A stretch of DNA of 64,000 bases from Paenibacillaceae bacterium (GTDB taxonomy: Bacteria > Bacillota > Clostridia > Lachnospirales > Lachnospiraceae). A program made the position numbers and the translations under genes. Within the stretch, counting starts at the first letter, position 1. The number at the start of each line of letters is the position of its first letter. The notes beneath the pieces were generated by a model, which saw nothing but the letters and a program-made list of their open reading frames with translations, was not told where the DNA came from and searched no databases. This document shows positions 1-64,000 of the stretch, in pieces. Location of the stretch: the NCBI GenBank assembly GCA_015057705.1, contig SVDU01000017.1, positions 1-64,000 of the forward strand. Reading direction: 5' to 3'.

Positions 1-80
1 TTCGGCTATATCCTTCCCACTACCGGGCGGATTCAAGACTTACACTCGTTGGAACGTGTGCCCGCCGGGCACACGCATAA
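1..80. other. Unassigned window-edge segment with a short hairpin
   Basis: No complete gene is visible in these bases, which continue off the window. A perfect GC-rich hairpin (CGTGTGCCCG / CGGGCACACG) lies at about 55-75. On the minus strand a short open frame ends PGGHTFQRV before a stop, which could be the tail of something or chance. I do not recognise the element. Confidence 0.3.
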
Positions 81-120
81 AAAAGCGGGGATGCAGTGCA
101 TCCCCGCTTTTATGTTTATT
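81..120 (-). terminator. Rho-independent terminator of the PTS operon
   Basis: A 15-bp perfect inverted repeat (AAAAGCGGGGATGCA at 81-95 and its complement at 97-111) sits directly after the stop of the PTS IICB gene. A-rich and T-rich flanks let it work in both directions. It closes the minus-strand operon. Confidence 0.85.
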
Positions 121-1552
121 TACATAGTTTCTGAAATTCTTCCGCAACAAACTGTACCTGAGTTCCAACCACAACCTGCACACTGGTTTTTCCAGGTCTG
201 ATTACTCCGGCTACACCTGCTGACTTTATCTTCTTTTCATTTACCAGGGTATAATCCTTTACTTCCAGTCTGAGTCTGGTGATACAGTTATCAATGCTAA
301 CAACGTTTTCTTTACCGCCGATTCCTTCCAAAATAACAGAAGCAACGTATGTAAAATCGTTATTTTTTAATACAGCAACAGACTCATCCAGATCATCATC
401 TTCCCGTCCCGGTGTTTTAAAATTAAATTTCACAATAGCAAATCGGAACACTGCATAGTAGATCCCACCATAGATAAGACCAATCGGTATAATATACAGA
501 GGATTAACAGCCATCGGTGCCTTAAAACTTAGAAACCAGTCAACAAATCCGGCGCTGAAATTGAATCCGGCACGTACCGGAAGCATTGCACAGATGGTTA
601 AGGATATTCCAGTCAGTATGGCATGGATCAAATATAATCCGGGTGCAAGAAACATGAATGCAAATTCAAGCGGTTCTGTAACTCCTGTAAAAAATGAACA
701 GACTGCTGCTGCCAGCAAAAGACCATAAGCCTGTTTTTTCCTTCCCGGTTTCGCCGTATGATACATGGCAAGGGCTGCAGCCGGAAGACCAAACATCATA
801 ACTGGGAAGAAGCCTGTCATATACTGACCAGTCTGACCCAGCACGCCTTTTCCGGTCCAGAAGTTTCCAAGATCATTTACTCCGGCAACATCAAACCAGA
901 AAACAGAGTTTAAAGCATGGTGAAGACCAAATGGTATAAGAAGACGGTTAAAGAAGCCGTAGATACCTGCTCCTACTGCACCAAGACCCAGAATTCCCTT
1001 ACCAAATATTACCAGTGCGGTATAAATTACCGGCCATACGAAAAACAGTACCAGGCAGGCAACAAGGGAAAACAGTGCCGTAACGATAGCAACAGAACGT
1101 TTTCCACTGAAAAACGCCAGTGCATCAGGAAGCTTTGTGCTCTTAAACCGGTTATAACAGCTGGAGCCAATTAAACCGGAAACAATACCAATAAACTGGT
1201 TATTGATTTTTCCAAATGCCGGATTCACAGCACTGACATCAATGCCTTTTAACATTGCAACTACTGCTGGGGAAAGAATTGTCTGAATCATCAGCCATGA
1301 TACCAGGGCTGCCAGAGCAGAAGTACCTTCATGATCGTCTGACATGCCTACGCCAACACCGATGGCAAATAGAATCGCCATATTATCAATAATGGCTCCT
1401 CCTGCCTTAATCAGAAAGGCAGCAATGGCGCTGTTTGCCCCCCATCCCGTTGGGTCAATCCAGTAGCCAATTCCCATCAGGATCCCTGCTGCCGGCAGAC
1501 ACGCTACCGGAAGCATCAACGACTTACCTAGTTTTTGCAAATACTTCATCAT
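116..1552 (-). CDS. nagE: PTS N-acetylglucosamine-type transporter subunit IICB
   Basis: Membrane permease that imports and phosphorylates an amino sugar or sugar, most likely N-acetylglucosamine. The N-terminal IIC part (about residues 1-370) starts YLQKLGKSLMLPVACLPAAG and carries IPFGLHHALNSVFWFDVAG, very close to NagE. The C-terminal IIB domain has the phospho-cysteine motif DNCITRLRL. The IIA domain that E. coli NagE carries is absent and is supplied by the separate IIA gene upstream. The frame stays open back to a GTG at 1627 that overlaps the HPr stop. I place the start at the ATG at 1552 because AAAGGGG lies 9 nt before it and the family N-terminus begins there. It is the last gene of a four-gene operon. 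Glucose specificity is a less likely alternative. Confidence 0.88.
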   Translation of the reverse strand: MMKYLQKLGKSLMLPVACLPAAGILMGIGYWIDPTGWGANSAIAAFLIKAGGAIIDNMAILFAIGVGVGMSDDHEGTSALAALVSWLMIQTILSPAVVAMLKGIDVSAVNPAFGKINNQFIGIVSGLIGSSCYNRFKSTKLPDALAFFSGKRSVAIVTALFSLVACLVLFFVWPVIYTALVIFGKGILGLGAVGAGIYGFFNRLLIPFGLHHALNSVFWFDVAGVNDLGNFWTGKGVLGQTGQYMTGFFPVMMFGLPAAALAMYHTAKPGRKKQAYGLLLAAAVCSFFTGVTEPLEFAFMFLAPGLYLIHAILTGISLTICAMLPVRAGFNFSAGFVDWFLSFKAPMAVNPLYIIPIGLIYGGIYYAVFRFAIVKFNFKTPGREDDDLDESVAVLKNNDFTYVASVILEGIGGKENVVSIDNCITRLRLEVKDYTLVNEKKIKSAGVAGVIRPGKTSVQVVVGTQVQFVAEEFQKLCK

Positions 1553-1623
1553 AAAAAGAAACCCCTTTCTTTTTTGTCCTGCCGGACATTTTTTATCCTC
1601 ACCTGCAAGTAAGCAGGTTACGA

Positions 1624-1878
1624 TCACTTTTTATCTAAAACAGACCGTATTGCGTAGTATGCAGCATCTTCATCCTCTCCCTCAAAGCGGAAGATGACTT
1701 CATCTCCTTTTTTCGCTCCAAGTCCCATGATAGCCAGAAGACTTTTGCAATCGGCTTTTTGTAAATTCCAATAAGCTTGTATGGAACACATGTATTTTCC
1801 TGCTTCAATAAAAATCACGGAAGCGGGTCTGGCGTGAAGTCCCATTGGGTCTTCCACTACATATTGATACTCTTTCAT
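1624..1878 (-). CDS. HPr-family phosphocarrier protein
   Basis: Small (84 aa) cytoplasmic phosphocarrier that would pass phosphate from enzyme I to the IIA protein encoded just upstream. The histidine motif GLHARPAS is intact, and the regulatory serine region reads CKSLLAIMGLG, so HPr-kinase-type phosphorylation remains possible. It lies 8 nt after the IIA gene and immediately before the permease. The operon therefore carries its own HPr copy. I cannot tell whether this is the cell's general HPr or a pathway-specific paralogue. Confidence 0.85.
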   Translation of the reverse strand: MKEYQYVVEDPMGLHARPASVIFIEAGKYMCSIQAYWNLQKADCKSLLAIMGLGAKKGDEVIFRFEGEDEDAAYYAIRSVLDKK

Positions 1879-1886
1879 TCAGCCAC

Positions 1887-2378
1887 CTACAATTCAATGA
1901 TTGGTTCCAGCTCCATAATCTGCTTTCCAACATGACATTTCATATTGGGATACTCCATTGTATTTAAAATGATAACCGGAGTAATCAGGTCATAACCCTT
2001 TGCCTTAATCCCTTCCAAATCAAATTCCAGCAGAAGTTCTCCTTCCTTTACCCGTTCCCCCTGTTTTTTATAGGATTGAAACCCTTCTCCTTTTAATTGA
2101 ACCGTATCAAGACCAACATGGATCATTACTTCTGCTCCGTTATCTGCCGTAATACTGACTGCATGCATTGTCTCAAACATCACTGACAGCACTCCGCTTA
2201 CCGGTGCCACAATTCTGCCTTTTGAAGGAATGACAGCCATTCCTTTTCCCAGTATCTCCTGACTAAACGCAGGATCCTTAACTTCACTTAACGGAACTGC
2301 CAATCCTTCCACAGGCGCCAGAATTTCTTCCTTTTTTCCGCCCCCTCTTTTTAAATGCTTCTTCCACGCTTCAAACAT
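1887..2378 (-). CDS. PTS glucose-family IIA component
   Basis: Soluble IIA(Glc)-type phosphotransfer protein of 163 aa. The two family histidines are visible: HAVSI (about residue 92) and the phosphorylated one in MIHVGLDTVQLKGEGF (about residue 107). A basic, glycine-rich N-terminus (KKHLKRGGGKK) precedes the domain. It takes phosphate from HPr and gives it to IIB of the downstream permease. It lies between the antiterminator and HPr genes with short gaps. The name crr would be by family only. Confidence 0.87.
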   Translation of the reverse strand: MFEAWKKHLKRGGGKKEEILAPVEGLAVPLSEVKDPAFSQEILGKGMAVIPSKGRIVAPVSGVLSVMFETMHAVSITADNGAEVMIHVGLDTVQLKGEGFQSYKKQGERVKEGELLLEFDLEGIKAKGYDLITPVIILNTMEYPNMKCHVGKQIMELEPIIEL

Positions 2379-2399
2379 GCCGACTGGTACCCCTTTCTT

Positions 2400-3227
2400 C
2401 TAAAGCCTCATTCTTTTGATATGGACTGCCAGATATGCAGTCTCCTCTTCCGTTACATCATGATGATATGATTCAAAAATAAATTCCTTGATTTTTAAAC
2501 TGCACTCATACTCTTCCGGATACATTCCTGCTATGATATTGCTAAATTCTGTATTTCCGCTGTTTAACAGCTCTCCGGTCAGAATGCGCTGGGCAAGAAA
2601 TCGCAGGTGGGTGATAAACCTCTGATAACTTAAAGATCCCTCGTCCGGTTCCATGGAAAAGAATTCTTTTACTATTTTGACTCCATTCTGAATCAGCTTT
2701 GTCATATCCATTGTCTTATTCATAGCCGTATTAAGTTCTGCATTTACAATATGCATTGCTATAAATCCAGCCTCATCGACGGGAAGCCTTACTCCCACAC
2801 TTCTTTCAATGAGTGCAACCGCATATTCTCCCACCAGGTACTCTTCTTTATAAAATGTCTTAATCTCGCTAAGAATGGGATTTGAGAAAACCATATTCTC
2901 CTTAAAGCGGCGAATGGCGAAATTAATATGATCCGTCAGTGTGATATAGATATTCTGATTCAAAGTCCTGTTAAGTACACTTTTGGCATAGGCGATAATT
3001 TCTGCCGATGCTTTTAAGTGTTCAAGAGGAAGCTTCACAAGCAGTTCTTTAAACTGATCCAGACTGTTCTGGCTGTCTAACCGGAAGGTTTTCTCAATTT
3101 TGTTCTCTGCAATCGGGCGTCCCGCCTTTGTGCCAAAACCAATTCCTCTGCCCATGATGACCACTTCCTTACCATCCGGCTCAATTGCAGTTACAATATT
3201 GTTATTAATGATTTTATCAATATTCAT
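2400..3227 (-). CDS. BglG/LicT-family transcription antiterminator
   Basis: RNA-binding antiterminator of 275 aa that turns on its own operon. The N-terminal CAT domain (about 1-55, starting MNIDKIINNNIV with GRGIGFGTKAG) binds the RAT hairpin in the leader RNA. Two PRD domains follow with their phosphorylatable histidines: LTDHINFAIRR and AMHIVNAEL in PRD1, ITHLRFLAQR and AVHIKRMRL in PRD2. A matching RAT and an overlapping terminator are present directly upstream, so regulation by PTS phosphorylation state of this operon is well supported. The RAT resembles those of LicT/SacY more than GlcT. Confidence 0.9.
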   Translation of the reverse strand: MNIDKIINNNIVTAIEPDGKEVVIMGRGIGFGTKAGRPIAENKIEKTFRLDSQNSLDQFKELLVKLPLEHLKASAEIIAYAKSVLNRTLNQNIYITLTDHINFAIRRFKENMVFSNPILSEIKTFYKEEYLVGEYAVALIERSVGVRLPVDEAGFIAMHIVNAELNTAMNKTMDMTKLIQNGVKIVKEFFSMEPDEGSLSYQRFITHLRFLAQRILTGELLNSGNTEFSNIIAGMYPEEYECSLKIKEFIFESYHHDVTEEETAYLAVHIKRMRL

Positions 3228-3245
3228 AAATTACCTCTTATCAAT

Positions 3246-3304
3246 AAAAAAACCAACTTTGACTATGAAAATAACATGTTATTTTCTTAATCAAAATTGG
3301 TTTT
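3246..3304 (-). terminator. Leader terminator controlled by antitermination
   Basis: An inverted repeat (AACCAATTTTGA ... TCAAAGTTGGTT on the minus strand) followed by a run of Ts lies in the leader before the antiterminator gene. Its 5' arm overlaps the 3' end of the RAT, so RNA bound by the antiterminator cannot form this hairpin. Confidence 0.85.
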
Positions 3305-3326
3305 GCCTGCTTTCCAGTAACAATCC
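3299..3326 (-). promoter_or_regulatory. RAT (ribonucleic antiterminator) site
   Basis: The minus strand reads GGATTGTTACTGGAAAGCAG followed by GCAAAACC, a near-exact match to the LicT/SacY class RAT. It overlaps the leader terminator and lies about 75 nt upstream of the gene for the cognate antiterminator, giving positive autoregulation of the PTS operon. Confidence 0.88.
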
Positions 3327-3347
3327 GAATTAATATTCATTTCCCTA

Positions 3348-3376
3348 ACTATAACAAATTTTTTTTAAGTTGTCAA
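3348..3376 (-). promoter_or_regulatory. Sigma-A promoter of the PTS operon
   Basis: TTGACA (3371-3376) and TATAGT (3348-3353) are separated by 17 bp on the minus strand. Transcription would start about 20 bp before the RAT, as expected for a leader-regulated operon. It lies in the short gap after ytaF. Confidence 0.82.
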
Positions 3377-3381
3377 TATGT

Positions 3382-4002
3382 TTATAGCTTACTAAAAGCA
3401 AGAAATAAAAACAGAACGCCGCTGAGCCAGGACAAATCCCAGCCTTTTAGTGCAGCAAGCCGTTTTCCCAGGAAAAGTCCGGCATACATCACGGCAATTC
3501 CCACTAAAAGCGCTGCCAGAGCTGCATACCCTGGATTAATCATAAGAAAAACGGACAGGGCGCCAGCCACCAGGCTGTCAATGGACATGGCAAATGCAAA
3601 CATAATCATTTCTTTCCATGACAGCGTTTTTGAATCATCCCAGTCAGCTGCCATAGGATTGCCATATATGTTAATAATAATGCTAAGTCCCGATATAGAA
3701 AAAGTCAGGTCTTTGTGAACATGAACATGATTGTTAATGTATTTTTTTATGGTATAGTCCAGCAGCTTCATCACTCCCAAAAAGAATAAACAGGAAAACC
3801 CGACTCCTTTTGCGAACACTTCCGGCACAAAATTATCGATCACGTTGCCGAATAACAGGGCTGCCCCCAGACAGCCGCTGCAGATTGCATTAGCCGCAAT
3901 TACCTTTATCCATGAAATGCCTACCCTGTTTGCACCATAGGCAATACTGGCAACAAATGTATCTGTACTCAGCGCCAGAACCAAAATGAAAATATTACGC
4001 AT
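3382..4002 (-). CDS. ytaF: Sporulation membrane protein YtaF (MntP-like)
   Basis: Polytopic membrane protein of 206 aa related to the manganese exporter MntP. It has about six hydrophobic segments in two halves and the YtaF-type acidic stretch ADWDDSKTLSWKEM followed by AMSIDSLVAGALS. In Bacillus, YtaF is associated with sporulation, but its substrate is unknown. It follows the signal peptidase gene and the sigK 3' half on the same strand, which fits a sporulation neighbourhood. The start ATG has AGGG upstream. Confidence 0.8.
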   Translation of the reverse strand: MRNIFILVLALSTDTFVASIAYGANRVGISWIKVIAANAICSGCLGAALLFGNVIDNFVPEVFAKGVGFSCLFFLGVMKLLDYTIKKYINNHVHVHKDLTFSISGLSIIINIYGNPMAADWDDSKTLSWKEMIMFAFAMSIDSLVAGALSVFLMINPGYAALAALLVGIAVMYAGLFLGKRLAALKGWDLSWLSGVLFLFLAFSKL

Positions 4003-4068
4003 ATTTTATCGAACTACCCTTTTTATTTTAATATATTCACAGGCTTTTGGTTTGGCACCTTATATTTA

Positions 4069-4635
4069 CTAACTGATTTTTTTTATTCCCGGATAATATC
4101 GGAACAAAACTTTTGCAAGTATCTTATCTTCCGGTACATAGGGGTCACTCCAGTATCTGGCATCAGCAGAATTATTCCGGTTATCACCAAGCATCAGATA
4201 ACATCCTGCAGGCACGGTGAAGTGATAATCATCTGACTCCATGGGTTCCCTTAAGTATGGTTCTTCAAGAGGGGTCTGGGACTGATTGATATAAACATGG
4301 TTATTTTTAATGTCTACAGTCTCTCCCGGCAGCCCGATAATCCGCTTAACCAGATGAATCTCTTCATTTCCAGGCCCGGTCATGTGATCAAATATAATGA
4401 TATCACCCCTTTGGGGTTCTCCACCAAACCGGTAAGCCAGCCTTGATCCAATTAACCGGTCACCTGTCATAATTGTGGTCTCCATGGATCCGCTTGGTAC
4501 CTTGCTGTTGGCGATAAGAAACGTATTAATAAGAAATGCAATCGCTGCTGCAATGACAATAATCTTCAGCCATTCAAACAGCTCCCTCTTTAAGTTAAGA
4601 GGCTCTTCCACTTTACTGTCCTTTTTTACGCTCAT
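4069..4635 (-). CDS. lepB: Type I signal peptidase
   Basis: Membrane-anchored serine protease of 188 aa that removes signal peptides from exported proteins. It has one N-terminal membrane segment (about 20-42), then the catalytic serine motif PSGSMETTI, the catalytic lysine in HLVKRIIGLPGE, and the conserved box GDNRNNSADARYW. Length and single anchor are typical of Gram-positive SipS-type enzymes. It is 58 nt downstream of the sigK 3' half and has a separate promoter just after the sigK stop, so it need not depend on sigK rearrangement. Confidence 0.9.
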   Translation of the reverse strand: MSVKKDSKVEEPLNLKRELFEWLKIIVIAAAIAFLINTFLIANSKVPSGSMETTIMTGDRLIGSRLAYRFGGEPQRGDIIIFDHMTGPGNEEIHLVKRIIGLPGETVDIKNNHVYINQSQTPLEEPYLREPMESDDYHFTVPAGCYLMLGDNRNNSADARYWSDPYVPEDKILAKVLFRYYPGIKKIS

Positions 4636-4661
4636 ATTTTTTCCTTTGACTGTTTTTTATT

Positions 4662-4690
4662 ATTGTATCAAATGGACAGGGCAGAAGCAA
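4662..4690 (-). promoter_or_regulatory. Likely sigma-A promoter of the signal peptidase gene
   Basis: TTGCTT (4685-4690) and TACAAT (4662-4667) are spaced by 17 bp on the minus strand, immediately after the sigK stop. Transcription would start about 20 nt before the gene. Confidence 0.6.
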
Positions 4691-4693
4691 CGT

Positions 4694-5062
4694 TTATATC
4701 CCATTTCTTTTTAATTCTGTCCTCAGCCTTTCCAGTGCCTTTTTTTCCAGTCTTGATACATAGGATCTGGAAATTCCCATGAGATCTGCGATCTCCCTCT
4801 GAGTGTACTCCCTGCCGCCATGAAGTCCATAGCGCATTCCTATAATTGTTTTTTCATTGTCTTTCAGGCAGGAATCAAAAACTTCATAAAGTTCCTTGAT
4901 GTCCTGTTTTAGTATGATGGTCTCTAACGTCTCTTTATTCTCCATTTCGATCACATCCAGAAGGCTTACTGTTTCTCCATCCTTGTCTACACCGATGGGT
5001 TCATATAAAGACACCTCTTTTGAATATTTTTTATTAGCACGAAGGAGCATTAGGATCTCATT
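4694..5062 (-). CDS. sigK: sigK 3' half: sigma-K regions 3-4 (interrupted gene)
   Basis: C-terminal half of the late mother-cell sigma factor. It begins inside the attachment core as NEILMLLRANKK and runs through LYEPIGVDKDGETVSL to the region 4.2 helix-turn-helix YTQREIADLMGISRSYVSRL. The same frame stays open into the element up to 5131, but those residues are recombinase DNA read in another frame and have no start signal, so alone this half is not expressible. Its missing N-terminal half is at 12926-13193 on the same strand. Joined at AATG the two give one frame of 89+121 residues that follows Bacillus sigma-K closely (…KCVEN-EILMLLRANKK…). Confidence 0.93.
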   Translation of the reverse strand, partial: NEILMLLRANKKYSKEVSLYEPIGVDKDGETVSLLDVIEMENKETLETIILKQDIKELYEVFDSCLKDNEKTIIGMRYGLHGGREYTQREIADLMGISRSYVSRLEKKALERLRTELKRNGI

Positions 5063-6728
5063 TGCTAGAGTCACAAAGCGGCTCCTTAGAGCCATACAGA
5101 TAGAGATGGACAGTATCCCCATCCCAGACAACCCGTTTTACCAGAATCCGGATTGCAGCCCGTTTCTGTTCCACATCCATAAAATCCACAGTTTTTTCAA
5201 AATTGGACAGGGTCTCTTTCAACAGATCAAATTCCAGAGCAGTCAATTCTTTTCCCATGGCAGTTTCCTTACAGACTTCAATCTGGGACAGGATCTGTTC
5301 TTTCTTTTTATGCAGTTCATCAATCTGTCTGACGATATAGTCGTATGCCGCCGTTCCCCCGGCAACCTTGATTGACGTCACAAGTCCCTCAATGTCTTTT
5401 TCAGTTTGAGACAATTCCTCTAGAAGGCGACTGACATCCTGTTCATAATCCTGCTTTTCTTCCTTAAGCTGCTTTCTGCCTTCCTCCAGCTGCCTGGTGA
5501 ATTCTTTTTTGTCTTCAGAAATTTTTTTAAGTTCCTCAATCACCAGTCTGTCTAACAGATTTCCATCGGCATTTTTTATTGCACAGCACTTCATGCGGCT
5601 TTTTTCTTTCATGGAACATAGGTAGGAATAGATCTGTTCTCCCCGGTCATTATATCTGCCGGAAAGCTTGGGCCGCATATAGTGATTGCAATTCCCGCAT
5701 ACAAGAATGCCGGAAAGAAGTGCCACATTACTTCTGGGTCTGCGGTAATTTTTTGATTTATTCCGTTCCAGCTGACGCTGGACACTGACCCACTCCGCTC
5801 CCGGAATCAGCCCCTCATGTCTGCCAATTGCCACAATCCATTCTTCCATCTCTTTCATCTCATGGGCCTTTCCCTGCTTTTGTAAAGTCCGGTTATATGC
5901 AATAATACCATGGGTCCCTTTAAAATCAGCGGGGTCAGCAAAAAGTTCTACTTTTTTTTCTTTCAGATAGTCATAGGCTTCCTGATCTGCAATCATATAC
6001 ACCGGGTTTGAAAGAATAGCCTTAATTGCAAATCGGCTGAATAGACGTCCCTGCTTTGTTTTGTATCCATTCTGTATGAGATAAGTCTCTGTCTGTGTCA
6101 GGGAACCGGTTTCCAGAAATTTTTCATAAATCCGCTTTACCAGCTTTGCCTCCTGGGGAATCCGTTTCAGTTTATATGCCTTTTTCTGCTTCCCGTCAAT
6201 GGTTATGGAAGTTACCCGTTCAGACTGATACCCGGTTGGGGTATTTCCGCCAAGCCATCTTCCGCTTTTGGAAAGTTCATGCATATTATCCCGGATCCGT
6301 TCTGCAATGGTTTCTCTTTCCAGTTGGGAAAATACAGAAGCAATATACATCATGGCCCTTCCCATGGGAGATGATGTATCAAACTGCTCTTTAATTGAAA
6401 TAAATGAAATTTCCAGATGATTCAGTTCTCCGATCAGATTGGCAAAATCTCCAATATTACGGCTGATCCGGTCAAGGCGGTAGCATACAATCGCTGAAAT
6501 CTTCTTTTTCTTTGCTTCTTTCATCATCTGCTGAAACTGGGGACGCTCTAAATTTCCTCCGGAAAAACCCTCATCTTCAAAAATCAAGGCACTGTCTGCA
6601 AAGGATTCTCCGTAATGGGATAAGATATATTGTCTGCAAAGCTCGATCTGATTGCCGATGCTTTCCCCTTTTCCGGTAAATTTGGATTTTCTTGAATATA
6701 TGGCAAACGGCTGATTTCTGTCTTCCAT
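5058..6728 (-). CDS. Large serine recombinase of the sigK element (SpoIVCA-like)
   Basis: Site-specific recombinase (556 aa) expected to excise the element and rebuild sigK. The N-terminal resolvase domain has the nucleophile motif YSRKS (Ser15) and the conserved block CYRLDRISRNIGD. A recombinase domain follows, then a zinc ribbon (CGNCNHYMRPKL … YLCSMKEKSRMKCC), then a long coiled coil (about 410-510). I chose the ATG at 6728, not the upstream one, because AAGGAGG stands 9 nt before it. The TGA stop (5060-5058) lies in the attachment core itself, so the gene occupies the very end of the element next to the sigK 3' half. In the excised circle the stop would be lost and the frame extended. 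Confidence 0.93.
   Translation of the reverse strand: MEDRNQPFAIYSRKSKFTGKGESIGNQIELCRQYILSHYGESFADSALIFEDEGFSGGNLERPQFQQMMKEAKKKKISAIVCYRLDRISRNIGDFANLIGELNHLEISFISIKEQFDTSSPMGRAMMYIASVFSQLERETIAERIRDNMHELSKSGRWLGGNTPTGYQSERVTSITIDGKQKKAYKLKRIPQEAKLVKRIYEKFLETGSLTQTETYLIQNGYKTKQGRLFSRFAIKAILSNPVYMIADQEAYDYLKEKKVELFADPADFKGTHGIIAYNRTLQKQGKAHEMKEMEEWIVAIGRHEGLIPGAEWVSVQRQLERNKSKNYRRPRSNVALLSGILVCGNCNHYMRPKLSGRYNDRGEQIYSYLCSMKEKSRMKCCAIKNADGNLLDRLVIEELKKISEDKKEFTRQLEEGRKQLKEEKQDYEQDVSRLLEELSQTEKDIEGLVTSIKVAGGTAAYDYIVRQIDELHKKKEQILSQIEVCKETAMGKELTALEFDLLKETLSNFEKTVDFMDVEQKRAAIRILVKRVVWDGDTVHLYLYGSKEPLCDSSK
5059..5062 (-). other. Attachment site at the sigK 3' half
   Basis: The minus strand reads CTAGCAAATG|AGATCCTAATG. 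The AATG core is shared with the other end at 12926-12929. Sequence after the core is sigK codons, sequence before it is the end of the recombinase gene. The exact two-base crossover inside AATG cannot be told from sequence. Confidence 0.8.
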
Positions 6729-6793
6729 CACACAAATCCTCCTTGTTTTCACATGGAAAGCGCGTCCTCAAACATACCGGACACGCAGAATAA

Positions 6794-6801
6794 CATACAA
6801 A
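6794..6801 (+). promoter_or_regulatory. Possible sigma-E type -10 element before the 55-aa gene
   Basis: CATACAAA resembles the sigma-E -10 consensus (CATACAAT). The -35 side is weak (ACATACC about 17 bp upstream). It would place the small gene under mother-cell control, but a TATAGT overlaps it and an ordinary promoter is equally possible. Confidence 0.25.
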
Positions 6802-6832
6802 TATAGTAACCCTGAATTTCAAGGTATTCTCT

Positions 6833-7000
6833 ATGAACATGATCGTATATAATCCTCAAACGGAAGAAGATAAAAAAGAACTGGGCAGAAGGGCAGCTGT
6901 CATTCACAATCAGGTGCTAATGCAGTCAGTACGCCTGCTTCACTGCCCAAATGACCAAAAGAAATCGCTTTTAGATGCAATAAAAGCAGAAAGCACTTAG
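6833..7000 (+). CDS. Small protein, candidate recombination directionality factor
   Basis: 55-residue reading frame, divergent from the recombinase and convergent with the hydrogenase, ending 4 nt from the hydrogenase stop. AAGG lies 8 nt before ATG 6833; a second in-frame ATG is at 6839. The protein is charged and helical-looking (QTEEDKKELGRRAAVIHNQV, ending LLDAIKAEST), without membrane segments. I do not recognise the family. Known sigK-element recombinases need a small directionality factor encoded in the element (C. difficile CD1234 is the example), and this is the only small gene next to the recombinase, so that role is my inference from position and size alone. Confidence 0.55.
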   Translation: MNMIVYNPQTEEDKKELGRRAAVIHNQVLMQSVRLLHCPNDQKKSLLDAIKAEST

Positions 7001-7004
7001 GCAG

Positions 7005-8381
7005 TCAGACAACCGGAATAATTTTAGTGGTTTTTCCGGGGATGATTACATGAGTGGCACAGGAAACGCAAGGGTCAAAGGATCTGATAATTCTTCCTAT
7101 TTCAACTGGCATAGATTCATCTTTCACCGGTGCACCCATAAGCGCCTGTTCTGCTGTTCCTTTTCTCTCTCCTGTCTGAGTGGATAAATTCCATGCAGAC
7201 GGAGTGATAATCTGGTAGAACAGGATTTTTTCATCCTCAATTGTCAGCCAGTGTCCAAGTGCTCCTCTGGTTGTATCGACCAGCCCCTTTCCATACGCCT
7301 GAGCCGGTATCACATATTCCTGCTGCATGGGTACACCTGGAATCAGATTCTCTAAAAGAGTATTCATGATCTGGGTTATTTTTTTCGCTTCCAGAACCCG
7401 TGCAATGGTTCTGTCCATGACAGATATCCCATGTCTGTACTCTCCTGACAACCATTGCCTTGCCAACGGACCCACTTCAAAAGGGACCCCATTGTATCTG
7501 GGAGCCCTGATCCAGGAATAAGCTTCTGGTTTCTCCCTGTCTGGCTCATTGGCTTCATTAAACCAGGCATATTCATCTGACTGGGTAATGAGGTCCGGAT
7601 CAAAATTGGAATACTGCTCCTTTGTATAAATATATGGATCTACATATAAAGTCCCAAGCTCCTTATAATGCTGAAAGCAGCCATACGTTAAAAGATTACC
7701 ATAGCCTCCGCCAAAATGATAATACTCCGAGTAATAAGCCGCTATTTCGTATACATCCGGCAACATTTTTTCAGTAATAAATGTTTCAATCCCAAATAGT
7801 ATGGATTTAATGGCTATAATCATATCAGCCGTTACAGGAGATGTGATTCCTCCTATAAAAACGCCGTGGTTGTGAGGTGCCTTTCCTCCTAGTATTGCCA
7901 GCATTTTATGTGCATTCCTGCTATATTCCAACGATTCAAAATAATCATTTACCATGCGTTCATTAACCTTTTCAGGCAGCCGGTAATCGTTGTGATCCGT
8001 TTTAAAAAGAGGATAGCCTTCCGGCAGCTTTACATAGTCTGGAAGTGTATACTGATATAGATGCCTTAAATGATTCTGGAGAAATTCACATGCATGAAGC
8101 AGATCCCTTAAATATCTTCCCTGCTCTGAGGGTACAATCCCCAGAGCATCTTCAAGCGCAAGGGCGGAGGCCATGGAATGGGCAGTAGAACAGATTCCGC
8201 AGATCCGCTGTGTAAAATAAACCGCATCCAAAGGTGCTCTGCCTGTCAGCATTTTTTCAAAGCCACGGAACATAAGGCCTTTCGTGCGTGCATCAGTAAT
8301 AACATTATTTCCTACTTCTGCTGCTATCTCCATGAACCCATTAATTCTTGTAACTGGATTGATGATAATTGTGTCCGCCAT
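7005..8381 (-). CDS. [NiFe] hydrogenase large (catalytic) subunit
   Basis: Carries the NiFe(CN)2CO active site for H2 oxidation or production. Both nickel-binding motifs are intact: RICGICSTAHS (about 59-69) and DPCVSCATH near the end. A tail of about 14 residues follows the last histidine; such tails are cut off by the maturation protease after metal insertion, and a protease of that type is encoded upstream. Length 458 aa is ordinary. The start follows AAGGAG at 4 nt, inside the end of the small-subunit gene. No hyp maturation genes are in the element, so these would have to come from the rest of the genome. The exact hydrogenase group cannot be fixed by eye. Confidence 0.95.
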   Translation of the reverse strand: MADTIIINPVTRINGFMEIAAEVGNNVITDARTKGLMFRGFEKMLTGRAPLDAVYFTQRICGICSTAHSMASALALEDALGIVPSEQGRYLRDLLHACEFLQNHLRHLYQYTLPDYVKLPEGYPLFKTDHNDYRLPEKVNERMVNDYFESLEYSRNAHKMLAILGGKAPHNHGVFIGGITSPVTADMIIAIKSILFGIETFITEKMLPDVYEIAAYYSEYYHFGGGYGNLLTYGCFQHYKELGTLYVDPYIYTKEQYSNFDPDLITQSDEYAWFNEANEPDREKPEAYSWIRAPRYNGVPFEVGPLARQWLSGEYRHGISVMDRTIARVLEAKKITQIMNTLLENLIPGVPMQQEYVIPAQAYGKGLVDTTRGALGHWLTIEDEKILFYQIITPSAWNLSTQTGERKGTAEQALMGAPVKDESMPVEIGRIIRSFDPCVSCATHVIIPGKTTKIIPVV

Positions 8382-8382
8382 A

Positions 8383-9279
8383 TTACTCCTTCCTCATGGT
8401 ATCATAAGTGATGAACGGTTCCATGGCATCTGGAAATCCAAACTGGGCGCAGCCAATGCAGGGCGTATCATCACCAATCGGCCAGTTTACGTGCCCATTC
8501 CATTTGCGGATAGGGCAGTCTGTCTGTGTTACAGGTCCCCGGCATCCCAGCATGTACATACAGGTTTCTTCTCCCAGCTTTGTTGCAAATATTCCAGAAT
8601 CATAATAGGATCTTCTTGGACAACGGTCATGAATTGTTATGCCATAAAACATCAGCGGCCGGTCCACTTCGTCCAGAGGCGGTTCCCCATACAGAATTAA
8701 ATAAGCCACGGTTCCCATGAGCCAGTCCGGATGACAGGGACATCCGGTAAGCTTGATTACTTTACGGTTGACAACATCTGAAATCCCGGTACAGTCTGAC
8801 GGATTCGGTCTTGCCGCCGATACTCCGCCATAGGAGGCGCAGTCACCAACTGCTATCACATGGGCAGCACGTTCTCCCAGCCGCATTGCTGCTTCAAGGC
8901 CCGTTATCTCTCTTCCCTCATGACGTCCGATGATATGATAGAGTCCGTTGTCCCTTCTGGAAACAGCACCTTCTACTGCTAATATGTATTCATCCCCAAT
9001 GATATCAAACAACTGATCCATCGCCTGATCCCCTTCGGAAGCGATCAGGCTGTTGCTGTAGATAAAGTTGGTCATCTGTGTCATAAGGTACTGGAAATCC
9101 GGATCCTGACCATCCAGCATGGAAATGGTATTTCCTGTACACCCGTTTAATTCCAGCCAGACCAGATTGGGTTTCGTACGTTTCTGACTTCCGATTTCTT
9201 CCATTGCTCTGCTTACCAGCTGTCTGGTTTCCTTCCATTTCATTTCTTGAAAAGGACAAAATGCATGCTTTTTCTCCAA
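8383..9279 (-). CDS. [NiFe] hydrogenase small (iron-sulfur) subunit
   Basis: Electron-transfer subunit (298 aa) that pairs with the large subunit encoded right after it. Cluster ligands are visible: proximal NGCTGNTIS, GDCASYGG and TGCPCHPDW; distal HDRCPRRSYYDSG with two further cysteines (TCMYMLGC); medial TDCP and TPCIGCAQFGFPD. The second cysteine of the proximal CxGC motif is replaced by asparagine. There is no twin-arginine signal peptide, so the enzyme should stay in the cytoplasm. The start is TTG, with a strong GGGGGAG 9 nt upstream that directly follows the stop of the cytochrome b5-like gene, implying coupled translation. Confidence 0.94.
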   Translation of the reverse strand: MEKKHAFCPFQEMKWKETRQLVSRAMEEIGSQKRTKPNLVWLELNGCTGNTISMLDGQDPDFQYLMTQMTNFIYSNSLIASEGDQAMDQLFDIIGDEYILAVEGAVSRRDNGLYHIIGRHEGREITGLEAAMRLGERAAHVIAVGDCASYGGVSAARPNPSDCTGISDVVNRKVIKLTGCPCHPDWLMGTVAYLILYGEPPLDEVDRPLMFYGITIHDRCPRRSYYDSGIFATKLGEETCMYMLGCRGPVTQTDCPIRKWNGHVNWPIGDDTPCIGCAQFGFPDAMEPFITYDTMRKE

Positions 9280-9295
9280 AGGTAATCGCTCCCCC

Positions 9296-10006
9296 CTATT
9301 CCTGAACCATATATCCTACAACAGGCAATACACTCAGTACCATTGCGCCAGGGTGACAGGAAGCAAACTCTGCACTTAAATCTCTGCCTGCTGAAAGTCC
9401 CCAGAAATGATTGCCACCTGCCCATAACCGGTTATTGCTAACATTATAAACCACCCCATTCACTGCTACATAAGCAGGGGCACCATTTTTTCCATCATAT
9501 TGTGCCAGTTGTTCCAGAGTAAAATAAGTCAGAGGCTGTGGCTGCGGTGTGCCGGTTGAGCCGCCCGTTGAACCTCCGGTCGGGCCTGTTACTCCTTCGG
9601 TCGGGCCTGTTACTCCTCCAGTCGGGCCTGTTACTCCTCCAGTCGGACCAGTAATTCCTCCGGTCGGGCCAGTAATTCCTCCGGTCGGGCCAGTAATTCC
9701 TCCGGTCGGGCCAGTAATTCCTCCGGTCGGGCCAGTGATTCCTCCGGTCGGGCCAGTAATTCCTCCGGTCGGGCCTCCCATTCCGCCGCCTGTCTGACCA
9801 TTCATCTGACTGGCAGATAGCCCATTCTCCTGCATCTGGCTCAATTGTCCGAAATAGTATACATGATTCTGAAGCATAATCAATTCACTGCTTAGATGAT
9901 CCAGCACATCATTGCTGTTGTATAGATTGGAGCGCAGCTTTTCCACATCAGCATTTAATCTCTTTAAACTGCTGCCAAGATACGTCATGAGTAAATCCAA
10001 ATCCAT
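9296..10006 (-). CDS. Cytochrome b5-like domain protein with Gly-Pro-Thr repeat linker
   Basis: Likely heme-binding electron-transfer partner of the hydrogenase. Residues 1-65 look helical/coiled coil ([20 protein letters not shown]). A low-complexity linker has ten copies of a seven-residue unit (GPTGGIT and variants). The C-terminal 80 residues match the cytochrome b5-like heme/steroid-binding fold ([20 protein letters not shown]), with histidines in [14 protein letters not shown] and CHPGA as possible ligands. There is no signal peptide or membrane segment. It stands first before the hydrogenase subunits with AAGGAGG before its ATG. Heme binding versus another ligand is not settled by sequence. 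Confidence 0.82.
9571..9780. repeat. 21-bp tandem repeat, ten copies
   Basis: A 21-bp unit (CCTCCGGTCGGGCCAGTAAT + T on the plus strand) recurs ten times in exact register; the shared GTCGG recurs every 21 bp from 9579 to 9768. It encodes the GPTGGIT linker. Several central copies are identical, so copy number is likely unstable. Confidence 0.92.
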
Positions 10007-10126
10007 AATGTAACCTCCTTATCCATTTCTAAATAACCTTTTTACCAGCTAATCTGTTAGAATATATGTGCAAGCCTGGATTTTAAGCCCATTTTCCAAG
10101 GCATTTATAAAAGTAGCCCGATATAA

Positions 10127-10555
10127 TTATCTTTTCTTTGCTTCTTTTGACAAAATTTCTCTTATCAAATCTTCTGTCTTTCTGCAAATATGGGGAAACT
10201 GCCTTTTTAACACAGTACTTAGCTCACAACCTGGTGCAATTATGGCAGCCTCAATTCCGATTAAGTATCCTTTTACAGGAAAACGGTACAGTCTTATCAT
10301 GTCAAGAAAACTCATATCATGCTGCATAATTGGATTGGATATCTGCTCCATAGTCTCCTCTAAGGAAAAAATTTTAACAGAACCCGGCCGGTCCCCAGAT
10401 GAAATGGCATCTAAAATCAGTATAAGCTCGTCGGGATTCAGAGAATAAAAGCTCGCCTCACTATCCGTTTCTCCATAGATTATTTCAAGTTCCCAGTGAA
10501 GGAACCGTTTTTCAAGTTCTTCTGCGACTAAAAGTCCAATCCCGTCATCCTTCAT
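10127..10555 (-). CDS. Hydrogenase maturation protease, 5' end frame-disrupted
   Basis: Endopeptidase of the HyaD/HycI family that clips the large-subunit C-terminus. Visible family features are DDGIGLLVAEEL, the nickel-ligand region LDAISSGDRPG and the histidine in MQHDMSFLDMIRL. The family's first strand (G-x-G-N-x-L-x-x-DDG) is encoded upstream as KLIAVGSRLMKDDG, but that frame has no normal start. An ATG at 10592 with a good GGGAGGG site is one base out of frame at a GGG run (10586-10588). Deleting one G would give MRTKLIAVGSRLMKDDG. So either the gene carries a frameshift, starts at ACG (10585), or uses the ATG listed here with a shortened N-terminus. It is upstream of the cytochrome b5-like gene on the same strand. 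Confidence 0.75.
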   Translation of the reverse strand: MKDDGIGLLVAEELEKRFLHWELEIIYGETDSEASFYSLNPDELILILDAISSGDRPGSVKIFSLEETMEQISNPIMQHDMSFLDMIRLYRFPVKGYLIGIEAAIIAPGCELSTVLKRQFPHICRKTEDLIREILSKEAKKR

Positions 10556-10622
10556 CAGCCGGCTGCCAACAGCGATCAGTTTCGTCCCTCATCCCTCCCT
10601 GTCCTATTTTTTTTAATATATG

Positions 10623-10658
10623 AAAAAGACATGGGAATATTACACTCCCATGTCTTTT
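10623..10658 (-). terminator. Terminator after the alpha-galactosidase gene
   Basis: Inverted repeat AAAGACATGGGA ... TCCCATGTCTTT followed on the minus strand by a T run, 5 nt after the GH27 stop. It separates the alpha-galactosidase from the hydrogenase module, so the two cargo sets are transcribed separately. Confidence 0.85.
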
Positions 10659-10662
10659 AAAA

Positions 10663-11955
10663 TCAGGTTTCCTCATAACGGCAGATCCTTGCCCCATGTC
10701 CAGGTACCTTTAATACCAGATCCTTTGATGTATTGATGAAAGTTTCACCTGTCCAGAGTTCTCTGAAACAAATACCGTTCCAATTTTCTTTTTCCAGCAA
10801 ACCGGCTGCAATAACAATTTCTCTTTCTTCTTCTAATAAATTGAAGGCAGCCAGATAATTGGAACCGCTCTTTTGATTACTGCTGTACCATATACAATGC
10901 TTCCTATCCCGGGCAAGCTGAAATGCTTTGCAGTCATCACTAAGAAGAGCTAATACATCTGGGTTTGTAAGCAGAGTTTTTGTCCACTCATCCAGCTTGG
11001 TAAGCTCCGCACCAATCATCATAGGTGACCGGAATATGCACCAGAGTGACATCATTGTAATCTGTTCATCTTTAGTAAACCGGGTCAGACGTTCCTCTCC
11101 AAAGCCTTTTCCCAACATACCCACAGGAAGCATATCACAGTCCGGATAATTCCCCTGCCCCACATGGTTCTGCCAATGCTCACACCGTTCAAACATCTGC
11201 TTTAACAAATTCCAGTCGTCCCAAAAGTCATCGGTAATCCTCCACATATTAGCATAAGTCTCATAATGCCATGCCTCCTTCAGCCGGGCAGGTCCCGGTG
11301 AAAGGCTAAGTACCATCTGCCTTCCGCTTTTATTGATTGCCTCATGAAGCATACGGATTTCTTCTTTTGCAGACGCTGCATCCATGCGGCAGATATCATC
11401 ACATTTGATAAAATCCACCCCCCACTGGGCATACAGCTGGAAAATAGAATCATAATAAGCCTGTGCTCCCTCTGCCTCAGAATTCACACCATACATATCC
11501 GGATTCCATGAGCAGATGGAATAAGGATTTGAGATCCCATCAGCTGTACGATCTGTTCCCCATATTTTCATCTTATTATGAGCTGCGATACGGGGTACCC
11601 CTCTCATAATGTGAATCCCGAATTTTAACCCCAGCCCGTGGATATAATCAGCCAGCGGTTTAAAACCATGACCGCCCACAGAAGATGGAAAGCGTTCCGG
11701 ACACGGCCAAAGTCTGGAATATTCGTCTATTTCAACCTGACCGAAGGGAATATACTGGCACTCCTGCCGTCTGGTTCCAGCATTATGAGCATACCACTGT
11801 ATATCAACCACAATATATTCCCAGCCATAATCATTTAAATGCTGTGCCATATATTCAGCATTGGCCCGAACCTCTTGTTCTGTTACTGCCGTATCATAAT
11901 AGTCATAGCTGTTCCACCCCATAGGGGGTTTTCCTGATGATAAATATCTGCTCAT
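10663..11955 (-). CDS. GH27-family alpha-galactosidase
   Basis: Glycoside hydrolase of 430 aa predicted to release terminal alpha-galactose from melibiose- or raffinose-type sugars. Near the N-terminus it has GKPPMGWNSYDYYD, the clan D hallmark. The nucleophile is the first Asp of DFIKCDD, and the acid/base Asp lies in MWRITDDFWDDW. A small beta-sandwich domain ends the protein. There is no signal peptide, so it should act in the cytoplasm on imported sugar. It is divergent from an AraC regulator 101 bp away that probably controls it. Alpha-N-acetylgalactosaminidase or isomalto-dextranase activity is possible in this family. Confidence 0.88.
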   Translation of the reverse strand: MSRYLSSGKPPMGWNSYDYYDTAVTEQEVRANAEYMAQHLNDYGWEYIVVDIQWYAHNAGTRRQECQYIPFGQVEIDEYSRLWPCPERFPSSVGGHGFKPLADYIHGLGLKFGIHIMRGVPRIAAHNKMKIWGTDRTADGISNPYSICSWNPDMYGVNSEAEGAQAYYDSIFQLYAQWGVDFIKCDDICRMDAASAKEEIRMLHEAINKSGRQMVLSLSPGPARLKEAWHYETYANMWRITDDFWDDWNLLKQMFERCEHWQNHVGQGNYPDCDMLPVGMLGKGFGEERLTRFTKDEQITMMSLWCIFRSPMMIGAELTKLDEWTKTLLTNPDVLALLSDDCKAFQLARDRKHCIWYSSNQKSGSNYLAAFNLLEEEREIVIAAGLLEKENWNGICFRELWTGETFINTSKDLVLKVPGHGARICRYEET

Positions 11956-12056
11956 CTGATATCCTTTCCTGGTAATTTATTGATAAATCTGATATCATTA
12001 TAGCAACTGAATCATCTATTACAAGAGTAAGAACACGATACAGGGAGGGTAATTTT

Positions 12057-12905
12057 TTGATTAACGGATCTTGCCAGACATTTGGTTTTCTGGATCTTGA
12101 CAGACAATGGAATGCACCACTGTTTCTTCTGGATTTTGGAATGGAGCAGAGAAAAAATGAAACCTATGATTTTCAAAATAATAATCGAGGCAGTTATTCT
12201 GGTTATCTGCTTCAGTATACATTAGATGGAACCGGAATGTTTGAATCAGAAGGGCAAACAACCATTCTATCTCCTGGAGATGCTTTTTTTATCACATTTC
12301 CAGATAGAAGCAGATACTATCTGGCTGAAAATAATTCATGGAAATACTTTTACATACATTTTGACGGCGAAATGGGCCTATATTTTTTTCAGCGGATACA
12401 GGCTCTCACAGGAAAAACCTTTACCATACCCAATACAAGTCAGGCCATCTTACTGTTTTTAGAGGAATTCCAGGCAGTGAAATCAGGGAAGAAATACGGA
12501 CGCTATGACAGCGGGATCTTTTTATACCAATTCCTGACCCTGCTTATGAGAGAGCTGGAAACCCCGCTAAAAGCAGTTAAAAATGCCTGTGTGGAAGATG
12601 CCGCAAAGTGGATGCAGAAAAACTATAAATATCAGATCGGGCTCTCTCAGATGTGCCGGGAGCTTGACGTAAGCCTTCCCCATTTAACAAGGCAGTTCCA
12701 TTTGCAGACAGGGCTATCTCCCACAAAGTATTTAACCAGTCTGCGCCTGGAACATGCATTATCCCTTCTACTAAATACGTCAATGGGTCTTGAGGCCATT
12801 GCGGCGGAATGCGGATACTCCAACAGCAATTATTTCTCAAAGGTTTTTAGGAAAAACATGGGGATTTCACCTGCTCAATACAGAGACCGGCATAATGGAC
12901 TGTAA
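12057..12905 (+). CDS. AraC-family transcriptional regulator
   Basis: Sugar-responsive regulator of 282 aa. The N-terminal cupin-type sensing domain (about 1-160) contains LSPGDAFFITFPDRSRYYL and YFYIHFDGEMG. The C-terminal double helix-turn-helix includes GLSPTKYLTSLRLEHA and the signature AAECGYSNSNYFSKVFRKNM. The start is TTG with GGAGG 8 nt upstream. It is divergent from the alpha-galactosidase gene, its likely target. Its stop lies only 20 bp from the attachment core, marking the other border of the element. Confidence 0.88.
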   Translation: MINGSCQTFGFLDLDRQWNAPLFLLDFGMEQRKNETYDFQNNNRGSYSGYLLQYTLDGTGMFESEGQTTILSPGDAFFITFPDRSRYYLAENNSWKYFYIHFDGEMGLYFFQRIQALTGKTFTIPNTSQAILLFLEEFQAVKSGKKYGRYDSGIFLYQFLTLLMRELETPLKAVKNACVEDAAKWMQKNYKYQIGLSQMCRELDVSLPHLTRQFHLQTGLSPTKYLTSLRLEHALSLLLNTSMGLEAIAAECGYSNSNYFSKVFRKNMGISPAQYRDRHNGL

Positions 12906-12911
12906 AAGCCG

Positions 12912-13193
12912 TTATGATAGTATACCATTCTCCACACATTTCGCCGCATAAGTGGCCAGCCTTGATCCTCTGTCTGGATGAAAGGTATTAACAGCCTTGA
13001 TTAAACCGATAGTTCCTACTGACAGGAGATCTTCCATATCATAGTCTGTATTCTGATACTTTTTTGCTACATGGGCTACAAGACGCATATTACGCTCGAT
13101 GAGTGTGGCTCTCGCCTCCTGATCCCCTTCCTGGTATCGTTCCAGACACTCTCGTTCCTCTCGCGCAGTTAAAGGTTTGGGAAAAGTTTTCAA
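12912..13193 (-). CDS. sigK: sigK 5' half: sigma-K region 2 (interrupted gene)
   Basis: N-terminal half of sigma-K, with FPKPLTAREERECLERY, MRLVAHVAKKYQNT and the -10-recognition block DLLSVGTIGLIKAV. The real sigma-K coding part ends at the attachment core; the last four codons (GILS) and the TAA are element DNA. The start is TTG with AAGGTGG 6 nt upstream, and an in-frame stop lies a few codons before it. So there is no room for the hydrophobic pro-sequence found in Bacillus pro-sigma-K; control by excision alone, as in C. difficile, is the likely design. GCATAAAAT further upstream resembles a sigma-E -10 box but lacks a clear -35. Confidence 0.93.
   Translation of the reverse strand: MKTFPKPLTAREERECLERYQEGDQEARATLIERNMRLVAHVAKKYQNTDYDMEDLLSVGTIGLIKAVNTFHPDRGSRLATYAAKCVENGILS
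12926..12929 (-). other. Attachment site at the sigK 5' half
   Basis: The minus strand reads TGTGTGGAGAATG|GTATACTATC. Bases before the bar are sigK codons (KCVEN), those after it are element DNA. AATG matches the core at 5059-5062. Confidence 0.8.
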
Positions 13194-13340
13194 AGAAAGC
13201 CACCTTAAACTTACTTACTCCTATTTTATGCCGTCGTCATCTTTAAAGTGCTTTTACAAAAAATATTGGCTTATACTTATTTATTTACAAAATTCTCCCT
13301 ATTACTTTACATAATATTTTTATGTAAAGTAAATTCCATT

Positions 13341-13367
13341 AAAAAGGACCGGACAACAATCCGGTCC
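13341..13367 (-). terminator. Terminator of the purine operon
   Basis: GGACCGGA / TCCGGTCC hairpin with a T run on the minus strand, 18 nt after the AICAR transformylase stop. The AT-rich bases 13194-13340 between it and sigK hold the sigK upstream region and no gene. Confidence 0.88.
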
Positions 13368-13385
13368 CTTACATCTCATATTTTA

Positions 13386-14564
13386 TTAATGGTGGAACAG
13401 GCGGATTCCATTAAATGCCATTACCATACCATATTTGTTACAAGTCTCAATCACCTGATCATCTCTTACAGAACCACCTGGCTGAACAACATATTTTACG
13501 CCGCTTTTATATGCCCGGTCAATGTTATCTCCAAATGGAAAAAACGCATCAGAACCAAGAGATACATCAGACAGCTGATCAAGCCACTGTCTTTTTTCTT
13601 CTCTTGAAAATACCGGAGGCTTTTCCTTAAATACCTGCTCCCATCTGCCGTCTGCCAAAACATCCATATCATCTTCACCGATATATACATCAATGGCATT
13701 ATCTCTGTCTGCCCGGCGGATATCATCAAGGAACGGAAGTTCCAGCACCTTGGGTGCCTGTCTTAAATACCAGTTATCCGCCTTGCTGCCTGCCAGTCTG
13801 GTGCAATGAACACGGGACTGCTGTCCGGCTCCGATTCCAATTGCCTGTCCATTCTTCGTATAGCAGACGGAATTGGACTGGGTATATTTTAATGTAATTA
13901 AAGAGATAATTAAATCAATTTCAGCAGCTTCAGGAATCTCCTTGTTCTCAGTTACTCTGTTCTCCAATACTTCTCGGCCAATTTTAATCTCATTTCTTCC
14001 CTGCTCAAAGGCAACTCCATAAACCTGTTTTTTCTCTATGGGTTCTGGAGTATATACCGTATCAATGAGAATCACGTTATAATTGCCATTTTTCTTAGAC
14101 TTTAATATGTCCAACGCTTCCGGAGTATAGCCAGGTGCAATCACACCATCCGAAACCTCTCTCTTAATGATTTTTGCTGTATCTTTATCACAAATATCCG
14201 ATAAAGAAATATAATCGCCAAAGGAAGACATGCGGTCTGCGCCTCTGGCTCTGGCATAAGCGCAGGCAAGAGGGGAAAGCTCTCCCATATCTTCAACCCA
14301 GTATATTTTTTTTAAAACCGGACTTAAGGGAAGTCCAACTGCCACACCAGCTGGAGAAACGTGTTTGAAGGAAGCTGCCGCAGGCAATCCCGTGGCCTCC
14401 TTTAATTCTTTTACCAGCTGCCAGCCGTTTAATGCGTCCAGAAAATTAATATAACCAGGTTTTCCACTCAATACGGTTATGGGAAGATCTGATCCGTCTG
14501 CCATATAGATTTTTGATGGTTTTTGATTGGGATTACACCCATATTTCAGCTCTAATTCATTCAT
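13386..14564 (-). CDS. purH: AICAR transformylase, stand-alone (PurH C-domain type)
   Basis: Formylates AICAR with 10-formyl-tetrahydrofolate to FAICAR, the ninth step of purine synthesis. Its 392 aa correspond to the transformylase half of PurH only, with the catalytic Lys-His of ASFKHVSPAGVAVG, SLITLKYTQSNSVCY, and the C-terminal SDAFFPFGDNIDRA. The IMP cyclohydrolase half is missing and is replaced by a separate PurO-type gene 14 nt upstream. The pair forms a two-gene operon beneath a ZTP riboswitch, which senses the accumulated substrate AICAR-phosphate. Confidence 0.9.
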   Translation of the reverse strand: MNELELKYGCNPNQKPSKIYMADGSDLPITVLSGKPGYINFLDALNGWQLVKELKEATGLPAAASFKHVSPAGVAVGLPLSPVLKKIYWVEDMGELSPLACAYARARGADRMSSFGDYISLSDICDKDTAKIIKREVSDGVIAPGYTPEALDILKSKKNGNYNVILIDTVYTPEPIEKKQVYGVAFEQGRNEIKIGREVLENRVTENKEIPEAAEIDLIISLITLKYTQSNSVCYTKNGQAIGIGAGQQSRVHCTRLAGSKADNWYLRQAPKVLELPFLDDIRRADRDNAIDVYIGEDDMDVLADGRWEQVFKEKPPVFSREEKRQWLDQLSDVSLGSDAFFPFGDNIDRAYKSGVKYVVQPGGSVRDDQVIETCNKYGMVMAFNGIRLFHH

Positions 14565-14578
14565 CTTTTGTACTCCTG

Positions 14579-15292
14579 CTATTCATTCTTATTTATTATC
14601 CGGGTCTCAAAGGCACCTGTTTCAAGATCAATATAACGTACAAACAGCGAAACCTTGTTCTCTTCATTCAGGCTATCCCAGATCAGAGAAGTAAATTCAT
14701 TCGGATCCGCTAAGACTTCCACCAGTTTTGGTTCCCCTTCAAAGCTTTTAAGAGGATTGCCGTCATGCATGTAGGTATGGATAAAACGAGCTTCTCCAGG
14801 CACAGGATTCTCATAGGCAAAGGTAAAGCGGTTGCAGGAGGACGGATCCCCGTTATTACTCTTTAAGATAGACATGGCATAGTTAAATCTTCCATTTTCC
14901 ACATGCATAATGCCAGAGATGCGGGGTGTATAATTGGGGCTGTCCGGCTCAAATTCCCTGCTGCGAAGAGCCTGCTCAAATGTGAGCTGAATATCCATGC
15001 CCTGATAGATGGTATCAGTCTGGTCTCCGTTTGTTACAATGGTTTTATTGCCCAGGACACGCACTGGAGCGTAAATAATCAGACTGGGATCTGATAATTT
15101 TGAAGGATCGTAAGCCTGGGTACGGATTCCATCCCCATCTTCCACAAATACGCGGTTACGGCTGTTCACACTTCTTCCCATGATAAAATAAGCAGCTACT
15201 GCCTTCCTTCCATCTGGGGTTTTTCCAATAATTATCCCCCTTCCAGGATAGGAATTGTTTGTTAATTCATCCTTCAAAGAAACCAAATTCAT
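14579..15292 (-). CDS. purO: IMP cyclohydrolase, archaeal PurO type
   Basis: Closes FAICAR to IMP, the last step of purine synthesis. The 237-aa protein matches the PurO-like IMP cyclohydrolase family (SYPGRGIIIGKTPDGRKAV, YFIMGRSVNSRNRVF, FTFAYENPVPGEARFIHTY) and not the PurH N-domain. The family was first known from archaea and is common in Clostridia alongside a split transformylase. It is the first gene after the ZTP riboswitch and is followed by the transformylase gene. Confidence 0.88.
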   Translation of the reverse strand: MNLVSLKDELTNNSYPGRGIIIGKTPDGRKAVAAYFIMGRSVNSRNRVFVEDGDGIRTQAYDPSKLSDPSLIIYAPVRVLGNKTIVTNGDQTDTIYQGMDIQLTFEQALRSREFEPDSPNYTPRISGIMHVENGRFNYAMSILKSNNGDPSSCNRFTFAYENPVPGEARFIHTYMHDGNPLKSFEGEPKLVEVLADPNEFTSLIWDSLNEENKVSLFVRYIDLETGAFETRIINKNE

Positions 15293-15324
15293 GACTTACA
15301 GTCCTCCATTCTCTATAAAGACGC

Positions 15325-15365
15325 AAAAAACCGCCTGGGCATCCCATAGCGGTGCCCAGGCGGTC
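15325..15365 (-). terminator. ZTP riboswitch expression-platform terminator
   Basis: Minus-strand hairpin CCGCCTGGGCA ... TGCCCAGGCGG followed by TTTTTT. Its 5' arm is the conserved 3' core of the aptamer, so ligand binding and termination exclude each other. Confidence 0.9.
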
Positions 15366-15432
15366 GGCTTCAAAACGTAACGTGCTCCCCGTGGTTTTCT
15401 CCACTTATCCGCCAGTTGCACGTACCATGTCT
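15352..15432 (-). promoter_or_regulatory. ZTP (pfl) riboswitch
   Basis: Minus-strand leader holds the pfl-motif landmarks in order: GTGCAACTGGCGG, a GTGG/CCAC helix followed by GGGGAGCACG, and the hallmark CCGCCTGGGC at 15363-15354. It lies directly before purO-purH. ZTP/ZMP binding should free the last segment from the terminator and turn the operon on when AICAR-phosphate builds up from low folate. Confidence 0.92.
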
Positions 15433-15435
15433 AAC

Positions 15436-15464
15436 ATAATATATGATTCTCCCCAAAATTGCAA
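15436..15464 (-). promoter_or_regulatory. Sigma-A promoter of the purine operon
   Basis: TTGCAA (15459-15464) and TATTAT (15436-15441) are 17 bp apart on the minus strand, just before the riboswitch. Confidence 0.75.
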
Positions 15465-15488
15465 GATCTTTTTTATTTATTCCTGTTT

Positions 15489-16850
15489 TTATTCGTTGCG
15501 AATGGCAGCCAGAGGACTGAGTTTCATGGCTCTGAGGGAAGGGAAAAATCCGGCAGCCATACCTACAAAAACAGAAAATCCTACGGCAGCCAGAGACAAC
15601 CACAAAGGTATTCTGGATAAATCTCCTGGCATATCGGGCATAAAACGTCCTGCCAGAAACCGGTTTATAAGAAAAGAAACGCCGTAACTGAAAGTAATAC
15701 CCGTGATACCGCCAAGGAAGCCAATAAATCCGGATTCAATTAGAAACATGTCTCTGATATGATTCATATCAAGCCCCAGTACCTTTAAAATTCCGATCTC
15801 CTTGGTTCTTTCATAGATGGACATCATCATCGTATTGGCAATTCCGATGGCTGCGACAAATAAGGATACTGTTCCGATTCCGCCTAGCAAAGCCTGAACC
15901 ATCTTTGCCTGCTTCTGGGATTGCTCCAGCCATTCCATATTGCTGTTTGCCTGATATCCCATATCTGTAATCGCCTTCTGCACCGCGGTTACATTAGCCA
16001 TATCGTCCACCTCTACCACTGCCTGATCATAGATAAAGTAGTTATAAGGCTTCCCCTTTTTATTGGTAGGCTGGTTGGGAATCGGCTTTTTCTTATAAAT
16101 CTGTTTTAACTGGGATTTGAGTGCATCCAAATCAACATAGACATTATAGCTGTAATTACTCCAGTCCTCTACTCCTCCTGCTACCAGCCCTGCTGTCTTT
16201 AGCAGATATTTTTTAGGCGGCTTGACAGGAGTTTTTCCATCTCCTGCTGTCCCTCCGTTCTGAGACTGATAATAGGCATCGGTGTCAAATACCACAAATA
16301 CAGGTCTGTTCATAAAATCAATATCTGGAATCTTGGTTGGGTCATCGTAATAATCCTGATTTCTGCTTTTGGGATTACTAAATTGCCTGGGCACCATGTT
16401 TCCTACCACCATCTGAAGTTCGTTCGTCCCTTTATCGGGAAGATGCCCCTGTTTTAGTGATATGTTATCCATGTATTCGGGGGTTACTCCAATCACCGTA
16501 ATATTGGCCTGATATGCCCCCTGGCTCATGATTGTGTCTGTCTGTAAAAGCGGAGAGGCCGACTTTACATGGTCCAGGCCGGCAAACTGGTTAACCACAC
16601 TATCTGTCATATAATTAGGTTCTTTTTTCCCTTCTCCCCCGTTGGATTGATTGGAATACACAGTGATCTCAGTCAGACTTCCATAAGAAGCATACTGTTC
16701 CATGGTAAGTTCATTAAAACCGATTCCCAGAGATACCATAACAACAATGGAAGCGGTACCAATTAAAACTCCAAGAACAGTTAAAAATGTTCTCATCTTT
16801 CTCCGTCTTAAATTGTTCACACTCATGGAAAGCAAATCACTAAATTTCAT
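15489..16850 (-). CDS. ABC transporter permease, MacB/FtsX type
   Basis: Membrane subunit (453 aa) of a mechanotransmission-type ABC exporter. It has one N-terminal membrane helix after MSVNNLRRRKMRTFLTVLGV, a large extracytoplasmic domain (about 50-300), and three C-terminal helices with the FtsX block (ANTMMMSIYERTKEIGILKV). The gene overlaps the partner upstream by 11 nt and ends a three-gene operon with its own ATPase. The substrate is unknown; MacB-like systems export peptides or antibiotics or act on the cell envelope. Confidence 0.88.
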   Translation of the reverse strand: MKFSDLLSMSVNNLRRRKMRTFLTVLGVLIGTASIVVMVSLGIGFNELTMEQYASYGSLTEITVYSNQSNGGEGKKEPNYMTDSVVNQFAGLDHVKSASPLLQTDTIMSQGAYQANITVIGVTPEYMDNISLKQGHLPDKGTNELQMVVGNMVPRQFSNPKSRNQDYYDDPTKIPDIDFMNRPVFVVFDTDAYYQSQNGGTAGDGKTPVKPPKKYLLKTAGLVAGGVEDWSNYSYNVYVDLDALKSQLKQIYKKKPIPNQPTNKKGKPYNYFIYDQAVVEVDDMANVTAVQKAITDMGYQANSNMEWLEQSQKQAKMVQALLGGIGTVSLFVAAIGIANTMMMSIYERTKEIGILKVLGLDMNHIRDMFLIESGFIGFLGGITGITFSYGVSFLINRFLAGRFMPDMPGDLSRIPLWLSLAAVGFSVFVGMAAGFFPSLRAMKLSPLAAIRNE

Positions 16851-18675
16851 CGTTTATTTCCTCTATGGCAGCCAGTTTCTTCTGCTTTCTTCTTTTCCAG
16901 ATAAAAAAGGCTGCACCTGCACCTGCTAAAAGCAGGACAACAACAGAAGGGATCAGGATCTTACCATACTTTGCAAACCCTGTAGGCTGTACATCTACAG
17001 GCTCCTCGCCCATATTCCCGTTATCAGCTCCTGTTTCTTCCGGCTCCGTTACCATCAATGTAACTTCTTTTTCTATGGGATCAGAAACGACTCCGTTTTC
17101 ATCCTCATAGGTAATTAAAATCTTTATTTTTCCGTCATCTGCAGTTGGTGTGGTTCCGGTAATCATGGCATCCACATTTCCTGTTTCACCAGGCTTAATA
17201 TTTCCTATGTAGGTACTGGACTGCTGTATGGAATCTCCCACAAATGCCACCATGACATTATAGAGAAGAACCTTTCCTGTATTATTAACCGGGAACATAA
17301 TATTGGTTTCTGAACCTGCTGCAATTGATTCCGGCATGATGTCGATGGTACCTGTATTTAAACGGGCCACCTGTTTTACCGGGATATTCACAGTTATTTT
17401 TTCTTCCGCATTTTTATATTCCGGGCTGTCAAATTTTTCATTTATTGTCAGTCCATAGGTTCTTTGATCAACCCATGCACCGGCACGAAGCTTCACCTTG
17501 ACATCTGTGGTCTGACCTGCCCCAAGGGAATTCACAACAACGGAGGAACTTCCTTCATCCGTTGTAAACACGGCGCTATCCGTTACCTTTTCAGACTCCA
17601 GATTAAATAGAATGTTGCTTGCAGTTACGCTTTCTGATGCATTCTTCATGTGCAGCGTAAGTTCAAATTCCTCACCGGCAAAAACCTTCTCCGGATTGGT
17701 TTCAAAACCATCAACAACGATTCTGGCTTTGGTTCTGTCATTGATATTAAACTCTTTGGTCGCCTCTTCCTTCTCTTTGTTTTGTACCTTTACAAAAAAC
17801 GTCTCTTCGGATTTCTGAATGTCTCCATCGCTGCTGTCCCGGTATTCGATGTTAAATGTAATGGGATAATAACCGCTGTACACATCCTTTCGGATCATCA
17901 TGCTGTAAGGAATGGAAATCGTCTCCCCACCTCCGATCCGGTCGAAATGTTTGCTATAATTTCCATCGTTAATATCAAAAGGGAACTTTGTGCTGTCCTG
18001 GTTTACTCCCATTCGTACATTGACGTCAAAGGCAGTTAAGTTAGAAGAATTACGGACATTCATGCTATAATTCATCACTTCCGGATAAGTTCCGAAGGGA
18101 GTGTTCTGACCCTCGCCAAGTTCGAAACTGATGGTTCCTTCATTGGCTCCGGATGAGGTTGTGGTGGATGATTTTGTAATCCAGATATTTACCTTTTCAA
18201 ATGAGGCATGGGCACCTTCATCCTTTTTCTTTGCATCTGTAACAACTTCCAGCGGCACCAGATAATACCCTTCGGATACATCTCTCCGGATTCTTGCAGT
18301 GAGGCTGAAGGTTTTAGAGCTTCCGCTCTTTACATCACCCAGTTTTTTATTGTCAAATGTGTTGGAAGAGATTTCAAAAGGAAAAACAGATCCGGTGTAT
18401 GATGTAGTTTCTTCTGCATCTTCTGTTGCTCTGTACTCCTGTTCGGGTATATCTCTGTCAAACCTGACAGCCACATCCTTTAAATCATTACCTGTATTAT
18501 TGGTAAAAACCATATTGATGGTAATATTCTCCCCGGTCTTACCAGATGGAGTTTTTTTTACATCAATATATGTGTTTTTACTTAAATCATATTGTGCAAA
18601 CGCTGTTGCCGGTATGGCAGTAACCGCCATAATTACAGCCAGCAGCCCTACAATCTTTCTCTTAACTCTGTACAT
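16840..18675 (-). CDS. Membrane-anchored extracellular protein with repeated Ig-like (COG1361-type) domains
   Basis: Secreted, C-terminally anchored protein of about 611 aa. The chosen ATG (18675) begins a signal peptide (YRVKRKIVGLLAVIMAV ... ATAFAQ) and has AAAGGGGG upstream; the longer frame would start inside the ATPase gene. The ectodomain has several similar beta-sandwich repeats (NYSMNVRNSSNLTAFDVNVR, FELTLHMKNASESVTASNI). It ends with one membrane helix (ILIPSVVVLLLAGAGAAFF) and a basic tail. It sits between ATPase and permease with overlaps on both sides, so it is most likely a dedicated extracytoplasmic partner of this exporter. Its exact role is unknown. Confidence 0.8.
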   Translation of the reverse strand: MYRVKRKIVGLLAVIMAVTAIPATAFAQYDLSKNTYIDVKKTPSGKTGENITINMVFTNNTGNDLKDVAVRFDRDIPEQEYRATEDAEETTSYTGSVFPFEISSNTFDNKKLGDVKSGSSKTFSLTARIRRDVSEGYYLVPLEVVTDAKKKDEGAHASFEKVNIWITKSSTTTSSGANEGTISFELGEGQNTPFGTYPEVMNYSMNVRNSSNLTAFDVNVRMGVNQDSTKFPFDINDGNYSKHFDRIGGGETISIPYSMMIRKDVYSGYYPITFNIEYRDSSDGDIQKSEETFFVKVQNKEKEEATKEFNINDRTKARIVVDGFETNPEKVFAGEEFELTLHMKNASESVTASNILFNLESEKVTDSAVFTTDEGSSSVVVNSLGAGQTTDVKVKLRAGAWVDQRTYGLTINEKFDSPEYKNAEEKITVNIPVKQVARLNTGTIDIMPESIAAGSETNIMFPVNNTGKVLLYNVMVAFVGDSIQQSSTYIGNIKPGETGNVDAMITGTTPTADDGKIKILITYEDENGVVSDPIEKEVTLMVTEPEETGADNGNMGEEPVDVQPTGFAKYGKILIPSVVVLLLAGAGAAFFIWKRRKQKKLAAIEEINDEI

Positions 18676-19402
18676 CTTCCAAATCCCCCTTTGTATCCTC
18701 GTGGTGCTGTTCTTCAATTTTAAAAATCTTTCCATCTACTATGTGAAACTGTCTGTCTGCAAACTTAGCAATATAATTATCGTGGGTTACCATAACAAGG
18801 GTCTGGTTCTGCTCTTTTACAATCTTCTGCATCAGCCCAAGAACCTCTTTTGTTGTCTTAGAATCCAGATTTCCGGTTGGTTCATCAGCAAAAATAATCT
18901 TGGGATCCACGGCAAGTGCTCTGGCAATTCCTACCCGCTGCTGCTGGCCTCCTGACATCTCATTGGCCATATGATTCATCTGTTTTTCCAAACCTACCAG
19001 TTTTATGTATTTTTTTGCTTTTTCATTCCGGATCTTTCTTGGTACACCACGAAATGACAGGGGAAGTGCAACATTCTCTACTGCATTCAATGTCTTAATC
19101 AAATTATAGGACTGGAAAATAAAACCCACATGTTTTCTTCTGAATGCAACCAGCTGATTCTCTGAAAGTTTTTCGATGTGATTGTCTGCAATGACAATTT
19201 CCCCTTTTGACGGTTTTTCCAACCCCGCCATCATGTTTAAAAGTGTGGATTTTCCGGAGCCGGACGGGCCCACAATAGCACAAAATTCGCCTTTATATAT
19301 CGTAAAGTCTACTCCGTTAAGAGCATAGACTTTGGTATCTCCCACCTTATACACCTTATAAAGATCCTTGACCTGAATCATAGGCGTTTTATTTTCCACC
19401 AC
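18662..19402 (-). CDS. ABC transporter ATP-binding protein, MacB/LolD type
   Basis: ATPase that drives the exporter. It has Walker A GPSGSGKSTLL, Q-loop IFQSYNLIKTLNAVENV, signature MSGGQQQRVGIARAL, Walker B IIFADEPTGNLD and the switch MVTHDNYIAKFAD. The frame opens earlier, but AAGGAGG stands 8 nt before the GTG at 19402, so I start there (about 246 aa). A TATAAT at 19437-19442 is the probable -10 of the operon. Order is ATPase, extracellular partner, permease, all overlapping. Confidence 0.9.
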   Translation of the reverse strand: MVENKTPMIQVKDLYKVYKVGDTKVYALNGVDFTIYKGEFCAIVGPSGSGKSTLLNMMAGLEKPSKGEIVIADNHIEKLSENQLVAFRRKHVGFIFQSYNLIKTLNAVENVALPLSFRGVPRKIRNEKAKKYIKLVGLEKQMNHMANEMSGGQQQRVGIARALAVDPKIIFADEPTGNLDSKTTKEVLGLMQKIVKEQNQTLVMVTHDNYIAKFADRQFHIVDGKIFKIEEQHHEDTKGDLEDVQS

Positions 19403-19563
19403 TGCAGCTTCCTCCTTGAAATATTCACGCAATCACATTATACAACAGGATTGGCAAATCCGACATTCTTTATTTTCTTAATCTTCCTTACATATTCCTT
19501 ACACGCCCAAAAGTCTTTTATAAACCCGTAAAAAATACCTGTAAAAAATATTTTAAAAAAGAG

Positions 19564-19592
19564 TGGAAATATTTTAAACTATGCTTTATAAT
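19564..19592 (+). promoter_or_regulatory. Promoter of pyrBI
   Basis: TGGAAA (19564-19569) and TATAAT (19587-19592) are 17 bp apart. The leader of about 40 nt is too short for an attenuator, and I see no PyrR-type hairpin. Confidence 0.7.
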
Positions 19593-19636
19593 GGGATAGA
19601 ATTTTAAACATAACTCAGTGGATAAAGGAGATTCTT

Positions 19637-20560
19637 ATGAGACATTTACTTAACCCGTTAGATTTCAGTCTGGAAGAAACCGGACAACTGCTTGATCTGG
19701 CAAAAGATATTGAAGATAATCTTCCGGAATATTCTCATGTATGCAATGGAAAAAAACTAGCGACACTTTTTTATGAGCCAAGTACAAGAACCCGTTTGAG
19801 TTTCGAGGCTGCCATGCTTAATTTAGGAGGCAGCGTACTTGGCTTTTCCTCTGCCGATTCAAGTTCTGCTTCTAAAGGAGAAAGCGTCGCTGATACCATT
19901 CGGGTCATCTCCTGTTACGCAGATATCTGTGCAATGAGACACCCCAAGGAAGGCGCACCATTAGTTGCTGCAAACTACTCCGGTATTCCAGTCATTAACG
20001 CAGGAGACGGCGGACATCAGCATCCAACACAGACACTTACCGATTTACTCTCTATTCGTTCCTTAAAAGGCCGTCTGAACGATTTAACTATTGGTCTTTG
20101 CGGTGATTTGAAATTTGGCCGTACTGTTCATTCTCTCATCAATGCTCTTGTAAGATACGAAAACATCAAATTTATCTTAATTTCCCCCCCTGAACTGAGG
20201 GTACCTGAATACATCCGGGAAGATGTCCTAAGGGCCAACAACATTGAATTTATTGAAATGGACAGTCTTGACGATGCCATGCCGGATCTTGATATCCTGT
20301 ATATGACACGTGTACAGAAAGAACGTTTCTTCAACGAAGAGGATTACATTCGTTTAAAAGACTGCTACATTCTGGATAAGAAGAAAATGAAGCTGGCGAA
20401 GGAAGATATGTATGTTCTTCACCCCCTTCCCAGAGTCAACGAGATCTCTGTAGAAGTTGATGATGATAAACGGGCCGCCTACTTTAAGCAGGCACAGTAT
20501 GGTGTTTATGTACGTATGGCTCTTATCATGACATTACTGGAGGTAAATAAACCATGTTAA
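19637..20560 (+). CDS. pyrB: Aspartate carbamoyltransferase catalytic subunit
   Basis: Joins carbamoyl phosphate and aspartate in pyrimidine synthesis. The 307-aa protein has the carbamoyl-phosphate motif [35 protein letters not shown], and the aspartate-binding [16 protein letters not shown] precedes the ATG. The downstream pyrI gene overlaps its end by 7 nt, so catalytic and regulatory chains are made together, as in the enterobacterial holoenzyme. Confidence 0.96.
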
Positions 20561-20979
20561 ATATCGGCGGATTAAAAGAAGGTATCGTATTAGACCATAT
20601 TGAGGCAGGAAAGAGTCTGGAAATCTACTATAATCTTGGACTGGACAAGTTAGACTGCCAGGTAGCTATTATTAAAAATGCAAAAAGCAATAAAATGGGA
20701 AAGAAAGATATTATTAAAATAGAAGGTGGTATGGATCATATTAACCTGGAGATCCTGGGATATATTGATCACAACATCACAGTAAACATTATCCGGGATA
20801 ATGAAATTGTAGAAAAGAAGTCTCTCAGCCTTCCAAAGAAGATCACAAACATCATACAGTGCAAAAATCCACGCTGCATCACTTCCATCGAGCAGGGGCT
20901 TCCCCACGTTTTTTATCTTTCAGATGCTGAAAAAGAAACATACCGCTGCATGTATTGTGAAGAAAAATACAGCAGATAA
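20554..20979 (+). CDS. pyrI: Aspartate carbamoyltransferase regulatory subunit
   Basis: Allosteric subunit (141 aa) that binds nucleotides and joins PyrB trimers. The N-terminal half is the effector domain; the C-terminal zinc site has four cysteines in CKNPRCIT and [10 protein letters not shown]. Its presence implies nucleotide feedback control of the enzyme. It overlaps pyrB by 7 nt and is followed by a terminator. Confidence 0.95.
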
Positions 20980-20985
20980 CAAAAC

Positions 20986-21037
20986 AGAGGGTAACGCCAA
21001 AATCACCAAACATGTGATAAAGGGGTACCCTCTTTTT
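20986..21037 (+). terminator. Terminator of pyrBI
   Basis: AGAGGGTAAC ... GGTACCCTCT hairpin followed by TTTTT, 7 nt after the pyrI stop. Confidence 0.75.
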
Positions 21038-21060
21038 AATTGTCTACATATTATATGCTT

Positions 21061-21402
21061 TGAGTAAGACGATAAGCCGGGTTATGTCGTTGAATGGCCA
21101 TCTATCTAGGCCTGCCGTCGCCAGCAGGCTCAAGCGACCTACCCGGAAGCAGACGGGCCGCCTTATGCTTCCTGTTCGGTCTTGCTTCGAATGGGGTTTA
21201 CATGGACCCCTCCTGTTACCAGGAGAGCGGTGGTCTCTTACACCACCTTTCCACCCTTACCGCAGATGCGGCGGTTTATTTCTGTTGCACTTTCCCTAGA
21301 GTCACCTCCGCCAGACGTTATCTGGCATCCTGCCCTGTGAAGCCCGGACTTTCCTCACCTGCAGCCTTTCGGCTTTGCAGCTGCGACCATTTGTCTTACT
21401 CA
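21061..21402 (-). ncRNA. rnpB: RNase P RNA
   Basis: Catalytic RNA that matures tRNA 5' ends. On the minus strand the conserved P4-region block GAGGAAAGTCCGGGCTTC follows the first helices, and the 3' part holds AAGCCGGGTTATG. The ends TGAGTAAGAC and GTCTTACTCA pair as the closing helix, which fixes the borders within a few bases. Length about 342 nt. Confidence 0.93.
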
Positions 21403-21463
21403 AAACCATATAAGTTTATCATAGTTTCATCTATTTGTAAAGCTGCCTTTTCGGATATCTTAC

Positions 21464-23125
21464 TTAAACCTTAAAACAGCTTCCTCCAATAAATTCCCGT
21501 ACAATGGAGTTACGCGGAATGTCTTCACTATTTACTCCCAGAAAATAATCCAGGAACTTTAAAAGCCGTTTCGCTTCCATGTATTCCGGTGATTCCCTTG
21601 GTATCCCAAACAAAAGTGGTTCTGCGTACTGCTTTAAAACAGATAATTCATATACTGTGGCAGAATTAAACATCATATCTGCAGATTCCTGATATGGGAA
21701 AATATAAGCTTCCTCACCCTCTCTTACAGTGGGCCACATGCGTATGGTATCCTGTGCTGATGCACCTCTAGTTCTGGCATCCCGCACCATGCGCCTGATC
21801 AGGCGGCAGTCGGTAGTTGGGATCCGGTTGTGCTCATCAATGTTTAACTGGGTCAGCGCACTGACATAGACACGGAATTTACTTTCTTTTGGAAGTGAAT
21901 AGGATAACTTATCATTCAGACAGTGAATCCCTTCGATTACCAGAATATCATCATTGCCCAGCTTCAAGTAATCTCCACGATATTCCCGTTCCCCTGTTTT
22001 AAACTGATATCTTGGCATCTCTACCGTTTCGCCAGCTAAAAGAGCCGTCATATCCTTATTAAACTGATCGATGTCCAGACATTCCAGTACTTCATAATTA
22101 TAGCTTCCGTCAGGATTTTTCGGGCTGTTAACCCTGTTAACAAAATAATCGTCCACTGCTATGGGGTGCGGAATCATCCCCTGAGCTTTTAACTGTACTG
22201 ATAATCTGTGAGAAAATGTAGTTTTTCCTGATGAAGACGGACCTGCTATCATAACAAATTTCTTACTTCTGTCAGAACCAATCCGTGCTGCGATTTCAGC
22301 AATCTTTTTCTCCTGCAATGCTTCCTGAATCAGAATCAGTTCATTGATATTACCTGCTGCTATGCCTTCGTTTAATGCTCCGACATGGGAAACATTCAGA
22401 CGTTCTCCCCATTTAACACTTTCCTTTAACACGGTGAAAAGCTTCTGTTTTTTTTCTGCCTCAAAAACAGGTACTTCCTGTGGATTTTCCTTCTGAGGAA
22501 GCATGAGCATAAATCCTTCATCATAAGGAATGATATCAAAATATTTAATATATCCTGTATTCTGTACCATATAGCCGTAAAAATAATCTTCAAAGCCACC
22601 GATGCTGTATAAATTTACGCGGGATACTCTGCGGTAACGGAAAAGCCGTTCTTTGTCATACATACGGTGCTTATGAAATAATTCAATGGCATCATCTGTA
22701 TTGACGCTTCGCTTCATAATGGGAATTTTCTGATCCACGTATTCCCTCATGCGCGTCAGCACGCGTTTTAACAGTCCTTCCGTCAGTTCTATCGTTCCAT
22801 GGGGCTGAATGTAATAGCCCTTTCCCAGTGAAAAATCAACTGTCACTTTTTCAATGTTTTCGGAACCAGCCACATCATAAAATGCTTTCATCATGAGGAA
22901 AATTGCACTTCGGTGATAAGTCTGAATACCCGGCTGATCTTTTCCGGTATAAAATTGAAGTGTGCAGTCAAACTGAACTGTCTTATGAAGCTCTCTCAAT
23001 TTACCGTTGATCCCTACCAGCAGAATCTCATTATCAAACTGGGGCTGATATTCCTTTGCTATATCCTGATAAGTCGTTCCAATTGGATATTGTTTCTTAG
23101 TTCCATCTATTGTTACAATCGCCAT
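21464..23125 (-). CDS. TGS-domain uridine kinase-like protein
   Basis: Fusion of 553 aa. The N-terminal TGS domain (about 1-65) and the following region resemble the editing-side N-terminus of threonyl-tRNA synthetase. The C-terminal half is a uridine kinase-type P-loop domain with MIAGPSSSGKTTFS, VDDYFVNR and DILVIEGIHCLND. Such fusions are common in Firmicutes and are usually called uridine kinase or nucleoside kinase, but substrate and the role of the TGS part are not known. It lies just downstream of the dgt-dnaG-rpoD-trmK-nif3 cluster on the same strand. Confidence 0.85.
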   Translation of the reverse strand: MAIVTIDGTKKQYPIGTTYQDIAKEYQPQFDNEILLVGINGKLRELHKTVQFDCTLQFYTGKDQPGIQTYHRSAIFLMMKAFYDVAGSENIEKVTVDFSLGKGYYIQPHGTIELTEGLLKRVLTRMREYVDQKIPIMKRSVNTDDAIELFHKHRMYDKERLFRYRRVSRVNLYSIGGFEDYFYGYMVQNTGYIKYFDIIPYDEGFMLMLPQKENPQEVPVFEAEKKQKLFTVLKESVKWGERLNVSHVGALNEGIAAGNINELILIQEALQEKKIAEIAARIGSDRSKKFVMIAGPSSSGKTTFSHRLSVQLKAQGMIPHPIAVDDYFVNRVNSPKNPDGSYNYEVLECLDIDQFNKDMTALLAGETVEMPRYQFKTGEREYRGDYLKLGNDDILVIEGIHCLNDKLSYSLPKESKFRVYVSALTQLNIDEHNRIPTTDCRLIRRMVRDARTRGASAQDTIRMWPTVREGEEAYIFPYQESADMMFNSATVYELSVLKQYAEPLLFGIPRESPEYMEAKRLLKFLDYFLGVNSEDIPRNSIVREFIGGSCFKV

Positions 23126-23136
23126 TTTTTTCCTCC

Positions 23137-23958
23137 TTATAAAAATGTCTCAGGAAATCTCACATCTGCCTTGTCAATTTCCAGCTCTCCCCCTGCGTTT
23201 GCCTTTAAAAAATCTTCCATAAAGTTCAAAAAAAGATATTCCAGTCCATAGTGGCCTGCATCGATCACTGCCATATGATTTGCTGCTGCGTCAGTTCCGC
23301 TGTGATGACCGATATCACCGGTAATCAGTACTTCTACTCCTGCTTTTAACGCAGGTTTTATCATGCTGGAACCAGCGCCCGGGCTGATTCCCACAAAGGT
23401 TACCGGCTCTTTTATATCCAGTTCTCCATATATGGTAACGAATGGAAGTTTAAACCGCTCTTTTACCAGACCAGCCAGTTCTCTCACTGTCATGGGCTGT
23501 TCTAAATAACCGGTCTTCCCAATCCCATATGGAAGTTCTTTGATACCTTCCGGCGTTTCAAACGGAATAATTCCTTCTTGTTCCAATACCTGGGTTTTTT
23601 CTAACCCTAATATTCCCGCAGCGGCATCCGCCATACATCCAGGTGCTGAATCAAAGTTGGTATGCATGGCATAACAGCAGATATCATGCTTCATCAGCTT
23701 CATCAGTCTTTCACCGATAAAATCACTGTCAGTAATTCTGCTTACAGGCTTAAAAATCAGGGGATGATGGGTCAAAAGAAGATCGGCTCCATACTGCACT
23801 GCCTCTTCTATTGCTCTCTCATCCCCGTCCAGCGCGATAAATACTTTTTTTATCTCTTTTTTATTCCGTCCCACAAGAAGTCCTACATTATCCCAGTCAC
23901 AGGCACATTTAACAGGCGCCAGCTGTTCCAGTATTTCAATCAGTTTGCTGCATTGCAT
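23137..23958 (-). CDS. Nif3-like dinuclear metal-centre protein
   Basis: Member of the NIF3/DUF34 family (273 aa), toroidal hexamers with a two-metal site. Metal-binding motifs are seen in LLLTHHPLIFK, AMHTNFDSAPGCM and TGDIGHHSG. A cellular role is not firmly established; a GTP cyclohydrolase-like activity has been suggested. It overlaps trmK by 23 nt, the usual Firmicutes arrangement after rpoD. Confidence 0.9.
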   Translation of the reverse strand: MQCSKLIEILEQLAPVKCACDWDNVGLLVGRNKKEIKKVFIALDGDERAIEEAVQYGADLLLTHHPLIFKPVSRITDSDFIGERLMKLMKHDICCYAMHTNFDSAPGCMADAAAGILGLEKTQVLEQEGIIPFETPEGIKELPYGIGKTGYLEQPMTVRELAGLVKERFKLPFVTIYGELDIKEPVTFVGISPGAGSSMIKPALKAGVEVLITGDIGHHSGTDAAANHMAVIDAGHYGLEYLFLNFMEDFLKANAGGELEIDKADVRFPETFL

Positions 23959-24646
23959 CTTGTGCCTCCTTATTCCACTTCAGTTCCATTTTCAGTTCTT
24001 CGATTCTGCTCTCTGCGTTTTTTGTTCCGCTCGACTGAAGTCCTATTAGAATTTCACCAATCTGTATCTGTTCTTTCTGTAAAAATTCCTTTAAAACCGG
24101 ATTTTTTGAATCTAACAGCTCTTTTCCGTACCGGTATCCCAGTTCCGGATCCCTAACTTCCGAAACCATAGAATCTCTGGTAACACCCATGACAGAATAA
24201 TATTTTCCGTCCTCTTTTATCATAGTCTCTCTTCCGATAGAAAATTCATGTTCTGCAAGAAACTTACGAACTTTATAAAGCTCCGAATGAGGTGACAGGA
24301 CCCAGTATTTGATACTGTCCCATAAATGCCGTCCCTCCTCCAATATATGTATGATCAGTTCTCCGCCCATGCCAGCAATGACAACACAGTCAGCCTGATT
24401 TTTCTCTAACTTTAAAAGCCCGTCGCTTAAACGGACTTCAACCAGATCGGTAAGACCTGCCTCTTTTATGTGAGTCTGGGCCCTTAAAAGAGGCCCTTCT
24501 CTCACATCCATGGCAATTGCAGATTTTGCAATCCCTTCCTGTACTAAATGAATCGGGATATAACCATGATCGGTACCGATGTCAGCCACACGGCTGCCAC
24601 CAGGTACAAAGGAAGCGATCATTCCCAAACGTTTTGATAATTTCAT
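23936..24646 (-). CDS. trmK: tRNA (adenine(22)-N1)-methyltransferase
   Basis: SAM-dependent enzyme (236 aa) that makes m1A22 in tRNA. It has the nucleotide-binding motif VADIGTDHGYIPIHL near the N-terminus, VVIAGMGGELI, and a C-terminal helical coiled part. It follows rpoD by 20 nt and overlaps the Nif3-like gene, matching the conserved order rpoD-trmK-nif3. Confidence 0.92.
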   Translation of the reverse strand: MKLSKRLGMIASFVPGGSRVADIGTDHGYIPIHLVQEGIAKSAIAMDVREGPLLRAQTHIKEAGLTDLVEVRLSDGLLKLEKNQADCVVIAGMGGELIIHILEEGRHLWDSIKYWVLSPHSELYKVRKFLAEHEFSIGRETMIKEDGKYYSVMGVTRDSMVSEVRDPELGYRYGKELLDSKNPVLKEFLQKEQIQIGEILIGLQSSGTKNAESRIEELKMELKWNKEAQDAMQQTD

Positions 24647-24666
24647 AATTAACTCCGTCTTATTTC

Positions 24667-25872
24667 TTAATCGTCCAGATAATCTTTCAGCTTTTTGCTT
24701 CTGCTGGGATGGCGCAGTTTTCGCAAAGCTTTCGCTTCAATCTGTCTGATCCGTTCTCTTGTAACATTAAATTCTTTTCCAACCTCTTCCAAGGTTCTGG
24801 GGCGCCCGTCATTTAAACCAAACCGAAGTTTTAACACCTTTTGTTCCCGCTCTGTCAGGGTGTCAAGAACTTCCATCAGCTGTTCATGAAGCATGGTAAA
24901 AGTTGCCGCATCTGCAGGGACCGCCACCTGATCATCCTGGATAAAATCACCTAAATGGCTGTCTTCTTCCTCGCCGATGGGTGTTTCTAAAGAAACCGGC
25001 TCCTGGGAAACTTTCATAATTTCCCGTACCCGCTCCACCTGCATATCTGCCCTTGCCGCAATCTCTTCCGGCACAGGTTCTCTTCCCAGTTCCTGTAAAA
25101 GCTGTCTGGATACACGTACCAGACGGTTAATGGTCTCAACCATATGAACAGGGATCCGGATTGTACGAGCCTGATCTGCTATGGCCCTGGTAATTGCCTG
25201 TCTGATCCACCAGGTTGCATAGGTGCTGAACTTATAACCTTTCCGGTAATCAAATTTTTCCACCGCTTTAATCAGGCCTAAATTTCCTTCCTGGATCAGA
25301 TCCAAAAACTGCATCCCCCGCCCCACATATCGCTTGGCGATACTGACGACTAGCCGGAGGTTGGCTTCTGTTAATCTTTGCTTCGATTCTTCATCCCCAA
25401 GCTCAATTTTTTTCGCAAGTTCAATCTCATCTTCACTGGAAAGAAGGGGGACTTTCCCGATCTCTTTTAAATACATGCGGACCGGATCTTCTACGCTGAC
25501 ACCTTCAGGAACAGATAAATCGATGCTTTCCATATCGATTTCTTCCTCTTCCTCGATGTCTTCTTCCAAAAACAGATCTTCGTCTAAATCCAGTTCTTCT
25601 CCACCCATGGAAAGCACATCTACTTTGCTGCTCTCCAGGAAATCATAGATCTGATCCAGACGATCCGAATCCAAACTCTCTCCAATAAAGAAATCAAGTA
25701 CTTCCTGATTTTCCAGGACATTTCTCTTTTTTCTCGCCAATAAGAGAAGCTGGTTTAACTTCTCCTCAAACGCCGCTGTTGACTCTTCCTGCCCGCTGCC
25801 AAAAACCTGTTCCTCTTCTGTCTTTCCTGAACCCACCATCTTATCTGCTGTCTTCTTAACATTCTCGTCCAT
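24667..25872 (-). CDS. rpoD: Primary RNA polymerase sigma factor
   Basis: Housekeeping sigma-A (401 aa from this start). An acidic stretch ([15 protein letters not shown]) lies in the N-terminal part. Region 1.2/2 follows with [16 protein letters not shown] and the -10 recognition helix [17 protein letters not shown], then region 4 with [19 protein letters not shown] start at the ATG at 25872 because AAGGA stands 9 nt upstream. It lies 39 nt after dnaG in the macromolecular-synthesis operon. Confidence 0.96.
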
Positions 25873-25911
25873 GTTTTTCCATCCTTCCACAGCCTGCCTA
25901 TAGTGTACACC

Positions 25912-27684
25912 CTAATCCAGCGAAATATTCAAATCCCTCAGCGCAGCCTGTTCCTTTATAATTCTTTGCAGTTCTTCTATCCCTGCTGCATGACGGCTGG
26001 CATGATCCAGACTGTTTTTTTTCACTTTCATTATTGTTTCCGAAAACGCTTTTTTCTGTTCTTCATTATCAAGAGACTCTTTTAAGCTCGCATGGAAAAG
26101 ACCTGCGACAGTCCGGTATTGATCATCATCATCGATGAAATGATTCAAAATCTCGGCCGGATTCAGTGTTCCGGCAGCGTGTCCGTCAAAAACCATCTGT
26201 GCCACCTTATGATACAGTTCTTCTATAAAATCATCAGGAGTAACGACCCCTTTAATCTTATCAAATAGTACAGGATTTTCAATCAGCCAGGTAAGCAGCA
26301 GTCTTTGAGACTGCATAACCCCATCTTCTTTATCTTTTTTCCGCTGATTCTTCCCGTTATCTTCCTCTTCTCCCCTTACTGAGGACCGGACAGGTCCAAG
26401 CGTTGCTCCCAGCCGGTTAACCAGGCGTTTTAAATCCTGGTAATTAATGAAAAATTCTCTGGAAACAGCTTCTAAATAGTTTTCCCGCTCAAGCGCTTCC
26501 GGAAATTCCAGAAGCTTTCTTGCCGTTTGATTATAAAATTCTGTTTTCTGTTCGGGATCATCCATCTTGTAATTCTTTTTCAAAACTTCAATCTCAAATA
26601 GAAAACTGTTTTGTGCCTGTTCAATTCTCTGTTTAAATTCTTCCGCTCCCAGATTCTTTATAAATTCATCGGGATCCTTATAAGGCTCCATGTTCAGAAC
26701 ACGAATGGAAACTCCCACATCCCTTAAAATAGGAATCGCTCTCAGTGCCGCTTTCTGACCTGCTCCGTCGCTGTCATAGGTAAGGATCACTTTGTCCGTA
26801 TACCGCTTTAACAGCTGGGCATGCTGGGTGGTAAAGGCCGTTCCCAGAGAAGCCACCGCATTGGTAAAGCCTGCCTGATGCATGGCAATTACATCCATAT
26901 ACCCTTCGCAGATCAATATGTATTTTTCCCGTGACAATCTGGCATAGTTCAGTCCATATAAGTTTCTGCTTTTATCAAACAGCTTTGTCTCCGGTGAATT
27001 TAAATATTTCGGCTCACCGGCTCCCATCACTCTTCCGCCGAAACCGATGACCCGGTTATTCACATCCATGATGGGAAACATCACCCGGTTCCAGAACTTA
27101 TCATGACTTCCCTTTTCCTCAATCGTCACAAGCCCTGACTGCTTTAATACAGAATCTTCATACCCCTTGCCTCTTAAATAGCGGTATAAATCGTCACTGG
27201 TTTTATTGGAGTATCCCAGTCCAAAGCGAACTATGGTTTCATCACTTAACTGCCTGTCCTTTAGATACCGGTAACCTGCTTCGCCCTGAGGCTTCTTCAG
27301 CTGATAATAAAAATAGCTGGCTGCCAGCTTATTCATCTCCAGAAGAGCGGCCCTTAAATCTTCCTGCTCCCTTGCCTCTTTGCTGTATTCTTCCACCGGC
27401 AGTTTTACTCCTGCCCGGTCTGCCAGCATCTTAAACGCTTCTGAGAAGGAATAATTCTCATACTCCATAACAAAGGTAATAACATTACCGCCTGCACCGC
27501 AGCCAAAGCAGTAATACATCTGTTTGGCCGGTGACACGGAAAAGGAGGGAGACTTTTCATTATGAAACGGGCATAAGCCAAAATAATTGCTGCCCTTTTT
27601 TTGCAGTTTCACGTACCCTGATACGATATCCACAATGTCATTCCTTACGCGGACTTCTTCAATTATGTCTTCCGAATATCGCAT
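25912..27684 (-). CDS. dnaG: DNA primase
   Basis: Makes RNA primers for DNA replication. The N-terminal zinc-binding domain is CPFHNEKSPSFSV ... YYCFGCGAGG. The TOPRIM domain has ILICEGYMDVIAMHQAG and LTYDSDGAGQKAA. The C-terminal helicase-interaction domain is present, giving a usual length of 590 aa. It lies between dgt and rpoD. Confidence 0.96.
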   Translation of the reverse strand: MRYSEDIIEEVRVRNDIVDIVSGYVKLQKKGSNYFGLCPFHNEKSPSFSVSPAKQMYYCFGCGAGGNVITFVMEYENYSFSEAFKMLADRAGVKLPVEEYSKEAREQEDLRAALLEMNKLAASYFYYQLKKPQGEAGYRYLKDRQLSDETIVRFGLGYSNKTSDDLYRYLRGKGYEDSVLKQSGLVTIEEKGSHDKFWNRVMFPIMDVNNRVIGFGGRVMGAGEPKYLNSPETKLFDKSRNLYGLNYARLSREKYILICEGYMDVIAMHQAGFTNAVASLGTAFTTQHAQLLKRYTDKVILTYDSDGAGQKAALRAIPILRDVGVSIRVLNMEPYKDPDEFIKNLGAEEFKQRIEQAQNSFLFEIEVLKKNYKMDDPEQKTEFYNQTARKLLEFPEALERENYLEAVSREFFINYQDLKRLVNRLGATLGPVRSSVRGEEEDNGKNQRKKDKEDGVMQSQRLLLTWLIENPVLFDKIKGVVTPDDFIEELYHKVAQMVFDGHAAGTLNPAEILNHFIDDDDQYRTVAGLFHASLKESLDNEEQKKAFSETIMKVKKNSLDHASRHAAGIEELQRIIKEQAALRDLNISLD

Positions 27685-27733
27685 AAAGCTATCAACCTCC
27701 TTTCACAAAGATTTATGATAAAATGCTTATTTG

Positions 27734-28744
27734 TCAAATTGCTTTCCATGCCTTTGGTACAAACAGTTCCTCAAACCGGTCAATGGCATAGCTGTCACTC
27801 ATACCGGCAATATAATCACAGACAGCACGTTCCTTGTCTGCAGTACCTTTTTCCATTAGATACCGGTATTCCTGGGGAAGCTTGTCTGGATGATCCATGT
27901 AATACTCAAAAAGCATGGCAATCATCTTCTGTGCTTTTCCTTCTTCTGCTTTAGGAATCTCATTCTTATAAACATGCTGAAACATCCAGGTTCTAAGCCC
28001 CTGCATGGCTGCTTCCATATCAGAAGACATGATGATCTCATTCTTCCCATAGCTGTTATTGATAATATCATGAATGAGATTATTCAGTCTCTCCCTGACG
28101 CTGTGTCCTAATATATCGGTATAGCAGCCGGGAAGATCCTCCTCCACAAACATCTTTGCCCGGATTGCATCATCAATGTCATGATTAATATAGGCAATTT
28201 TGTCAGAAAGCCGGACAATGGCGCCCTCTAATGTGGAGGGATGACCGCTGGTCCGGTGATTTAAGATTCCATCTCTCACTTCCCAAGTGAGATTTAAACC
28301 CATTCCGTTTTTTTCAAGGATTTCAACTACCCGTACGCTCTGCCTGTAATGGGCGAACCCCTGGGAACAGATCTCATTAAGAATTGCTTCTCCGGAATGT
28401 CCAAATGGAGTATGTCCAAGATCATGCCCCAGCGCAATCGCCTCTGTTAAATCCTCATTCATGCGCAGGGACTTTGCAATGGTTCTTGCTATCTGGGAAA
28501 CTTCCAGTGTATGGGTGAGTCTTGTCCGGTAATGGTCACCTTCCGGTGCCAGAAACACCTGAGTCTTGTGCTTCAGCCTTCGAAATGCTTTACAGTGAAT
28601 GATTCTGTCACGGTCCCGCTGGTAAGCGGTGCGGATATCACAGGGTTCTTCTTCCCGTTCTCTGCCTTTGGAATTCTTGCTAAAAGCAGCATAAGGACTT
28701 AAATAAGCTTCCTCCCACTGTTCAGTGGATTCTCTGATATTCAT
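27734..28744 (-). CDS. dgt: Deoxyguanosinetriphosphate triphosphohydrolase-like protein
   Basis: HD-domain enzyme (336 aa) that hydrolyses dNTPs, commonly dGTP. The HD motif is complete: RTRLTHTLEVSQIAR, LGHDLGHTPFGHSGE, and a later Asp in AYINHDIDDAI. It lies upstream of dnaG, a frequent Clostridia order, and is the first gene of the cluster. Substrate range cannot be read from sequence. Confidence 0.9.
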   Translation of the reverse strand: MNIRESTEQWEEAYLSPYAAFSKNSKGREREEEPCDIRTAYQRDRDRIIHCKAFRRLKHKTQVFLAPEGDHYRTRLTHTLEVSQIARTIAKSLRMNEDLTEAIALGHDLGHTPFGHSGEAILNEICSQGFAHYRQSVRVVEILEKNGMGLNLTWEVRDGILNHRTSGHPSTLEGAIVRLSDKIAYINHDIDDAIRAKMFVEEDLPGCYTDILGHSVRERLNNLIHDIINNSYGKNEIIMSSDMEAAMQGLRTWMFQHVYKNEIPKAEEGKAQKMIAMLFEYYMDHPDKLPQEYRYLMEKGTADKERAVCDYIAGMSDSYAIDRFEELFVPKAWKAI

Positions 28745-28830
28745 TCGATCACATCCTTCGCAAAGTTATGGTACATTATATCATATTTTCAGTAATTTTA
28801 ATACCCTATATTAAATTATTTGCACTGCGT

Positions 28831-29661
28831 TCATCTGGTGCTGCTGATGTGTTTCCTGTATTCACTGGGGAGACAGCCATAACGTTTCTTAAATGCCTTG
28901 GCAAATGCCCTGCTGTCAGGAAATCCATGCCTCATGGCAATTTCCCCGATTTCATGATCCGTTCCCATAAGTTCACGCACTGCATATTTGACACGCAGGT
29001 CAATTAAAAAGGTTCGATAATTAACCTGCGCATACTTTAAAAAAATTCTGGATAAATAGGTAGGACTGAATCCAAAGCGCAATGCCACCGAGTCCAGTTT
29101 TAAATCCTGATCATAATTCTCCCTCATATACTGGGTTACATCAGAAAGTTTATCCAGCTGTTTTTTCTGACGGATGATCTCTTTATCCATATTTTCTGTT
29201 TTAAATTCTGTTACCAGAAGATACAAAAGCTGATAGAACTGGCTTTTAACCTGAAAGCTATAGCCGTATTCCTGTTTGTCATAAGTAAAAAAGAGAGAAG
29301 TCACAAGATCCTTCAGCCTGCGGTTTGCCTCTTCTCCTTTTCTTTCAAAGTTTACATAGGAATCTTCTCCCATGTAATCTTCAAAGGTCTCTCCCGGAAT
29401 CTGCAGGACAATGGTAATATTGGGATTGGGGCATTCGATGGAATGCACCTCATTGGAATTGACCAGTACAAACTCATCTCTGGTAAGCTTAAGATGAGTG
29501 TTATTAATAAAAAAATCAATCTCTCCCTCCAGTACCAGAAAAATCTCTACCGAATGGTGCCAGTGCTTTGTCACTTTATAGTTTCCTTCCCTGCCCTCGA
29601 AAATAAACAGCCGGAAGGGAAGATCATTATTGGGAATTACCAGCTCATGCCTGATTTCCAT
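28831..29661 (-). CDS. AraC-family transcriptional regulator
   Basis: Regulator of 276 aa. The N-terminal cupin (HWHHSVEIFLVLEGEIDFFI) would sense a small molecule. The C-terminal double helix-turn-helix includes RFGFSPTYLSRIFLKYAQ and AMRHGFPDSRAFAKAFKK. GGAGG lies 6 nt before the ATG at 29661, so I use that start and not the upstream ATG at 29700. No sugar genes are adjacent, so its target is unknown. Confidence 0.87.
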   Translation of the reverse strand: MEIRHELVIPNNDLPFRLFIFEGREGNYKVTKHWHHSVEIFLVLEGEIDFFINNTHLKLTRDEFVLVNSNEVHSIECPNPNITIVLQIPGETFEDYMGEDSYVNFERKGEEANRRLKDLVTSLFFTYDKQEYGYSFQVKSQFYQLLYLLVTEFKTENMDKEIIRQKKQLDKLSDVTQYMRENYDQDLKLDSVALRFGFSPTYLSRIFLKYAQVNYRTFLIDLRVKYAVRELMGTDHEIGEIAMRHGFPDSRAFAKAFKKRYGCLPSEYRKHISSTR

Positions 29662-29733
29662 TTCACACCTCCGTAAAGTACTGTATCCATTATAAAACAT
29701 TTTTGTCTGTTTTCCAACGGATTTTCTTTTGTA

Positions 29734-31437
29734 TTACACAGGAAGACTGTCACTGACACATAAAACCCCATATCCCAGTTCCGGATTGGGATACTGGGTG
29801 ATTCCGGGAAGCTTTCTTGCCCCGCGGATCAGATATGCTTTTATTTTTTCTCCGAAAAGGAACGGATCTCTTCCATCCACAATCCCCCACTCCATGAGTA
29901 GCGCGGAGCTGCCAGTGACAAATGGTGTCGCAAACGAAGTTCCTGTAACCGAATCATAACCGCCTCCTGCATATGCGGCAATAATCCCTACCCCCGGTGC
30001 AGCCAGATCAGGCTTTACCTGATTGGTTCTTCTAGTGAAACCTCTTCCTGAAAAATCGGCATAGGATTGGTAGGTATCATCGTATGCTCCCACCGAAATA
30101 ACTTTCGATGCTGTGGAGGGAATGGTTAATGTGGTTTCCGGTGTTGCCCGTAAAAAACGGGTGGACTGATTTAACACACCAGAGGAGGGTAGCCATAAAT
30201 CGTATTTTCCCTCAACAATCTGTCTGGGTGTCAGCCGGAATTTCCAGATTCCACTGTCAACATACGTGTCCGCAGGAAGAAAGTCTAAATAAATCTCCTG
30301 TGCCACACTATATGGTCCCGGTTTTCCGTAATACAGAAGGATTTGCGTATTTCCGTACCGGATGGTCTGGGGACCCAGCCGGCTGCTGATAGGGCCTATT
30401 ACTTCTCCGGATGGAGTCACAATGCTGATTTCAAATAAATCCGCATAAGATTTCCAGAGCTGGACGCTGAAGCTCTGCTGAAAAGTCCCCACACTTAACT
30501 CTATATCCTGGGGACTTGTCATGGTCAATATTCCTGAAATATGTCCGGCACCAACCCCTTCGTTTCCTGTACCAACCACAATTACAGATTTTCCATAATT
30601 AGAGATATCATCAAGAAATGTTTCCAAAAGACTGGTTCCATCGTGAGATCCATAAGTATTGCCAAAGCTTAAATTAACCGCAACCGGCATCTGCATATCC
30701 ACTGCTTCTTTTACTGCAAAATTCACTGCACGCATAAGTTCTGTAGTCCTTGGAAACCCGCTTTCCTGAGGCACTCCCAGCTTCACTACTAACAGAGGGC
30801 TTTCATATGCAACCCCTCTGTACTGACCCCGGTTTTCCCTGCCGTTTCCTGCTGCAATGGAGGCTACCGCAGTTCCATGACCGGTAATATCAACGGACGG
30901 AACCAGTTTATTGGCCTCTGCTCTGCTTCCTGTTGCCAGAGCCGCATCAATCTCTTCTTTTGTAAATACTCTGCCCAGGGTCTGATCCCACAGCTTTACA
31001 ATCCGGGTGGTTCCATCCTGGTTGCGAAAATCATCATGATAATAATCAATTCCGGAATCAATAATGGCTACCAGAACACCTTTCCCGGTCAGATTGTTAG
31101 TTCCCTGCTGGACCAGATTGACGCAAGAGGCCGCTTTTGCCTGATTTACGGCAAAAAACAGCCTCTTTGGTTTTTCCACATATTCAATCTGGGGAAGATC
31201 ACTTAACTGGTCAATCAGGGACTCCGGTACATTCAAGATGGCATACTCATTTAACATTGTCTCCACCTTGATTCCTATCTCGGTAAGAAAACCGATATCT
31301 CCGGAATGCTTTACAATGACATCCCATGTTTTTTCCACCGGATTATATCCTACATTCAAGTTACCTGACCTCTCCCGCTCCTCCGGAGTGGAACTGAGAG
31401 CGAGATTAAGCAGATTCTCCAATTTTTGATCCTGCAT
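29734..31437 (-). CDS. Csp-like subtilisin-family serine protease
   Basis: S8 peptidase of 567 aa resembling the CspA/B/C germination proteases of Clostridia. It has a prodomain (about 1-100), then the triad Asp in VAIIDSGIDYYHDDF, His in DITGHGTAVASIAAG and Ser in GTSFATPFVTGSSA, with a jelly-roll-like insert between His and Ser. All three catalytic residues are present, unlike the C. difficile pseudoproteases CspA and CspC. There is no signal peptide, as usual for Csp. A role in activating spore cortex lysis is the family expectation; adjacent genes do not prove it. Confidence 0.82.
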   Translation of the reverse strand: MQDQKLENLLNLALSSTPEERERSGNLNVGYNPVEKTWDVIVKHSGDIGFLTEIGIKVETMLNEYAILNVPESLIDQLSDLPQIEYVEKPKRLFFAVNQAKAASCVNLVQQGTNNLTGKGVLVAIIDSGIDYYHDDFRNQDGTTRIVKLWDQTLGRVFTKEEIDAALATGSRAEANKLVPSVDITGHGTAVASIAAGNGRENRGQYRGVAYESPLLVVKLGVPQESGFPRTTELMRAVNFAVKEAVDMQMPVAVNLSFGNTYGSHDGTSLLETFLDDISNYGKSVIVVGTGNEGVGAGHISGILTMTSPQDIELSVGTFQQSFSVQLWKSYADLFEISIVTPSGEVIGPISSRLGPQTIRYGNTQILLYYGKPGPYSVAQEIYLDFLPADTYVDSGIWKFRLTPRQIVEGKYDLWLPSSGVLNQSTRFLRATPETTLTIPSTASKVISVGAYDDTYQSYADFSGRGFTRRTNQVKPDLAAPGVGIIAAYAGGGYDSVTGTSFATPFVTGSSALLMEWGIVDGRDPFLFGEKIKAYLIRGARKLPGITQYPNPELGYGVLCVSDSLPV

Positions 31438-31483
31438 ACAACATCCTGTGCTTTTTTTACATTGTACGCAGGAAGACTCTTTC

Positions 31484-33760
31484 TCATTCCTTTACACTGT
31501 CTGCCTCGCATACCCGGACACCATGATAAAAAAACTGCAGGATATCTTCAAAAGATTTTCCTTCTTTTGCCATAGTCTGGGCTCCATTCTGGCTCATCCC
31601 CACTCCATGACCAAATCCGCCGCCGTAGATATGAAACGTAGTGATGTTTTTTTCATCAACTCCCTGATTTTCTATGGCCAGATAAGCGCTGGGAAGGGAA
31701 TCAAAATTTTTCATCTGGGTTCCGTCTTTTTTCGTAAGTGTCATATACTTATTACCAAGTTTTGCTCTGACCTGACCCTCTCCGCTTATGGTCATAACAC
31801 CCTCTGAGCCTTCCACTCTTAACTTCTTTACGATACCCCCCACTCCTCTTTCAACCACTGTAATGTTTAAGATAGAGCCTACCTCAGTAATCTCTTCTTC
31901 CAGCTGCCGGTTGGTTACTGTCGTCTCCCACCGATACATGGGAAATGAGGAATCATAAGCCGGATAATCCTTTTTCTTTATAAATTGTTCAAAATCAGAA
32001 TTGGTGGAGAGATTTAACACTGCCCCTCCATCCTGAAGCAGACTCCCATCTAAATAAGGATACTGGGCTGGATCTCCTCCCCATACACTGCCATCTGTGG
32101 TATGGCCGCAGGAGGTGGAAAAATAGAATGCTTCAATGGGTGTATCACCATAAAACAGCAGTTTTCCATAAGTTTCCCGAACTGCATCTTCTGTCTTTGC
32201 CGCAGTAGGAAGATTATTGTACACCTGAAAACGTGTGCTGTCGTCTACATGGGCACCATATTTGCTGTAGGTATTGCTTTGGATCTGGCGGTATGCGTAG
32301 GTTCTTGCACACACAGCCTGCGCCTTCAGCGCTTCCTTTTCGTAGCTGTCCGGCATCTCACTTGGAACAACTTTTGTTAAGTAATCCTCCAGATACAGTT
32401 CATTAATCAGAAGTAATCCATCCGAATCCTTTCTGATCTCAATGCTTCCGCCATAAGAAGGTGTCCCATAGGAACGGCTTATGGAATTCACCTCTATGGA
32501 CCCGCCTTTTTCCAGAGGAGCCGCTACTATTCTGCCGCTCTTTAACCTTTCATCAGATGGTTCAATGATCACTTCCGCTTTTGGAGGTACCTGGACAGTC
32601 TCTTTATCGTAAGTCAGTGTAAGACCTGTGTCAGAAGAGAGTGTGACCGAGGGGTGAAAGATGGACTGGAAATTCGTGTTCATCAAAAGCACCCGTATGG
32701 TCTTCGCATCAAATTCACGTACAAGTAAAGCTGCACAAAGTTTTCCATGGGCTACTACAAAATCCTGAATGTCATAGCCAACTAAAATATCGGTAACAGA
32801 TCGTTCTTCAAACTGGCCATACAGACGGTATACTTTAAAGTCCTTATCAAACTTCAGCTTTCCATAATTCTCAATTTCTATATAAGAATCGGTAATGGCA
32901 AGTACCTTTCCGGATATTCTCTTTTTCTTCAAAGTAACTTTTTCAAGATTTCCCCGTTTCAGACTGATATCTGCCAGATTATTAACCAGATCCGCCGTCT
33001 GCCCTAATGATGTATCCAGAGGAAAAGTTCTGACAACAGAACCAAAGTGCACCTGGAATGTCTGATTATCCCCAGCAGTCAGCCAGACATTCTTATATGT
33101 AACAGAATCACTTACCACTTCTTTTAGTGCAATGATCTCACTGCCTTTTACGAGAATCTTTATTTCCCAGTCAATATAAGAATCCAGACTGATTCCTTCA
33201 AACCCGAATGTACCTTCACTGGTATAGGCAGTCCATACGGATGAGGGATTTATGTTAGAAGGCGTTCCATAAAGTAGTACATCTATTGTTTTTATCTGAT
33301 TTTCTTTATCAAGTGCTTTTTTTAAATCGTCAAAAAGATTCCACCATTCATCAGCGGTTATGTGTTTACTCTTATTCTTTCTTCCTGCATGAATGTTGGT
33401 TCCAGAACCAGGAACCAGCGCTTCTGCCAGACTTTCTGCTTCCTGGTAAGTTAAAAAACCCTGTGCAGTTTCTTTGTCTGCAGGCATAAGCCCAGCATCA
33501 AGATAGCCATTGGCATATAGGTAATCCATATATTTCGCATACCAGAGGCTCTGATCCTGTTTGGAGAAATATTGCTGTTTTTGATTTTCCGGCATTTTTT
33601 CCAAGCTTTCTCTGTCTGTAAGAAGGAGAGCTGCTGACTTGCATGCCAACCCCCTTGAGATTCCCTCTGGTTCCGGCTCATTCATCAATATAATGATAAT
33701 GAGAAAGATAACCAGGAGAGGAATTCCGACGACAAATCCGATCAATGACTTTTTATTCAT
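31484..33760 (-). CDS. SpoIID/LytB-domain membrane-anchored protein
   Basis: Large (758 aa) protein with one N-terminal membrane helix (LIGFVVGIPLLVIFLIIIIL), a long extracytoplasmic region and a C-terminal SpoIID domain (LYLEDYLTKVVPSEMP, ALKAQAVCARTYAY, GFGHGVGMSQNGAQ). SpoIID is a lytic transglycosylase acting on denuded glycan during engulfment, and the catalytic Glu of PSEMP is kept. This one is about twice the length of SpoIID, so it is a paralogue with extra N-terminal domains and could act in vegetative cell-wall work. It lies between the Csp-like protease and an AI-2E family permease. Confidence 0.8.
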   Translation of the reverse strand: MNKKSLIGFVVGIPLLVIFLIIIILMNEPEPEGISRGLACKSAALLLTDRESLEKMPENQKQQYFSKQDQSLWYAKYMDYLYANGYLDAGLMPADKETAQGFLTYQEAESLAEALVPGSGTNIHAGRKNKSKHITADEWWNLFDDLKKALDKENQIKTIDVLLYGTPSNINPSSVWTAYTSEGTFGFEGISLDSYIDWEIKILVKGSEIIALKEVVSDSVTYKNVWLTAGDNQTFQVHFGSVVRTFPLDTSLGQTADLVNNLADISLKRGNLEKVTLKKKRISGKVLAITDSYIEIENYGKLKFDKDFKVYRLYGQFEERSVTDILVGYDIQDFVVAHGKLCAALLVREFDAKTIRVLLMNTNFQSIFHPSVTLSSDTGLTLTYDKETVQVPPKAEVIIEPSDERLKSGRIVAAPLEKGGSIEVNSISRSYGTPSYGGSIEIRKDSDGLLLINELYLEDYLTKVVPSEMPDSYEKEALKAQAVCARTYAYRQIQSNTYSKYGAHVDDSTRFQVYNNLPTAAKTEDAVRETYGKLLFYGDTPIEAFYFSTSCGHTTDGSVWGGDPAQYPYLDGSLLQDGGAVLNLSTNSDFEQFIKKKDYPAYDSSFPMYRWETTVTNRQLEEEITEVGSILNITVVERGVGGIVKKLRVEGSEGVMTISGEGQVRAKLGNKYMTLTKKDGTQMKNFDSLPSAYLAIENQGVDEKNITTFHIYGGGFGHGVGMSQNGAQTMAKEGKSFEDILQFFYHGVRVCEADSVKE

Positions 33761-33769
33761 GCGCTCCTC

Positions 33770-35008
33770 TTATTTCATATATGTTTTTTTCTCTTCTTCA
33801 ATCCGATCCAGATTCAGATAATCTTCTGTTTTTAAAGACAGTTGTTTCTTTGACAGTGACCCGTTCACCAGTCTGGTAATCACACTGTAAATCACCGCGA
33901 ACGTAGGAACGGCAATAATCATTCCCACAAATCCAAACAATCCGCCAAACAGAAGAATGGAAAACAGCACCCAGAAACTGGGCAGTCCGGTGGATTGTCC
34001 AAGAATTTTAGGTCCCAGTATATTGCCATCAAACTGCTGCAAAAGCAAAATGAAAATCAGGAAATAGAGGCACTTTACCGGGCTGACTAAGAGTATTAAA
34101 AATGCACTGGGAACTGCCCCAATGAAAGGCCCAAAAAATGGTATTACATTGGTAACTCCCACAATTACGCTGACTAACAGTACATAGGGCATCTTCATTG
34201 CATTGAGCAGCACAAAGCACATAATCCCGATAATTAAAGAATCTAATAGCTTACCAGTAATAAATCCGCCAAATACACGATGTACAAAACGGATTTCTTC
34301 AATTGCCTGATTCGCCGTTTTTAAGGAAAATATGCTATAAATGATTTTTTTCCCCTGTGCAGAAAGCGTCTCTTTGATATTAAGAATATATACCATAACA
34401 ATTACGCCGATTAATATATTCTTAAAAACCAGTACAACACTTAACAGACCGCTGGATAAGCTGCCGATTAAGGAAGACATATTGGGGACTAAATCAGTGG
34501 TCATCCAGTTCTGAAGCCGGCTGGCAACCTGATCATAGATAGGGATTATGGCTTTTTCAAAAGCAGGATTATCCTGAAACATCTTTTGAAGTCCAAGTGC
34601 AATATTGTTGATGTTATCTCCGAAATTATTCTGTATCCCCATAATGCTTGTATATATTTCGGGTATAATCATTGAGAAAAGTCCTATGACAATCACAAAC
34701 AAAAAAATCAGGCTGACCAGTGTCGCCAGAGCTCTTGAAATGGAGCGAACCGTTTTCTTGTTATGAAACACCGCATTCAGCATACGGGCTGCCATATCTC
34801 TTGTTTTGTTATAAACCGGCAATAAAAGATATGCCAGAACTGCGCCATAAATGACAGGCATTAAGATTTCTACAATCAAACCCATGGTACCTTTTACCGA
34901 TTCAAACCGGGAAATAAAAAAAGCAAATGCAATGCTTAATGCAATTACTGCAAAAGCGGTTACTCCCCAGCAAACGTAACTGCGGTATTTAAAATCCTTC
35001 ATGTTCAT
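33770..35008 (-). CDS. AI-2E family transporter
   Basis: Polytopic membrane protein of 412 aa with about eight hydrophobic segments, the family's central motif VTNVIPFFGPFIGAVPSA, and LPSFWVLFSILLFGGLFG near the end. The family includes YtvI-like and TqsA-like proteins; true substrates differ and some members are Na+/H+ antiporters. It ends 9 nt before the SpoIID-like gene, probably one operon. Confidence 0.85.
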   Translation of the reverse strand: MNMKDFKYRSYVCWGVTAFAVIALSIAFAFFISRFESVKGTMGLIVEILMPVIYGAVLAYLLLPVYNKTRDMAARMLNAVFHNKKTVRSISRALATLVSLIFLFVIVIGLFSMIIPEIYTSIMGIQNNFGDNINNIALGLQKMFQDNPAFEKAIIPIYDQVASRLQNWMTTDLVPNMSSLIGSLSSGLLSVVLVFKNILIGVIVMVYILNIKETLSAQGKKIIYSIFSLKTANQAIEEIRFVHRVFGGFITGKLLDSLIIGIMCFVLLNAMKMPYVLLVSVIVGVTNVIPFFGPFIGAVPSAFLILLVSPVKCLYFLIFILLLQQFDGNILGPKILGQSTGLPSFWVLFSILLFGGLFGFVGMIIAVPTFAVIYSVITRLVNGSLSKKQLSLKTEDYLNLDRIEEEKKTYMK

Positions 35009-35070
35009 CTCCTATATGGTTGAAATTAATATATGTCTTATCATACTTTACCATATTTTACCATAAAGTT

Positions 35071-35297
35071 AAAGCAGCGATTTCTCGCTGCTTTTGTCTT
35101 TTGTAACCCCAAAATGCCGGTTCTTACTTATTGACGCCTAGCTAAGCTAGGTGGGCAACCTCACTCAGGCATCTGCCTTCCACTACAAAGGAGGCCTGAC
35201 ATCCGCCTGAAAATATTGGAATCCCTTATGTCATAATGTAGGTTCAAAAAAGGTAAGATTATCGCACATCTCAGGAATTACATTCTCTATTTTCTAT
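35071..35297 (-). ncRNA. ssrS: 6S RNA (candidate)
   Basis: A gene-free stretch of about 350 bp holds a promoter and a structured transcript. The closing helix pairs CCTGAGATG (35275-35267) with CATTTTGGG (35116-35108), nine pairs with wobbles. The centre has GTGAGGTTGCCCACC, a palindromic CCTAGCTAAGCTAGG hairpin and TGACATAAGGGATT, all typical of Firmicutes 6S RNAs that mimic an open promoter and hold RNA polymerase. A short hairpin (AAAGCAGCGA/TCGCTGCTTT) ends the region. No ORF fits. Family assignment is by eye. Confidence 0.7.
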
Positions 35298-35303
35298 GGC
35301 TTC

Positions 35304-35332
35304 AGTATACAACAATTCCAGAGAATTTTCAA
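35304..35332 (-). promoter_or_regulatory. Promoter of the 6S RNA
   Basis: TTGAAA (35327-35332) and TATACT (35304-35309) are 17 bp apart on the minus strand, a strong sigma-A-type pair placed just before the structured RNA. Confidence 0.75.
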
Positions 35333-35364
35333 GTTCCTTTTCCTGTCAGTTTTTAACTTAATGA

Positions 35365-35628
35365 TCAGAAAACAATATTCTTACCGCCAAGAAGTCTTCC
35401 GTGTTCCACATATAAATCCAGCCGGTTTAAAAGGGAATCACAGGATTCTTCCTGTATAATCAGTTCAACCGCTTCAGCAGTTACCAGGGAAAGAACAGAT
35501 AAAAGTGATTTTGCATTCACAATGCAGTCTCCATTCATCAATTCCATCTTTTCTTTACGTTTACCGGCTATGGTCACAAATTCCAATATGGAGTCCATGC
35601 CCCAAAAACCGATCCTAACCTTTTTCAT
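35365..35628 (-). CDS. HPr-like protein lacking the phospho-histidine
   Basis: 87-aa protein with an HPr-type second half (VNAKSLLSVLSLVTAEAVEL aligns with the HPr serine helix) but no GLHARPA motif; the equivalent place reads FWGMDSILEF. So it cannot take phosphate from enzyme I in the normal way, while the regulatory-serine region is kept. It is 30 nt downstream of a GNAT gene. It could be a regulatory HPr paralogue such as a Crh-like protein, though its role is unknown. Confidence 0.65.
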   Translation of the reverse strand: MKKVRIGFWGMDSILEFVTIAGKRKEKMELMNGDCIVNAKSLLSVLSLVTAEAVELIIQEESCDSLLNRLDLYVEHGRLLGGKNIVF

Positions 35629-35658
35629 CTGCTGTAATCCTCCTGATTTTTCTTGCGT

Positions 35659-36453
35659 CTAATACAGTCCATTCTCCAGATTTCCAAGTCTGTATACCTG
35701 ATATTCTTTTTCAAAAATATAACCAAGCTTTTCCGCCAGTCCAGCGGCAGGAATGTTGTCCGCATCCCAGGTTGGAAAAATCTCCTGTTTTAAACAGGAT
35801 AAGATTAATCCTGCACTGCATGCCAGAGCAAGACCCCGGCGCTTATATTCCTTGTGTGTCGCAACTTTTACCACAATCTTCTCTCCACTGATTGGATAGG
35901 CTGAACAACCGGAAACCAGTCTTTCACCGTCCAGTGCTGCAAATCCAAAACCGTGATGGATAAAATCCTTCTGGGTTTCAAAATCAGAACAGATCTCTCT
36001 GCTCCACTCTGAACTCATGGCTTTCTCATAAAGACTCTGATTCATTTTTTTTATTTGAATTCCTTCAGGAATGGAGTTCAAATAATTATTCAGCGTCTCC
36101 TTAGAGAAAAGATCTTCATCTGTTCTCATGGCATAACGGGACATAATCCGGCAACTGCCTCCAAACGTCTCTTCCAGCCATTCAGACCAGCGTTCGTCGG
36201 AAGGGGTAATAAAACCCTTACTGCAGTTTTTAATTAAAAGTTCCCTGAGCTCAAGAGCCTGCTCTCCCTTGGGACAAATTCCGGCCAGATATACAAAATT
36301 ACCCGAATGAATCAAACAAAAGGACGGATTATCCCGCTCCGGGACCCAGACTTTTCCGATACGCCCTTTTGCAACAGCAGAGGGTATCACCTCTTTACTC
36401 ATGCTGCAAAGTTCTCTGACAATCTGTCTCTCATCTCTTTCCAATTCAATCAC
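35659..36453 (-). CDS. GNAT-family N-acetyltransferase
   Basis: 264-aa protein whose C-terminal half is a GNAT acetyl-CoA domain (VVKVATHKEYKRRGLALACS, with the R-R-G-L-A pyrophosphate loop; end NIPAAGLAEKLGYIFEKEY). The N-terminal half has no domain I recognise. The frame opens at 36501, but AAGGAG stands 7 nt before the GTG at 36453, which I take as start. The acceptor substrate is unknown. It is followed by the HPr-like gene. Confidence 0.8.
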   Translation of the reverse strand: MIELERDERQIVRELCSMSKEVIPSAVAKGRIGKVWVPERDNPSFCLIHSGNFVYLAGICPKGEQALELRELLIKNCSKGFITPSDERWSEWLEETFGGSCRIMSRYAMRTDEDLFSKETLNNYLNSIPEGIQIKKMNQSLYEKAMSSEWSREICSDFETQKDFIHHGFGFAALDGERLVSGCSAYPISGEKIVVKVATHKEYKRRGLALACSAGLILSCLKQEIFPTWDADNIPAAGLAEKLGYIFEKEYQVYRLGNLENGLY

Positions 36454-36537
36454 AATAATTCTCCTTCCGCTGGTGCTTCGTCTTCCAAATACCGATATCA
36501 AAAGGACTGTTTCCTGTTAAAGACCTAGTATAGCACA

Positions 36538-37182
36538 CTAGAAAAGATTCTGCAAATCAAAAATTGATTCTACCAGAAAATCTGCTCCTGCTTTAATAAG
36601 TTCCTCCCTGCTCCCATATCCATACAATGCCCCCACAGATTCCATTCCAAACTCCTTTGCACCCAGAATGTCATGTTTTCGGTCACCGATCATCACTGTT
36701 TTTGATATATCACGAATTTGGCAGGTATCAAGCACATAACGGATCACATCTGCTTTTTTCACACGGATTTCTTCAAAATCCGCTCCTCCCATAAACTCAA
36801 AATAAGAATCCAGTTCAAAATGCTCCAATATCATTCTTACAAAGATTTCCGGTTTTGATGAAGCAACATAAAGTTTTTTCCCTGATCTCACAAGTGCTTT
36901 TAAAGTCTCTTTTGTTCCCTCATAAACTTTGTTCTCAAAGATTCCTTGTGAGGAAAAATATTCCCGAAAAATCTCCACTGCCTTTTGGGCATCTGATTCT
37001 GTAAAACCATAGTATTCCATAAAGCTGTCTTTTAAGGGTGGTCCGATAAAACAGCATAAATCATCGAGATTTTCCACTTCAATTCCAAAAGCATGCAGAG
37101 CATGGCGGGCCGATTTTGTAATTCCCTCTTTGGGATCAGTCAGGGTTCCATCTAAATCAAACAGTAAATAATCTTTTTTCAT
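36538..37182 (-). CDS. HAD-family hydrolase, phosphoglycolate phosphatase-like
   Basis: Haloacid dehalogenase phosphatase (214 aa) with the nucleophile motif LLFDLDGTLTDP, motif II VASSKP, and motif IV MIGDRKHDILGAKE. An inserted helical cap lies between motifs I and II. It resembles Gph/PpaX-type enzymes; the substrate could be phosphoglycolate, pyrophosphate or a nucleotide. It lies downstream of pckA and its terminator. Confidence 0.85.
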   Translation of the reverse strand: MKKDYLLFDLDGTLTDPKEGITKSARHALHAFGIEVENLDDLCCFIGPPLKDSFMEYYGFTESDAQKAVEIFREYFSSQGIFENKVYEGTKETLKALVRSGKKLYVASSKPEIFVRMILEHFELDSYFEFMGGADFEEIRVKKADVIRYVLDTCQIRDISKTVMIGDRKHDILGAKEFGMESVGALYGYGSREELIKAGADFLVESIFDLQNLF

Positions 37183-37202
37183 AACATCTCCTCTGCTTAC
37201 TT

Positions 37203-37241
37203 AAAAAACAGAGACGAAAAAGTTCTCCTTTTTCGTCTCTG
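37203..37241 (-). terminator. Terminator of pckA
   Basis: CAGAGACGAAAAAG / CTTTTTCGTCTCTG hairpin with a T run on the minus strand, 7 nt after the pckA stop. Confidence 0.88.
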
Positions 37242-37247
37242 TGACAA

Positions 37248-38939
37248 TTACTTCAATTGATCAACAACCTTCTGAATTGCCTCTAACGCATCATCAGGAA
37301 GCTTATCGTATCCTTCTTTAGCAACTGACATATTGGCAACAAATTTCACACGATCCTGCATACGAGCCTTTAACTGCTCTGCGTAAGTCGGGTCATTCAG
37401 ATCTGGAACGAATCCTTCCCACTCAAAGATATCAATATCTGTAAATGGTCCCCATTGTTTAAATTCTGCCTTTTTATCAACAATTGCTTCCAGAATTCCA
37501 AGTGTATCCTTAGGCTGAACCTTCTTGCCCATAAAATCACCAGTATTAATAATATAGCAGTCTACGTTCTTTTCTTCAACCAGTTTTTTGAATTTTTCAT
37601 AATCATTGACAAGAGGATAAGTTCTGAATGGGTTCGCATAAGGAACAACTACCAGCGCGTTAGGATCTGCTCCCGGAGCAAGTCTCTCTGCAGAGGATCT
37701 CTTAGTTGCAAGAGTTGCGCCCATAACAGATGCCAGTGATGATCCTTTTAATTTAACTACTGGTGGAATGGTAGGATCCTTCATAATCCAGAAAATTGCA
37801 TTAACAGGAGAATCAATTTTATCCACACGGTTTGGTGACCATAATTTAGACTTAATTGCACGTCCATTACCGTTTCTGATATCTTCTGTTACCAGCTGGA
37901 TCTTTCCGTCTTCATCCAGGGTACAGGAGCAGTTCTGTGCAGTCAGTAAGTACTTGTTGTCCTCACATCCGGTAGGATAATCCTGTGTCTTATCAAAGTA
38001 TGTAGGTTCAATTGCAACAGATGCGCAGGTATCTGTGTTAATGATAAATGCATCGTCATGAAGTACGGTAACGCCGTATTTGCCACCGTGTTTTGCATGT
38101 GTAATGGTGGATTTACCGGATCCTGATAATCCAAATACAGATGCAACATACTTGGAACCATCAGAAAGAGTATACTCCTTTTGTCCGCCGTGGCAGGAAG
38201 CGTAGCCGTTTCGATTGGCAAGTGCCCATACCATGGTAAGTGTACCTTTCTTATGCTCTCCAAAATATCTCATACCGAGAATTGCAGCGCAGTTTTGTTC
38301 CGTGTTAAAATAACATAGACATTTAGGATCGCTTAAACAGGACAGATCTACACCAGGACGGTCAGAACCATTCCACTGGGGATCAGAGAAGATATAGATA
38401 TCAGGCTCTTTGCCATCTCCTACCGGTTTAGAAGCCTTATACATATTGACATACTGATCAGACATATACTGGAAGTTCAGCATCCAGTTATATAAAATGT
38501 TCTCCTCGCCTTCCGGAATGAGAAGATGCGCCTTTACCATATACTCCGGATCAAGGCCAGCGTATACCTCTGCATGATACATGGTTTTCCACCGTGTCTC
38601 ATAAACAGCATCCATAACAACTTTGTCAAGAGCAGCACAGTTTACTCCAGGTTCCCCTGCAATTCTTCTGGCTGTTGCATACCGTCCGGTAATTGCACCA
38701 TCATTAAACAAAAGTACTTTTGCATCCTTATCGAGACCGAATTCTTCTCCTCTATAAACCGGCATATCTGTGACAATCGTTCCTGGTGAGTTTTTTGCCA
38801 ATTCATATGCCTCACGAAGCGTATTAACTTTAATAACGTTATTCCCATAGAATGGTGCCTCGATAATTGAACGTGTCGTTGCAAAGCCAGGCTTTCCTTT
38901 TCCAATTTCATTAATTGGGTAATAAGCTTTTGTTGACAT
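37248..38939 (-). CDS. pckA: Phosphoenolpyruvate carboxykinase (ATP)
   Basis: Converts oxaloacetate and ATP to PEP, CO2 and ADP, or the reverse as a CO2-fixing anaplerotic step in many fermenters. The P-loop reads FGLSGSGKSTIT, followed by the metal/ATP region LHDDAFIINTD, which marks the ATP-type enzyme and not the GTP-type. Length 563 aa is somewhat above the usual 530-540. It is a single-gene unit with its own terminator, divergent from a pectin methylesterase gene. Confidence 0.92.
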   Translation of the reverse strand: MSTKAYYPINEIGKGKPGFATTRSIIEAPFYGNNVIKVNTLREAYELAKNSPGTIVTDMPVYRGEEFGLDKDAKVLLFNDGAITGRYATARRIAGEPGVNCAALDKVVMDAVYETRWKTMYHAEVYAGLDPEYMVKAHLLIPEGEENILYNWMLNFQYMSDQYVNMYKASKPVGDGKEPDIYIFSDPQWNGSDRPGVDLSCLSDPKCLCYFNTEQNCAAILGMRYFGEHKKGTLTMVWALANRNGYASCHGGQKEYTLSDGSKYVASVFGLSGSGKSTITHAKHGGKYGVTVLHDDAFIINTDTCASVAIEPTYFDKTQDYPTGCEDNKYLLTAQNCSCTLDEDGKIQLVTEDIRNGNGRAIKSKLWSPNRVDKIDSPVNAIFWIMKDPTIPPVVKLKGSSLASVMGATLATKRSSAERLAPGADPNALVVVPYANPFRTYPLVNDYEKFKKLVEEKNVDCYIINTGDFMGKKVQPKDTLGILEAIVDKKAEFKQWGPFTDIDIFEWEGFVPDLNDPTYAEQLKARMQDRVKFVANMSVAKEGYDKLPDDALEAIQKVVDQLK

Positions 38940-39091
38940 ATAAAAATCCTCCTTATAAAATTCAAATTTGCTCTCATTATCTCATTTTGTTAAGAAAAAG
39001 TCAATATTTTCTATTGCATTTTCCACAAAAATTGTTTATATTTAATGTGCATTATGCATCATGTATACAACAACTAGAAAGAAGGTCAAAT

Positions 39092-40057
39092 ATGATACAC
39101 ATTTCCAAAGACGGCACCGGAGATTTTGAAAGCATACAAGAAGCGCTTGACTCATTGCCCCAAAACGGCACTGCCGAACATACCCTTTTCATTCACAAAG
39201 GAGTTTATGAGGAGCAGATTACAATCACCACTCCTCACGTAACCTTTCTTGGGGAAGATAAGAACAGCACCATTCTCACCTATGGCTTATATGCCCATAT
39301 GCTTATGGAAGATGGTATGAAGCGGGGAACGTTTCGAACCTATTCCTGTTTAATCGATACTTATGATTTTACAGCAAAAAATATTACGTTTGAAAACAGC
39401 GCCGGAAAAGGAATTGATGTGGGACAGGCACTTGCTGTTTATGCAGATGGCGATCGTCTCTCCTTTGATAACTGCCGTTTTCTTGGCAATCAGGATACCA
39501 TATTCACTGGTCCGCTGCCACCAAAGGAAATTGAGCCAAACGGATTTATCGGGCCAAAGCAGCACGCTCCCAGGATCAATGGAAGGCATTATTATAAGGA
39601 CTGCTATCTGGAGGGTGATATTGATTTCGTTTTTGGAAGTGCTACTGCCTACTTTGAGAACTGCACGTTCTTTTCCAAATATACAGGAAAAGAAATCAGC
39701 AGCTATGTAACTGCCGCATCAACTCCGGAAGGCCAGGAATACGGTTATGTAATGGAAAACTGCCGTTTTGAGGGAAACTGTCCTCCGGATAATGCTTACC
39801 TGGGACGTCCGTGGAGAGAATATGCAAAGACGGTTTTAATCAATTGCTATATTGGCGACCACATCTGCCGGGAAGGCTGGCATGACTGGAACAAAGAGGG
39901 CGCTCATAAAAATGCCTTCTATGCCGAATATGGAAGCTACGGTCCCAAAGGTGACATGGATCACAGACCTGACTGGATTTACAGACTGAAGGATACTGAT
40001 CTTGTTAAATATACAAAGGATGCCGTACTATCCGGATCTGACGGCTGGAAGTTTTAA
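39092..40057 (+). CDS. Pectin methylesterase (CE8)
   Basis: Removes methyl groups from pectin. The 321-aa right-handed beta-helix has the family blocks: GQALAVYADGDRLSFDNC, FLGNQDTIF, the catalytic Asp in DIDFVFGSATAYFENC, and the substrate Arg in YLGRPWREYAKT. The ORF is open upstream to 38915, but AAGG lies just before the ATG at 39092, where the family begins (IHISKDGTGDF). It has no signal peptide, so the enzyme is likely cytoplasmic and acts on imported oligogalacturonides. It stands alone, divergent from pckA. Confidence 0.9.
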   Translation: MIHISKDGTGDFESIQEALDSLPQNGTAEHTLFIHKGVYEEQITITTPHVTFLGEDKNSTILTYGLYAHMLMEDGMKRGTFRTYSCLIDTYDFTAKNITFENSAGKGIDVGQALAVYADGDRLSFDNCRFLGNQDTIFTGPLPPKEIEPNGFIGPKQHAPRINGRHYYKDCYLEGDIDFVFGSATAYFENCTFFSKYTGKEISSYVTAASTPEGQEYGYVMENCRFEGNCPPDNAYLGRPWREYAKTVLINCYIGDHICREGWHDWNKEGAHKNAFYAEYGSYGPKGDMDHRPDWIYRLKDTDLVKYTKDAVLSGSDGWKF

Positions 40058-40103
40058 AAAAACGGGATTCTGTTCCTTAGGTAAGAACAGAATCCCGTTT
40101 TTT
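40056..40103. terminator. Bidirectional terminator between convergent genes
   Basis: AACGGGATTCTGTTC / GAACAGAATCCCGTT hairpin flanked by A and T runs. It overlaps the ends of the pectin methylesterase (plus) and YhcH (minus) genes and can stop both. Confidence 0.9.
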
Positions 40104-40566
40104 AGTTTTCTTTGATTTTAACAATTACTTTCTTAATTGGAGCTGGTTCTCCGGCTGCAGCCTTTGGTTTATGGCCATCCCAGGGATTAAAAATCATATA
40201 TTCTCCAGACTTTACTACCGCTTTTAAGCCTGGGTTTTCATTGTCGTAAAATACAACATCTTTTTCATCGTTATATGGTACTTTTTCATTCAGTTCATCA
40301 ATTCTTGCGTAGGTCATAATCTCAGAACCGGAAATCACATACTGAATATCTGTATAATTATGGTGAGCTTCATATTTCGCTTCTTCCCATGGAATTGTCG
40401 TATATTCTACTACATTGGCAAAAACATTCTTGCCGTCAATCTCATATTTGCCTGGCTCCAGTTCCTCCAGATCAGTATTCTTAAGAAAATCTACTGCCTT
40501 GGCATATCTGTCTTCCACACCAAGGTTTCTGTAAAAATCAAGGTTTTTTGCTGTGTCAAAAATCAT
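40102..40566 (-). CDS. YhcH/YjgK/YiaL family protein
   Basis: 154-aa cupin-like protein of the family once called beta-galactosidase subunit beta. Conserved features are HHNYTDIQYVISGSE, a metal-type Glu/His set (EYMIFNPWDGHKP) and the C-terminal KKVIVKI. Family members occur with sialic acid and other sugar-acid catabolism genes and may be isomerases or anomerases. No such genes are adjacent here, so the substrate is open. Confidence 0.85.
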   Translation of the reverse strand: MIFDTAKNLDFYRNLGVEDRYAKAVDFLKNTDLEELEPGKYEIDGKNVFANVVEYTTIPWEEAKYEAHHNYTDIQYVISGSEIMTYARIDELNEKVPYNDEKDVVFYDNENPGLKAVVKSGEYMIFNPWDGHKPKAAAGEPAPIKKVIVKIKEN

Positions 40567-40645
40567 TTGAATACTCTCCTTTTATGTATCAGTATAGTTA
40601 TTTAAACTATAGTATACACCAAAAACAGAATATTTAACAATGTTT

Positions 40646-41533
40646 TTATTTAAAAAATTCATGGTTTCCGTGCTGGAATAAATAAGTCAAATGGGAATCA
40701 AACCAGCTGATTGCACCGCTCCTTGAGCCCCTTCGATTCATAAAATACAAAGCTCCGTTTGAATAGTCCTCACCTTCCAGTGCCCTTTCCACACAATCAA
40801 TGGTATTGCTGGTAACCTTTACGGAATTAATGCTTCCATTGGATACCGGGGAAAACTGGGAGGGTGAATAAACAACTCCTTTCACTGTACTTGGAAATTT
40901 ACCGCTTTTTACACGATTTAAAATCACATTTGCTACAAGAATCTTTCCTTCATCATCACAAACTCCGGCTTCTGCCTGCACAATTTTTAACAAGACATTA
41001 TAGTCTTCATCCGACAGAGACGTGGCACGTGCTGCTTTTTCCTCTTCTGCCTTTTTGGCAGCTGCTTCTTCCGCTTCTTTCGCCTTCTGGGCTTCTTCTG
41101 CGGCTAACTGCGCCTGCTTTTTTGCTTCCTCCTCCAGTGCAATCTGTTCGTTCATGCGCTGGATTCTGGTAAAGGATTCTTTTTCCAGTTCCTGCTTTTG
41201 TATGACTTCTTTTTCCAACAGATTTCCAGCAAGTTGCTGTGCCTGCATCTTGGGATCGGTAAGGTTAATTTGTACTTTTGCTTGTGAAGCTGTTTCCTCT
41301 TCTTCAACGTTCTCATCATCGGTAGCGTCTTCTAAAGCCCGTGTTTCTGCAAATGCCGTTAATGCATTTTTTCCGCTGCTTCCAAAACCTGTGGAAGTAA
41401 AAGCAATCACTGTAATTACTGCGGCACCTGCCATAAAAACTGCTGAGGAACGATACATTCGCTTCGTGACCCTTACGGACATTCCTCTGAAGAACTGACT
41501 AATCTGCTGAAGGATAGAGCGTAGTGTAAGCAT
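40646..41533 (-). CDS. SleB-like cell wall hydrolase
   Basis: Membrane-anchored protein of 295 aa. One hydrophobic segment (about 28-48) is followed by an acidic linker, an Ala/Glu/Lys-rich coiled coil (EEAKKQAQLAAEEAQKAK) and a C-terminal Hydrolase_2/SleB domain (LLKIVQAEAGVCDDEGKILV, SPSQFSPVSNG). SleB-type enzymes are lytic transglycosylases that open spore cortex; the coiled coil and lack of a binding domain suggest a vegetative CwlJ/SleB relative is equally possible. AGAGGAG precedes the ATG at 41533, which I prefer to the frame start at 41638. Confidence 0.82.
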   Translation of the reverse strand: MLTLRSILQQISQFFRGMSVRVTKRMYRSSAVFMAGAAVITVIAFTSTGFGSSGKNALTAFAETRALEDATDDENVEEEETASQAKVQINLTDPKMQAQQLAGNLLEKEVIQKQELEKESFTRIQRMNEQIALEEEAKKQAQLAAEEAQKAKEAEEAAAKKAEEEKAARATSLSDEDYNVLLKIVQAEAGVCDDEGKILVANVILNRVKSGKFPSTVKGVVYSPSQFSPVSNGSINSVKVTSNTIDCVERALEGEDYSNGALYFMNRRGSRSGAISWFDSHLTYLFQHGNHEFFK

Positions 41534-41608
41534 AAATACTCCTCTTTCTCTAATCTCATTTGCGTGGGCTTCGGACTGTTCCGTACCCGTTTCTTTGTGT
41601 CGTCCGTA

Positions 41609-41638
41609 ATTATAGAAGAATCCCGTTAAAAAAGTCAA
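41609..41638 (-). promoter_or_regulatory. Promoter of the SleB-like gene
   Basis: TTGACT (41633-41638) and TATAAT (41609-41614) are 18 bp apart on the minus strand, giving a leader of about 70 nt. The rest of the gap up to 41843 is AT-rich with no gene or clear structure. Confidence 0.72.
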
Positions 41639-41843
41639 TGGTCATTTAACATTTTTGTGATAATTTAACTTCTTAATTTTTTCCTGTTTTTATTTTTTTG
41701 TTAGTTATATACTATTTTTCCTTGTACTAATGTGCTTTTTTTGTATTAAACATGTGTTAACTTTTTACAATAGTATTACATTTCTGTTAATTATTCACTT
41801 GCGCACGAGTGGCCTGTCTTACTGTACAAATGTTTTATGTAAA

Positions 41844-42317
41844 CTAATTCAGGGTAAGTGAGGCGAAATTACCTTTAATAAAGACAGCCAGTTTCAGTGG
41901 AGCAATGACAATTTGCTGACCTCTTACACCTGCACTGACTACAATTTCATCGTAACTTTCCGCTGATTCATCAATCCATGTAGGAAACTGCTTTTTCATT
42001 CCCACAGGAGAACACCCACCTCTGATATAACCGGTGACAGACTGTAAATCTTTTACGGAAATCATTTCAACTTTTTTATCGCCTGTAAGCTTTGCTGTCT
42101 TTTTTAAATCCAGCTCAGCGTCAACAGGAATACAGCAGACAAAATAACCTGTTTTATCTCCTTTTAATACAAGAGTTTTAAATACACTTCCATGGTCAAC
42201 ACCCAGCATATCCGCTGCATGGCTTCCTGATAAATCCTGTTCATCAACGGTATATTCCCTTGTATCATAGGCAATCCCCGCTTTATCAAGCATTCTCATT
42301 ACATTTGTTTTTATCAT
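41844..42317 (-). CDS. ybaK: YbaK/EbsC-family aminoacyl-tRNA deacylase
   Basis: 157-aa protein that clears mischarged tRNA, typically Cys-tRNA(Pro). Family features are HAADMLGVDHGSVFKTLVLK, the catalytic Lys region, GYIRGGCSPVGMKKQFPTWI and the end VSAGVRGQQIVIAPLKL. It is a single gene divergent from a LysR regulator. Substrate could vary among YbaK-like deacylases. Confidence 0.88.
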   Translation of the reverse strand: MIKTNVMRMLDKAGIAYDTREYTVDEQDLSGSHAADMLGVDHGSVFKTLVLKGDKTGYFVCCIPVDAELDLKKTAKLTGDKKVEMISVKDLQSVTGYIRGGCSPVGMKKQFPTWIDESAESYDEIVVSAGVRGQQIVIAPLKLAVFIKGNFASLTLN

Positions 42318-42533
42318 ATCAGATCACTCCTGTCCTTTTGTTTTATGAATTACATCATAATAAGAAAAACTCCGTTTGTCCAGCAAAAGCTTATGCAGAC
42401 TTTCCTTCCATGCCAGGTTATTTGCCTCCTTAATTTTCCTGCTTTACATTCCGATATTTTACCTGATATAATATCAATATATAGTATTGTGTATTATTAT
42501 AATGAATGGTTATAAAATGAAAGGATTTTTAAT

Positions 42534-43433
42534 ATGGATCAGAATCTTTCCCAATATAAAATTTTTTATGAAGTAGCAAAAGCTGGTAATATATCCAAAG
42601 CAGCGAAAGAACTTTTCATCAGTCAGCCCGCAATCAGCAAGTCCATCAGCAAGCTGGAGGACAATTTAGGTGTGGCATTATTTACCCGAAATTCCAGAGG
42701 TGTCCAGCTTACGGAAGAGGGGAAACTTTTGTTTCATCACACAAAAACAGCATTTGAAGCGATAAACAGAGGGGAACTGGAACTTAAGAGAGTAAAGGAT
42801 TTTAATATCGGGCACTTAAGAATCGGTGTGAGCAATACCCTGTGTAAATATATTCTTCTTCCTTATTTAAAGGGATTTATTGAAAAGTATCCTCATATTA
42901 AAATTACCATAGAAAGCCAGTCCACCACCCATACGGTTGCCATGTTAGAGCAGCAGCAGATAGACTTGGGATTGATCGCTGAGCCCTCCAACCGCCGTCC
43001 TCTTTTATTTAATCCAGTTATGGAGATTCAGGATATCTTTGTATCAACCAGTGCCTATCTGGATAATTTATACTTAAGAGAGGGGAAAAATGCAGATTTA
43101 TTTCAAACCGGTAACGTCCTTCTATTGGACAAAAATAATATGACCAGGAAGTATATTGACGAATATTTAAATGAAAATCAGATTATTCCCAATCAACTTT
43201 TGGAAATTACTACGATGGATCTACTGATAGAATTTGCCAAAATTGGTCTGGGGATCGGTTGTGTGATTAAAGAATTTGTCCAGGATGAGCTGGATAAAAA
43301 AGAGCTGATTGAGGTTCCCATGATATCTGGTATAAAGAAACGAACGGTTGGATTTGCATATAACCCGGGGTCTGTATCCACAGCAATGGAAATTTTCTTT
43401 GAAGCAATGCAGAAAGCCGGAATCAGAGGCTAA
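42534..43433 (+). CDS. LysR-family transcriptional regulator
   Basis: 299-aa regulator with the N-terminal winged helix (YEVAKAGNISKAAKELFISQ PAISKSISKLED) and a periplasmic-binding-protein-like effector domain (about 90-295). AAAGGA precedes the ATG. It lies between ybaK (divergent) and ilvC (convergent), so neither is a sure target; the effector is unknown. Confidence 0.88.
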   Translation: MDQNLSQYKIFYEVAKAGNISKAAKELFISQPAISKSISKLEDNLGVALFTRNSRGVQLTEEGKLLFHHTKTAFEAINRGELELKRVKDFNIGHLRIGVSNTLCKYILLPYLKGFIEKYPHIKITIESQSTTHTVAMLEQQQIDLGLIAEPSNRRPLLFNPVMEIQDIFVSTSAYLDNLYLREGKNADLFQTGNVLLLDKNNMTRKYIDEYLNENQIIPNQLLEITTMDLLIEFAKIGLGIGCVIKEFVQDELDKKELIEVPMISGIKKRTVGFAYNPGSVSTAMEIFFEAMQKAGIRG

Positions 43434-43440
43434 TACCCAT

Positions 43441-43495
43441 AAAAGGCTGATATAAAAGAGAAATCGTGTAGCCACATTCTCTTTTTATCAGCCAT
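43441..43495. terminator. Terminator between the LysR gene and ilvC
   Basis: GGCTGATATAAAAGAGAA pairs imperfectly with TTCTCTTTTTATCAGCC in the gap between convergent genes. Confidence 0.7.
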
Positions 43496-43517
43496 TTTAC
43501 ATATTCTAAGATTATAT

Positions 43518-44615
<1,098 letters not shown>

Positions 44616-44637
44616 CTAGCTAACAACAAAAGACTGC

Positions 44638-45138
44638 CTATGGCAGATAGCGGATATCATCGGATCCTCTGGAAAGTCCTGTCAGACCTGTTCTTGCCAA
44701 CTCTAAAATCTCATAATCTCCAAGGAGGTTAATCAGCGCATCCAGTTTTGACTGGTCGCCTGTCAGCATGACGGTTAAAGAATCTCTTCCCACATCAACG
44801 ATGGTAGCCCTGAATATGTCTGCAATGGCACTGATCGCCTGACGCTCACTGGCATTGGCGCGGACCTTTACAAGAATAAGTTCACGGTAAACAGAACGTC
44901 CGGGCTTCAATTCCTTAATGTCCCTGACATCCTCCAGCTTTCTCAGCTGCTTTTCAATCTGATCCAAGATCTCCTGTTCACCTACAGAAACCACTGTCAT
45001 CCTCGAATATCTCTCATCCGCAGTTACTCCTACCGTAAGGCTCTCAATGTTATAGCCACGGCGGCTGAACAGTCCGGCTACACGGCTTAAAACGCCGGCA
45101 GTGTTATCAACCAACAATGATAATACGATTCTTTCCAT
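44638..45138 (-). CDS. ilvN: Acetolactate synthase small (regulatory) subunit
   Basis: 166-aa regulatory chain that gives valine feedback to acetolactate synthase. It has the N-terminal ACT domain (LVDNTAGVLSRVAGLFSRRG YNIESL) and a C-terminal small-subunit domain (GLSRGSDDIRYLP). It is upstream of ilvC in the same direction. The catalytic subunit must be encoded elsewhere. Confidence 0.93.
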   Translation of the reverse strand: MERIVLSLLVDNTAGVLSRVAGLFSRRGYNIESLTVGVTADERYSRMTVVSVGEQEILDQIEKQLRKLEDVRDIKELKPGRSVYRELILVKVRANASERQAISAIADIFRATIVDVGRDSLTVMLTGDQSKLDALINLLGDYEILELARTGLTGLSRGSDDIRYLP

Positions 45139-45169
45139 TCACATCCCTGCCTTTTTGTATAATATTTAA

Positions 45170-45198
45170 ATGATAACAATGTAACTGTTATTTGTCAA
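45170..45198 (-). promoter_or_regulatory. Promoter of ilvN
   Basis: TTGACA (45193-45198) and TATCAT (45170-45175) are 17 bp apart on the minus strand. The leader is under 35 nt, and no T-box is present. Confidence 0.78.
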
Positions 45199-45237
45199 CT
45201 AAATAATAGGAATGTGTATTATAATCTGGAGTTATAC

Positions 45238-46170
45238 CTATAGACATATTTGATCATTTTCTTCCATATCAAGAACGGGGTTCACGTGAACCATGCAATG
45301 CTTTACATCAGGAAAGTGTTCTTCTATGCACAGATGCACCTTTTCTGCAATTTCGTGTGACCTTACCAGTTCCAGTTTTCCTTCTGCTGCAATTTCGATA
45401 TCCACATATACTTTCGCACCAAACATTCTGGTCCTGATATCGTCAATCCGTTTTACCCCCATAACTGACATTGCAAACTCCTTCATTTTTTGAACCGTAT
45501 CCTCATCACAGGATTTGTCGATCATTTTGTTCATGGAATCACGAAATATATCAATAGCTGCCTTACCAATGAAAATGCAGATTACAATACTGGCCAGAGG
45601 ATCTAAAACCCAAACTCCCATTCTTGCACCGCCAATTCCGATCATAGCTCCCACAGATGACAAAGCGTCAGAGCGATGGTGCCAGGCATCTGCCATAACC
45701 GCACCGGAATTTATCTTTCTGGCTGCTGCTCTTGTATACCAGTACATCCACTCTTTTACCACGATTGATAAAACTGCCGCAACCAAAGCAACCAATCCGG
45801 GTATTTCTGCCGTATTTCCATTCTGCCCTATTATGACTTTTATACCAGTGATACCAATTACAACGCCCGTAGCCATTAACAGACACGCAAGTATTGCAGA
45901 AGCAACACATTCCATACGGTCATGACCGTATGGGTGTTCTTTATCTGATTTTTTGTCTGCCAGATTCACACCGATCATAACAATAAATGTGCTGAACACA
46001 TCGGAGGCAGAATGAACTGCATCCGAAATCATTGCTCCAGAATGACCAAGCAGACCAGCTGCCAGCTTAAAAGCAGAAAGCAGTAAATTAATGACAATGC
46101 TCACCACTGATACGTGCATGGCAATACTTTTTCCGTCTTTTTCTTTTTTTGTTCCAGTGATACGTTTCAT
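45238..46170 (-). CDS. Cation diffusion facilitator, likely Ni/Co exporter
   Basis: 310-aa metal/proton antiporter. It has about six membrane segments with the metal-site aspartates in HSGAMISDAVHSASDVFSTF and MADAWHHRSDALSS, then a cytoplasmic dimerisation domain. The ATG at 46170 has GGGGGA upstream and is preferred over the frame start at 46257, which falls in the leader. The leader holds a NiCo riboswitch, so nickel or cobalt is the likely cargo, which the protein sequence alone would not tell. Confidence 0.9.
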   Translation of the reverse strand: MKRITGTKKEKDGKSIAMHVSVVSIVINLLLSAFKLAAGLLGHSGAMISDAVHSASDVFSTFIVMIGVNLADKKSDKEHPYGHDRMECVASAILACLLMATGVVIGITGIKVIIGQNGNTAEIPGLVALVAAVLSIVVKEWMYWYTRAAARKINSGAVMADAWHHRSDALSSVGAMIGIGGARMGVWVLDPLASIVICIFIGKAAIDIFRDSMNKMIDKSCDEDTVQKMKEFAMSVMGVKRIDDIRTRMFGAKVYVDIEIAAEGKLELVRSHEIAEKVHLCIEEHFPDVKHCMVHVNPVLDMEENDQICL

Positions 46171-46234
46171 ACCAATTCCCCCAGTTTTATTACATTGCCC
46201 ATAAATCTTCCTAAGAACCCCTGCTGCCGATAAA

Positions 46235-46285
46235 TAAAAAATGCACCTGCGGAACAATTAGAGTTAACTACTGTCCCACAGATGC
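46235..46285 (-). terminator. NiCo riboswitch expression-platform terminator
   Basis: Minus strand GCATCTGTGGGACA pairs with TGTTCCGCAGGTGC, followed by a T run. The 5' arm is the last part of the aptamer, so metal binding should prevent termination. Confidence 0.85.
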
Positions 46286-46361
46286 TTTCAAATCATCTGC
46301 TGTTGCAAATGCAACCCGGCTTACAGCTGTTAAAAGCTGACGCCTGCTCAGTTTGTACTGT
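46264..46361 (-). promoter_or_regulatory. NiCo riboswitch
   Basis: On the minus strand the aptamer landmarks appear in order: ACTGAGCAGGC, GCCGGGTTGC, GCAACAGCAGATGA and GCATCTGTGGGACAGT, with the first and last segments pairing (AACT/AGTT). This matches the czcD-type NiCo riboswitch that precedes CDF exporters. It overlaps a terminator, so it should turn expression on when Ni2+ or Co2+ is high. Confidence 0.9.
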
Positions 46362-46446
46362 AGAATCATGTGCAGTGCAAAGAGTTTAATCCCGTAAACG
46401 GGCTTCTGTTATAGAATATGAACGTATTTCTGAATAAGTTACCATA

Positions 46447-47043
46447 TTACGTATAATCAATAATGCAATATTCATAAGCATTGATCACAACGGTACTTCC
46501 ATACTGATCTTCTCTCTTAAAAGCATTTCCGTAATTGGCATGGATATGACCGTGAAGAAAATACTTCGGAGCATACTTGTCCATTAACATCTTAAAGCAG
46601 GAAAATCCCCGATGAGGAAGATCCGGCAGATCATTCAGTTCAAAAGCAGGCGCATGGGTTACAAGAATATCAAACCCCTTATTTTTCTTTAACTTCCACC
46701 ACATGCGCTTGATTCTCTGTTCCATTTTCTTTTCTGTAAACTGGTTGGGGGAACCCGGAATATATTCCATGGAACCACCCAGCCCCAAAATTCTTACTCC
46801 ATTGAAGATAACAATTTCATCTTCAATGCAGATACACCCCTCCGGAGGACATCTGTCATACTGACAATCATGGTTTCCCCTTACGTAATAGACCGGCGCG
46901 TGAGAACAGGTGGCAAAAAACGTCAGATAATTTGCTCTCAAATCTCCGCAGGAAATGATTAAATCAATGTCTTTTAGCTTCTCCGGTGTATAGAATTCGT
47001 AGAGCGACTTGGACTCATGATCCGCCAGTACCAGAATTTTCAC
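46447..47043 (-). CDS. Metallophosphoesterase
   Basis: Calcineurin-like phosphoesterase of 198 aa with the metal-site motifs DHESKS, DLIISCGDLRANY, YVRGNHDCQYD, VTHAPAFE and HGHIHANYG. Substrate is unknown; cytoplasmic, no signal peptide. It overlaps the end of the upstream BMP-fusion gene by 29 nt, so the two are translated together, suggesting a joint role. Confidence 0.85.
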   Translation of the reverse strand: MKILVLADHESKSLYEFYTPEKLKDIDLIISCGDLRANYLTFFATCSHAPVYYVRGNHDCQYDRCPPEGCICIEDEIVIFNGVRILGLGGSMEYIPGSPNQFTEKKMEQRIKRMWWKLKKNKGFDILVTHAPAFELNDLPDLPHRGFSCFKMLMDKYAPKYFLHGHIHANYGNAFKREDQYGSTVVINAYEYCIIDYT

Positions 47044-49006
47044 GCTGAAGTTCCTCCGTATCCATGTTCTCGTATATTGTCTGACCCTGAAGACGAACCA
47101 ATGATCGGGCTTCTTCTGTTAATTCTTCAAAATCAGGAATCTGCCCTACAACATTTTCCGTAAGCCAGTTCATCGTAGTAATCTCCTCCGGTGTGAGACT
47201 TAACCCTTCTTCACACTGAATTGTGCCATCCTGGGAATAAATCGTTCCAACAAATGGCTGGAAGCTTCCCGCCCGAATGGAATTTTTCAAAAATGTAATC
47301 AGCCGGTTTGTGCCGTGAGGGAGATTCTGGGAGCAGATCACATCAATGACATCGGCTGACATTCCCCACCAGTAGTTAATCGCCTGCTTCCCTTTCATTT
47401 CTTTCCTGTCAACAGAGCCGTGACAGGTGAGATTTACAATTCTTTCATAGAACTTTCCCCAATGCCAGATTGGAGTAGCCAGGTTTCTCAGGCTTCCATC
47501 TGCAGCTTTCTGATAAAGACCGTATTCCCTTGTAGGTGCCTGAGGAGTAATCATATCATCACCGGATATAAAGCGGATTCCTTCCTTCTCAAGTTCCGCC
47601 TGTGCATCCCGCCCTGTTATCCTTGACCACTCCAGATATACCTTTGCATAAGGATTAATCATCCTTGCTCCCAAAGCAAATGCATTAATATTGGCAATGG
47701 TGCCGTATATGGGATAATCTGCAATATAACCAAGTTTATCATCCCGAGACATGGAAGCAGCCAACGCTCCCATTAAAAACTTTGATTCGTACATTCTTCC
47801 ATAATAGGTGCAGACAGAAGAATAGGACATATTGACCGAACAGTTGAACACTCTGATTTCCGGATGGTCAATGGCAGTCTTTACACTTAAATTAATCATC
47901 TGGGAGGCTGTAGTAAAAATCATGTTGCAGCCGCCTGCAATGGCGGCTTCAAATGCCTTCGCTGTCTCCGCTTCCGAATCCGCATGGAAAAACACCATGG
48001 TTTCCGTCTTTCCGTCAAATGCCTGCTCCAGATACATTCTGCCCAGTTCATGACCGTAAGTCCAGCTGGAAGTCTCCGCTGTCTTTGCGTGAATAAATGC
48101 TATTTTAAGCATGGAAGGGTCAAGGCCCGGATTGGGAAGCAGCCAGTTGATCAGCTTCATCGTGGTGTTATCCGATCCTTCGCCTGGCTCCTCTGGCTGC
48201 TCAACCAGCGCAATCTTATTGCCTCTGGAAGACAGAAGAAGTTCATCCTTAATCTTAACCAGATCCTTCTTAATCTGCTTTTCCACCCGGTCTTTCACCG
48301 ACTTATAACCCAACAGCTCCACATAGACTAAAAATGCATCGGAACAGGTCATGTCATAATCATCACCGCCAAATGCGTGAAATGCTTTGGAAAAACGGTC
48401 ATATGCAGACTTAAACACCAGCCTGTCATCTTCGCTCCACTGTTCTCCCGGAATTTTATTCATTACCTTTAAAAGCTTGTCATAACTGCCTTCCTTGCTG
48501 AACCAGATATCACAGTTAAAGGAAACCTGATAAAAATCAAGGAATTCGTAATAAAGCCGGTTGTTTAAATCATCCGTACGCCTTGGAATCATCCGGATTA
48601 CTGAGGCAGCGATGCTGAAGGCTCCCACATACTTTAATACACTGACCCTTTTATTGCCTTCCTGAACATAATATTGATTCATGAATTCATAAACAACAAT
48701 CGGATCATGAATTCCTTCCTGAATCTGATGATCATACAGGTAGGCCCACTTCGCTCCAAATTCGGATTTTTCCGACAAGAGGGGCATGAAATTACTGGCA
48801 AATGCATTGGTCCGTCCTTCTGTCTTGGTGCCGATTACCTTCTCCAGCGGAATATCCATAATTCCTAAATTGACTTCAGAAACGATATCAGAATACGATA
48901 AGATATCATCAAGCACCGGCAGATACGGATACTCTCCCCTTGATACGGATGCCTGGTACTGCCTTCGCCCTTTTCTTAATGCCCCTACATAATCATATAG
49001 TGCCAT
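47015..49006 (-). CDS. ParB-like / BMP-family fusion protein, cytoplasmic
   Basis: 663-aa protein with two parts. The N-terminal part (about 50-160) carries a ParB/sulfiredoxin-type motif (YYVQEGNKRVSVLKYVGAFS). The C-terminal part (about 300-600) is a basic-membrane-protein (PnrA-like) periplasmic-binding fold (LKIAFIHAKTAETSSWTYGH, GYIADYPIYGTIANINAFAL). There is no signal peptide or lipobox, so unlike ordinary nucleoside-binding BMP lipoproteins it should be cytoplasmic, perhaps a nucleoside sensor. No transporter genes are adjacent. A coupled metallophosphoesterase follows. The function is not known. Confidence 0.75.
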   Translation of the reverse strand: MALYDYVGALRKGRRQYQASVSRGEYPYLPVLDDILSYSDIVSEVNLGIMDIPLEKVIGTKTEGRTNAFASNFMPLLSEKSEFGAKWAYLYDHQIQEGIHDPIVVYEFMNQYYVQEGNKRVSVLKYVGAFSIAASVIRMIPRRTDDLNNRLYYEFLDFYQVSFNCDIWFSKEGSYDKLLKVMNKIPGEQWSEDDRLVFKSAYDRFSKAFHAFGGDDYDMTCSDAFLVYVELLGYKSVKDRVEKQIKKDLVKIKDELLLSSRGNKIALVEQPEEPGEGSDNTTMKLINWLLPNPGLDPSMLKIAFIHAKTAETSSWTYGHELGRMYLEQAFDGKTETMVFFHADSEAETAKAFEAAIAGGCNMIFTTASQMINLSVKTAIDHPEIRVFNCSVNMSYSSVCTYYGRMYESKFLMGALAASMSRDDKLGYIADYPIYGTIANINAFALGARMINPYAKVYLEWSRITGRDAQAELEKEGIRFISGDDMITPQAPTREYGLYQKAADGSLRNLATPIWHWGKFYERIVNLTCHGSVDRKEMKGKQAINYWWGMSADVIDVICSQNLPHGTNRLITFLKNSIRAGSFQPFVGTIYSQDGTIQCEEGLSLTPEEITTMNWLTENVVGQIPDFEELTEEARSLVRLQGQTIYENMDTEELQRENSGTGGS

Positions 49007-49094
49007 CCGCAGTTTCCTCCCATTATTTTATACCCCTATTTTACCATCCAATCGATGTTCTGTACAGACGGGCAATTTCTTCGTCATACAACAA

Positions 49095-49562
49095 TTACAC
49101 CTTTAAATTGCGTACTTTAAAATCACGTTCCAGTTCCCGCTTCTGGTCTTTCTTTGCGATATCATCCCTTTTATCATAAAGCTTTTTACCCCTTGCCAGA
49201 CCAATCTCCACCTTAACCAGGCTACCTTTAAAATATACGGAAAGAGGTACCAGAGTATATCCTTTTTGCGCAATTTTTTCATCCAGTTTTTGTATTTCCG
49301 ATTTATGAAGGAGGAGCTTTCTGATGCGCAGTGGATCTTTGTTAAAAATATTCCCCTTTTCATAAGGACTGATGTTCATGCCAAATACATAAATCTCACC
49401 TTTGTCAACTCGGACAAAAGACTCCTTTACACTGCATTTGCCCATACGTATGGACTTTACTTCAGTTCCATACAGCTCGATACCGGCTTCATATTTTTCA
49501 TCGATAAAATAATCATGATACGCCTTTTTGTTATTGGCGATTAATTTAAAATTTTCTCCCAT
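49095..49562 (-). CDS. smpB: SsrA-binding protein SmpB
   Basis: 155-aa partner of tmRNA in rescuing stalled ribosomes. It begins [17 protein letters not shown] and has [20 protein letters not shown] and the C-terminal basic tail. It is the last gene of the conserved eno-secG-rnr-smpB order, but here 2.6 kb of other genes separate it from rnr. I found no tmRNA gene in the flanks. Confidence 0.95.
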
Positions 49563-49702
49563 ATTTATAAATCTCCCTTATTAAAACTTTACACAATCAT
49601 ACTACATTATTTATATCTCGTAAAGGATGAGAAAATGTTTTATTTCTATTCTCTTAAAGAGAAACTCACCCATGTTCAACAGGCTAAAGCCCATAAATAA
49701 TA

Positions 49703-49736
49703 AGGCGGATCTATGATATATATCTTAGATCCGCCT
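49703..49736. terminator. Hairpin downstream of the decayed peptidase
   Basis: AGGCGGATCTA / TAGATCCGCCT perfect 11-bp stem in an AT-rich gap between the peptidase remnant and smpB. A T-rich stretch follows on the minus strand. Confidence 0.65.
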
Positions 49737-49782
49737 ATAACATTTCTATCCAACAAAAAAATTACAATACCACAATATAAGC

Positions 49783-50424
49783 TTAATATGGAGTTACATC
49801 TAAAGAATCAATAATCCTCTGCACCTTACAAAAAGCTGATGAGCTACCATTTCCAGCTCTGTGAACACCTGCTGGTATTGAATCACCATTAACTACCATG
49901 TATACGAGACCACCGCTGTCTCCATTAGCAGAACGATAGTCCGCTAAAACAGTATGGTTAACAGTCATACCATCATCTGTTCTACTTGCAAATGATACTA
50001 TTACTCTATTATCTTCTTCAAAAACTCCAAATCCAGATATATTTGATATCCATTCTTCACTTTTATGATTTTCCATATAATTAATTATTGTATTATTAAT
50101 TTCCTACAGTTCATTTAAAGAATATTCTGCTGGAACAATAGTTGCATTAATCATATTTAAACTTCTTTGAGAATCGCCGGATTCAGTAGTTAATATTACT
50201 AATTCACCAGAATCTCTTATATAAGCACCTCCATAGTAATCAGGATAATTAATACTATTCGACTTAGCAATTGATTTGTTCGAAAATGAATCCATTAATT
50301 TCCAATACTCTAGTACCCCCTCGCTTTGATATTGATTCGGTACAGAAGTACCAGCCATTGCTACTCCTGTTGATGCGAGTGAAAGTGAAAATAATATTAC
50401 AATAAAAGCTCTTCTAAATCTCAT
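49783..50424 (-). pseudogene. S1 (trypsin-like) peptidase remnant with internal stop
   Basis: Two blocks in one frame separated by a TAG at 50104-50106. The first (ATG 50424, after GGGGG) has a signal peptide (FRRAFIVILFSLSLASTGVAMA) and a prodomain-like stretch (YPDYYGGAYIRDSGELVIL). The second continues with HKSEEWISNISGFGVF and ends with the catalytic serine motif SANGDSGGLVY. The segment that should hold the catalytic His and Asp is missing, the sequence passing directly from FASRTDDGMT to VNHTVLADYRS. So it is both stopped and internally deleted and should be inactive. It is AT-rich compared with rnr and smpB. Confidence 0.75.
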
Positions 50425-50496
50425 TGTTTTTACCCCCATTTTATATTAATTTTCGAGGAATAAATAATAACTAAAGATGTATGGTATTAGTAATTA

Positions 50497-50949
50497 TTAA
50501 ATTGAAAACTCTGCACTAATAAAATATACTTTAGAATCTCCCTGCAGTGGTTCTATTCTAATACTTTTTATTATTCGATAATGACCGTGAGATAATTTAC
50601 CATATAATATTTCGAAATCAGTGGACCAAGGTAAGTTATATCCCTTTTCTAATCCATATCCGATAGATGTAAACATGATATCATCCTTAGCTGGTAAAGA
50701 ATACCACTTTTGACCTTTTTTTACTTCAAGTACATAGTCTTCACCGAATATTGCTGGATCATCTGCAAAATAATTAATGCGAACAATAATTTCTGTTTCA
50801 ACTACACTTTCTACCGTCATAGTTACATCACTCGTCTCATTTAAAACCATCTTACTTTCTGATCCTTTTTTACTCTTATTGACATTATTATAATTAATAT
50901 TATATCTATAAATTAATATTAAAAATATTAGTAAAATGAAAGTAGACAA
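50497..50949 (-). CDS. Membrane-anchored Ig-like domain protein
   Basis: 150-aa protein with a hydrophobic N-terminus (STFILLIFLILIYRYNINY) and a beta-sandwich domain (VTMTVESVVETEIIVRINYF, EVKKGQKWYSLP, LSHGHYRIIKSI) like the bacterial Ig-like domains found beside S1 peptidases in Firmicutes. The frame starts with TTG without a good ribosome site, and an ATG in another frame slightly upstream would add more hydrophobic residues, so the 5' end may be damaged. It lies upstream of the peptidase remnant and is probably part of the same decaying cassette. Confidence 0.5.
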   Translation of the reverse strand: MSTFILLIFLILIYRYNINYNNVNKSKKGSESKMVLNETSDVTMTVESVVETEIIVRINYFADDPAIFGEDYVLEVKKGQKWYSLPAKDDIMFTSIGYGLEKGYNLPWSTDFEILYGKLSHGHYRIIKSIRIEPLQGDSKVYFISAEFSI

Positions 50950-51010
50950 GGAATATGACCGATTTGCCCACTTTCATTTTACATCATGATACGCCTAGTC
51001 AGCAAAGGCT

Positions 51011-52105
51011 CTATTTAAAATAAACAATACTGCTGGTATACTGATTTCCATCCCATTCCGTGTAGGATAATCTTTTTCCAGAAGGACTCCAGTTAGTACT
51101 TATGAGTTCAGTATTCACAGCAGTCTTTATGGATTTTCCAGTAAGTATATCATATACATACAGATTTCTTTCTGTTGCATTATTTGCATCTTCTTTCATG
51201 CCATAAGCAATCATCTTCTGATCAGGTGACCAGGATACTCCGTACAATTCAGTATTCTCTGCAATAGTAATTTTTTCATCCTGCTCAGGACTATAAATAA
51301 TCATGGAACTTTTTGAGTCATTATTCTGTAAGAGTATCATTTCTTTATCGTCAGGAGACGGTAAGATTCCAGATACCTGCCCCAGATTAAGACTGGTCTT
51401 TTTCTTTGTAGCCAGGTCTAAAGTCATTAAAGTTAAATCTGATTGTGTATTATAATAAATATTGTTACCCAGTTTCTCAGCAAGAAATATTCCTTCCTCT
51501 TTTAATTCATCAATCAAGCTCATAGTTCCAGTTCTGTCAGCCAGATAAATACCACCGCTATATGCTGAGCCGATAACAGTTTCGTTATCCGCCCAGTGCG
51601 CACTTTTTGCTCCACCAATCGGTTCTCCCATAAGCCCAATGCTCTCATGATTCTCCATATTCATAATGAAATAAGCAGGATCCCCTAAAACATATTCATC
51701 GTATATCAGATATTTCTTATCCCTGGAGAACACAGCTCCCCCAAGCAATACATCTTTTTGTTCCTTAACCAGCTGATATTCTTTTGAGTTAATATTCAGT
51801 AAATATAGACTCTTTGGATACTGGCCTGATAGTTCGGATAAGCTCATCTTTTCTAATGACTCATTATCTTTTGAAACAATTGCAGTATCATCATCAAACC
51901 AGTCACTAATTATTATATGTTCCAAACGCTCAGTTTTATCAACTATTATCTTTGATTCACTTTCTTCCTTCTTCGATTCATCAATTATCGTTTTAGTATT
52001 TTCAGGCTCTTGAACCGTGATCTTATTTCTTTCCTTTGCACAACCGGTCATGGTAAACAACAATGCTGCCATCATGCATGCATTCATTAAATATTTTATT
52101 TTCAT
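51011..52105 (-). CDS. Lipoprotein with TolB-like beta-propeller
   Basis: 364-aa exported lipoprotein: signal peptide KYLMNACMMAALLFTMTGC with the lipid cysteine at the end. A charged linker follows, then repeated blades such as GVSWSPDQKMIAYGMKEDAN and STNWSPSGKRLSYTEWDG, typical of WD40/TolB-type propellers. GGGAG precedes the ATG at 52105; the earlier frame start at 52147 lacks one. It lies between rnr and the Ig-like gene. Ligand and role are unknown. Confidence 0.78.
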   Translation of the reverse strand: MKIKYLMNACMMAALLFTMTGCAKERNKITVQEPENTKTIIDESKKEESESKIIVDKTERLEHIIISDWFDDDTAIVSKDNESLEKMSLSELSGQYPKSLYLLNINSKEYQLVKEQKDVLLGGAVFSRDKKYLIYDEYVLGDPAYFIMNMENHESIGLMGEPIGGAKSAHWADNETVIGSAYSGGIYLADRTGTMSLIDELKEEGIFLAEKLGNNIYYNTQSDLTLMTLDLATKKKTSLNLGQVSGILPSPDDKEMILLQNNDSKSSMIIYSPEQDEKITIAENTELYGVSWSPDQKMIAYGMKEDANNATERNLYVYDILTGKSIKTAVNTELISTNWSPSGKRLSYTEWDGNQYTSSIVYFK

Positions 52106-52177
52106 ATCTAGCAACTCCCTGATATAATGTAGGCAGGATAAAAACAAAATATTTTCATCCTGCCAATTTGGTATTTA

Positions 52178-54319
52178 TTATTCCCCGTCAAAATCTCTTC
52201 CCAAAACAAAGTCGATGGTACGAAGCAGTTTATCCGTACCCGATACGATTACCCGAATGGGCTGACCAAGTTTAAAAGTCTTCCTGGTCATTTCTCCCAC
52301 CAGTTCATAATGTTCTTCATCAAAATGATAATAATCATCCTGAAGATCATTGACATGGATCAGACCTTCCACCGTATTGGGAAGTTCTACATAAAGCCCC
52401 CAGTTTGTTACTCCTGAAATGACTCCCTCAAACTCCTGCCCAATATACCTGGACATATACTCACATTTTTTCAGCTTAATGGTTTCCCGCTCTGCTTCAT
52501 CTGCCCGCCTCTCCAGAGAAGAGGACTGAACAGCCACCTGCATCAGGAGCTTGTCATAATGGCTGACACGTTTCTCGCTGAGTCCTGACCTTAAATTCTC
52601 CTTTATAATACGGTGGATCTGCAGATCAGGATATCTACGGATGGGTGAGGTAAAGTGGGTATAATACTTGGCAGCCAGGCCGAAATGTCCGGTATTTCCT
52701 ACCGTATACTTTGCCTGCTTCATGGATCTAAGAGCAAGGCGGCTGATTAATGCTTCTTCCGGAGTATCCTCTGCATTGGCAAGCAACTTCTGAACTTCTT
52801 TGGGATATACCTCTCCGTTATGGAAGCGAATGGAATAACCGAAATTGTTAATCAGCGTAGCCAGACTTTTCATCTTCTCCGGATCCGGGTTGTCATGAGT
52901 CCGGTATAGAAATGGAATCTCCTGCCAGAAATAATCCTCTGCAACTGTCTCATTTGCCATAAGCATAAAATCTTCAATGATTTTAGTGGCAGAATTCCGG
53001 TCATAAGGTTTTATCTCTAATGGCTTTCCCCGCTCATCAAGAATTACCTTTGTTTCCGGGAAGTCAAAGTCAATAGAACCTCTTTTTTTCCTTTTTTCTC
53101 TTAGAATATCAGCCAGCTCCTTCATCTGTTCAAACATGGGAATAAAGTCTTCATATTCTTTCATGGCTGCTTCATCATGGTCGGTTATAATTGCATTTAC
53201 CGCCGTATAAGTCATTCTCCGGTCCACATTGATCACCGTTTCCGCAATCCTGTGACCGGTTACTGTTCCTTCTCCATCGATTTCCATGATGCAGCTCAGC
53301 GCCAGACGATCCTCTCCCTGATTTAAAGAGCAGATACCGTTAGACAGCTTGTGGGGCAGCATGGGGATAACACGATCCACCAGATAGACGCTGGTTCCTC
53401 TTTTTAAAGCTTCTTCATCAAGAGGGCTGTGCTCTGTTACGTAATTGGTTACGTCAGCAATGTGTACTCCCAGAGTATATGTCCCGTCTTTTTTTGAAAT
53501 GGTTATGGCATCATCAAGATCCTTTGCGTCTTCTCCATCTATGGTGACAGTCTGTAATTCTCTCAAATCCAGACGCCCCTGCATATCCTTACCGGTAATA
53601 GAATCAGGGACTGACTCTACCTGCTTCATCACACTGTCAGGGAATTCCTCAGGAAGTCCGTAAGCACGCACAATGGAAAGAATGTCAGTTCCCGGATCAT
53701 TGACATGTCCAAGTATCTCCTTGATCACGCCCTCCGGCTTTTTCCCTTCTCCTCCAAAATCGGTGATCTTCACCACTACCTTATGTCCGTTTACTGCTCC
53801 CATGTCTTTTCCCTGGGGAATAAAGACATCCTTAGAAATCTTCTGGTTATCCGGAATGACGAAACCAAAATTTTTGTTTTTCTGATAAAATCCAATAATC
53901 TCTTCATTTGCATGCTGAAGCACCTTAATAACCCGGCCTTCTGCTCTCTTTCCGCCAGATCCTTCTGCCTCCGCAGATATAAGAACGGTATCACCATGAA
54001 GAGCGCCGCCAGTCTTATCCTCCGGGATAAAGATGTCTTTCTCGAAACCTTCTACCGATACAAAACCAAATCCCTTCTGGTGTCCGAAAAACACTCCTGC
54101 CATGGAACCGATATCGGGTTTTCCGTATTTTCCTTTCTGGGATACTCCGATTTTCCCTTCTGACACCAAAGCATCCAGTACCTGTTTTAATTCATCTCTC
54201 TGATGTTTGGGAACCCCAAATAGCATGGAAAGTTCCTTTAATTTCATCGGTTTATAAGTCGGATCCGAAAACAGTTCCATAAACATGGCTTTCCGCTGCA
54301 TTAACTGTTCTTCTGTCAT
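52178..54319 (-). CDS. rnr: Ribonuclease R
   Basis: 3'-5' exoribonuclease of 713 aa. It has an N-terminal winged helix, two cold-shock domains (GFGFVSVEGFEKDIFIPEDK), the RNB catalytic domain with aspartates in TIDGEDAKDLDDAITI, and a C-terminal S1 domain (GVISGVTNWGLYVELPN). It follows secG as in the conserved eno-secG-rnr-smpB cluster. Rnr works with SmpB and tmRNA in degrading faulty mRNAs. Confidence 0.95.
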   Translation of the reverse strand: MTEEQLMQRKAMFMELFSDPTYKPMKLKELSMLFGVPKHQRDELKQVLDALVSEGKIGVSQKGKYGKPDIGSMAGVFFGHQKGFGFVSVEGFEKDIFIPEDKTGGALHGDTVLISAEAEGSGGKRAEGRVIKVLQHANEEIIGFYQKNKNFGFVIPDNQKISKDVFIPQGKDMGAVNGHKVVVKITDFGGEGKKPEGVIKEILGHVNDPGTDILSIVRAYGLPEEFPDSVMKQVESVPDSITGKDMQGRLDLRELQTVTIDGEDAKDLDDAITISKKDGTYTLGVHIADVTNYVTEHSPLDEEALKRGTSVYLVDRVIPMLPHKLSNGICSLNQGEDRLALSCIMEIDGEGTVTGHRIAETVINVDRRMTYTAVNAIITDHDEAAMKEYEDFIPMFEQMKELADILREKRKKRGSIDFDFPETKVILDERGKPLEIKPYDRNSATKIIEDFMLMANETVAEDYFWQEIPFLYRTHDNPDPEKMKSLATLINNFGYSIRFHNGEVYPKEVQKLLANAEDTPEEALISRLALRSMKQAKYTVGNTGHFGLAAKYYTHFTSPIRRYPDLQIHRIIKENLRSGLSEKRVSHYDKLLMQVAVQSSSLERRADEAERETIKLKKCEYMSRYIGQEFEGVISGVTNWGLYVELPNTVEGLIHVNDLQDDYYHFDEEHYELVGEMTRKTFKLGQPIRVIVSGTDKLLRTIDFVLGRDFDGE

Positions 54320-54403
54320 TATTTTCCTCTCTTTTCACAATTTTTCTAACAAGTTGATTTATAGTTTTATTATCTGCACTTCACCTGATGGTATAACAGA
54401 ATT

Positions 54404-54441
54404 TAAAAAAACACCCTTGCTGCTATACCACAAGAGTGTTT
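54404..54441 (-). terminator. Terminator after secG
   Basis: AACACTCTTG ... CAAGGGTGTT hairpin with a long T run on the minus strand, 5 nt after the secG stop. It partly separates secG from rnr. Confidence 0.8.
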
Positions 54442-54446
54442 AATCG

Positions 54447-54680
54447 CTACAGTATATTCAGATTCAGTACTAATGACAGGATAAAAAACAGGATTGCTCC
54501 GTACTTTGTAAACTTCTCCAGTTTTCCTTCCATGGAACGTCCTTTGTTCCTGCCCCAGTAAGTATCCGCCATACCACCGATAGAACCAAGACCCTGACTC
54601 TTTCCTTCCTGTAACAGGATAATCGCTGATAAAGCAACGCATATAATAACGAACACAATTGATAATATAATCCGGATCAT
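54447..54680 (-). CDS. secG: Protein translocase subunit SecG
   Basis: 77-aa membrane protein of the SecYEG channel, with two hydrophobic helices joined by the family loop LQEGKSQGLGSIGG and GRNKGRSMEG. It starts after GGAGG. A longer overlapping frame on the same strand is only a shadow. Position between the enolase-like gene and rnr is canonical. Confidence 0.93.
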   Translation of the reverse strand: MIRIILSIVFVIICVALSAIILLQEGKSQGLGSIGGMADTYWGRNKGRSMEGKLEKFTKYGAILFFILSLVLNLNIL

Positions 54681-54755
54681 TTTCCCACCTCCTTAAGTCA
54701 AACAACGCTTATCATACCATAAATTTTCAGTAAATACAATATTTTTTTCTATTTT

Positions 54756-55946
54756 TCACTGCTGTCTGCTATAGAATTCCTCAATTCTTAGCAGTTCGTT
54801 GTATTTTGCTGTGCATTCTCCCCTGCAGGGTGCACCGCATTTTATATAATCAGCACCAACTGCCGCTGCCATGTCACTTAGAAACACTTCCTCTGTTTCC
54901 TTATGGCTGTTAGAAAAGATCACTTTATGCCCAAGCCTTCCTGCTCTCTTTGCCATTTCCAGGGCAGCTGTTACCGTACCGGCTTTCTTCAACTGGATCT
55001 CTACGCCATTGGATGCAAAAAAGTCATCCGAAGCAATGGTGAAACGATGATGAAACATCTGATACATCCGGTTTCTTCCCTCAAGATCTTTTGTCCAGAG
55101 TCCTTCTGTCACAAGTCCCAGAGGAAATCCGTCTGCCAGCCTTAAATAATAGGAAATTATATCTTTTTGGTTTCTGTGTACCAGAATTCCATTATTAAGG
55201 CTTTCTTTATCAAAATGGTAAATTCCTTCTTCTTTTACATAAAGATGTTCTGCATATCCGGAAATAGCAGCGGCCACATCGGAATCCGGATCATATCCGG
55301 AAAGTCTGACTGCATCCATTATATAATGAAGCGCTTCCTCTGCACTTTTTACGTCTGCTGCAAAACCACCGCTTTCCCCCACTGATGTATCAAGCCCGTT
55401 TAAGGATAAAAGCCGCTTTAATGACTGGTATACTTCCCCGCCCAGACGCAGTCCTTCTGCAAAAGAAGTCCTGTTTAAGGGGATAATCATAATTTCTTTA
55501 AAATCGATTCCTTTTCCCCAGTCTCCTCCGTCAATCATGCTCATGACCGGAACCGGCATGACTGGAGCCGTTGATCCACCTAAATAACGGTATAGCGGAA
55601 GTCCAAGGCCTGCTCCGGCCGCTCTTGCTGCTGCCATGGACAGTGCTAACATTCCGGCCTTTCCCCTGCCGTTTTCTTTATGATCCGCATCGTCTGCCTC
55701 TCTTTGTCTGATCAGCCGATTATCAATATTTTTTTGTTCTGCAGCATCTTCAAATAAAATTGCTTCCGATAGCCATTCCCTGATATAATCTGCTTCTTCC
55801 TCTCCGGTCATTTCATCAAAAACCGAAACCACAGCTTTTCCCTGTGCACCGTTTTCCAGGATTACTTCTGCTTCCACAGCCGGATTTCCTCCCGAATCTA
55901 AAAGCATTCTCCCTCTTATGAGTTTAATATCAAGATCATCAAGCAT
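54756..55946 (-). CDS. Enolase-like protein without catalytic residues
   Basis: 396-aa enolase-fold protein in the usual eno place upstream of secG. It keeps the scaffold (SGGNPAVEAEV, GAPCRGECTAKYNELLRIEE) but most active-site positions differ from E. coli enolase: the PSGAST loop is VVSVFDEMTG, GDEGG is GESGG, the metal Asp of AMDCAAS is Ser (AISGYAE), IEDGL is VTEGL, the catalytic Lys of IKFNQIG is replaced (IQLKKAG) and SHRSGET is SNSHKET. The GDD Asp and the final Lys remain. It should not act as an enolase. GGGAGG stands 8 nt before ATG 55946; the longer frame overlaps a terminator. Confidence 0.82.
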   Translation of the reverse strand: MLDDLDIKLIRGRMLLDSGGNPAVEAEVILENGAQGKAVVSVFDEMTGEEEADYIREWLSEAILFEDAAEQKNIDNRLIRQREADDADHKENGRGKAGMLALSMAAARAAGAGLGLPLYRYLGGSTAPVMPVPVMSMIDGGDWGKGIDFKEIMIIPLNRTSFAEGLRLGGEVYQSLKRLLSLNGLDTSVGESGGFAADVKSAEEALHYIMDAVRLSGYDPDSDVAAAISGYAEHLYVKEEGIYHFDKESLNNGILVHRNQKDIISYYLRLADGFPLGLVTEGLWTKDLEGRNRMYQMFHHRFTIASDDFFASNGVEIQLKKAGTVTAALEMAKRAGRLGHKVIFSNSHKETEEVFLSDMAAAVGADYIKCGAPCRGECTAKYNELLRIEEFYSRQQ

Positions 55947-56023
55947 CTGTCTTGCCTCCCTGTTTTCAAACATTCCTCTACCGTAAGGATTGACGGGATT
56001 TTTCAGTTCCATGCAGGCAAACA

Positions 56024-56066
56024 AAAAAAGATGCCGGAAGCTTTTGCTTTTCTCCCGACATCTTTT
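56024..56066 (-). terminator. Terminator of pheST
   Basis: AAAAGATGTCGGG ... TCCGGCATCTTTT hairpin followed by Ts on the minus strand, 12 nt after the pheT stop. Confidence 0.85.
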
Positions 56067-56078
56067 TATAAAATATTT

Positions 56079-58502
56079 TTATGCTCTTAACTCAATACCA
56101 AGTGCCTGTAAACCGTTGAGTATTTTTTTCATAACTCCTGAAACTTCCTGTTCTTCCAGAGTATGATCTGCTGCACGGAATGTGATGGAATAGGCAACTG
56201 ATTTAAAACCAGCCAGAATCTGTGCACCTTCATAAATATCAAACAGTTCATAGCTTTCTAATATCTTGCCTCCACGCTGTTCAATGACTTCTTCTATCTG
56301 ACCGACAAGAATATTCTTGGGCACTACCATACTGATATCTCTGGTAACTGCCGGATATTTGGCAATTCCGGTGTATTTGCGGTCAAAACTTGTAAATGGT
56401 ATCATAGACGGCATATCGATCACTGCCACATAAGCCCGGTCTCCGATCTTGTAATTATCGGCTACCTCTGGATGAACCTCTCCTAAATATCCGATATTTA
56501 CTCCATCGTAAATGATGTCTGCCTGTCTTCCCGGATGAAGGAACGTCTTTCCTGCCTTTGGATCATAATGAGGTTTCAAATTCATACCGGTTTTTTCAAA
56601 GAACTCCTCAATAACACCCTTCATATCAAAGAAATCACCATCTCCGTAAAAGCCCAGAGTAAACTGCATTCTTTCATCTGGAAGCTCTGTGAGAGGAAGG
56701 CTCTTTGGCAGATAAATATTGGCCAGCTCATAAAGGCGGACATTTTTATTACGTCTGTTGTAGTTTGTAGACAGTGAATTTAACATTCCGTGAAGAGGAG
56801 TTGTTCTCATTACACTGAAGTCCTCGCCAAGGGGATTTAAAATATTCACAGTTACCCGAAGAGGACTGTCCTGAGGAAGAAGGAGACGGTCAAAAACTTT
56901 AGGACTTTCAAAGGAATATGTCATTCCCTGAGAGAATCCGCAGAATTCTGCAACTTCTCTTGCCAGCTCCTCCACTCTTAATTTATACGAAAGTTTACCA
57001 GTCGTCGCTTCACCGGTAGGAAGGGAAACCGGGATCTTATCATAACCATAAAATCTCGCTGTCTCCTCTGCCAGATCCGCCATACATTCTAAATCCTGAC
57101 GGAACGTAGGAACAATGATCTCACCGGTTTTTTCGTCATATTCCAGTTCCAGACGCTTATAATACTCAAGCATCGTCTCTGCTGTAATATCCGTACCAAG
57201 AAGACGGTTCATTCTCTCCGGTTCAAATGCAACACGTTTTGCCTCTCTCTTTTCCGGATAAATATCAATCATGCCGCCCACAACTTCACCTGCGCCAAGC
57301 TCCTCAATCAGCTGGCATGCACGGTCGATTGCAGCCTTTGCATTGTTGGGATCAAGACCCTTTTCGAATTTGCCGGAAGCATCGGTTCTTAAGCCAACTT
57401 TCTTAGAGGAAAGGCGGATATTGGTTCCATCAAAGCAGGCGCTTTCAAATACCATGGTTTGGACTTCATCAGTAATTTTAGAATTTTCTCCTCCCATGAT
57501 ACCGGCAATACCCACTGCCTTCTCTCCGTCACGAATCATGAGTACTGTACTGTCCAGTTTTCTTTCCTGACCATCTAAGGTCTGGAAGGTCTCTCCATCT
57601 TCTGCACATCTGACAACGATCTCATGGCCTGCCAGCTGTTCATAATCAAATGCATGCATTGGCTGGCCGTATTCTTCCATTACATAGTTGGTGATATCAA
57701 CAATGTTATTGATTGGCCTGATTCCGCAGGCTGCAAGTCTTCTCTGCATCCAGACAGGAGAAGGAGCGAGCTTAATATTTTTTACCATTCTTGCGCAATA
57801 ACGGGAACAAAGACGACCGTCTTCTACTGTTACTTTCAGATAATCATGAACATCTTCACTGTTGCCTGTGGCAGTTACCACCGGAGGAACAAAGGTTTTG
57901 TTAAATGTAGCTGCTGCCTCTCTGGCAATGCCGATCACGCTGTAACAGTCCACACGGTTTGAAGTTACTTCATATTCAAAAACAGAATCATGAAGGCCAA
58001 GAAGCTCTACTGCATCACTTCCCGGTACGGAAGTCTCGGGAAGAATATAGATTCCGCTTTCAGGAGCATCTGGATACATTTCGTTTGTAAATCCCAGTTC
58101 TTCAATGGAGCACATCATTCCACAGGATTCAATGCCTCTTAACTTGCCCTTTTTGATCTTAATTCCATCTTCAGGAAGAGGTCCGCCGTCATGACCTCCT
58201 GTAACCTTTCCTCCGTCTAAAACAACCGGTACCATATCTCCTGTTTTAACGTTTGATGCGCCGGTTACGATCTGAACAGTCTCAGATCCTACATTCACCT
58301 GACAGACAATCAGCTTATCTGCATCCGGATGGCGTTCAATCGATAAGATATGACCAACTACGATCTTCTCCAAATTTTTATCCAGGCATTCATAACCCTC
58401 AACCTTCGTTCCGGTCAGTGTCATGGCATCTGTATATTCCTGAGGTGCCACTTCCAAATCCGGTACATATGCTTTAACCCATGATAATGGTGTATTCATC
58501 AA
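56079..58502 (-). CDS. pheT: Phenylalanyl-tRNA synthetase beta subunit
   Basis: Beta chain (807 aa) of the tetrameric enzyme that charges tRNA-Phe. It has the N-terminal tRNA-binding fold (VGHILSIERHPDADKLIVCQ), the B3/B4 editing region, the B5 domain and the C-terminal anticodon-binding domain (RDISMVVPKNILVGQIEEVI). It follows pheS by 19 nt in an operon under a T-box. Confidence 0.96.
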   Translation of the reverse strand: MMNTPLSWVKAYVPDLEVAPQEYTDAMTLTGTKVEGYECLDKNLEKIVVGHILSIERHPDADKLIVCQVNVGSETVQIVTGASNVKTGDMVPVVLDGGKVTGGHDGGPLPEDGIKIKKGKLRGIESCGMMCSIEELGFTNEMYPDAPESGIYILPETSVPGSDAVELLGLHDSVFEYEVTSNRVDCYSVIGIAREAAATFNKTFVPPVVTATGNSEDVHDYLKVTVEDGRLCSRYCARMVKNIKLAPSPVWMQRRLAACGIRPINNIVDITNYVMEEYGQPMHAFDYEQLAGHEIVVRCAEDGETFQTLDGQERKLDSTVLMIRDGEKAVGIAGIMGGENSKITDEVQTMVFESACFDGTNIRLSSKKVGLRTDASGKFEKGLDPNNAKAAIDRACQLIEELGAGEVVGGMIDIYPEKREAKRVAFEPERMNRLLGTDITAETMLEYYKRLELEYDEKTGEIIVPTFRQDLECMADLAEETARFYGYDKIPVSLPTGEATTGKLSYKLRVEELAREVAEFCGFSQGMTYSFESPKVFDRLLLPQDSPLRVTVNILNPLGEDFSVMRTTPLHGMLNSLSTNYNRRNKNVRLYELANIYLPKSLPLTELPDERMQFTLGFYGDGDFFDMKGVIEEFFEKTGMNLKPHYDPKAGKTFLHPGRQADIIYDGVNIGYLGEVHPEVADNYKIGDRAYVAVIDMPSMIPFTSFDRKYTGIAKYPAVTRDISMVVPKNILVGQIEEVIEQRGGKILESYELFDIYEGAQILAGFKSVAYSITFRAADHTLEEQEVSGVMKKILNGLQALGIELRA

Positions 58503-58521
58503 TCTATCTCCCTTCCTGTTT

Positions 58522-59544
58522 TTAGAACTGCTTTAAGAATCTGATGTCATTTTCATATAATAATCTCATGTCATCTATCTCATATTTTAACAAGGCAATT
58601 CTCTCCAAGCCCACTCCGAATGCGAATCCGGAGTATTCATTGGAATCAATTCCGCTCATGGCAAGCACGTTGGGGTGTACCATTCCGCAGCCTAAAATCT
58701 CAATCCAGCCAGATCCTTTACAGAAACGGCAGCCCTTTCCTCCACATTTAAAGCAGGTAACATCCATTTCTGCACTTGGCTCAGTAAACGGGAAATGATG
58801 GGGGCGGAATTTCACCTTTGTTTCAGGTCCAAATAACTCTCTGGCAAATTCAGCCAGGGTACCTTTTAAATCTGCAAATGTTATATTCTTATCGATTACC
58901 AGTCCTTCAATCTGATGGAACGAAGGAGAATGGGTTGCATCTACCTCATCAGAACGGAACACTCTGCCTGGTGCCAGCATACGGATGGGAAGCTTTCCCT
59001 GCTCCATGGTACGAACCTGAACAGGAGAAGTCTGACTTCTTAAAACAATGTTGTCACTGATATAAAAAGTATCCTGCTCATCTCTTGCCGGATGGTTCTT
59101 CGGAATATTGAGTTTTTCAAAGTTATAATGGTCATACTCTACTTCCGGGCCTTCAATTACTTCATAACCCATGCCCACAAAGATTCTCTCCACCTCTTCT
59201 AATGCGATGGTATTGGGGTGGGTATGACCAACCCGGTTCCTCTTCGCCGGCAGTGTGACATCGATTACTTCTTTCTTCAGCTGCTCTTCTCTTGCTTTTT
59301 TCATCAGCGCAGTCATGGCTGCATCTAACTTTCCTTCAATTGCCTCTCTGGCCTCATTCACCATCTGACCAATCTTAGGTCTGTCTTCCGGAGTAACGTC
59401 CTTCATGCTCTTTAATACGCTGGTCAGTTCTCCCTTTTTTCCAAGATAAGCAACTTTAATGTCGTTCAGTTTTTCCAGCGCATCGGAAGCTTCAATCTGC
59501 TTTAACGCTTCCTGTTTGATTTTTTCTAATTGATCTTTCATCAT
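58522..59544 (-). CDS. pheS: Phenylalanyl-tRNA synthetase alpha subunit
   Basis: Catalytic alpha chain (340 aa). An N-terminal coiled coil (about 1-90) is followed by class II motif 2 (LLAPGRVFRSDEVDATHSPS FHQIEGL), a zinc-like cysteine set (CFKCGGKGCRFCKGSG) and motif 3 (GFAFGVGLERIALL). It is the first gene of the pheST operon after the T-box leader. Confidence 0.96.
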   Translation of the reverse strand: MMKDQLEKIKQEALKQIEASDALEKLNDIKVAYLGKKGELTSVLKSMKDVTPEDRPKIGQMVNEAREAIEGKLDAAMTALMKKAREEQLKKEVIDVTLPAKRNRVGHTHPNTIALEEVERIFVGMGYEVIEGPEVEYDHYNFEKLNIPKNHPARDEQDTFYISDNIVLRSQTSPVQVRTMEQGKLPIRMLAPGRVFRSDEVDATHSPSFHQIEGLVIDKNITFADLKGTLAEFARELFGPETKVKFRPHHFPFTEPSAEMDVTCFKCGGKGCRFCKGSGWIEILGCGMVHPNVLAMSGIDSNEYSGFAFGVGLERIALLKYEIDDMRLLYENDIRFLKQF

Positions 59545-59575
59545 GCTCTCCTTCTTTGATTCATTCCCTGATACA

Positions 59576-59830
59576 TTAAAAAAAGCTCCATCCCGGTAAA
59601 GGGACGAAGCTGTGTTCGCGGTACCACCCTGATTCCTGCATCAAAAGCAGGCGCTCGGCATACATAACGTGTAAGGACGTCATGACCTACCCGCCTGCCA
59701 ATTCAATAAATTCACAGGTTTCAGCCATGCTGCTTCAGTGGGAAATTCGAACTCTTAATTGAACTTAAAAGGGCTTTCAGCCGATGACCCCTTCTCTCTG
59801 ATAGAAATCAAGATTCTACTTGCACTTTCA
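59576..59830 (-). promoter_or_regulatory. T-box leader of pheST
   Basis: The minus strand has the T-box sequence AGGGTGGTACCGCG (59630-59617) followed by a terminator hairpin (AGCTTCGTCCC / GGGATGGAGCT plus T run, 59577-59611). The upstream Stem I has the distal motif AGAGAGAAGGGG ... GGCTG, and its 3' side contains TTC triplets (59742-59744 and 59749-59751), matching Phe. Uncharged tRNA-Phe should stabilise the antiterminator and allow pheST transcription. Confidence 0.93.
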
Positions 59831-59955
59831 TAGCATTTCATATTTTAATGTAATATTGTTTCCATTATAATAATTTAAAATTAAAATGTCAAGACATTTT
59901 TAAACCTGTTCTTCCTATAAAGCTTATGAACCGGTCTCTTTTTAAAAATGAAACT

Positions 59956-62028
59956 TTATTTTAACTTAAAGCCGGAAACCACCGTCTTAAGTTCCTCAGC
60001 AATCCGCTCCTGCTTCTCCGACATCTTAGACATGTCCTGTACAACTTCATATGCCTTTTCAATTGTACTAAGAACCATGCTGCTGTTGCCTGCCGTAGTC
60101 TGGACGGATTCGGAAACATTCTGGATGGCATCGCGCACTTCCTGCATTACCTGGCTTATGTTGGTCGCCATCTCCTCCACTTCATTGGAGATCTCCTCGA
60201 CAGTAACTGCATCCCTGCCATATTGCTGGCCTACATTCACAAAATTATTGTAATCAGGAGTTACAGTATCTCTTAGGAACGACAGCATAGATTGTGATCC
60301 GTCTAACATCATGGAAAATGCATTCTGGACATCTGTTATGGTGCCCTCGATTTCCTTTACAATCTCAGAAGTGTCCTTGGCAAGTTTCCCGATTTCTCTG
60401 GCAACGACTGCGAAGCCTCTGCCCTGCTCTCCTGCTCTTACCGCTTCAATAGAGGCATTGAGTGACAGAAGATTAATCTGGGATGCCGTATTGGAAATAA
60501 GGCGAGCCATATCGCCGATCCGTTCCACGACCTTTGCATGCTGGACAGCCATCTGGAGGTCCTGTTCTCTTTCCTGTGAAATAACTATGGCATTGTCATA
60601 AGCTTCCCTGCTCTTTTTCTCAATGTCTTTTGCCCGTTCCATAATCTCGCCGGAAATCTTGCTGCTCTTTTCCGTCTCACTGGCAAGTACTCCTACCGAT
60701 GAGTTAACCTCAGCAAGAGATGCATTCAGCTCTTCTGTTGCTGCACTGGAAGACATCATCGCCTTATCTACATCACTCATATATGTTTTCACATCGCTGA
60801 ACTGAACAAGCAGACCAGTCGATACTTTATTTAAATGAATACTGGCATCCGTAATATCACCTGCCTGGTCGGAAATCTGCTCGATCACTCCTTTATTGCT
60901 TTGGAACATATTATTTAATGAGCTGCTCATCTGCCCCAGTTCATCTTTGCGTCTGGATTTCAACGGCTGTACCGTAAAATCACCATCTGCAAGTGAACCT
61001 GCAAACTTGCGGACCTTCTTAAGGCCTGATGTAATACTACCAACCTGAAACAGAACTGCGATGATACATAAAACCAAAGCTGCTGCGCTGATTTTAGCCA
61101 GCTTTTCCTTTAAGGCAACAATGGGTTCTGCCAGTTCAGATTGAGGCATCTTAATCATGATGATCCAGCCCACACCTGGAACCGTATCATAATAGAGGTT
61201 ATAAGTTTCCCCGCCCTCTGTATAAACCGTCTTTCCTTTGTCATTTTCCACCATCTGGGCTGCTGCTGCGGAAAGTGTGGCATTCTCATCCTGAGTCATA
61301 TTGACACCTTTACTCACTTTTTCTGCATCTGCGCCGCAAAGATAAACACCTTCACCGGAAATTAGTACTGCAGTTCCGTTCTTACCAACTTTAATAGATT
61401 TAATCAGTTCGTCAATGTCGCTAAGCTGCATATCTACCGTAACTGCTCCAATGAAACGGTTGCTGCTGTCATAAATAGGAGCTGTGCAGCTTGCCATCAT
61501 CATGTTAAGTGTGGGATCAAAATAAGGATCAGTTATAATTGCATCCTTTGTCCCTCCTGAAACGGATTTGTAATACGCCTGATTAAAATAGTCATAGCTC
61601 TCGTTGCTGTATTGATTGGTTAAGGTCACCTTATTCCCATCTTTATACCAGTAAGGTCCTACGTACTTTTGCTGGGGATCATATACATTGGGTTCAAACC
61701 AGATACCGCTGCCAAGTATTAACTCATTGCCAGATATAATATCTGCTATGGCCTTACCGTATGTATCAAGATCCGTAGACTGATAAGAGGCCCCTACTAT
61801 ATGAGAAATATTCATGGCTGTGGTCTCTACCACATTTAAATAATTGTCAATGCCGTTTACATTCGCTTTCAGTTCTGATTCCATAGTGGAATTACTCTGC
61901 TGCTCAATCAACTCTCTGCTTGTAGATTCACTGAGCTTCGCTAACAATGCCAGTGCCAGCACTACGACGGGTAAAATGCCAAGGAGCATCTTTATCCCAA
62001 TGCTTCTGATTCCTACTCTTCTTTTCAT
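59956..62028 (-). CDS. Methyl-accepting chemotaxis protein with dCache sensor
   Basis: 690-aa transmembrane chemoreceptor. The N-terminal helix (MLLGILPVVVLALALLAKL) leads to a dCache_1 extracellular sensor (about 45-300; GSGIWFEPNVYDPQQKYVGP, VGWIIMIKMPQ), a second helix, a HAMP domain and the signalling coiled coil. The hairpin tip reads ASIEAVRAGEQGRGFAVVAR. CAGGAGA stands before ATG 62028, chosen over 62070. The ligand is probably a small amino acid or organic acid by family, but unknown. No other chemotaxis genes are close. Confidence 0.92.
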   Translation of the reverse strand: MKRRVGIRSIGIKMLLGILPVVVLALALLAKLSESTSRELIEQQSNSTMESELKANVNGIDNYLNVVETTAMNISHIVGASYQSTDLDTYGKAIADIISGNELILGSGIWFEPNVYDPQQKYVGPYWYKDGNKVTLTNQYSNESYDYFNQAYYKSVSGGTKDAIITDPYFDPTLNMMMASCTAPIYDSSNRFIGAVTVDMQLSDIDELIKSIKVGKNGTAVLISGEGVYLCGADAEKVSKGVNMTQDENATLSAAAAQMVENDKGKTVYTEGGETYNLYYDTVPGVGWIIMIKMPQSELAEPIVALKEKLAKISAAALVLCIIAVLFQVGSITSGLKKVRKFAGSLADGDFTVQPLKSRRKDELGQMSSSLNNMFQSNKGVIEQISDQAGDITDASIHLNKVSTGLLVQFSDVKTYMSDVDKAMMSSSAATEELNASLAEVNSSVGVLASETEKSSKISGEIMERAKDIEKKSREAYDNAIVISQEREQDLQMAVQHAKVVERIGDMARLISNTASQINLLSLNASIEAVRAGEQGRGFAVVAREIGKLAKDTSEIVKEIEGTITDVQNAFSMMLDGSQSMLSFLRDTVTPDYNNFVNVGQQYGRDAVTVEEISNEVEEMATNISQVMQEVRDAIQNVSESVQTTAGNSSMVLSTIEKAYEVVQDMSKMSEKQERIAEELKTVVSGFKLK

Positions 62029-62327
62029 AATTTTATCTCCTGTAGTTCGGAATTCGACCTCATACTGCATGCTTCGACATTTTTGTTAAAAACATCATAA
62101 CACACCAAGGTAAAATTTACTAATAATAATTGCTAATATTATGTATGCCTGATTCCGCTTTTTCTATTGCATTTTTACTTATGTACATATAAACTGATTA
62201 TCAGAACTTTTATATTAATACAAACTCCTTTCCTCCCTGCACTTTTTACTAATATTAACAGTTTTTAATTATACTATTGGTATTCAAATTATGCAATATA
62301 TGAATTTTACATATTTTAATCGTGTAT

Positions 62328-62357
62328 TTTACAAATTTTATTATCATAAAATATAGT
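62328..62357 (+). promoter_or_regulatory. Promoter of the XRE regulator gene
   Basis: TTTACA (62328-62333) and TATAGT (62352-62357) are 18 bp apart. The rest of the gap 62029-62327 is AT-rich with no gene visible. Confidence 0.6.
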
Positions 62358-62373
62358 ACGAGAGGTGACTATA

Positions 62374-62685
62374 ATGGATCAAGACTATATCAATAAAAGA
62401 ATTACAGAATTACGTCTTAAAAAGGGAGTGGCAGAACATAAGATGAGCCTGGAGCTTGGGCACAGCAGAAGTTACGTACAAAGTATCTCCAGCGGCAGAA
62501 GTCTCCCTTCCATGGCGGAGTTTCTGGCAATCTGTGAATACTTAAGCGTGACGCCGAAAGATTTTTTTGATAATGATAATCCCAACCCGCCCTTAGTCAG
62601 GGATACAATAGACAAGCTTAAATCTTTGCCGGAAAGTGATTTACTGCTGATCTTAACCATGATCAACCGGCTTCAGTCAAAATAG
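62374..62685 (+). CDS. XRE-family DNA-binding protein
   Basis: 103-aa repressor-like protein with an N-terminal helix-turn-helix (KKGVAEHKMSLELGHSRSYV QSISSGRSLPS) and a short C-terminal helical tail ending SLPESDLLLILTMINRLQSK. GAGGTG stands 6 nt before ATG 62374; the frame start at 62365 is part of that site. It lies divergent from the chemoreceptor and convergent with the injection-system genes; targets unknown. Confidence 0.82.
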   Translation: MDQDYINKRITELRLKKGVAEHKMSLELGHSRSYVQSISSGRSLPSMAEFLAICEYLSVTPKDFFDNDNPNPPLVRDTIDKLKSLPESDLLLILTMINRLQSK

Positions 62686-62769
62686 GCGCAAACAAATCTT
62701 TACTAACAGATTATTTCTTCGTCCCCGTGCAGAAGTACGGGGATTTTGAGGTACAAAGGGATGCGCAGT

Positions 62770-62943
62770 TTATGTTCTTAAACTGCTGACACCTGATGAA
62801 TTATTAACTTCGCTGATCTCATCCAGGGAAACAATGGAGGGAATTGCCTCCAAAGCCCTTACATATAATTCATCCAGATCTCCTCTGTTTAGCATACCAA
62901 AAAAATAACCGTATAAATCCTGAAACGTCTGATCTTTTGTCAT
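62770..62943 (-). CDS. Small protein coupled to the VgrG-like gene
   Basis: 57-aa acidic, helical-looking protein (MTKDQTFQDLYGYFFGMLNR). Its ATG overlaps the stop of the VgrG-like gene (ATGA), with AAGGAG 6 nt upstream, so the two are translationally coupled. A longer frame in the same phase is not supported. I do not recognise the family. A chaperone, cargo or small structural part of the injection system is a guess from position. Confidence 0.65.
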   Translation of the reverse strand: MTKDQTFQDLYGYFFGMLNRGDLDELYVRALEAIPSIVSLDEISEVNNSSGVSSLRT

Positions 62944-64000
62944 ATAATCTCCTTCCTTTCCCCAGCCGTATCTCCGGCCGGAACGCAACCAATTGCATAC
63001 GCATGTTCTTCCCAGCCATCTGGTAAATATAACCGAATGGGATCTCCTGGTCTGGGCGTAACATATAAGCCCGTTCCTTCCGGTGACGTATATACAGAAG
63101 AAAACGGAAAACAAATGGGCTTTCCATAGGTTTCATCTTTCTCACTCAGCAGCTTTATCTGAACTGCGTTCTCTCCTGTATTTCTAACATTCCCCATGAT
63201 CATAAGTCCTGCAAGACTTAAATGTTCTTTTGCCGGAACCAGAAAACCGGACCTGGTGCGGAGTACATAATCAAATTCCACCTTACCCCCGCTGAAATTC
63301 ATACTCATGGAGTATATGTAATAAGCGCTGTCTTCTATCATCACACAATCACATAAGTGCAGACACTTTCTGCTTTTAATCAGATATTCAACAGTCTCAC
63401 CTTTCTCATAGTCATCGTAGCATTTAATACGGTACTGGTCGGAATTAAAACACTTTCTGCCTTTTCTTTTTATTCTTCCGAAATGGAAACAGATGTTATT
63501 ATGAACACTGTCTGCCACCAGAATCTGATTTTTCTTTGCAGCCAGACGTATTAAAAACTGCCAGTCTGTCTCCATATACTGTACAACCAGACCATCAGAC
63601 GTTTCCCGCATTTCTTTGCTTAAAACTACAGTTGTATTCTCATATCCGGCAAGCACCGATTCAATTATCTGAAGATAATTCTGTCCCTCACCCTGAAACG
63701 TCCTTATATGCTTTTCTCTGTCAAGATCCATGGTCAGGGACACTGCAAACAGATTCCAGTAAACAGCTCCATCCCCCTCAATTTCGTATCTTCTTTCGAT
63801 TCTGCCTTTGAAAATGGGTATTTCTTTGTTTTCCTCGTTAACAAAAGTAATAGTCAGCAAAACCTCATTTGATCCTCTAAGAATCAGATTATCTTTATCT
63901 GAATTTACCACTCCGGTTATAACAGCTGTAAAATGTTCATTTACTCTTTTATCAATAAAACATTGTGTCGGATAAAACATCTCCCCGGAATCCAAATAGA
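62940..64000 (-). CDS. VgrG/Gp27-Gp5-like injection system protein, 5' partial
   Basis: The frame is open to the window edge, so the N-terminus is missing. The visible 351+ residues resemble contractile injection system spike or hub proteins (phage late control D/VgrG): VVQYMETDWQFLIRLAAKKN is the typical Gp27-type motif, and the last 100 residues (SVYTSPEGTGLYVTPRPGDP IRLYLP) look like a Gp5-type OB fold. It lacks a long beta-helix spike. It may belong to an extracellular contraction system or a phage tail; the genes upstream would tell. Confidence 0.7.
   Translation of the reverse strand, partial: YLDSGEMFYPTQCFIDKRVNEHFTAVITGVVNSDKDNLILRGSNEVLLTITFVNEENKEIPIFKGRIERRYEIEGDGAVYWNLFAVSLTMDLDREKHIRTFQGEGQNYLQIIESVLAGYENTTVVLSKEMRETSDGLVVQYMETDWQFLIRLAAKKNQILVADSVHNNICFHFGRIKRKGRKCFNSDQYRIKCYDDYEKGETVEYLIKSRKCLHLCDCVMIEDSAYYIYSMSMNFSGGKVEFDYVLRTRSGFLVPAKEHLSLAGLMIMGNVRNTGENAVQIKLLSEKDETYGKPICFPFSSVYTSPEGTGLYVTPRPGDPIRLYLPDGWEEHAYAIGCVPAGDTAGERKEII

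Follow-up and report, generated by a model that had tools for sequence, protein, structure and literature searches.

The sigma-K gene of this Lacrimispora genome lies in two pieces, which raises the question of whether it is permanently broken or is rebuilt by excision of the DNA between them, and if so, by what machinery and with what cargo. We analyzed a window of 64,000 nucleotides (positions 1 to 64,000 of contig SVDU01000017.1, assembly GCA_015057705.1) and compared the locus across 25 genomes of the genus. An earlier note had proposed that sigK is split by a 7,867-bp insert, and this exact length was reproduced, with both halves correctly ordered on the minus strand (Table 1). Fusing them at the common AATG, as the note had suggested, yields a single, uninterrupted 210-aa frame starting with TTG and reading ...KCVENEILMLLRANKK.... 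The joined product passes the NCBIfam SigK model PRK05803 (294.2 bits, cut-off 252), whereas each half separately fails (141.5 and 145.3 bits). Against TIGR02846 it scores 292.4, slightly below the cut-off of 298.65, and the match begins at model position 24, consistent with the missing pro-sequence; the SigK of B. subtilis carries one. An intact second sigK, which the note had named as the observation that would overturn its reading, was searched for in this genome (assembly 98% complete) and none was found. The sole other full-length match to joined SigK shares 46% identity with it and, judged from this level of identity, is SigE-like. Upstream of the gene, AC-N17-CATAAAAT is present in 21/21 genus sequences.

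Table 1. Features of the split sigK locus, in window coordinates
Feature	Position	Strand	Remarks
sigK 3' half	4694..5062	-	
Right crossover core AATGA	5058..5062	-	includes recombinase TGA stop codon
Large serine recombinase	5058..6752	-	Resolvase, Recombinase and Zn ribbon; ATG 8 codons inside
Skin-type element	5063..12929	.	7,867 bp
Outer attP arm GAGCCG	5079..5084	-	faces arm at 12906-12911; present in most genus elements
Block CATAS-N-GGACAYG-N8-CATAYA	6773..6803	+	27-30 nt before 55-aa ORF
55-aa ORF, candidate recombination directionality factor	6833..7000	+	divergent from recombinase
[NiFe] hydrogenase large subunit	7005..8381	-	
[NiFe] hydrogenase small subunit	8383..9279	-	N end without twin-arginine motif by eye
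Cytochrome-b5-domain protein	9296..10006	-	collagen-like GPTGG repeats
Hydrogenase maturation protease	10127..10555	-	HycI/HupD type
SigmaE-like promoter TAATATT-N13-CATATATT	10615..10642	-	before hydrogenase operon
GH27-type alpha-galactosidase-like gene	10663..11955	-	upstream TTGTAA..TATAAT (sigmaA type by eye)
AraC-family regulator	12057..12905	+	
Opposite outer attP arm	12906..12911	-	CGGCTT in this genome, CGGCTC in many relatives
Left crossover core AATG	12926..12929	-	followed by GTATACTATC in this genome
sigK 5' half	12926..13193	-	TTG start at 13193, no pro-sequence
sigK promoter region	13223..13251	-	AC-N17-CATAAAAT, sigmaE/sigmaK type

The insert carries a short identical core at both ends, flanked by recombinase-type arms, and the large serine recombinase expected at one end was confirmed by its domains. 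A Pfam scan of eight ORFs of the element, small overlapping ORFs apart, revealed no phage structural genes; the PHROGs scan covered the recombinase, the 55-aa protein and the b5 protein. Together with the in-frame joining of the sigK halves and the lack of another intact sigK, every feature that could be tested supports a skin-type element. The earlier note had this reading and named neither a directionality-factor candidate, nor the hydrogenase cargo, nor a genus-wide split state. Circularisation of the element would remove the stop codon of the recombinase in this genome; a tail acting as an irreversible switch was nevertheless rejected, as the circle retains a stop at the core in 10 of the 19 complete genus elements and the recombinase stop already precedes the core in G008 and G018. 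For the recombinase promoter, no site common across genomes was found.

The note had further proposed a search of related genomes for an intact sigK. At E<=1e-40, none was found in the 25 genus genomes, 24 of which hold sigK halves (both halves in 22), and all 19 complete genus elements share the same crossover; in five relatives from other genera, ENEIL reads through without an insert. The split state is genus-wide in the Lacrimispora relatives that could be read, making this a genus in which no intact sigK allele was seen. Distances between recombinases, hydrogenase large subunits, b5 proteins and 55-aa proteins track those of sigK (Mantel r 0.92, 0.96, 0.88 and 0.95, respectively; 0/2000 permutations for each of the four proteins), and vertical inheritance within Lacrimispora of an element without recognised phage structural genes is the best explanation.

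The insert could instead be an inactive remnant that leaves sigK permanently broken in a strain that either does not sporulate or relies on a different sigma factor, and our own assembly does contain the integrated form only. We consider this very improbable in view of the genus-wide distribution of the halves and of the low median dN/dS of both the joined sigK (0.019 in 19 genus genomes, from the 167/171 pairs with dS>0.1) and the recombinase (0.087); such strong constraint on the joined gene indicates that the split reflects neither decay nor chance. Contigs of relatives, moreover, break at the core. In L. defluvii the element forms a separate 7,842-bp contig running from core to core; its ends and the adjoining ends of both flanking contigs have only AATGA in common, which suggests that excised and integrated DNA were mixed. 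Three further contigs terminate in the core. These footprints look like excision of the element, although mixed strains may also produce breaks at the core, at any rate in metagenome bins, and three of the four contig-break records (L111, L131 and L185) are titled MAG. Two other assemblies were set aside as evidence for excision: in G016 only the right end breaks at the core, the other break lying ~150-250 bp upstream of the left core, which makes it weaker than G007, and in G014 the break falls inside the element and is uninformative.

The 55-aa ORF belongs to a family present in 19/19 complete genus elements, as is the recombinase. Outside the genus, the family occurs in 10/10 of the distinct complete elements that were counted and whose recombinase is full-length, as opposed to 0/3 elements in which the recombinase stops short of the Zn ribbon. 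The protein has many relatives, and its structure model (pLDDT 86.8) consists of two helices. Judged by this distribution, it is likely to be the directionality factor, and as a small conserved protein it offers a testable candidate. It may also be that the element is of the skin type and the ORF encodes something else, for instance a repressor, with another protein or none being required for excision. Such a role would fit the lack of similarity to known directionality factors in Pfam, NCBIfam, PHROGs, PDB sequences and folds, and phages (no PDB fold match at E<=0.001; best E 0.22 against PDB sequences; two phage matches, best E 6), as well as genome G304, which has a family member away from sigK though its sigK is intact. 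We regard it as unlikely, since the ORF occurs in every counted complete element with a full-length recombinase, the 2.65-kb ones included, and distant homologues in G048 and G187 adjoin other serine recombinases.

The conserved block precedes the ORF in 19/19 genus elements and, by consensus sequences, we take it to be a SpoIIID-like box followed by a sigmaE-like -10; nine elements from other genera showed no such block. SpoIIID itself is encoded in 25/25 genus genomes. The -35 is weak, the total score being equalled by shuffles in up to 137/200 rounds, and the promoter scorer chose another site than the block in four genomes, our own included, so that the argument for sigmaE/SpoIIID at this ORF rests on conservation. 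Control of the same kind as the block suggests is described for CD1234 of C. difficile, which is reported to be controlled by SigmaE and SpoIIID (PMC5025042).

Regarding cargo, large- and small-subunit domains together with a maturation protease identify a [NiFe] hydrogenase, whose operon is present in 14/19 complete genus elements, while a b5 relative is present in 19/19. In the two minimal elements (2.65 kb), the recombinase, the 55-aa ORF and the cytochrome-b5 protein are the only recognised genes. HypD was found in 21/25 genus genomes and not in G010, G011, G012 and the carrier G016 (82% complete). Before the operon lies a sigmaE-like motif, the -35 of which sits in the loop of a terminator-like hairpin 3' of the GH27 gene. 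The operon could be ordinary vegetative cargo, with the motif being coincidental or serving another factor. We consider this quite possible, if short of probable: the exact pattern was written after the sequences were seen, the motif is absent from the elements of G001, G002, G018, G022 and G023, and aligned chromosomal hydrogenase relatives from another genus (4 genomes) have no conserved sigmaE-like site. Against it, the same spacing and -10 recur in 16/21 elements that differ in context, the two minimal ones among them, where the motif precedes b5, and the pattern was observed 5 times in five elements compared with 0 in 100 shuffles. Likewise, a sigmaE consensus is matched at 13-14/15 positions in 11 genomes, a level reached by 0-9/200 shuffles, and one published C. 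difficile SigmaE promoter has the sequence ATA-N16-CATATATA (PMC3789822). Scattered SigmaE-like matches of 13-14/15 also occur at 7/17 non-element hydrogenase loci. Directly upstream of b5, no common high-scoring site was found in most genomes.

Taken together, these results make it highly probable that Lacrimispora carries a skin element excised in the mother cell by the recombinase with the 55-aa factor and bearing hydrogenase and b5 cargo. We infer the directionality-factor function, the cell type and timing of excision and the expression of the hydrogenase as follows. The element would remain within sigK during growth and in the forespore line, so that complete SigK would not be made. In the mother cell, the 55-aa ORF would be switched on by SigmaE together with SpoIIID, and its product would bind the serine recombinase and redirect it to attL x attR. 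Crossover would take place within AATG(A), most likely at AA, and the element would leave as a circle, turning sigK into one pro-less gene of 210 codons. Because the mother cell is terminal, the spore would retain the element. The b5 gene and, in most species read, the hydrogenase operon would travel along, and SigmaE would probably turn on this cargo in the mother cell too. More tentatively, and with rather low confidence, the element may act as a mother-cell cassette, in which SigmaE induces the hydrogenase and the collagen-repeat b5 protein shortly before the same program excises the element and makes SigK. If so, the hydrogenase, which has no export signal by eye, would act in the mother cell or on the spore surface, and spores would gain a hydrogen-oxidising or redox-active coat. 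Were the element hydrogenase driven by a sporulation-type promoter, hydrogen metabolism would be tied to spore development; in the open-licence PMC literature, we found nothing coupling a sigK intervening element with a hydrogenase, nor anything on a skin element in sigK of Lachnospiraceae.

Among known systems, skin-Cd of C. difficile (CD1231, CD1234) similarly splits a pro-less sigK and uses a serine recombinase with a small separate factor that SigmaE and SpoIIID control (PMC5025042, PMC3789829). It measures 14.2 kb, compared with 2.65-11.5 kb for the Lacrimispora elements, of which hydrogenase and b5 cargo is the distinguishing feature. CD1234 was described in 2016 as having no database matches, whereas the 55-aa protein has many relatives. 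The skin of B. subtilis (SpoIVCA) splits the same gene with a five-nucleotide core, but is described as a 48-kb prophage-like element (PMC13141910), for which no directionality factor had reportedly been identified as of 2016 (PMC5025042). The gin element of B. cereus (GirC/GirX) is likewise a small non-prophage intervening element with a recombinase and a directionality factor, but its host gene is gerE, and a hydrogenase is not mentioned in the accessible part of the report (PMC5595907). phiS63 and MMB025 also integrate in sigK (PMC13141910), but are infectious phages, whereas none of the scanned proteins of the Lacrimispora element is structural. A 2013 report on C. difficile stated skin to be absent from other clostridial species except an asporogenous C. 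tetani strain (PMC3789829), and one of 2017 describes skins as spread among Bacilli and Clostridia (PMC5595907). One recombinase family occupies sigK in many Clostridia as well as in some other groups: the search yielded 547 relatives of the recombinase, and of the best 80, 76 lie within 400 bp of a sigK match, and the contigs of the remaining 4 stop at the crossover.

Sequence checks of the split sigK on the minus strand agreed with the earlier note in strand, order and ends, and joining the halves at AATG restored a frame of 210 codons with a TTG start. The joined protein scored 294.2 bits against NCBIfam PRK05803 and passed its cut-off of 252, compared with 141.5 and 145.3 bits for the halves taken singly. 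The earlier note had made its reading depend on the absence of a second intact sigK, and none was found in the genome of origin (36 contigs, 98% complete), in which the sole other full-length sigK match was 46% identical and SigE-like. The window element shows those defining skin features that are open to test, and is novel relative to known skins in its size and gene content, in having no recognised phage genes and in its fixed state in the genus.

This state was evaluated in 25 genomes of the genus Lacrimispora. Both sigK halves were present in 22, G001 and G015 retained the N half only, on contigs stopping within the element, and G010 (67% complete) gave no sigK match at E<=1e-40. The search of relatives for an intact sigK, as proposed in the earlier note, returned none in the genus and an uninterrupted gene in five relatives of other genera, which read ENEIL across the crossover site. 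In one uninterrupted sigK (G229), the core A run is one base short, resulting in a frameshift at the crossover, which may be an error or a scar. In the 19 genus genomes carrying both halves on one contig, the element measured 2,654 to 11,508 bp and the junction was common to all (left GTGGARAATG, right TAGCAAATGA), with GAGCCG/CGGCTC-like outer arms in most. In other genera, nine fetched genomes (348 searched) contained a member of the recombinase family together with the C half, and the N half was located in all nine; this count is no prevalence, since the search (E<=1e-35) detected sigK in only 75 genomes.

An indirect footprint of excision was encountered in L. defluvii PI-S10-B5A (G007), in which the element forms a separate 7,842-bp contig whose ends overlap both flanking contig ends by AATGA only. 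We infer that a five-base repeat should break an assembly only if reads support both joins; sporulating and growing cells are not distinguishable in an assembly.

The recombinase, a divergent ORF of 53-62 aa and the cytochrome-b5-domain protein (b5) were each found in all 19 complete genus elements, and no further gene was recognised in the elements of G011 and G012 (about 2.65 kb). Genes for the hydrogenase small and large subunits and maturation protease (hycI) were present in 14 of the 19; as three further genomes with fragmented elements also hold the large subunit, hydrogenase of this type occurs in 17/25 genus genomes, always within the element or a fragment of it. Some copies are disrupted (G004 small subunit spread over three frames, G020 large subunit containing a stop, G024 recombinase broken), which may reflect errors or decay. 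Many genus genomes also have a further PF00374 match at another position, weaker and about 370 aa long; in the genome of origin it lies 5 kb from hypD. HypD was found in 21/25 genomes; neither hydrogenase nor HypD was found in G010, G011 and G012, and G016 (82% complete) has the hydrogenase with no HypD found. The G018 element includes hypF and hypD as well as a gene resembling hypE, making this hydrogenase island nearly self-sufficient.

Distances of the element-encoded proteins track those of sigK (Mantel r 0.92 for the recombinase, 19 genomes; 0.96 for the large subunit, 14; 0.88 for b5, 15; 0.95 for the 55-aa protein, 15; 0/2000 permutations each). Median dN/dS was 0.019 for sigK (167 of 171 pairs) and, excluding pairs with dS outside 0.1-2.5, 0.087 for the recombinase (55 pairs), 0.072 for the large subunit (44), 0.115 for b5 (33) and 0.165 for the 55-aa protein (44). 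Taken together, these results indicate that the element is retained and inherited together with the genus.

The 55-aa ORF is a candidate directionality factor. Its family HMM, run on 11,678 small ORFs drawn from 89 sources (including genus members, some from the training set, and at least one genome twice), gave 37 matches at E<1e-8 and the next at E>3, a clean gap. The family was present inside 10/10 distinct, script-recognised complete non-genus elements with a full-length recombinase, and in 0/3 elements (G271, G054, G323) whose 324-373-aa recombinase has no Zn ribbon or C-terminal part; L161, L168 and L172 have it and were left uncounted as the script did not pair their sigK halves, and many loci without it stop short of the element's other end. 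Matches were obtained in 14/348 family genomes: in ten they adjoined one of the sigK halves or fell within a previously identified element, in G048 and G187 they adjoined another serine recombinase, and in G304 the match stood apart from an intact sigK, with G148 completing the set. The genome of origin has a second, weak match on a different contig. At L227, in which no sigK match was found, a large serine recombinase gene lies directly 3' of a distant homologue.

The SpoIIID consensus is GGACAAG. A block CATAS-N-GGACAYG-N8-CATAYA, located 27-30 nt upstream of the 55-aa start codon in 19/19 genus elements, can be read from its sequence as a putative SpoIIID-like box plus SigmaE -10; a scan of nine other-genus elements found none. 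SpoIIID is present in 25/25 genus genomes. According to PMC5025042, SigmaE and SpoIIID control the C. difficile factor CD1234.

A contig scan yielded at least 547 recombinase relatives. Among the best 80, analysed here, 76 lie no more than 400 bp from a sigK match, which is on the same strand in 73 cases and on the opposite one in 3, and the contigs of the remaining four (L110, L111, L131, L185) terminate in the crossover core; record titles include Lacrimispora, Oscillospiraceae, Sporomusa and Holdemania. At L125, L130 and L168 the recombinase adjoins the sigK N half, on the opposite strand, instead of the C half. L167, titled Faecalibacterium prausnitzii, has it beside the C half; this species is not known to sporulate, so either the record is mislabelled or the gene has an unusual role there. 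Inner att arms around AA in L065, L067 and L068, which have short recombinases, are perfect inverted repeats by eye, and nearly so in some full-length systems; a short recombinase without a 55-aa homologue possibly constitutes a simplified recombination system. The integrase of Terrisporobacter phage TPELB_ph1 ranked first among phage matches (40% identity, 96% of query) and is a possible source of the family.

Similar b5-hydrogenase operons apart from sigK occur in other genera, in 3/348 family and 17/392 order genomes, the genome of origin aside. The stretches fetched for 17 of these 20 loci contained no sigK match, a weak recombinase match in one and b5 in 15. The module therefore probably already existed elsewhere and was then acquired or exchanged.

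In 11 genomes representing two cargo types, the region upstream of hycI matched a SigmaE consensus at 13-14 of 15 positions, a score reached by 0-9/200 shuffles. An exact pattern, defined only after inspecting the matching sequences, is found as a single copy on the sigK strand of 16/21 elements (19 complete, 2 partial), upstream of hycI or, in minimal elements, of b5. It is absent from the G001, G002, G018, G022 and G023 elements, has one extra opposite-strand match in G019 and G020, and never appeared in 100 rounds of shuffling five elements. PMC3789822 gives the mapped SigmaE promoter of C. difficile spoIIID as ATA-N16-CATATATA. The chromosomal operon of genus g405 showed no conserved site of such kind in four genomes. 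The alpha-galactosidase-like GH27 gene has a TATAAT-type promoter and is followed by a hairpin and T's; in the window's cargo type, the loop holds, by eye, the -35 of the putative hydrogenase promoter.

Positions of individual features in the window and in compared loci
Feature	Sequence	Position	Strand	Remark
Exact hydrogenase promoter pattern	window	10642	minus	single occurrence
Hairpin + T's after GH27	window	10615-10655		
Recombinase beside distant 55-aa homologue	L227	1477-3168		
Short recombinase, other-genus skin element	L065	1221-2195		324-373 aa, Zn ribbon and C-terminal part missing
Short recombinase, other-genus skin element	L068	1256-2257		as L065
Short recombinase, other-genus skin element	L067	2686-3807		as L065
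TPELB_ph1 integrase	L229	5995-7578		
G018 element, hyp genes	L049	3647-8158		
G229 uninterrupted sigK	L060	around 11841
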